Of a DNA stretch of 22,371 nt, positions 1 through 22,371 are shown one piece after another. The notes below the pieces were generated by a model. That model searched no databases and had not been told where the DNA came from. It saw only the letters and a program-made list of their open reading frames with translations. Both the position numbers and the translations under genes were made by a program. Where the stretch lies: positions 1-22,371 of IMG/VR virus record IMGVR_UViG_3300029448_000301. One strand, given 5' to 3'. Numbering within the stretch: the stretch's first letter is position 1; each line of letters opens with the position of its first letter. This DNA is from a virus.

Positions 1-177
1 ATTAGGCTTATAGTATTCTTTTATAGCTCTAAGAAAGCGAATTGAGTCTTGGTGGTGGTATGGAATATGCAAATCTGAGATAACTAATATTACCTCATTT
101 TCTTTTTGTCTTGACTCTTTGACCTTGTCGTGTTCTGACTTGGTTAGCCTTAGACGATATGTTCTTTTATCTTTTAT
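1..177 (-). CDS. Metallophosphoesterase, N-terminal part (runs off left edge)
   Basis: An open frame begins at the end of the holin gene and continues beyond the left edge; 59 residues are visible. They contain ISDLHIPYHHQDS followed by a helix-like segment, which matches the first metal-binding motif (DxH) of calcineurin-like phosphoesterases; phage members are common. The likely role is hydrolysis of a phosphodiester or phosphomonoester with two bound metal ions, but the substrate cannot be told from this fragment. There is no ATG, GTG or TTG in frame before the DLH motif, and a stop lies upstream at 193-195. The best candidate start is ATA at 177-175, which overlaps the holin stop TAA as ATAA, the same geometry as the ATGA junctions elsewhere in this operon. 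A -1 frameshift out of the holin, or a base error in this homopolymer-rich stretch, are alternatives. Family call firm, start uncertain. Confidence 0.72.
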   Translation of the reverse strand, partial: MKDKRTYRLRLTKSEHDKVKESRQKENEVILVISDLHIPYHHQDSIRFLRAIKEYYKPN

Positions 178-548
178 TTTCTTTTGATTTTCTCAATAGA
201 CCTTCCAGCAAAGTAGGCTGAATAAACACATAATAAAAGCGTTTGATAAATTGGAACGTATGCTGACGAGATTTTAAACTCGCCAATGTTTCCGTCAAAC
301 ACTGATATAACCACAAACACGAAGGTCAAAAAAATTAGTGTTAATGGTCTGATATTTGCTGGTAGCCAACCAGCCTTAGCGTCAGCCTCCCAACGCCTAG
401 TGACTTGTTGTTGTGCGTTAGACTCAGCGTTTGCTAAGATTTCACGCATCTTATTTTTTAAGGCTAGCTTCTCCTCTTTGGTTGTCACTACTTCGTCTAT
501 AATTTCTGAAGCATTTCCGATTAATGATTTAAAAATCCCTCCTAGCAT
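174..548 (-). CDS. Holin, 3TM family-like
   Basis: This 124-residue protein probably forms the inner-membrane lesion that times lysis and releases the endolysin. It has an amphipathic charged N-terminal half (residues 1-60) and the segment RRWEADAKAGWLPANIRPLT, typical of the 3TM phage holin family (PF11351-like). Hydrophobic segments follow at about residues 68-84 and 98-115, then SAYFAGRSIEK and a basic tail. The start is an ATG that shares one base with the TAA stop of the upstream M15 peptidase (TAATG at 546-550), so translation is probably coupled to the endolysin. A metallophosphoesterase frame overlaps the 3' end. The family call rests on pattern recognition of the WEAD...NIRPLT segment; it fits well with the adjacent endolysin. 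Confidence 0.82.
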   Translation of the reverse strand: MLGGIFKSLIGNASEIIDEVVTTKEEKLALKNKMREILANAESNAQQQVTRRWEADAKAGWLPANIRPLTLIFLTFVFVVISVFDGNIGEFKISSAYVPIYQTLLLCVYSAYFAGRSIEKIKRK

Positions 549-1045
549 TATATAGAATTGTATTTAATTAAAGGTCTGTACTTTGTTTTGTTGTCCATAT
601 CTTTATAGGCAACTAAAGTTTCTCGTCTATTGTCTGATACTTTCCAGCTCAAGTGTAGCCAACTTGGAAACATAGGATCGCTCAAAGCGGACGAGTCCCC
701 AAATTCGAGAATTGCTTGGTCATAGTCTAAGTCTAAGTCTATCAGTGCTTTATAGATTTTAAGGTTGTCCATTTTGCCTCTGCTAACGTGTTGAAGGTCA
801 CAAGCTTCATAGCGACAATGCTGGCTGGACGCACTTGATCCGATAGCCTCTGACAAAGCTGGAGACCTGTACGCTGAGGTCACTCTGATGGAGCCTACAA
901 CATTCCTGAGAGGCTGTAAAAGATTAACGCACAGGAGTCTCAACTTTATGATTCCTTCTTTTGTTGCTGAATTATCAAGATTCATTCTTTGTGCCGTAGC
1001 ACTAAAAATCATTTCTTGGAGTGTAAAATTTCTCGTTAACTTCAT
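548..1045 (-). CDS. Endolysin, M15-type zinc peptidase
   Basis: A 165-residue enzyme predicted to cut peptide bonds in host peptidoglycan (D,D- or L,D-carboxypeptidase/endopeptidase) at lysis. It resembles Peptidase_M15_3. The N-terminal NFTLQEMIFS segment is typical of short phage M15 proteins. VTSAYRSPALSEAIG at about residues 55-69 precedes SSQHCRYEACDL, giving probable zinc ligands His76 and Asp83; SWLHLSW supplies the third ligand, His131. The usual Gly in the SQHxxGxAxD motif is replaced (CRYEACD), a small deviation from the family. There is no signal peptide, so it needs the holin encoded immediately downstream. The ATG overlaps the stop of the thioredoxin-like gene by four bases (ATGA). 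Family and role are well supported; the exact bond cut is not known. Confidence 0.88.
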   Translation of the reverse strand: MKLTRNFTLQEMIFSATAQRMNLDNSATKEGIIKLRLLCVNLLQPLRNVVGSIRVTSAYRSPALSEAIGSSASSQHCRYEACDLQHVSRGKMDNLKIYKALIDLDLDYDQAILEFGDSSALSDPMFPSWLHLSWKVSDNRRETLVAYKDMDNKTKYRPLIKYNSI

Positions 1046-1377
1046 TCAAACTTAGTTAAATAAATTTTGTCTATTGCATCTTGCAAATCATTAATTGACA
1101 AATCTAATTGCATCATTATATTTGCTTCATACCTTGCAATCTCTACGTTGTTATCAAATACAATTAAAGTAGGCACTGCAAGAATGTCGTATTTTTCTTG
1201 CTCCTCTGGATTGTGACATATTACAACCTCAGCTTTTTCGCAATCTTTTAAAGACGCAATACTATAATTATTGTCAGAGTTCCACTCACTATTGTAGTGA
1301 ACTACTTTAACTTGTGCATAGCAAGAGCCTATGCAGAAAAACAATAAGCCTAATAATATGTATGGTAAATTACTCAT
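1042..1377 (-). CDS. Exported thioredoxin-fold protein without CxxC
   Basis: This 111-residue protein has a hydrophobic signal peptide at residues 1-22 (ending SCYAQ), then a small thioredoxin-like domain. Visible fold markers are a beta strand VKVVHYNSEW, and DILAVPTLIVFDNN with the conserved cis-proline loop (VPT, Pro69), followed by a C-terminal helix. At the place of the redox CGPC motif, just after Trp32, the sequence reads NSDN, so it cannot do classical dithiol chemistry. Cys46 and Cys54 remain. Cleavage is probably after AQ, giving a periplasmic protein; IGSC at residues 16-19 is a weak alternative lipobox. It starts with TAATG overlap with the upstream membrane gene and ends with ATGA overlap with the endolysin, so it belongs to the lysis-proximal operon. 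Fold call is fairly confident; function is unknown. Confidence 0.68.
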   Translation of the reverse strand: MSNLPYILLGLLFFCIGSCYAQVKVVHYNSEWNSDNNYSIASLKDCEKAEVVICHNPEEQEKYDILAVPTLIVFDNNVEIARYEANIMMQLDLSINDLQDAIDKIYLTKFE

Positions 1378-1649
1378 TAGTCCATTTTATCTATCTTGTC
1401 TCTCAAATACTTCATGTCTTCTTTAATTTCTTTTACGTCTTCTTGAGTGCTTAAAATAGAGCCTCTAATTAATTTGTCTTTTAGCTCAAACTCTTTTTCA
1501 CTAATAGGCATTTCTGGTAGCATCTTAGCTTCTTCTATGTCAGCTTGTAGAGTGAACCACATACCAACTAGTGTGACAATTAAAACCACAATTCCGCCTA
1601 GTGTTTTAAGGCTTACTTGAAACTTTGAGTCTTCAGATAATTCTTTCAT
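1377..1649 (-). CDS. Small membrane protein with coiled-coil tail
   Basis: A 90-residue protein of unknown function with one membrane segment (GGIVVLIVTLVGMWFTLQ, about residues 18-35), then a charged helical region with heptad-like spacing (EDVKEIKEDMKYLRDKIDKMD) at the C-terminus. The ATG at 1649 was chosen because it overlaps the stop of the upstream gene as ATGA; a TTG three codons earlier would give 93 residues but disrupts that neat junction. The stop overlaps the next gene as TAATG. Proteins with this layout are frequent beside holins and endolysins in Bacteroidota phages. It could help holin function, act as an inner-membrane spanin-like part, or anchor something in the periplasm; none of these can be decided here. 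Confidence 0.7.
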   Translation of the reverse strand: MKELSEDSKFQVSLKTLGGIVVLIVTLVGMWFTLQADIEEAKMLPEMPISEKEFELKDKLIRGSILSTQEDVKEIKEDMKYLRDKIDKMD

Positions 1650-1882
1650 TTGTTGCAACTTTTATCACATTTTTTTCCAGAGAATTTTTCTACACCGCTG
1701 ATTCCAAAGCAACCAAGCACAACCCAGACAAAAGAATCATAAACAAATTCGTTTATAATTAAGTCTTTGCCTATCCAGCCAGTAAGTAAATCCGCTATCA
1801 TTATTAAACACATTATTAAGAAAGCTATAAAACCTATTATAGACTTTTCGTTCCAATCATTGTTATCTTTAAATATATCCAT
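1646..1882 (-). CDS. Small two-TM membrane protein, holin-like
   Basis: A 78-residue protein with two clear hydrophobic segments, about residues 15-35 (IIGFIAFLIMCLIMIADLLTGW) and 48-62 (YDSFVWVVLGCFGIS), separated by a short polar loop, and a short basic tail rich in Lys and Cys (KFSGKKCDKSCNK). Size, topology and position in the lysis region make it a second holin or antiholin candidate beside the 3TM holin at 174-548. It starts with ATG in a TAATG overlap with the upstream cysteine-rich secreted protein and ends in ATGA overlap with the next membrane protein. No family-specific motif is recognised, so the function is inferred from topology and context only. Confidence 0.68.
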   Translation of the reverse strand: MDIFKDNNDWNEKSIIGFIAFLIMCLIMIADLLTGWIGKDLIINEFVYDSFVWVVLGCFGISGVEKFSGKKCDKSCNK

Positions 1883-2424
1883 TATAATTTATATTTTATT
1901 AAACCATTTTCTATGTAAATTCCTTCGGCTCTTTTTATAGTTCTACCATTAAGGTCATAAAGTAAGCCTGTATTTTTTGACTTGTCTAACACTTCTTGCA
2001 TTCCACTATTGCAAGGTAGTCCAGTTGTGCAATCAATATAGTCTGTTATAATGATTTCTTGAAACTCTACAATAGTGTCTGTTAGATATTCTGTGATGTA
2101 TTCTGTTTGTATTATTGTGTCCGTTTGTATTACTGGAACTTCTACATATATTGTGTCACATTCTGGAGCTGGTGGAGCGCACTCAGCTAAAGTTGTAGGG
2201 ACAACATCACTTCCCTCGTCTGATCCGTCCACACAATCAAGCCATGTATCGTTTATCCAAGATGTCTGAACACAGCCGTCTGGAGAGTATTGCGTCCAGT
2301 TAGTAGCGTCGTCGCCACAATAGAAGCCATTAGACTCAGCGCAAGCTACACACAGCTCTTGAAAGTCATAGTCTTGTGCAAAAGAAAAAGAACTGATAAA
2401 TAATAACAACAATAATTTTTTCAT
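1882..2424 (-). CDS. Secreted Cys-rich protein, LDLa-like motif and T9SS-like tail
   Basis: A 180-residue exported protein. Residues 1-17 are a Sec signal peptide (MKKLLLLLFISSFSFAQ). Residues 20-90 are cysteine-rich; the stretch C51-VQTSWINDTWLD-C64-VDGSDE has the spacing of the calcium-binding half of an LDL-receptor class A module (Trp, Asp, DC.DGSDE), with one expected Cys replaced by Asn58. Residues 88-132 are a Thr/Ile-rich beta-like spacer (DTIYVEVPVIQTDTIIQTEY). The end, LLYDLNGRTIKRAEGIYIENG, resembles the last part of type IX secretion sorting domains of Bacteroidota (YDLNGR...GIYI), though it is much shorter than a full domain. It starts two bases after the beta-barrel gene and overlaps the next gene by one base. 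Export seems secure, the LDLa likeness good, T9SS sorting plausible. It may be displayed on the host surface or incorporated in virions. Confidence 0.72.
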   Translation of the reverse strand: MKKLLLLLFISSFSFAQDYDFQELCVACAESNGFYCGDDATNWTQYSPDGCVQTSWINDTWLDCVDGSDEGSDVVPTTLAECAPPAPECDTIYVEVPVIQTDTIIQTEYITEYLTDTIVEFQEIIITDYIDCTTGLPCNSGMQEVLDKSKNTGLLYDLNGRTIKRAEGIYIENGLIKYKL

Positions 2425-2426
2425 AA

Positions 2427-3446
2427 TTAAAATATTAAATAATTAAAACCAAACTTGCACTCATAGACTGGCTTGTCCCAGTATTTTAAATGTGTACCCT
2501 CTACAAACAATCCTAAGTGCTTTGTAACTTTAGCGCCTAAAACAGCTCCAGAATCCCATTCTAAGCGTTCTAAGGCACTTTCTCCATACTTGTAAGAGTA
2601 TTCGTCCAAACCATAGTGTAAAGGCATTAGATTCGCCCAAATAAGAACCCAGTAGTTTGGAGTATATTTATAATATGACAATCCTAGCACTAAGCTAAGC
2701 TCTCTTTGCATACCTAAAGCCTCAAGCTCCCTAGTGTTATAGTCTGCTATTGCTTGTCCAAAATAGTGTTTGTAGAACTCGTCATTTGACGTTGCAAGCA
2801 ATTCGCCATTTTTAAACCAGTTCCACTGACCATTGACAAACTCGCTACTATATCCAAACTCCTCTGCTAGTTGTGGAAAAGATTGCTCTCCCGCAATCCA
2901 TGTGTCGTCAATAGGAGTGATTCCATAAGTATCATGAACTCTATATAGTCCTCCAAGTGTAACGTCAAAACCTCCTTTTGTTAGTCTTAATCTAGCATCT
3001 AAAGAATTGTATCTAAGATCAACTTTTTGTTTGTCTGTATATTGTGCTTTAACTACAAATCTTTTCCCCAAGTATCTAAGCCAATAGTTTTGCTCAATAA
3101 GTGTGTCGCCACGACTACGAACCAGTGAATAATTAGCAAGGTACTCAAAGCCAACAGCATTGGAAATAGTAACATTTTCCGAAACATTGTATTCTGTTCC
3201 TGTGAACCAAGTTCGCTTTTTTTGTTCAAACGCATATCTAGCAATTTTACGGATTCCAAAACTTAAATTGAAATCATATTCGTTATTCTTTGTGACATCT
3301 TCGTATCCTTTGTCAATAGAAATATAGTCTTGTCTTTCTACCATACTTGTATTCATATTCATAGAAGTATAAATAGTAGAATACTTGAAGAAATCTATTT
3401 GTCCAAAAGACAAAAACGGAATTAATAATAATAAGTATTTTATCAT
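2427..3446 (-). CDS. Outer-membrane beta-barrel protein candidate
   Basis: A 339-residue protein with a clear Sec signal peptide (MIKYLLLLIPFLSFGQ, cleavage near residue 16). The mature part is rich in Tyr, Trp and Phe and shows many short alternating strands (for example NEYDFNLSFGIRKIARYAF, TISNAVGFEYLANYSLV, FVVKAQYTDKQKVDLRYN, GLFVEGTHL). It ends YECKFGFNYLIF with a terminal Phe, the typical C-terminal signal recognised by the Bam machinery. This fits insertion in the outer membrane of the host. The ATG overlaps the upstream appendage-like gene by ATGA, and the secreted Cys-rich gene follows after two bases, so it is part of the late operon. A virion protein with a beta-rich fold is an alternative, but the signal peptide argues against it. 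No specific porin or receptor family is recognised. Confidence 0.66.
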   Translation of the reverse strand: MIKYLLLLIPFLSFGQIDFFKYSTIYTSMNMNTSMVERQDYISIDKGYEDVTKNNEYDFNLSFGIRKIARYAFEQKKRTWFTGTEYNVSENVTISNAVGFEYLANYSLVRSRGDTLIEQNYWLRYLGKRFVVKAQYTDKQKVDLRYNSLDARLRLTKGGFDVTLGGLYRVHDTYGITPIDDTWIAGEQSFPQLAEEFGYSSEFVNGQWNWFKNGELLATSNDEFYKHYFGQAIADYNTRELEALGMQRELSLVLGLSYYKYTPNYWVLIWANLMPLHYGLDEYSYKYGESALERLEWDSGAVLGAKVTKHLGLFVEGTHLKYWDKPVYECKFGFNYLIF

Positions 3447-3985
3447 AATACTTTAGTATAAGCATAAGTTACATAAACATCACAAGACCAACCACCATCA
3501 AAAGGAGCACTTGCATACATTAAAAAAGGTTTATTTAAAAGTGATTCTGAGCAACTACCATTTGCTGTAAAACCGCCTGTAAAAGTAAAAGAAAGGTCAT
3601 CTGTTTTTCCATTCATCATATCTCTCACTTGAGTCCAATAAGATGAGGTAGAGTCAGATTTATAGCCGAAATACAAGTTTTCACTAGAGGCTTCTGTTGA
3701 AGCTGCATAAGTGCATAGTACATTCACACTATATACTGTTATCATATAACCACTTAAAGCCCCTACTAATGTTTTAAATGAACCCGCAGAACCATCTGCC
3801 TTCATATCGTGTAAATCTGCATTAGATACAGATATTTTATCTGTTTGTATTAAGTATTTTGTGTCGAACTTTTTGCTAGTTCCGTCTGCTCCAGAACTCG
3901 TGTCGTTTTTATCGACCACCATAAATAAATCGCCTGAACCTAATTGTTCTTCAATTGCTGTTAAATCTGTTACTCTTTTGGCCAT
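3443..3985 (-). CDS. Appendage/tail-fibre-like structural protein
   Basis: A 180-residue protein whose N-terminus (RVTDLTAIEEQLGSGDLFMV, VDKNDTSSGADGTSKKFDTK) resembles the short N-terminal module found on many fibre and appendage proteins of Bacteroidota and marine phages. The rest is rich in Ser, Thr, Gly and aromatic residues with beta-like strands and a C-terminal SCDVYVTYAYTKVL, as in trimeric fibre tips. No signal peptide. It is the first gene after an 87-base non-coding leader and overlaps the beta-barrel gene by four bases. It may be a receptor-binding or head-fibre protein; the short length suggests a tip or decoration rather than a long fibre. The assignment rests on the N-terminal pattern and composition. 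Confidence 0.5.
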   Translation of the reverse strand: MAKRVTDLTAIEEQLGSGDLFMVVDKNDTSSGADGTSKKFDTKYLIQTDKISVSNADLHDMKADGSAGSFKTLVGALSGYMITVYSVNVLCTYAASTEASSENLYFGYKSDSTSSYWTQVRDMMNGKTDDLSFTFTGGFTANGSCSESLLNKPFLMYASAPFDGGWSCDVYVTYAYTKVL

Positions 3986-4072
3986 TGTTATTAATTTTAG
4001 TTAGTTTTTTAATATATTTTTTTAGTTTTCTAAAGTTAATCAAGGAAAACTTTGTGTTGTATTTTCCCCTCA
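3986..4072 (-). other. Non-coding leader with weak inverted repeat
   Basis: The 87 bases between the connector candidate and the appendage gene hold no open frame. A 6-base inverted repeat (aaagtt at 4032-4037, aacttt at 4048-4053, 10-base loop) is present, but on the minus strand it is followed by AGAAAAC rather than a T run, so it is not a convincing terminator. Downstream is an A-rich leader (TATATTAAAAAACTAACT) before the ATG. It may hold a promoter or an RNA processing site for the exported-protein operon; no copy of the bipartite motif seen elsewhere was recognised. Confidence 0.3.
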
Positions 4073-4642
4073 TTAACATATATTTTTATAACCCATTCCA
4101 GCTAATAAAGCCTTGATCTCTATGTCGTTAATATTAGTGTCCATGTTTATACCGCTGTAAAAATTACGCGTGGTCGCTGAAATATCTGATCCAGTATTTG
4201 AACTGTATTCTGGAAAAAGTGAGGTATTATTTGTCACATAACTTATTAAGTTTTCGCGATAAAATTGAGCCATGTCAAGGGCGGAATCAATGAGAGGCTG
4301 TATCGAATCATAACTTGCTGATGAGCCTTGCTCGTTTGTCATTTCCACAACGGAGTGTTTTGTTGCCCTTAGACGTAGCACAGGATAGAGAGTAGCGAGA
4401 GTATATTGACAAAGACACTTGCTGACGTAATCTCGTAATAAGATTAAATAGTTCCCAGCTGGAGTGCCTTGCACTTCTGTTTTAAGTTTCTCAAAAAGGT
4501 CTGTGCCTAGAACAGGCAAAATGTATCTATCTTGAGCCAACATAATAACAGGGTGTATCAAGTTCGTGTCCACCGATTCGGAAATCGTGGTGTTGTTTTT
4601 TAATGTGTCCGCACTTATTAAGAGTGTATGTGTTACCGCCAT
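4073..4642 (-). CDS. Head-tail connector / head completion protein candidate
   Basis: A 189-residue, mainly helical protein. The segment IHPVIMLAQDRYILPVLGTD followed by LFEKLKT, and the later LLRDYVSKCLCQYTLATLYPVL, resemble the DUF6712-like proteins of Bacteroidota phages, which have the helical layout of head-tail connectors of the gp6/gp15 kind. It would form a ring below the portal and join head to neck. The gene lies directly downstream of the portal with a 15-base gap, which is the expected neighbour. The C-terminal part (SNTGSDISATTRNFYSGINM) looks flexible. The family link is from pattern recognition and position, without a diagnostic catalytic motif. Confidence 0.58.
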   Translation of the reverse strand: MAVTHTLLISADTLKNNTTISESVDTNLIHPVIMLAQDRYILPVLGTDLFEKLKTEVQGTPAGNYLILLRDYVSKCLCQYTLATLYPVLRLRATKHSVVEMTNEQGSSASYDSIQPLIDSALDMAQFYRENLISYVTNNTSLFPEYSSNTGSDISATTRNFYSGINMDTNINDIEIKALLAGMGYKNIC

Positions 4643-4657
4643 AATTATTAGTTTATT

Positions 4658-6910
4658 TTATCCTACGTTTGTTTTGTAACTTCTTTCTTTTTCTTTTCGT
4701 GGTTTTAAGAATCCGTGATTTTTCATTCTCCACGTTGTCTTTCTCATTTCCGCGTCTTCGGGCATAGGCATTTTTCCATTTGCAAAAGCCTGTGACACTT
4801 CTCTAAAATTGTTTAATGTTCCGTTTGGTAGATACTGTCCCTCTGTATATTCTTTTCCGTCAACATCTACAAACGTCATTCCTTTTGGTACTATACGTCT
4901 AAAATAGAACACTCGTTCCCATCTATGCTTGCAATTAGCTCCGCCTTTCCAGAGTGCTATATTATAAGTATTAGAACCTCCAGCTCCAAATCCTTTATTA
5001 ACCGCTCTAGTAGACGCTTTTTCTAGGTCTTCCATTCTATACAATGTTCCAGCTATTGACTTAGCTACCATTTTTTGACAGAACTCTCTGCTTGAGATTT
5101 GTCCTGTTTTTTTATTTACTGACAACGTTTGCGAGTATCTATACAACACTCTGAACATTCCTATATCGCTAGAACTATCAGCGACATTTGGCGTGCCTGC
5201 TGGAGCGTATGCGAACTCATGATAACGCTTGTCAATCTTGTCTTCGTCTATTGAGTCAACGTGTGCCTCAAACCATTCGTCCTTGTCTAGTGTTAAGCCT
5301 ATGTCATCAAAAAACGAAATGTCTACATTGTCATCTTTTGTAGATTTTTTTTTAGCGCTTTTTTTAAACTCAGAAACGCTAGTGCTTATCTTTTTTTTTT
5401 TAAGGTTTCGCAAGATGTCTTTTAAGTTTTCTACTAAAGGCTTAGGCTCTGGCGTATCTGCAAAGAACCTTTGTGCAACTTCTGGCGGTAGCTGTAAGAA
5501 CTGAATTAAGAATACAATAGCTTGATCTTTGTTCAAAATTCCTTCTTGTACCTTAGCTACAATGTCTATTGCACTACTAATTTGTGCGCCATTATATGAA
5601 GCCTCAACATCTTGGACTACCTCTACTTCTTCTTCTGCGGGCATTTCTTCGTCTATTGGTTGTTCTACTATTTCTCCTGCTGGAGCTACTACTGTGTCTT
5701 CTACTGTGTCTTCTATGTCTATTCCTTCTGTCTGTTCGTCTATTGCGTCAATCACATCTAAGTCTAAAAAGTCAGCGGGTTTAAGTGTTTTAAAATATAT
5801 GTCTAAACTATCTATTCCATTGAGTCTAAATATTTGGTCTAGTGACTCCAAGAGTGTGGATTGAAACGGCTTAATACAAGTTGAATTATAAAGTGAATAT
5901 GAGTCTCGAAGCTCGTCAGCATTGCTTCCAAAACCAGACTCGGCTTTGACTCCTAGGAGGAGGGGAGACGTGACTCTGTGTGCCGTTAGAATTTTTCGAC
6001 TTACTTCTTGCGACAAGAACTGATACTTGTCGTCATTAGTTCCAGTATCTAAAGGGACTATCTCTGGTGTTGACTCGCGTCCGTCAGAAAAAGTGATTAT
6101 TAGTTTCCCACTATTGCCGCTAGAACTAAATTTAGAATTAAGTTTTCGTTCAACCTCTTGACGCTCCATATCTGTCGGAATCCCATTCGAGAAGTTGACC
6201 ATGCAACTAGGCATAAAGTTGTTGTCTATATTAGCTAAATGTAGTTCCGCAATAGACATATCAAGCTGTATATAATCCGTCCCACCTACATAGTCACAGA
6301 TTCCATAATAGAACGATTGAGGATTGTATTCCTTAACTTGCATGAGTTGACTTGTCTCTGTTCTGTCTTCTGGATTAAAAGCCTTTATGATTCTTGGCTT
6401 GTATTTTCTTATATTGCTCCAGTCATAACAATAGTAATACTCATTAACCTTGCCGTAGCCGTCAGCCTTACCAGAGCGTATATACTGCGCTGGAATGTGT
6501 TTTATTTCATGGATAGCCGTTTTAGCCTTATTCCATATTACGTTGATGTAACACGTTCCGAATAGCTTTAAATCAAACGCTAGGTTTTTTATTGTGTTTC
6601 TACTTCCAGTTTTTAGTAGTTTATTAAACTTTAAATATTGTTCTTTTTGGTCGCCTTCTAGTTCGTCTTTGTCAACAACGTCTAGTCCTTGACACGTTCC
6701 CTGCTGGTCTCCAGCAATCATAGCAGACGCTCCTTTGATAATAGCTGAGTTGATCCCAGAGCCAGTAAACAATTCAATTAAGTATTGAGGATATAGATTG
6801 TCTGCTCCAAAATAGATGTATTCTTTGTCATCTTTTTCAACAATGTGAGGTATGTTATAGTGAGCAAGCTCGACTACTGATAGGTCGTATTTGTTTTTCT
6901 TTTTAGCCAT
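4658..6910 (-). CDS. Portal protein fused to a C-terminal Cys/His-containing domain
   Basis: A 750-residue protein, much longer than usual portals (about 400-500). Residues 1-375 form the portal core that makes the dodecameric DNA channel: an N-terminal GADNLYPQYLIELFTGSG segment, and LLLGVKAESGFGSNADELRD with LYNSTCIKPFQSTLLESLDQ (315-360), typical of portal stem and crown helices. An acidic linker (about 376-436) with a small tandem repeat precedes a YNGAQISSAIDIVAKVQEGI helical region (439-483) often found at portal C-termini. A Lys-rich linker (503-525) leads to a separate domain: SREFCQKMV (607-615), YRMEDLEKAS, VNKGFGAGGSNTYNI, WKGGANCKHRW (654-664) and NHGFLKPR. That domain recalls modules of Bacteroidota-phage head proteins and, loosely, C-termini of Mu F-like minor head proteins. 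Start ATG overlaps the upstream stop as TAATG. Confidence 0.83.
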   Translation of the reverse strand: MAKKKNKYDLSVVELAHYNIPHIVEKDDKEYIYFGADNLYPQYLIELFTGSGINSAIIKGASAMIAGDQQGTCQGLDVVDKDELEGDQKEQYLKFNKLLKTGSRNTIKNLAFDLKLFGTCYINVIWNKAKTAIHEIKHIPAQYIRSGKADGYGKVNEYYYCYDWSNIRKYKPRIIKAFNPEDRTETSQLMQVKEYNPQSFYYGICDYVGGTDYIQLDMSIAELHLANIDNNFMPSCMVNFSNGIPTDMERQEVERKLNSKFSSSGNSGKLIITFSDGRESTPEIVPLDTGTNDDKYQFLSQEVSRKILTAHRVTSPLLLGVKAESGFGSNADELRDSYSLYNSTCIKPFQSTLLESLDQIFRLNGIDSLDIYFKTLKPADFLDLDVIDAIDEQTEGIDIEDTVEDTVVAPAGEIVEQPIDEEMPAEEEVEVVQDVEASYNGAQISSAIDIVAKVQEGILNKDQAIVFLIQFLQLPPEVAQRFFADTPEPKPLVENLKDILRNLKKKKISTSVSEFKKSAKKKSTKDDNVDISFFDDIGLTLDKDEWFEAHVDSIDEDKIDKRYHEFAYAPAGTPNVADSSSDIGMFRVLYRYSQTLSVNKKTGQISSREFCQKMVAKSIAGTLYRMEDLEKASTRAVNKGFGAGGSNTYNIALWKGGANCKHRWERVFYFRRIVPKGMTFVDVDGKEYTEGQYLPNGTLNNFREVSQAFANGKMPMPEDAEMRKTTWRMKNHGFLKPRKEKERSYKTNVG
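5391..5401 (-). repeat. A11 homopolymer in the portal linker
   Basis: Eleven consecutive A residues on the coding strand encode the Lys run of the linker (residues 504-507) between portal core and C-terminal domain. After a -1 shift the frame stops within four codons (KDKH then TAG), after a +1 shift within one (R then TAA). A slip here would release a portal lacking the C-terminal domain. Whether it happens cannot be told from sequence. Confidence 0.6.
5690..5713 (-). repeat. 12-bp tandem repeat (2 copies) in portal gene
   Basis: The 12-base unit tactgtgtcttc occurs twice in tandem (plus-strand reading), encoding the duplicated EDTVEDTV of the acidic linker in the portal fusion protein. It keeps the frame. 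It suggests that linker length varies by slippage without harm to the folded domains. Confidence 0.8.
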
Positions 6911-7377
6911 TATGTTATTGGTGTGTTAGTTATGTAAACAACTTGCTCTTGGTCTTCTTGATATTTAGTATATTCTATTGCTGGGTTTTCAGTTGCTACA
7001 ACATTAGCCAACCCTTGATATACTGTTTTATAAGTTAAAGTAGGATTTTGATTTGTAGAGGAGGAGTTTTCATATATTGCAATATCATAAACGCCATAAG
7101 GAAAATCTCTTGTTCCAAAACAAACAAGTCCTAATAGAGTGTTTTCGCTAGACAAGTTTTTCATAGTAAGAAATAACATTGCAAAATATCTTTGAGCATT
7201 CGTTGTTGTAGTTGCTAATATATTAAATATTTTTTCTTTGTTTGTTTCTTGACTTGTCATTTTAACTAAAGGATTAAAGCTGTACCCACTACCTATTTTA
7301 AATGCAAAATTATCGTACACATTTAAACGAATAAATATAGAGTTATCTATTGTAGCAGATTGAATTATTTGTATCAT
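6910..7377 (-). CDS. Virion structural protein, function unknown
   Basis: A 155-residue beta-rich protein. It contains SATIDNSIFIRLNVYD near the N-terminus, RYFAMLFLTMKNLSSENTLL in the middle, FPYGVYDIAIYEN, and a C-terminal segment with YKTVYQGLANV, YTKY and QVVYITNTPI. This pattern is seen in small structural proteins next to portal genes in Bacteroidota phages, but the family role is not known to me; a head decoration, neck or tail-terminator role is possible. No signal peptide or membrane segment. The ATG overlaps the stop of the upstream 44-residue gene as ATGA, and its own stop overlaps the portal start as TAATG, so it is translated together with the portal. Confidence 0.6.
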   Translation of the reverse strand: MIQIIQSATIDNSIFIRLNVYDNFAFKIGSGYSFNPLVKMTSQETNKEKIFNILATTTTNAQRYFAMLFLTMKNLSSENTLLGLVCFGTRDFPYGVYDIAIYENSSSTNQNPTLTYKTVYQGLANVVATENPAIEYTKYQEDQEQVVYITNTPIT

Positions 7378-7508
7378 ATTTCTTCAAAATATTTGTCTAT
7401 AATATCTGGAATTGTTTCTTTTACTTTTTTTAGTTCAGCTTCACTTAAAGAATTAATGTCAAACAATATAGTGTTGTCTTTATGTTCGTCTTTAACCTTC
7501 CAAGTCAT
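7374..7508 (-). CDS. Small hypothetical protein (44 aa)
   Basis: A 44-residue open frame beginning MTWKVKDEHKDNTILFDINS and ending ETIPDIIDKYFEEI. It is acidic and predicted mostly helical, with no membrane segment. It overlaps the preceding 55-residue gene by 17 bases and its TGA overlaps the next ATG as ATGA, the junction type used throughout this operon. Those overlaps and sensible protein-like composition support it as a real gene. The family is not recognised; it may be a small morphogenesis factor translated with the structural protein at 6910-7377. Confidence 0.6.
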   Translation of the reverse strand: MTWKVKDEHKDNTILFDINSLSEAELKKVKETIPDIIDKYFEEI

Positions 7509-7659
7509 TGTCTATTGTTTTCTTTTGTTTCTTTGCTTTTTCAAAATACTTGTCTCCCCACGCGTCCTTAGCACATTGCAACTGGTGTTGATTCATTTCT
7601 CCAAGAGGTATTTTATAACCTAGCGTAGTTTGAAGATGCTCTTTTTTAACTATTATCAT
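7492..7659 (-). CDS. Small hypothetical protein (55 aa), first gene of portal unit
   Basis: A 55-residue basic open frame (MIIVKKEHLQTTLGYKIPLG ... DAWGDKYFEKAKKQKK). It is the first gene after the terminator at 7707-7734 and follows one copy of the bipartite promoter-like motif by eight bases, so it opens the transcription unit that carries the portal. A YKIPLGEMNQHQLQCA segment followed by an aromatic-rich helix gives it a compact domain-like look. The family is not firmly recognised. The overlap with the 44-residue gene suggests coupled translation. Confidence 0.62.
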   Translation of the reverse strand: MIIVKKEHLQTTLGYKIPLGEMNQHQLQCAKDAWGDKYFEKAKKQKKTIDNDLEG

Positions 7660-7667
7660 GATGTTAC

Positions 7668-7702
7668 TTTTTTATAAATATAAATATTTACTATTTGTTT
7701 AC
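7668..7702 (-). promoter_or_regulatory. Bipartite promoter-like motif, copy 1
   Basis: On the minus strand GTAAACAAA is followed, with fixed spacing, by TATTTATAAAAAA, ending eight bases before the ATG at 7659. The same two blocks with the same spacing occur upstream of three other genes. This copy sits directly downstream of a strong terminator, where a new promoter is needed. The TATATTTA part resembles the Bacteroidota -7 box (TAnnTTTG) with the last base changed. The A-run may also serve translation initiation. Confidence 0.55.
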
Positions 7703-7706
7703 AAAT

Positions 7707-7734
7707 AAAAAAGGCAACCGAAGTTGCCCTTTTT
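7707..7734 (-). terminator. Rho-independent terminator with UUCG loop
   Basis: On the minus strand the stem GGCAAC pairs with GTTGCC around a TTCG tetraloop closed by C-G, followed by TTTTTTATTT. A-rich sequence before the stem can extend the pairing. It lies 24 bases after the stop of the tail-tube candidate and is a textbook intrinsic terminator for the head/tube transcription unit. On the plus strand a T run also follows, so it could work in both directions, but no plus-strand genes are present. Confidence 0.88.
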
Positions 7735-7757
7735 AAAAACAGAATAGAAAACTCTTA

Positions 7758-8348
7758 TTAAACTGGAGTAGTACCAGCTGTTATTGTAGGAACATTAGAA
7801 GTCCAAGCGTCAAACGGATAGCCTGCTGTGCCTTCTCCTGCTGATTGTTTCACAATGTAATTCTCTTTCTCTTGAGCTGTGAATGTTAGCGTGAAGCCAG
7901 AAAGATCGCCCTTCGCTGTTCCCAAAGACATAGCGCCCGCCGTTACAGTACAGCCATGCTCTGCGCCTATTAAGAAACAATTATCGTTGTTATCTAAAAC
8001 AAAGATTTGACATCTACCCTTGATAATATTATCTAAATTTGGAATGTCTTCTTTAACAATCTTTTGCAAAACTACTTCTAAAGTTTGCTCATAGAAAGTT
8101 GTTCCAGTAGCATTGTCTCCAGTCACGTTAGCATTAAAGCCTGTCGTTCCTTGTCTAAGGTCGTATTTAAAGAACGTATGTGCTGAGTTAGCGTCTGTTA
8201 GTTCGTTAGAAGCCTTTGCAAGCGTAGACAAGAAGTCAGCCGCATAAGTAATCAAGTAGATAGCTTTCACGCCTCCCACCACATCACGGCAAGCAACGAG
8301 CCTTCCCTCGCTGACATTACACGCAAAATCGTATTTTTTATTAGCCAT
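7758..8348 (-). CDS. Major tail tube protein candidate
   Basis: A 196-residue protein with the hallmarks of tube proteins of Bacteroidota siphophages: an N-terminal CRDVVGGVKAIYLITYAADF segment, then FFKYDLRQGTTGFNANVTGD, GTTFYEQTLEVVLQKI, CQIFVLDNNDNCFLIGAEHG, a Gly-rich turn TAGAMSLGTAKGDLSGFTLT and a C-terminal TFTAQEKEN. It would stack as hexameric rings around the tape measure to form the tail tube. It follows the major capsid gene after a 60-base spacer with a hairpin and is followed by a strong terminator, an arrangement expected for abundant proteins. The start has A-rich sequence (TATAAAAAATGG) immediately before it. A head decoration role is the main alternative. Confidence 0.66.
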   Translation of the reverse strand: MANKKYDFACNVSEGRLVACRDVVGGVKAIYLITYAADFLSTLAKASNELTDANSAHTFFKYDLRQGTTGFNANVTGDNATGTTFYEQTLEVVLQKIVKEDIPNLDNIIKGRCQIFVLDNNDNCFLIGAEHGCTVTAGAMSLGTAKGDLSGFTLTFTAQEKENYIVKQSAGEGTAGYPFDAWTSNVPTITAGTTPV

Positions 8349-8375
8349 TTTTTATATTTTAAAAGTTATATAAAA

Positions 8376-8397
8376 GGGAGGTATATTGCAACCTCCC
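8376..8397 (-). promoter_or_regulatory. Hairpin between capsid and tube genes
   Basis: A perfect 7-base inverted repeat (gggaggt / acctccc) with an 8-base loop lies 11 bases after the capsid stop. On the minus strand it is followed by TTTTATATAAC, a short and interrupted T run. It could be a partial terminator that lowers expression of the downstream gene relative to capsid, or an RNA processing and stability element protecting the capsid messenger. Confidence 0.6.
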
Positions 8398-8408
8398 TAT
8401 TAAAATCA

Positions 8409-9338
8409 TTATGCGTAAAGAACCATGTCAGTACCAAATGCGTAATTAACGCCAGCGTTGAATCGCATTATCATTCTAACATTGTCAGAGCCGTCAAGCT
8501 CAGCCATGTCTAGAACTTTAACTTCGCTAGATGATCCGTCAGTTCCAAAGAACATGTTTGACGTTCTTCCAGCTACCATTGTGTCAGCCGCTAAGCCTGG
8601 AGCTTCTGCTAGTTTAATACCATTAAATACAAGTGGAAAATCTGATTGCATATGGTATTGATTTTGATAACCAGCTATTGCTTGATTTTGAATGTATAGT
8701 CTCCAAGCGCTTGTAGGTAGCCAGATTTTTAAATCTTCTTTCCCATATACAGCCGTAGGTATAGCATCAATTACTTTTATTAACTCCTCGTCAATATTAG
8801 CGTTAGTTAAAGTTGTTCCAGTTACGTCGTTTACATCTGAATCAGCCGCTAGTAATAATTTAAAGCCGTCAAACTGTCCGTCGTTTGATCCGTTTCCGTC
8901 CCAGATTGACTGTTGAATTTCTTGAGAAACTCTCTCAGCTGTTTGTCCAATTAAGTAGTCTACAAATTCAGTCGGCAAAGTTCCGTTAAGACCAGCTGTC
9001 ATGTTTGCTCCTTCCCAAGAACTTAAAAATTCTTTCTTACAAACTTGAGTGTTAACGTCTAAGTTTTTAGGTGTTAAGACTCTTTCAGCGTAAGTAACTG
9101 TTCCAGAGTCAGTAAAGTCACAAGTAGCGTTAGCCATTAAGTTACCGGCTGTTCCAGCAACAGTAATTTTTCTTAAGTTAGCTTTGTACTCTACATTGTT
9201 TAAAACTGTCAGCTCGTTATTAGCAATAGTCTTATTAGAAAGCAACGCTGCTGAGATATATCCGCTAGCCGCCTCTCCTGCATAATTTGAAGTTACTGAC
9301 TGAGTTAAGTCATACTTCTTAGATAAATTCTTTTTCAT
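8409..9338 (-). CDS. Major capsid protein, HK97-fold type
   Basis: A 309-residue protein that would build the icosahedral head. Its features match HK97-like capsid proteins of Bacteroidota phages: an N-terminal helix-rich segment, the E-loop-like region (TVTYAERVLTPKNLDVNTQV), a spine-helix segment FVDYLIGQTAERVSQEIQQS, IWDGNGSNDGQFDGFKLLL, a P-domain/A-domain stretch with KIWLPTSAWRLYIQNQ and LVFNGIKLAEAPGLAADTMV, and a final strand MRFNAGVNYAFGTDMVLY. It sits directly after protease and scaffold-like genes, the usual order. There is no obvious long N-terminal delta domain, consistent with a separate scaffold. The start ATG follows an 11-base gap. Confidence 0.87.
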   Translation of the reverse strand: MKKNLSKKYDLTQSVTSNYAGEAASGYISAALLSNKTIANNELTVLNNVEYKANLRKITVAGTAGNLMANATCDFTDSGTVTYAERVLTPKNLDVNTQVCKKEFLSSWEGANMTAGLNGTLPTEFVDYLIGQTAERVSQEIQQSIWDGNGSNDGQFDGFKLLLAADSDVNDVTGTTLTNANIDEELIKVIDAIPTAVYGKEDLKIWLPTSAWRLYIQNQAIAGYQNQYHMQSDFPLVFNGIKLAEAPGLAADTMVAGRTSNMFFGTDGSSSEVKVLDMAELDGSDNVRMIMRFNAGVNYAFGTDMVLYA

Positions 9339-9349
9339 TATTTAAATAT

Positions 9350-9979
9350 TTAGTTTTTGTTTACGAAATATGCTACTCTTTCCTTAACTGAAAGTTTAGA
9401 CAAATTAATTTCTTTATTATTATTTACACTTGGCGAAACATTTACGCCGTCATTAGATGGTTCATTTTCTAAACCACTAAATTTTTCTTCCATTGAATTA
9501 AGGCGTGTGATAATTTCGCCCATAACGTCAGTAGATAAGTCTGTTGATTCTTTAGAAAGCTCCTCAGTTTCCTCAGCCGCTTTGTCTCCAAATACAGCTT
9601 TTTCTAACTCAGCAACTCTGTCTTTCATTTCTTCGAAAGTTTTTGCCCAGTCAGTCTTTTCTGCTTCTGACTCCTCCGCCATTTCTTCAACTACAACTTC
9701 TTCTTCTTCTACAACTTCTTCTTCGCCAAAACCAGCTACTCTACTTTCAGCATCAATTCTTATTTTTGACGCGTCGTCAAGCGTGTATATTCCTTGTGCT
9801 AAAGATTCGACCTCGCCAGAATCGTTTATTACATAAACCTCTGCGCCTATGTCAAATTTTTCAGCGTCTGTTGCTATGACTCTTGCGTCATCTAGGATTG
9901 CTTCTGCATACATATTGATTTTGTATGTCTTCTTTTTAGATAGCTTTAAAAGCTCTTTGATTTTTTTTATTGAACTCAT
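9350..9979 (-). CDS. Scaffolding protein candidate
   Basis: A 209-residue acidic protein between the head protease and capsid. The N-terminal basic helix (IKKIKELLKLSKKKTYK) is followed by a beta module (EAILDDARVIATDAEKFDIG, AEVYVINDSGEVESLAQGIY, TLDDASKIRID) common at the start of scaffold-like proteins in these phages. Residues 85-165 are Glu-rich, with a predicted coiled coil (WAKTFEEMKDRVAELEKAVF and MGEIITRLNSMEEKFSGL). The C-terminal basic helix (LSKLSVKERVAYFVNKN) could bind the capsid protein. It probably guides procapsid assembly and is removed by the protease. A promoter-like motif and a palindrome precede the start. Role inferred from composition and position. Confidence 0.7.
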   Translation of the reverse strand: MSSIKKIKELLKLSKKKTYKINMYAEAILDDARVIATDAEKFDIGAEVYVINDSGEVESLAQGIYTLDDASKIRIDAESRVAGFGEEEVVEEEEVVVEEMAEESEAEKTDWAKTFEEMKDRVAELEKAVFGDKAAEETEELSKESTDLSTDVMGEIITRLNSMEEKFSGLENEPSNDGVNVSPSVNNNKEINLSKLSVKERVAYFVNKN

Positions 9980-9988
9980 GTCTTGACT

Positions 9989-10023
9989 TTTTTTATATAT
10001 ATTAATAATTATTAATTGTTCCC
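9989..10023 (-). promoter_or_regulatory. Bipartite promoter-like motif, copy 4 (diverged)
   Basis: On the minus strand GGGAACAAT and TATATATAAAAAA sit at the same spacing as in the three closer copies, ending nine bases before the scaffold ATG. One base in each block differs from the consensus. The spacer is occupied by a 16-base palindrome. Likely promoter for the scaffold-capsid-tube unit, which ends at the terminator at 7707-7734. Confidence 0.45.
10001..10016. repeat. Perfect 16-bp palindrome upstream of scaffold gene
   Basis: The sequence attaataattattaat reads the same on both strands. It lies in the spacer of the promoter-like motif in front of the scaffold and capsid genes, a place where an operator would act. 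AT-only palindromes arise easily in AT-rich DNA, so the regulatory reading is tentative. Confidence 0.5.
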
Positions 10024-10038
10024 TTTCAAAATAGGAAA

Positions 10039-11001
10039 TCAGCGATTTACAGTTTTATTTTTTATTGCGGCACACACTTTTGCGGCTGTTTCTTCATTGC
10101 CGTATTCAGCCATCTGGTCTCTCATACATTGATCCCAGTCGTACTTAGCTAAGTCATTAGAATTTGAGTTTCTATATTTAGCTATCTTGTAGTCTATTTT
10201 CTTTTTTCTTTTCTTCATTAATTCTTTATGAGACTTGCAACTCATAAAATAGGTATATCCATCAATCTCGTGAGCGTGCGTACCAAGACAATCGAAAAAC
10301 AGCTGTCCGTATAGTTCGGCTTTTTCTATATCTTTATATACAGGCGTTCCGTCTAAAGTCATGTCTGGCTTTAATTCAGCATTTAAAAGCACGTCTTTAA
10401 TTTCTTCTAAGACTTCTTTTTGTTCACATTCTACGCACTCCTCAGCTAAGTCTAAGATGTCTTGCTTTTGCATTTCAACAGCAGAATCAACGAAGTAGCC
10501 TTCTATCGAGTAACCTCTTAGCTTATTTTCCTTGACCTCTTTCCACACTTCGTCGTTATATATTTTCATTTTTACAAACCAGCTTCCAACAGGAACGTCC
10601 GAAAATCCGTATAAATTAGACTTGTCGTTTTTGTCTTCTTTAATCCAAGTCTCTATAACGCTAACGCCCTCTATGTCTTCTTTGTGTTCTAAGGTAGCGT
10701 TGTTGTTTTTTAAGCTATTCATAAATAACTCCTGTGCTTTTTCTATTGTTTCCTTAGAAAAGAAAACTAGATACTCTCCTTCTTCTTCTGAATATCTTGG
10801 AATTTGTTTTTCTGGAATTAAAGCGACTCCTACTAAAGTTCTTTTGTCTTCGTCAATTTTTGCTAGTGAAACAAATTTGTCTTTGTTTAACGCTACCCAC
10901 CCTCGCTCAATAGCTGGATTTGCAACGAGGCTAATAGCCTGTATTCCGAAGATGTCTTCTGTTTCGTCTATTAATAATTCAACTATTTTTGGCTTCTTCA
11001 T
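10039..11001 (-). CDS. Head maturation serine protease, XkdF-like, with Cys/His C-terminal region
   Basis: A 320-residue protein. Residues 50-172 match the XkdF-like phage serine protease family (Peptidase_S78_2): VGVALIPEKQIPRY, YLVFFSKETIEKAQELFM, NATLEHKEDIEG with probable catalytic His106, VIETWI, VPVGSWFVKMKI, and LRGYSIEGYF with probable nucleophile Ser165. It would trim scaffold and capsid during head maturation. The remaining 145 residues hold two further elements: ELYGQLFFDCLGTHAHEIDG followed by FMSCKSHKEL, giving Cys238, His242, His244, Cys255 and His258 in a possible metal site, and a terminal DWDQCMRDQMAEYGNEETAA with Cys292 and Cys310. The gene follows a promoter-like motif by eight bases and lies upstream of scaffold and capsid. 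Family well supported; the C-terminal role is unknown. Confidence 0.8.
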   Translation of the reverse strand: MKKPKIVELLIDETEDIFGIQAISLVANPAIERGWVALNKDKFVSLAKIDEDKRTLVGVALIPEKQIPRYSEEEGEYLVFFSKETIEKAQELFMNSLKNNNATLEHKEDIEGVSVIETWIKEDKNDKSNLYGFSDVPVGSWFVKMKIYNDEVWKEVKENKLRGYSIEGYFVDSAVEMQKQDILDLAEECVECEQKEVLEEIKDVLLNAELKPDMTLDGTPVYKDIEKAELYGQLFFDCLGTHAHEIDGYTYFMSCKSHKELMKKRKKKIDYKIAKYRNSNSNDLAKYDWDQCMRDQMAEYGNEETAAKVCAAIKNKTVNR

Positions 11002-11009
11002 TTGTGTTA

Positions 11010-11044
11010 TTTTTTATAAATATATTTAGCTCTGTTTTGTTTAC
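11010..11044 (-). promoter_or_regulatory. Bipartite promoter-like motif, copy 2
   Basis: GTAAACAAA and TATTTATAAAAAA with the same spacing as copy 1, ending eight bases before the ATG of the protease gene. Its first bases overlap the stop codon of the tape measure gene. It marks the likely start of the head-gene unit. Confidence 0.52.
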
Positions 11045-12972
11045 AAAGTCGCTTGTGTTTCTAACTCCTCTTGTAATGCTTGAGCGTTACTAATATCATT
11101 CTCAACAACATAGGCCTGCATAGGTTGAGTACCCTCCTCGTTCTCAAAACTTTCTGTTAATTGCTCAGGAATCATAGATTCAAACTGTTGACCTCCAGCT
11201 CCTCCACCAGAAGGGCTAGAGCCTCCTCCGCCTCCGCCTCCTCCTCCGCTTCCACCAGCCTGTGCAAGTGTAGCTTTTGCGTTTGCTATTCCAGCAAGTA
11301 CCGCCGCCACACCAGAAGCAATAGCTCCAATGTTTAATGGAAATGGAATACCTGCTCCAGCTTTTATTGCTTGCGCAACACCGACTGCTGTGTCCATTAG
11401 TATCTGTATCATTGCCGCACGCTTTTGTCTTTTTTCAGCCTTTGCCTCTATTTTTGCTCTTTGTTTTTCGTATTGCTCCTGTGAAATATTTCCAGACTTT
11501 AATTTTTTATCTAAGTCATTGACTTGTTCTTGAGCCGCTGATTGTTGAGCGCTAGCAAAAGAATTTAAAATAGAAAAAGTTGCGTCTAGTTGTCTACTCA
11601 AACTGTCTTCTAAAATAGCTACATTTGAATCGTAATCTGTAAGCAATTCAGCAAGTTGTTCTTTGCTGTACCCTTTTAGTTCTTCTATGTCATAACCTAT
11701 TGCTAATAATTCTGTTTCTAATTTATCTCTAGTTGCGTCTACTACAACTTCAAACATTTTTGTTTCGTCTTGAAACACTCTTAAAATGTTTGTCATTTGT
11801 TTACCATACTCATCAGTCGCTCTTTGGTTAGAGGCAATAGCATCTGCCTCTGTCATTTGATTTTCTGCTACTAGAGCCGCGTTTGCTTTCTTTGTGTCAT
11901 CAAGAAGTAACTTTGCGGCTTCTTCTGCTTTTTTCCTTTTAGTTTTAGCGTGCTTGTCTCTAAGCTCAGTCTCAGACATCAAGTCTTCTTCTATACCTTC
12001 TAAGATGTCTTGTGCTGTTTTTACTTTTTGTTCGCCAATTCTTACTTCTTCTTTTTCTCTTGCTACCTTAGCATCAAAAGCGGCTTTCTCTGAGGCGGCT
12101 ATTTCTCTAACTATTCCGTTAATTTTGTTGTTAAGTTCTATTTGTTTTGTTCCAGACTCTTGTCTTAGGTTTGCTACGTTAATAAGTAGCTGAGCTTCTC
12201 TGTCTAAGTCTTCGGCTGTGTTTTCTCCCATAGCCATTTTCTCTTGCTGTATTCTAAGCTCCTCCTCTGCGTTAGCAACTCGCTTGTCTAGTAAGTCTTG
12301 CTCAATAGCAAAAGCCTCTCTAGCGGCATCTAAACGAACTTGTTCGTCTAAAGACATATCCTCAGCTATTAATTTTAGCGCCTCTACTTCTGCTCGTCTC
12401 TGTGCTGTTTCTACATTAAGTTCTCTTTGACTATCTCTTAGATTTATTGTAGCTTTTGCTAAATCATTAGCTAGCTTTATTTCTTTTTTGATTTCTTTTC
12501 CTATTCCTGTCAAAGCGTTCTTCATGTCTTTAGCCGCTCCTTTAAAGTCTCCTTTAAATACCTTGATTATAGAACCTCCAAAATTAGCTATTCTGTCTGT
12601 AATGACTTTTATTCCAGCTCCTAGTGTTGCAAGCGTTGTTTCTAAAAGCTCTGCTCCTCTTTTTGTTTGTGAAAAGTATGTTGCTAGTGATCCTATTGCT
12701 ATAACAAAAGCTCCTATTCCTGTTGATATTAAACCAATTTTAATTGACTTAAACATTAACTTTCCAGAAGCGGCTGTTGCCTTAAAAGCCTTAGAAACAC
12801 TCCCTAGACTTGTGCCTAGTATGTTAACTTCTCCCCAAGCGTTGCCTAAACTCGTTCCTAAGCTCTCTGCTTCGCCTTTAGTTTTCTTTAAATTAGAACC
12901 TAGCTTGTCTACTTTTTTGCCTCCGTCAGAAGCTCCTTTGACATTTATATTTATATTTATATCTTCCGCCAT
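11041..12972 (-). CDS. Tail tape measure protein
   Basis: A 643-residue protein that sets tail length and helps DNA entry. The N-terminus (MAEDINININVKGASDGGKK) is typical of tape measures. A hydrophobic segment lies at about residues 74-100 (IGLISTGIGAFVIAIGSLAT), then a long region of charged helices and coiled coil (residues 150-520, for example RDSQRELNVETAQRRAEVEA). A second hydrophobic stretch near 525-575 (VGVAQAIKAGAGIPFPLNIG) is followed by a poly-Gly run (GGSGGGGGGGGGSSPSGGG) and a Gln/Glu-rich tail. If about 1.5 angstrom per residue applies, the tail would be near 95 nm, a siphovirus-like value. The ATG lies inside the end of the upstream 59-residue gene. Call rests on length, architecture and position among tail genes. 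Confidence 0.83.
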   Translation of the reverse strand: MAEDINININVKGASDGGKKVDKLGSNLKKTKGEAESLGTSLGNAWGEVNILGTSLGSVSKAFKATAASGKLMFKSIKIGLISTGIGAFVIAIGSLATYFSQTKRGAELLETTLATLGAGIKVITDRIANFGGSIIKVFKGDFKGAAKDMKNALTGIGKEIKKEIKLANDLAKATINLRDSQRELNVETAQRRAEVEALKLIAEDMSLDEQVRLDAAREAFAIEQDLLDKRVANAEEELRIQQEKMAMGENTAEDLDREAQLLINVANLRQESGTKQIELNNKINGIVREIAASEKAAFDAKVAREKEEVRIGEQKVKTAQDILEGIEEDLMSETELRDKHAKTKRKKAEEAAKLLLDDTKKANAALVAENQMTEADAIASNQRATDEYGKQMTNILRVFQDETKMFEVVVDATRDKLETELLAIGYDIEELKGYSKEQLAELLTDYDSNVAILEDSLSRQLDATFSILNSFASAQQSAAQEQVNDLDKKLKSGNISQEQYEKQRAKIEAKAEKRQKRAAMIQILMDTAVGVAQAIKAGAGIPFPLNIGAIASGVAAVLAGIANAKATLAQAGGSGGGGGGGGGSSPSGGGAGGQQFESMIPEQLTESFENEEGTQPMQAYVVENDISNAQALQEELETQATL

Positions 12973-13136
12973 ATTATTCGTCTTAATTCTTTAAACATTC
13001 TTTTAAAACTTGTGTGTTTCTCATTTAAACCATAAAGGAAATCGTATCGTTTATTCCTAAGCTCTATTGAGTTTATAATTCTTATTTGTGTTAACATTGA
13101 GAGAACACTTAGCTGTATGTGATTTTTTAATTCCAT
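12957..13136 (-). CDS. Small basic hypothetical protein (59 aa) before tape measure
   Basis: A 59-residue frame (MELKNHIQLSVLSMLTQIRI ... RMFKELRRIIWRKI) fills what would otherwise be a 154-base gap. Its ATG lies inside the last codons of the 1170-residue tail protein and its TAA lies 14 bases inside the tape measure gene, in a different frame from both. It is helical, basic and aromatic at the C-terminus. Overlap at both ends and uninterrupted coding across the gap favour a real gene. The family is not recognised. It may be a tape-measure chaperone or a translation coupler for the tape measure. Confidence 0.6.
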   Translation of the reverse strand: MELKNHIQLSVLSMLTQIRIINSIELRNKRYDFLYGLNEKHTSFKRMFKELRRIIWRKI

Positions 13137-16100
13137 AATAAGTTTTCGTAATCTTGTAAATTAATTGGATTCTGGTCTTGATATAAAGCATAGTTAGCTT
13201 TATAAGGATAATTTAAGTTGTTAATTTTTTGAACGTCCATATCTAAATTAATAGTCCATATTCTCTTAGTTAGTGCAATACTGTCATTTAATCCTATTCT
13301 AAGCTCTGACTCTGATACATCAATATAGAGACTAACACGCGGAGACGATTGATTTAGCTGATACTCCTCAACTCCTCCTGCTGTTCCTATTTGTGTGATT
13401 GTTCCATTCATACTGACAAAAGCTGTATAGTGTGCTATTATGTCTGTATGACCAAGCGTATATGAAGCGTCTTCTCCTCCTATTACTGTCACAGTAGCTT
13501 TAATATTTATTCTTGTATTGCTATTAGGTGGAATTTTTATTCTGTCTAAAACCGCGTCTCCTTGCACATAAGCATATCCTGTTGTAGTTCCTTCTGTATA
13601 TCCTACTAACATAATTCTATGATTCTCGCCTTGTAAAGACGGAACATCAATAAGTGTTGTGCTATATTTAATTACAATATCGTCTCCATAGCTAGGCAAT
13701 AAAGACTTAGTATATTTAGAAATATCACTGCCTGTTCTCAAAGGTGTATTTGCGCGTCCTAGTTTTTTAGATAATACGTTTTTTATTCCAGGATTAGCAA
13801 AGATGTTTTTTTTGTTTGTGATGTCTTGTTTCCACAAAGGGGGACTAGAAGCGTCAGCCAAGCATTGATACAAGTTGTTGCTTGCTTCTGCGGTGTTGTT
13901 CCAAACAACCTGTCCACCCATACTTATACAGCATTGTGGATTTGTATATAGTCCGTCTGGATAAGCTGGACTAGCACTTGCGTCCGTAGCATCTACCCAA
14001 AGATACATACCATTATAAGTATTACCAATTCCAGCTACTTCTCCTACTACCTTTGTACAGCTAGGATAAAGAATCAAACTGTCTATAACTTTTATAAGAG
14101 TCACTTTTGTAGAAGCCAACTCGCCTACTTGATAATTTTGTATTTTTAAAATACGCCAGTAGCTATCTTTTATAAAGATTTCGTCATTAAATTTAAAGTT
14201 TAATATATCAATCTCGTTAAGGTTTAAATAACACTCCATAACTCTAGCTTCCGTACTATATAGCTCGTCTAAATAAGGTTTCCAATATTTAAAATATAAA
14301 CTATTTGGAGTTAGACTTACGTTGCCTCCTGGCTCATAATTAAACACAGTTGCGTCATAAGCTATTGGTGGCGTTCCACTCCAATACAAACTAGAGTTTG
14401 CAGACGTTAAAGTGTAGCTTGAGAACGAACTAGAATCCTTAATATCATAAGGACTACAAAGAGGATATACTGTAAAACCATGATGGCTTATTGTGTCTGT
14501 GTCTGGTTCTATTGAGTGCATATAATAAGTTAAAGACGCTCCGCTTTCATCAACAACAGTAGTTCTTTCTCCGCAATAATAAAACAATTTAGGCTTTGTA
14601 GGTTCTTGACTTATTTCAACAACATTGTCGTCATCAACAGAATAGCTGTATTCATATTGCACAACCATATTTGGAAGAAGTGTTTCGTCAAAATTATTGT
14701 TTATCCATACCTTGCTATTAATATATGGAGCAAAAATAGACTCATTTTTTAACACTCCTTTTGCAAACTGATTCTCTTGCTCCTCTTTTTTATAATGTCC
14801 ATATACATTAATATTTGGAAAACTTTCTTTAAATTCTTTGTTTAAATAGTCGTCGTCTTCTTGGTCTGAAAAATCTATTGTTTTCTTTTGAAGGTCTACT
14901 GTGTCTTTTATTATAACTTCTTTAGATGTGTCTAGTTTGTCTGTCCAATACTTTATACTCCCTAAGCCTATATAGTCCCTGTAAGGCTCTATAATAAGGT
15001 TAGCGGCGTTATTAGGATCAGTAACTATAATTAAATTGAAACGTTGAATAATGTCTTTTAAAAAGGCTTTTTGTGAAAGCTCGGGATCAATACAGGCTGG
15101 AACATCTACTGTATTATTATAAACATTTAAGTCATAGCCGCTCCAGTACATTCTAACCGTGCAATTACAGCCTATACTTGTGAAAGCCGTCTGACTATAT
15201 ATATCCTCTACATTACCAGTGTTACCAAGATCAAATTTAAAATTCGTATTAAAACTACCGCTTTGTGGAATCCAATTAGTTCTACGAATCCATATCCTAA
15301 ACCTAGTGCCTACTGGAATACTGGAAATATTTATATACTGTAATTGACACAATCCAGGACAGCCGTCTGTATTCGCACCTACGTTAACAGTGTCGGTCTG
15401 TACAACTAATTGGCTACCTGAAATATAATTGCCGTCTGCGTCTATTTCTACAAGTCTATATTCTATATCCACATAGTAGTTGTCATCATCTGGATCAGTT
15501 CCGCATTGGACAACATTGTCAACGTCAAGACTGTGCCTCAAAGTAAGACTGGTCATTGTAGGGTGTTTTTTTGTAAAATAGCGACCTGTTGCGTCGTAAA
15601 TATCTCCAGTATCGTTTTCAACATCAAATCCTGGATTTCCGCCAAATGCACTCCAATAAGTACCAAATTGACAATTAGAAGGAGTGTCAGCTATTACTCC
15701 AGAAAGTTCTCCCCAGCCAGTGGTTGCTGACGTTCCTACGTCCATATATCCACTAGGAACTGCAATTGTTTCAATTATTGGAGTAGCTTCTGCTCCTAAA
15801 TGTCCTCCTGTTGTCATAAACAACTTTCCAAAATAGTCTCCGTCTATAAAAGTAGAAGTGTAAGAAAACCCAGCCTTACCTAGTATTCTTTTAAACATTT
15901 CTTTAATTTGAATAGCTGGTCTAAATTGTGTTATGTCTACACACCAGTTCCATACATTAGAGTTAGCATTTACATTAGCATTTGTTCCGTCATTTTTTAA
16001 ATATATTATGTTACCGATTGAATTGCCGTCGGTAGGATATTTAAAGTTTTTATTTCTAACAGACAAAGGGTACATGACTTTTTGAACTTGTGAATCTGCG

Positions 16101-16639
16101 TCTTGCAAAGAAACACCTCCTGGCTCGTTTACAAAAGAGCTACTGTCTCCGTCCCATGAATAGCCTACATTAGCGGCTGTAAATTTGTGATTTAAGTCTG
16201 TATTATAAGAGCCGTTAGCATTCCTAAAAACATCTTTAAGTCTTTGCTCTCCTATAACACTAAATAAGTCAGCCGTATTTGAAAATATAGATACTTCATA
16301 ATACTGTCCTTTTTTATATACAGCTCTTAATTGTATAGAACCCTCTATTTGTGGAACAGTACCAACATACAAAGCCGCGTCAAATTTTACACCAGTATTA
16401 AAGACTTGAGTCTCTATATTTACGTTAAACCAATTTTCAAAAAAGGCATTGTTTTTTGTAGTAAATGGAAGTTTAAATGTTTGACTATATGTGCCTTTTC
16501 TTTTGTCTGGTTCTTTAATATCGCTAAACTGATAGTTAACACTAATATTAGGAGCTTTGCTTAAATCTAGCTCATACGTTGTGTCAGTAGTGCTTGAGCT
16601 TGTTGCTTTACGAAATGCTAATAGTCTTACTTTTGACAT
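13127..16639 (-). CDS. Large tail protein, baseplate-hub/Tal-like
   Basis: A 1170-residue virion protein. The N-terminal 140 residues carry a signature common in large tail proteins of Bacteroidota phages: LDLSKAPNISVNYQFSDIKE, GTYSQTFKLPFTTKNNAFFE, IEGSIQLRAVYKKGQYYEVS and TADLFSVIGEQRLKDVF. Residues about 517-600 (QKAFLKDIIQRFNLIIVTDP, LIIEPYRDYIGLGSIKYWTD, KTIDFSDQEDDDYLNKEF) resemble the hub domain of tail-associated proteins. The last 300 residues are beta-rich and could contact other tip parts or the host. Its stop lies next to a small gene and the tape measure, and its ATG overlaps the upstream tail gene as TAATG. No lytic domain is visible. Probable tail-tip hub; whether it also binds the receptor cannot be told. 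Confidence 0.68.
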   Translation of the reverse strand: MSKVRLLAFRKATSSSTTDTTYELDLSKAPNISVNYQFSDIKEPDKRKGTYSQTFKLPFTTKNNAFFENWFNVNIETQVFNTGVKFDAALYVGTVPQIEGSIQLRAVYKKGQYYEVSIFSNTADLFSVIGEQRLKDVFRNANGSYNTDLNHKFTAANVGYSWDGDSSSFVNEPGGVSLQDADSQVQKVMYPLSVRNKNFKYPTDGNSIGNIIYLKNDGTNANVNANSNVWNWCVDITQFRPAIQIKEMFKRILGKAGFSYTSTFIDGDYFGKLFMTTGGHLGAEATPIIETIAVPSGYMDVGTSATTGWGELSGVIADTPSNCQFGTYWSAFGGNPGFDVENDTGDIYDATGRYFTKKHPTMTSLTLRHSLDVDNVVQCGTDPDDDNYYVDIEYRLVEIDADGNYISGSQLVVQTDTVNVGANTDGCPGLCQLQYINISSIPVGTRFRIWIRRTNWIPQSGSFNTNFKFDLGNTGNVEDIYSQTAFTSIGCNCTVRMYWSGYDLNVYNNTVDVPACIDPELSQKAFLKDIIQRFNLIIVTDPNNAANLIIEPYRDYIGLGSIKYWTDKLDTSKEVIIKDTVDLQKKTIDFSDQEDDDYLNKEFKESFPNINVYGHYKKEEQENQFAKGVLKNESIFAPYINSKVWINNNFDETLLPNMVVQYEYSYSVDDDNVVEISQEPTKPKLFYYCGERTTVVDESGASLTYYMHSIEPDTDTISHHGFTVYPLCSPYDIKDSSSFSSYTLTSANSSLYWSGTPPIAYDATVFNYEPGGNVSLTPNSLYFKYWKPYLDELYSTEARVMECYLNLNEIDILNFKFNDEIFIKDSYWRILKIQNYQVGELASTKVTLIKVIDSLILYPSCTKVVGEVAGIGNTYNGMYLWVDATDASASPAYPDGLYTNPQCCISMGGQVVWNNTAEASNNLYQCLADASSPPLWKQDITNKKNIFANPGIKNVLSKKLGRANTPLRTGSDISKYTKSLLPSYGDDIVIKYSTTLIDVPSLQGENHRIMLVGYTEGTTTGYAYVQGDAVLDRIKIPPNSNTRINIKATVTVIGGEDASYTLGHTDIIAHYTAFVSMNGTITQIGTAGGVEEYQLNQSSPRVSLYIDVSESELRIGLNDSIALTKRIWTINLDMDVQKINNLNYPYKANYALYQDQNPINLQDYENLLWN

Positions 16640-18105
16640 TATGAATTTGTATTAATTGGATTTGCGTATTCTATTGTAATAGAGTATTGAATTAATGTGT
16701 CATTTGCAATAGTCTTTCTTTCAAATTTTTTGTCTGTAATTGTTACAGGCACAGTAAAAGTAGTGTCATCATTTTCAACTATTTGAACATTTGTTGAAAC
16801 CATAAGGCTCTCCAAAAGCTCTGCTTGGTCATCATTAATAAAATCAGTATTTAAAACTTCTGTTAGCGTTGCTTCTGTTTGTCTTGTTTGTTTCCCTCTA
16901 TCTACATTGCTATAAGTGTACATAGTGTCATCAAAACTTCCCATAATAGACGAGTAATCGTTTCTATTAATTTCAACAGTTTGGACAGACTTTTGTGTAA
17001 AATTAAAGTAATCATAACAGCCTTTACTATTTCTCCATGCTAATCTTCTAACTTTATAGCCTTTACAGTTTGGCTCTTGTTTAACAAAATAATAAGGATA
17101 GGTTTTATATACTGTTGTAGTTTCGTCATTTGTTGTGCAACCTCGTACGCTATACCATGACCAGCCAGAGTTGTTTGACGGCTTAGCTCTACCAGCACTT
17201 GTGCCTCCTGTGTCAGTAGCATTAACGCTAGAGCCTTCTAAATTAGCTGGGCCACAACCAAAATACAATAGTCTGTGCTTGTTTTCTATACTAGTGTCTG
17301 TTGTAGGAACCCAGCCTCCATTGGTTTGATTGTTTTCAATATACATTTTTTCACTGATCCCAGCGCCTGCGCTAGTATAATACACTATTTCAAAGAACTT
17401 GCACTCACTATCAAATACTGACTCTTGATTTAAAAAGCCTACTGTGTGATAGTCTGTTTCTTGAACATAATTAGTTAATCGTTTTCCAGATGTATCAGCC
17501 ATTGTATTATACATAAAAGGCGTATCACTTAAAAAATAGTCGGACGAGCCGTCTTGAGTATATTGACCAAAAGCGTCAGTTTGAAAATCGTCTGTCCCTC
17601 TTGTTGTTTCTAAAGGTAGTGACGCGGCTATATAGTATCTATCGTCTTCTAAATACGAGCTTGGTGTTGCCGCTGGAATATCGTCAGCACTAGTAGCATA
17701 CTCCTCATAGAACTTAACGTAGATATGAAATAGTTGATTGTAGTTTGTGCTAAATATCTTTGCCGCTACATTTTCTCCTAGTTTGTGTATTGTTTTTGTT
17801 GTTGCATTTTGGTCTACAATAGTGTCTTCTAAAATAGAGTTTACAATGTTTCTAACGTCAAATATAGTCCTTGCTCTTTCTGGACTATTGTCAACGTCCG
17901 CTTGATAGCCGTTTCGTCTTTGTTTTACTTTTGCTATTAGCACTCCACTGCTACTTGTATAGCGTACTTCCATTATCCATTTAAAATAAAACTTGCCGCT
18001 TATATCGTCTTGTAAAACAACATAAGGCACAATAGGCGTAAAGTTTGTTATTACTGGAACTTTTGCTGATGAGCCTACTGGTTCTTGTACTATTGATCTC
18101 GCCAT
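16639..18105 (-). CDS. Tail structural protein, distal-tail candidate
   Basis: A 488-residue beta-rich protein. It starts MARSIVQEPVGSSAKVPVIT, with strands FYFKWIMEVRYTSSSGVLIA and an insertion rich in Asn, Ser, Gly and aromatic residues. A conserved-looking block, CKGYKVRRLAWRNSKGCYDY followed by FNFTQKSVQTVEINRNDY, is at about residues 345-385. A C-terminal domain (FINDDQAELLESLMVSTNVQ, VPVTITDKKFERKTIANDTL) looks like those of Bacteroidota-phage tail proteins placed just before the large hub protein. It probably forms part of the tail tip. The ATG follows a run of nine A on the coding strand and a 16-base gap; the stop overlaps the hub gene as TAATG. Exact role not recognised. Confidence 0.6.
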   Translation of the reverse strand: MARSIVQEPVGSSAKVPVITNFTPIVPYVVLQDDISGKFYFKWIMEVRYTSSSGVLIAKVKQRRNGYQADVDNSPERARTIFDVRNIVNSILEDTIVDQNATTKTIHKLGENVAAKIFSTNYNQLFHIYVKFYEEYATSADDIPAATPSSYLEDDRYYIAASLPLETTRGTDDFQTDAFGQYTQDGSSDYFLSDTPFMYNTMADTSGKRLTNYVQETDYHTVGFLNQESVFDSECKFFEIVYYTSAGAGISEKMYIENNQTNGGWVPTTDTSIENKHRLLYFGCGPANLEGSSVNATDTGGTSAGRAKPSNNSGWSWYSVRGCTTNDETTTVYKTYPYYFVKQEPNCKGYKVRRLAWRNSKGCYDYFNFTQKSVQTVEINRNDYSSIMGSFDDTMYTYSNVDRGKQTRQTEATLTEVLNTDFINDDQAELLESLMVSTNVQIVENDDTTFTVPVTITDKKFERKTIANDTLIQYSITIEYANPINTNS

Positions 18106-18121
18106 TTTTTTTTATTTATTA

Positions 18122-18688
18122 TTATACAAATTCGTCTCTTAAATTATTAGCTAAATCATGTGCATAAGCTCCTTCTAAGTTTATGTACATTTTAGCTAGG
18201 TTTTCTGCTAGTGGTTTACTAAAGAATCCTTTTCCTGCTACTGATTCATACTTACCTCCCTGTCCTAGTCCTGTCTCGTATATCTTTTTAGCAATAGCAA
18301 ATTTCAAGCTATTACGAGAAACAAAACGTCCCTCCTCATTTCTTGTTCCTTTGATTCCTTTTCTTACTACCCACTTGTCAATAGAACTTGGAGGTATCAT
18401 TTTAAACTTTCCACTAAACGCTGGTTGTCTATTAAAACCAAATATAGCATTTGCAAAAGGACTGTTTAGTTGTCTCCTTGCGTTCTTAACTCCCTTTACT
18501 CCAGTGTCTACAAAGCCAGAATAATTAGGCATAGTAAACCGAACAATTGGTGTTTTGTCAAAGCTACCTATCACAGAGCTTGTAATCTTAGACGCTAAAT
18601 TGTCAGAGCCTTTTAGATTCTTTTTAGCATCTGCTGTTTGTTTTTTAGCAAAGCCTTGCAATACTCTTATGGAATTACTAAACGCCAT
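18122..18688 (-). CDS. Neck/tail-completion protein, HK97 gp10-like candidate
   Basis: A 188-residue basic protein. The segments MPNYSGFVDTGVKGVKNARR, MIPPSSIDKWVVRKGIKGTR and LKFAIAKKIYETGLGQGGKY resemble the layout of HK97 gp10-type tail-completion proteins (PF04883-like), in which a W...G...iakki..G pattern follows a basic N-terminal region. The protein would join the tail end to the neck. The ATG overlaps the stop of the upstream 178-residue gene by one base (TAATG), consistent with a pair of neck proteins made together. Family link is from pattern recognition and is moderate. Confidence 0.5.
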   Translation of the reverse strand: MAFSNSIRVLQGFAKKQTADAKKNLKGSDNLASKITSSVIGSFDKTPIVRFTMPNYSGFVDTGVKGVKNARRQLNSPFANAIFGFNRQPAFSGKFKMIPPSSIDKWVVRKGIKGTRNEEGRFVSRNSLKFAIAKKIYETGLGQGGKYESVAGKGFFSKPLAENLAKMYINLEGAYAHDLANNLRDEFV

Positions 18689-19224
18689 TATTCGCCATCA
18701 TTAAAAATTTGTGGAACATCACAAAGGTTATTAGTATTTTGACAAGTTACATTGAACACCGCAGACCAACCAACCAAAATGTTTGAAAATCTTGCTTCAA
18801 ACGGAGTTATAGACATAGGTAGCTCAAGCTCTACGCCTGCGTCTACCCAACTTCCATTTTGTATATTTTGTCTAAAATTAGCTACTACGTCTCGCATAAT
18901 ATTTAATGTATAAGAGTGGGCATCAACTCTAGGTGTCAATCCTAGAGTATCTTTTGACGAATCCTCTACGTTAGCTATTTGCGTTTGGTCTGCTATTATT
19001 ATTTCAAAAGAATAAGTAATAGTTTGAATATCAACAGAAGCTGGCTGTGGAGACAAATACAAAAACGGAAAGTCTCCTAAGTTTTTTTTGTTGATGTCCA
19101 CCTCGTCCATAGTGCCTCTAGAAAAACTTTGCAACTGCGAGTGGTTTCTTGAGATTATTTCAAAAGTTCTTACGAACTCTCTGTATGTCATATTCCTAGA
19201 TGTGTAATTATTAGTTGTCGCCAT
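18688..19224 (-). CDS. Tail terminator/completion protein candidate
   Basis: A 178-residue protein with the sequence GDFPFLYLSPQPASVDIQTI, YSFEIIIADQTQ, YTLNIMRDVVANFRQNIQNG, and a C-terminal MSITPFEARFSNILVGWSAV. This alternation of a strand pair, a long helix and a final strand fits small tail terminator proteins that cap the tube, and the FPFLYL...ITYSFEI pattern recurs in Bacteroidota phages. It lies between the tail assembly chaperone and the gp10-like gene. Its ATG is nested in the end of the chaperone -1 extension, which stops 13 bases inside this gene, so coupling to the frameshift product is likely. Assignment by pattern and position only. Confidence 0.5.
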   Translation of the reverse strand: MATTNNYTSRNMTYREFVRTFEIISRNHSQLQSFSRGTMDEVDINKKNLGDFPFLYLSPQPASVDIQTITYSFEIIIADQTQIANVEDSSKDTLGLTPRVDAHSYTLNIMRDVVANFRQNIQNGSWVDAGVELELPMSITPFEARFSNILVGWSAVFNVTCQNTNNLCDVPQIFNDGE

Positions 19225-19483
19225 TCTTTTCTTTTTCTAGTATAAATTTGTCTTGCTTATATGCAAGAAATGTTAGTGCTTGATAGATACCTATTTTAGT
19301 AACTGCATCTATTTTAGTTATGTCTCCAGAAGCCATGTCATATAATAAAGGGTACCAACCCCACTTGTCCTTGTATCTATCTTCTGTCGTTACTCTACGT
19401 TCTAGGCTTGTGCCTTTGTTTTGAACGATTTCTGTTTTTCCAAATAACTGCGAGAATCTACTATAAGTTCTGCTTCTAAATGA
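19211..19483 (-). CDS. Tail assembly chaperone, -1 frameshift extension
   Basis: This 90-codon frame has no start of its own at its beginning and is open from the T10 tract of the upstream chaperone to a TAA inside the next gene. It begins SFRSRTYSRFSQLFGKTEIV and contains WGWYPLLYDMASGDITKIDA followed by ALTFLAYKQDKFILEKEK. The W..Y..LY..A.GDI.K..AV motif is typical of the second, frameshifted product of tail assembly chaperones in phages of Bacteroidota. A -1 shift after Phe171 would give a 261-residue fusion, the equivalent of lambda gpGT. It fills an otherwise empty 177-base gap. Seen directly: the continuous -1 frame and the slippery run. Inferred: that shifting happens during translation (or by polymerase slippage). 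Confidence 0.82.
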   Translation of the reverse strand, partial: SFRSRTYSRFSQLFGKTEIVQNKGTSLERRVTTEDRYKDKWGWYPLLYDMASGDITKIDAVTKIGIYQALTFLAYKQDKFILEKEKNGDN

Positions 19484-19995
19484 AAAAAAAAATTAAGAAT
19501 ACCTAGCGCATATCCCATTGGAAATTGCAACATGGCTTCTGTTTTTTCTGGTGTTGGCTCGTAGTCTTCAACATTATAACGTCCCCACCTATCCTCTTTG
19601 CTTGTTTGCTTTCTGTATAAAATAGACATTATCTTATGCAGATTTTCCATTGAGTCATTGCAATATGTCTCTAAATCTACAAACTCCCCTGTCGTCATAT
19701 CTGACATATTAGGCATTACAGAGTATGTGTCTCCATTAAAGCTAACGTGCTTCTCTACGTTAATATTAGACGGATCATCTTTAGTCATCTTAACTAAGAT
19801 AGAGCCTATCCTTTCTATGTCTTTTAAAGCAAACTGTTTCAAATCCTTTTTTGATACCTTGCAAAACAAGCTAATCATATCCAGCATTTTCTGCTTTTCG
19901 CTTTTCTTACTATCCATTATGACCATAAATTTTTGATAGTCATTGATAGTGATGTCGTTCCAATTATTAGGAACAGTTAGTTTTATCTGCTTCAT
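19402..19995 (-). CDS. Tail assembly chaperone, short form (gpG-like)
   Basis: A 197-residue protein that would bind the tape measure and keep it soluble until tube proteins polymerise. Its start MKQIKLTVPNNWNDITINDY and the blocks MLDMISLFCKVSKKDLK, SVMPNMSDMTTGEFVDLETY, NLHKIMSILYR and FPMGYALGILNFFFHLEAEL form a pattern I recognise from Bacteroidota-phage tail chaperones located near the terminase. The last 26 residues after the T10 run look poorly conserved, as expected for a zero-frame tail beyond a shift site. The ATG begins within the A-run of a promoter-like motif, so the message may be leaderless or have a very short leader. It is the first gene of the tail module. Confidence 0.75.
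   Translation of the reverse strand: MKQIKLTVPNNWNDITINDYQKFMVIMDSKKSEKQKMLDMISLFCKVSKKDLKQFALKDIERIGSILVKMTKDDPSNINVEKHVSFNGDTYSVMPNMSDMTTGEFVDLETYCNDSMENLHKIMSILYRKQTSKEDRWGRYNVEDYEPTPEKTEAMLQFPMGYALGILNFFFHLEAELIVDSRSYLEKQKSFKTKAQA
19483..19492 (-). other. T10 slippery tract (programmed -1 frameshift site)
   Basis: Ten T residues on the coding strand are read AAT TTT TTT TTT CAT in the zero frame (codons 168-172 of the chaperone). The tract allows tandem re-pairing of tRNA-Phe in the -1 frame, giving TCA TTT AGA, after which 90 codons remain open. Transcriptional slippage on the same tract could give the same products. Confidence 0.75.
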
Positions 19996-20029
19996 TTTTT
20001 ATAAATATAAAAGTTGTTAATTTGTTTTA
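19995..20029 (-). promoter_or_regulatory. Bipartite promoter-like motif, copy 3
   Basis: TAAAACAAA and TATTTATAAAAAA with the fixed spacing of copies 1 and 2. Here the final A of the run is the A of the chaperone start codon, so distance to the ATG is not conserved while block-to-block spacing is. That favours a promoter over a ribosome binding site. It overlaps the last codons of the large terminase gene. Confidence 0.5.
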
Positions 20030-21205
20030 GCTAATATAATACTTACCAGAATAAGAAACCATAAGCTTATTTAAACATACGTATCTAACCGCGTCAATGG
20101 CGTGATTAAAAGCGTCTATTGGCTTGTTAGTGATTTCGTTGTTCTTGTCTTTAATCCATTTGTAGTTTCTAAATTCTTTAATAGCATTGACACTTCTTTT
20201 AGTAATATTTAGCTTATGTCTTTTCATGACATCAATTCCAATTCGTATAGAATCAGCTCCCTTTTTGGCTGGCTTTATATTGACGCCTGTGTTCATTCGG
20301 TAGAGTTCTTCAATACTCTTAGGCTCGCTAGAGTCGGCAAAACACTCAGTCCCTCTTTCAATTTGCAAGTCTTTTATTCGTGTTCCTATGTCTTGATTTG
20401 TTAGTCCTCGTTCATATAATAGCTCATCAATATATAAATCAAGGTCGTGTTTATACACGCTTACGATTGTAGTAGGATCAGCAGAATAGCCGAAATCGAG
20501 TCCTAAAGCGATAGGCTTTGCATTGTCTGGAACTTTGTCCACTATGTTAAATGAAGGAAATATAGTCTCAGTAGACACCCCTCGCAAGCCTTTTCCAAAC
20601 ACATTGTATAGATTTTCGTCTACTTCTTTTAAGCGTTCTATTTCAGAAATTGTAGCCTCTTGCAAAAATGGATTGTCTTTGTATGTTGAAATATGAAAGT
20701 CTACATCTTCTCTGTCTGCGTCTATTATGTGTGTATAAAGCCAGTGAAACTCCTCACTAGGATTGAAGTCTATTATGATTTTAAACTTTGTTCTAAGCGA
20801 TAATTGAAGGAATGTGTCCATTGAGAACTCATTGCACTCATTCAAAAATAAGACCTCTCTCTGACGACCACGTATTTTGATTTCAGAATCGGTACTGATA
20901 AACTCGAAATAGTTACCATAAAGCAAGTATAAATGATTAGACTTATTGTGGTTTCGCTCATTGTATAGATTCTCGCTTTTAAGAATGTCAAAGAAATCAC
21001 GCATAGCTGTTGCTCTTAAACTCGGAAATGTCTGTCTAGCTATTGTTATATACAGTCCTTTGCCTTTGTTTTTATAAGCAAACTCTATTAGTGCTAACAA
21101 TATAGAATAGGTCTTACCGCTTCTTGTACCGCCTTGTAAAACGCATATTCTTTTTGTAGAGTTCTTTACATCATAATATGGCTTAGCTTGTTTCTTCATC
21201 TTCAT
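20027..21205 (-). CDS. terL: Terminase large subunit
   Basis: The packaging ATPase and nuclease that cuts concatemeric DNA and drives it through the portal. Numbered from the GTG at 21229, Walker A is GGTRSGKT (33-40), Walker B is VLFLNEC (126-132), the coupling motif region is IDFNPS (153-158), and the nuclease acidic residues lie at LDFGYSADPT (Asp245), ADSSEPKSI (Asp299) and DAFNHAIDAVRY (Asp372/Asp379). The pattern is that of the Terminase_3 / PBSX-type family. The ATG at 21205 is preferred; the GTG would overlap the small subunit by 47 bases, and a further ATG lies at 21199. The overlap with the small-subunit gene is usual for the pair. Very secure. Confidence 0.95.
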   Translation of the reverse strand: MKMKKQAKPYYDVKNSTKRICVLQGGTRSGKTYSILLALIEFAYKNKGKGLYITIARQTFPSLRATAMRDFFDILKSENLYNERNHNKSNHLYLLYGNYFEFISTDSEIKIRGRQREVLFLNECNEFSMDTFLQLSLRTKFKIIIDFNPSEEFHWLYTHIIDADREDVDFHISTYKDNPFLQEATISEIERLKEVDENLYNVFGKGLRGVSTETIFPSFNIVDKVPDNAKPIALGLDFGYSADPTTIVSVYKHDLDLYIDELLYERGLTNQDIGTRIKDLQIERGTECFADSSEPKSIEELYRMNTGVNIKPAKKGADSIRIGIDVMKRHKLNITKRSVNAIKEFRNYKWIKDKNNEITNKPIDAFNHAIDAVRYVCLNKLMVSYSGKYYIS

Positions 21206-21509
21206 TAATCCAAGACGGAGGACTCGCACTGACGTTGATGTTTTGGTCTGGCATTCCTTCTATCCTGTCTAGTATTTCTTTAATTGCTTTTAGCTTTTCA
21301 TTATTATTTGAGTCTTTATGAAACGCTATTTGTATTAACATCTTTGCTATTGGAGAACCAAAGTCTCCTATTCCGCCCATATTCTCGTCCTGTGTTGCTA
21401 GTAATTCTTTCAATACAGTAGCTACATTTCTTCTACCTTTAGGTCTTCCACGTTTCTCTGGTTGATTCTCAGAACTAAATCTTGTTGCTTCGTTTGGGAA
21501 TTTATTCAT
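21183..21509 (-). CDS. terS: Terminase small subunit candidate
   Basis: A 108-residue protein immediately upstream of and overlapping the large terminase gene. It begins with a basic SSENQPEKRGRPKGRRN segment (as in DUF5681-like proteins and putative small terminases of several phages), followed by helices (VATVLKELLATQDENMGG, PIAKMLIQIAFHKDSNNNEK, LKAIKEILDRIEGMPDQ) and an acidic tail. It would recognise the packaging site on phage DNA and load the large subunit. A canonical helix-turn-helix is not obvious; the basic AT-hook-like GRPKGRR could supply DNA contact. The role rests mostly on position and this N-terminal pattern. Confidence 0.72.
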   Translation of the reverse strand: MNKFPNEATRFSSENQPEKRGRPKGRRNVATVLKELLATQDENMGGIGDFGSPIAKMLIQIAFHKDSNNNEKLKAIKEILDRIEGMPDQNINVSASPPSWINEDEETS

Positions 21510-21519
21510 GTTTCCGTTA

Positions 21520-22371
21520 TTATACCGATTTCTCGTTGATTAGTACCTCTTTTATTAAATAAGCCATAGCGTCTGCTGTCATGCTGTTTCCTGCTTGTTT
21601 GTATAGTTGTGTGTCGCTTATTCCTATTTCTCTACATTTGTCTACAAAAGAGTCTGGAAAACCTTGTAGTCTAAAACATTCTTTTGGTGTTAGTCTTCTT
21701 ATTCTTTTTTTTTTTATAATAGGAGCATCTCTTGTATGTAAACAAGGACTTAGTCTGTTTTCTCTTATTCTCAATCCTTCATCTGTTCTATAATCTGCAA
21801 TCCATTCTATTAAATCATCAGCTCCTTGCCCCCCAACCTTTAAACTACTCATATTATCAAATTCAGGATTATGAAATTTAGCGCTAAAGCCATTGCCCTT
21901 TTCTTTATTTCTTTTATTATATAACTCTAATTTTTCTACAGATTTTTCACTTAAAAAATACTTATCATTTACATTATCGCTTATTATGTCTTTTAGTCTT
22001 AATTCTAAGGGCATTTTCTTTGGAAACTTAAAGTTGTGTTTTTCATCTCTAAATCCTACTATAAAAACTCTTTCTCTATTTTGAGGTATTCCATAATCTT
22101 TAGTATTTAAAACTTTATAATAGACATAATAGTTCAATCCGTCTTCATAGTTAGTAAAACTATATTGACCATTTACTGCTTTTGCAAGACAGTCTAATAT
22201 CGTTAAAAATGTTCTACCTTTATTGTGGCTTAGTAATCCTTTAACATTTTCTAATATAAAATACTTAGGCTTTTTAGCTTTTAAATATTGCAATAAATCA
22301 AAGAACAATGTTCCCCTAGTGTCTTCAAATCCTTTTCTCTTTCCAGCCATGCTAAAGGCTTGACAAGGAAA
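21520..22371 (-). CDS. C5-cytosine DNA methyltransferase (5' end beyond window)
   Basis: The visible 283 residues are the greater part of a Dcm-type enzyme that methylates cytosine at C5 using S-adenosylmethionine. The open frame continues to the right edge as FPCQAFS, so motif IV with the catalytic Cys is present and the true start is outside the window; an internal ATG at 22350 is not the start. Further motifs: FILENVKGL (VI), YGIPQNRERVFIVG (VIII), a target-recognition region, RRLTPKECFRLQGFP (IX) and YKQAGNSM (X). It lies 10 bases upstream of the small terminase gene. Phage copies usually act alone to protect phage DNA from host restriction; no partner restriction enzyme is visible. Target sequence unknown. 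Confidence 0.93.
   Translation of the reverse strand, partial: FPCQAFSMAGKRKGFEDTRGTLFFDLLQYLKAKKPKYFILENVKGLLSHNKGRTFLTILDCLAKAVNGQYSFTNYEDGLNYYVYYKVLNTKDYGIPQNRERVFIVGFRDEKHNFKFPKKMPLELRLKDIISDNVNDKYFLSEKSVEKLELYNKRNKEKGNGFSAKFHNPEFDNMSSLKVGGQGADDLIEWIADYRTDEGLRIRENRLSPCLHTRDAPIIKKKRIRRLTPKECFRLQGFPDSFVDKCREIGISDTQLYKQAGNSMTADAMAYLIKEVLINEKSV

Follow-up and report, generated by a model that had tools for sequence, protein, structure and literature searches.

We found, in the 22,371-nucleotide stretch of viral DNA analyzed here (the window, taken from a record that is a 28.7 kb virus contig), a gene for a protein that combines a Sec signal peptide, a head derived from the LDL receptor class A (LDLa) module, a repetitive rod and a short C-terminal tail of the type IX secretion system (T9SS) kind. 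We consider it reasonably probable that this protein is a phage-made T9SS cargo, which would be produced late in infection and displayed on the surface of the host, working together with an outer-membrane barrel that is also encoded by the phage.

The gene and its phage family

The reading frame at positions 1882-2424 (minus strand) begins with ATG, runs uninterrupted to its stop codon and encodes 180 amino acids (sequence inspection and ORF listing), laid out as a Sec-type signal peptide, nine cysteines, a middle region of DTI/TEY repeats and an end that reads YDLNGR...GIYIENGLIKYKL. The N-terminus, MKKLLLLLFISSFSFA|Q, is by inspection a Sec-type signal peptide without a lipobox (residues 1-16, positions 2377-2424, minus strand; predicted cut FA|Q), and the glutamine at +1 (Q17) is invariant in an alignment of 41 relatives; both the 180-residue frame and the signal peptide are as described in an earlier note on this DNA, which had been made from the sequence alone.

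At least 132 loci in IMG/VR encode relatives of this protein. We retrieved 80 of these 132 relatives, scored the 79 full-length ones for motifs and aligned 41 diverse members; the family loci are partly non-independent, some being near copies of each other. The same layout recurs in all 79 full-length members: the signal peptide is followed by the LDLa-like head and by a DTI/TEY rod that varies, and the C-terminus is formed by the short tail. Among the 41 diverse members, the cysteines at positions 25, 28, 36, 51, 64, 82, 89, 132 and 138 are invariant, as are, in addition to Q17, the residues D59, D63, D69, E70, Y156, G160, I171 and G174. Searches with module genes found no relatives of the cargo, barrel or TM/coiled-coil gene (the latter two are described below) among GenBank phages. 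Designed TIM barrels, which represented the best sequence match in the PDB, were rejected as repeat-driven noise at query positions 45-75.

An LDLa-derived head

The head (residues 25-82; positions 2179-2352, minus strand) was identified by alignment, Foldseek and VIA. It contains C51-x12-C64-VDGSDE, with W56 two residues ahead of where LDLa has its Cys4. D59, D63, D69 and E70, all four invariant in the 41 sequences, occupy the calcium-ligand positions of LDLa; the ligand pattern DxxxDC-x4-DE is retained in 77 of the 79 full-length relatives. The motif, the Trp and Asp register and the calcium ligands that the earlier note had read as an LDLa-like stretch are thus present, but a feature on which it did not remark is that LDLa Cys4 is gone, the position being taken by N58 in the window protein and by N or G in 79/79 relatives, so that the six-cysteine pattern of the module (C1-C3, C2-C5, C4-C6) is incomplete. 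The family alignment also shows an extra cysteine three residues ahead of head C1. With its calcium ligands retained and Cys4 absent, the head is an LDLa derivative and not a canonical LDLa module.

The Pfam LDLa model gave the window protein 13.0 bits (E = 0.12), below the gathering cut-off of 24.1, and matched 31 of the 41 members at E <= 1 (best E = 0.00074). The AlphaFold model has middling confidence over the head; the structural matches of the head in a blind Foldseek search and in VIA were nearly all LDLa modules, if weak ones (best E = 0.15, Z = 3.5), which agrees with the proposed likeness to LDLa.

Compared to the LDL receptor class A module (PF00057), the phage head shares the positions of C1, C2, C3, C5 and C6, the calcium ligands and the nearest folds, whereas it differs in having Asn or Gly for Cys4, the extra cysteine, and long C2-C3 and C5-C6 loops. 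Proteins of Marinimicrobia carry the same long-loop head, including the same C2-C3 loop, but in them the set of six cysteines is complete and the additional cysteine is missing; because of this, a swapped disulfide in the phage head, with C25-C82 replacing C4-C6, is likely, as judged by comparing sequences. We found no report of LDLa in phages in the literature. A Poseidoniales archaeon protein (L084:6494-10609) contains over a dozen repeats of the LDLa-like form NDG-x2-DC-x4-DE.

A variable rod and a short T9SS-type tail

The rod of DTI/TEY repeats (residues 89-132; positions 2029-2160, minus strand) was placed by alignment and lies where the structure model is unconfident; between fixed flanking motifs, its length ranges from 15 to 113 residues across relatives. 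The tail (residues 141-180; positions 1885-2004, minus strand), identified by motif scoring and profile comparison, follows a cleavage-like NS|GM and consists of motif B (Y156-G160), motif D (G168-Y170-I171) and a basic end (motif E); YDLNGR-x6-GIYI spans residues 156-171, and the protein stops 9 residues further on. Motifs B and D, separated by a spacing of 4, are found in 79/79 full-length relatives, as are the Ile of motif D and the basic end, while strict GxY is found in 69/79 and the cleavage-like [ST]|[GSA][ILM] in 77/79. Tail length is 40-48 amino acids (40 in the window protein), and the spacing from the cleavage-like site to motif B varies with where the motif is drawn. The phage tails follow the motif rules for short T9SS domains (B, Y..G; D, GxY then Ile; basic E; B-D spacing of 1-6). 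As the tail is retained in all 79 full-length relatives, with no change in B-D spacing, its presence is not due to chance.

The profile of the last 44 residues matched 28 cellular short T9SS tails (P = 8.6e-12, with 0/100 column shuffles as good), a comparison that may be biased as these 28 tails were collected with a consensus from general knowledge, and also matched 11 long T9SS tails (hhalign, 7.7e-6, with 0/100 shuffles as good). Curated models of type A T9SS domains were not reached: the window protein had no NCBIfam match at E <= 10, TIGR04183 was absent from the 41 members and PF18962 was not found in the Pfam search of members. Thus, for the LDLa and T9SS families alike, HMM searches remained below the curated Pfam and NCBIfam thresholds. 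The resemblance of YDLNGR...GIYI to a T9SS sorting domain, as proposed in the earlier note, is nonetheless borne out by the profile match to cellular short tails and by the ends of SprA-positive Bacteroidota proteins (see below). Of the two readings that the note had offered for the shortness of the tail, decay is ruled out by its presence in 79/79 relatives, and a genuine minimal signal agrees with the finding that short tails represent a real class (PMC11969387).

Short tails in Prevotella intermedia have been found experimentally to be cleaved and glycosylated, and were modelled as binding PorV in the same manner as long tails (PMC11969387). The phage tails resemble these domains in motifs B, D and E, the B-D spacing, the basic end and a putative cleavage site, as well as in length (40-48 amino acids, as compared to 40-55 in P. 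intermedia; PMC11969387). In P. intermedia, the cleavage site is PT/GI-like and precedes motif B. On the other hand, they are encoded by a phage, have Gln more often than Arg or Lys after motif B, and are known from sequence alone.

The barrel partner and the late operon

The genes at positions 174-3446 abut or overlap, in the order barrel, LDLa/tail gene, two-TM protein, TM/coiled-coil protein, thioredoxin (Trx)-fold protein, M15 endolysin and holin, which agrees with the phage late operon recognized before. The gene directly upstream of the cargo gene (positions 2427-3446, minus strand) encodes a 339-amino-acid outer-membrane beta-barrel with a signal peptide and a C-terminal Phe (AlphaFold pLDDT 73), whose Foldseek and VIA matches are outer-membrane barrels. 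No family match was found for it in Pfam, PHROG or NCBIfam, including the shuttle families (PorP/SprF, PorV), no known shuttle was listed for it by VIA, an outcome that does not argue against one, and no homologues were found in 395 Bacteroidia genomes, save one partial match (E = 9e-4); BFVD entry A0A516LKJ4 is 32% identical to it.

The barrel gene lies upstream in 79/81 cargo-anchored loci. When loci were anchored on the barrel instead, the cargo gene was present in 95/95 loci with enough downstream DNA and the Trx-fold gene in 68/73; many of these contigs overlap the cargo-anchored ones, while others are additional. The barrel, for which we found 288 relatives in IMG/VR, was not seen without a downstream cargo gene. 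In Flavobacterium johnsoniae, T9SS type B cargo is linked to PorP/SprF-like shuttle genes (PMC12618676). The phage arrangement is similar in that a gene for a cargo with a sorting tail adjoins a gene for an outer-membrane barrel, and differs in that the phage barrel has no Pfam, PHROG or NCBIfam match and the phage tail resembles type A more than type B. The barrel may, as a possibility that we hold to be doubtful, represent a phage-made shuttle or anchor dedicated to the cargo, by which the phage would take over the outermost T9SS step and coat infected cells.

Downstream of the cargo gene, a holin-like small protein with two TM segments (positions 1646-1882, minus strand; gene listing and topology) holds this slot in part of the family, and another small protein of the same slot has a weak holin PHROG match (E = 0.0067). 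It is followed by a protein with an N-terminal TM segment and a coiled coil (positions 1377-1649, minus strand; downstream in 68/81 loci) and by an exported Trx-fold protein (positions 1042-1377, minus strand; downstream in 73/81 loci). The latter matches thioredoxin (E = 1.2e-9), with both active-site cysteines replaced by Asn, invariant in 31 sequences (WNxxN for WCGPC); a thioredoxin-type redox role is ruled out by this change of CxxC to a conserved NxxN. An M15-family endolysin (positions 548-1045, minus strand; domain search) and a holin (positions 174-548, minus strand; PHROG match to phrog_3427) adjoin the module.

The main rival to a surface cargo is a role in lysis, which we regard as unlikely. 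According to this explanation, the module would be an outer-membrane lysis device of Bacteroidota phages: the TM/coiled-coil protein would act like a spanin of the inner membrane, and the barrel and the rod protein, placed in or at the outer membrane, would open it once the endolysin has worked. The window module abuts or overlaps endolysin and holin genes, an endolysin-type gene is close to the module in 69/81 loci (with three kinds represented, i.e., M15, DUF5675 and phrog_33083-like), and the TM/coiled-coil topology resembles that of i-spanins. However, a lysis function for DUF5675 is an assumption, the rod protein has no lipobox, unlike o-spanins, and its T9SS tail, which is retained with a cleavage-like site in 77/79 relatives, would take it outside the cell and not into a complex spanning the periplasm.

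The terminase of the window is missing from eight module contigs of 36-88 kb and from one of 28 kb, some of which may be fragments; as it is missing from these nine contigs, the module is probably common to phages that differ in their packaging genes. Adjoining the terminase genes, positions 21520-22371 contain, by inspection, a C-5 cytosine methyltransferase-like gene that runs off the end of the window.

Cellular tails and the likely host

In one Bacteroidia family, a single genome can contain as many as 77 cellular short tails. SprA, the T9SS translocon, is encoded in 48/50 genomes with short tails as compared to 5/31 genomes without (P = 4.7e-14). A tail search of 198 Bacteroidia genomes yielded weak matches only, and approx. 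10 of the 25 loci retrieved end in genuine T9SS tails as judged by eye.

We also searched a small-genome, probably marine Bacteroidota family, made up of an uncultured Bacteroidetes genome and its relatives (12 assemblies, 0.8-1.5 Mb in size), with phage profiles alone and thus without the bias of a preset tail consensus. Relatives were found in 8/12 genomes. In four proteins of this family, including one contig-edge fragment, the phage-type rod and tail are joined to different heads, and other proteins carry the phage-type head; the tails are up to 67% and the heads up to 74% identical to their phage counterparts. The tail proteins have ordinary cell genes as neighbors (lysyl-tRNA synthetase, rpiB, gidA; by eye), and the barrel and Trx partner genes of the phage module were absent from the retrieved stretches around them. 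SprA is encoded in 12/12 of these genomes, while strong tails occur in only 4/12 and in none of the proteins of the first-matched member, G013. The Bacteroidota proteins L154-L157 have unrelated heads (one leucine-rich-repeat-like) on one shared rod-and-tail unit, present once per genome, in the manner of a separate sorting class that exists alongside the common long tails.

Since matching tails and heads are found in chromosomal proteins and SprA is present in 12/12 genomes, this family is likely to be the host of the phages and the origin of the export tag, an identity that we infer from shared domains alone. Neither a prophage nor a CRISPR match that would connect these phages to the family was found, and the terminase of the window, which matches phages of Phocaeicola, Bacteroides and Flavobacterium among many others, does not fix the host.

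The cellular proteins also bear on the suggestion, quite improbable in our view, that the tail does not use the host T9SS but docks into the phage barrel, with the protein remaining periplasmic. PorV and other barrel shuttles are indeed known to be bound by T9SS tails (PMC11969387, PMC12618676), and the cargo gene was present in every barrel locus for which the downstream sequence was long enough. Yet cellular Bacteroidota proteins have the same tail in a chromosomal setting with no barrel, and the cleavage-like site is retained. That the protein is a virion part, e.g. a tail or head decoration binding host ligands through its calcium head, is very improbable, as a late operon, a variable rod length and the ligand binding of LDLa modules would fit such a role, but the signal peptide with its invariant +1 Gln, the T9SS-type tail, the formation of tailed-phage virions in the cytoplasm and the proximity to endolysin-type genes in most loci do not.

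Proposed role and significance

We thus prefer the interpretation of the protein as a T9SS cargo displayed on the host surface, for which the steps of export, cleavage, anchoring and use that we infer would be as follows. The cargo would be made from the late operon and pass the inner membrane by Sec; its host-type short C-terminal signal would then be recognised, and the outer membrane crossed via the host T9SS. It would probably be cut at NS|GM and remain on the cell surface, where the calcium-binding LDLa-type head would be presented on a rod of variable length and act together with the barrel from the gene directly upstream. Given the conserved barrel/cargo pair and an export tag of the kind that the likely hosts use, the surface of infected cells probably bears a protein of phage origin at a late stage of infection.

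The most likely use would be late remodelling of the infected surface, e.g. masking of the receptor of the phage, both on the cell itself and on its debris at lysis. We favor receptor masking, arguing from position and analogy, given that lysis genes are close by and that the protein is expected to come to lie outside the cell; the very conserved head, which is unusual in a fast-evolving exclusion factor, speaks against it. In phage T5, the small lipoprotein Llp serves lytic conversion as a late surface receptor blocker. The likeness to Llp-type proteins is confined to the proposed role (a late receptor block on cell and debris), Llp being a lipoprotein.

Phage-encoded T9SS cargo as such has been reported: Cryophage encodes enzymes and a PA14 protein as T9SS cargo (PMC7468147), and crAss-like phages encode BACON proteins with T9SS domains (PMC6949934). 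Like the present family, these are phage-encoded proteins that bear a sorting domain of the host T9SS; what differs here is the short tail, the LDLa-type head, the fixed barrel partner and the occurrence in phages without a common terminase. The LDLa-head cargo family and its barrel module appear to be new. While the literature that we found notes phage use of T9SS only as scattered cargo genes, the cargo described here is tied to a partner barrel, is found again in phages without the window terminase and matches proteins of one small-genome Bacteroidota family. These data suggest a host group for phages that have no cultured relatives and provide, in the tail, a natural minimal signal for the study of T9SS cargo recognition; with the cargo-barrel pair, the idea that a phage rebuilds the surface of its host through T9SS can be put to the test.
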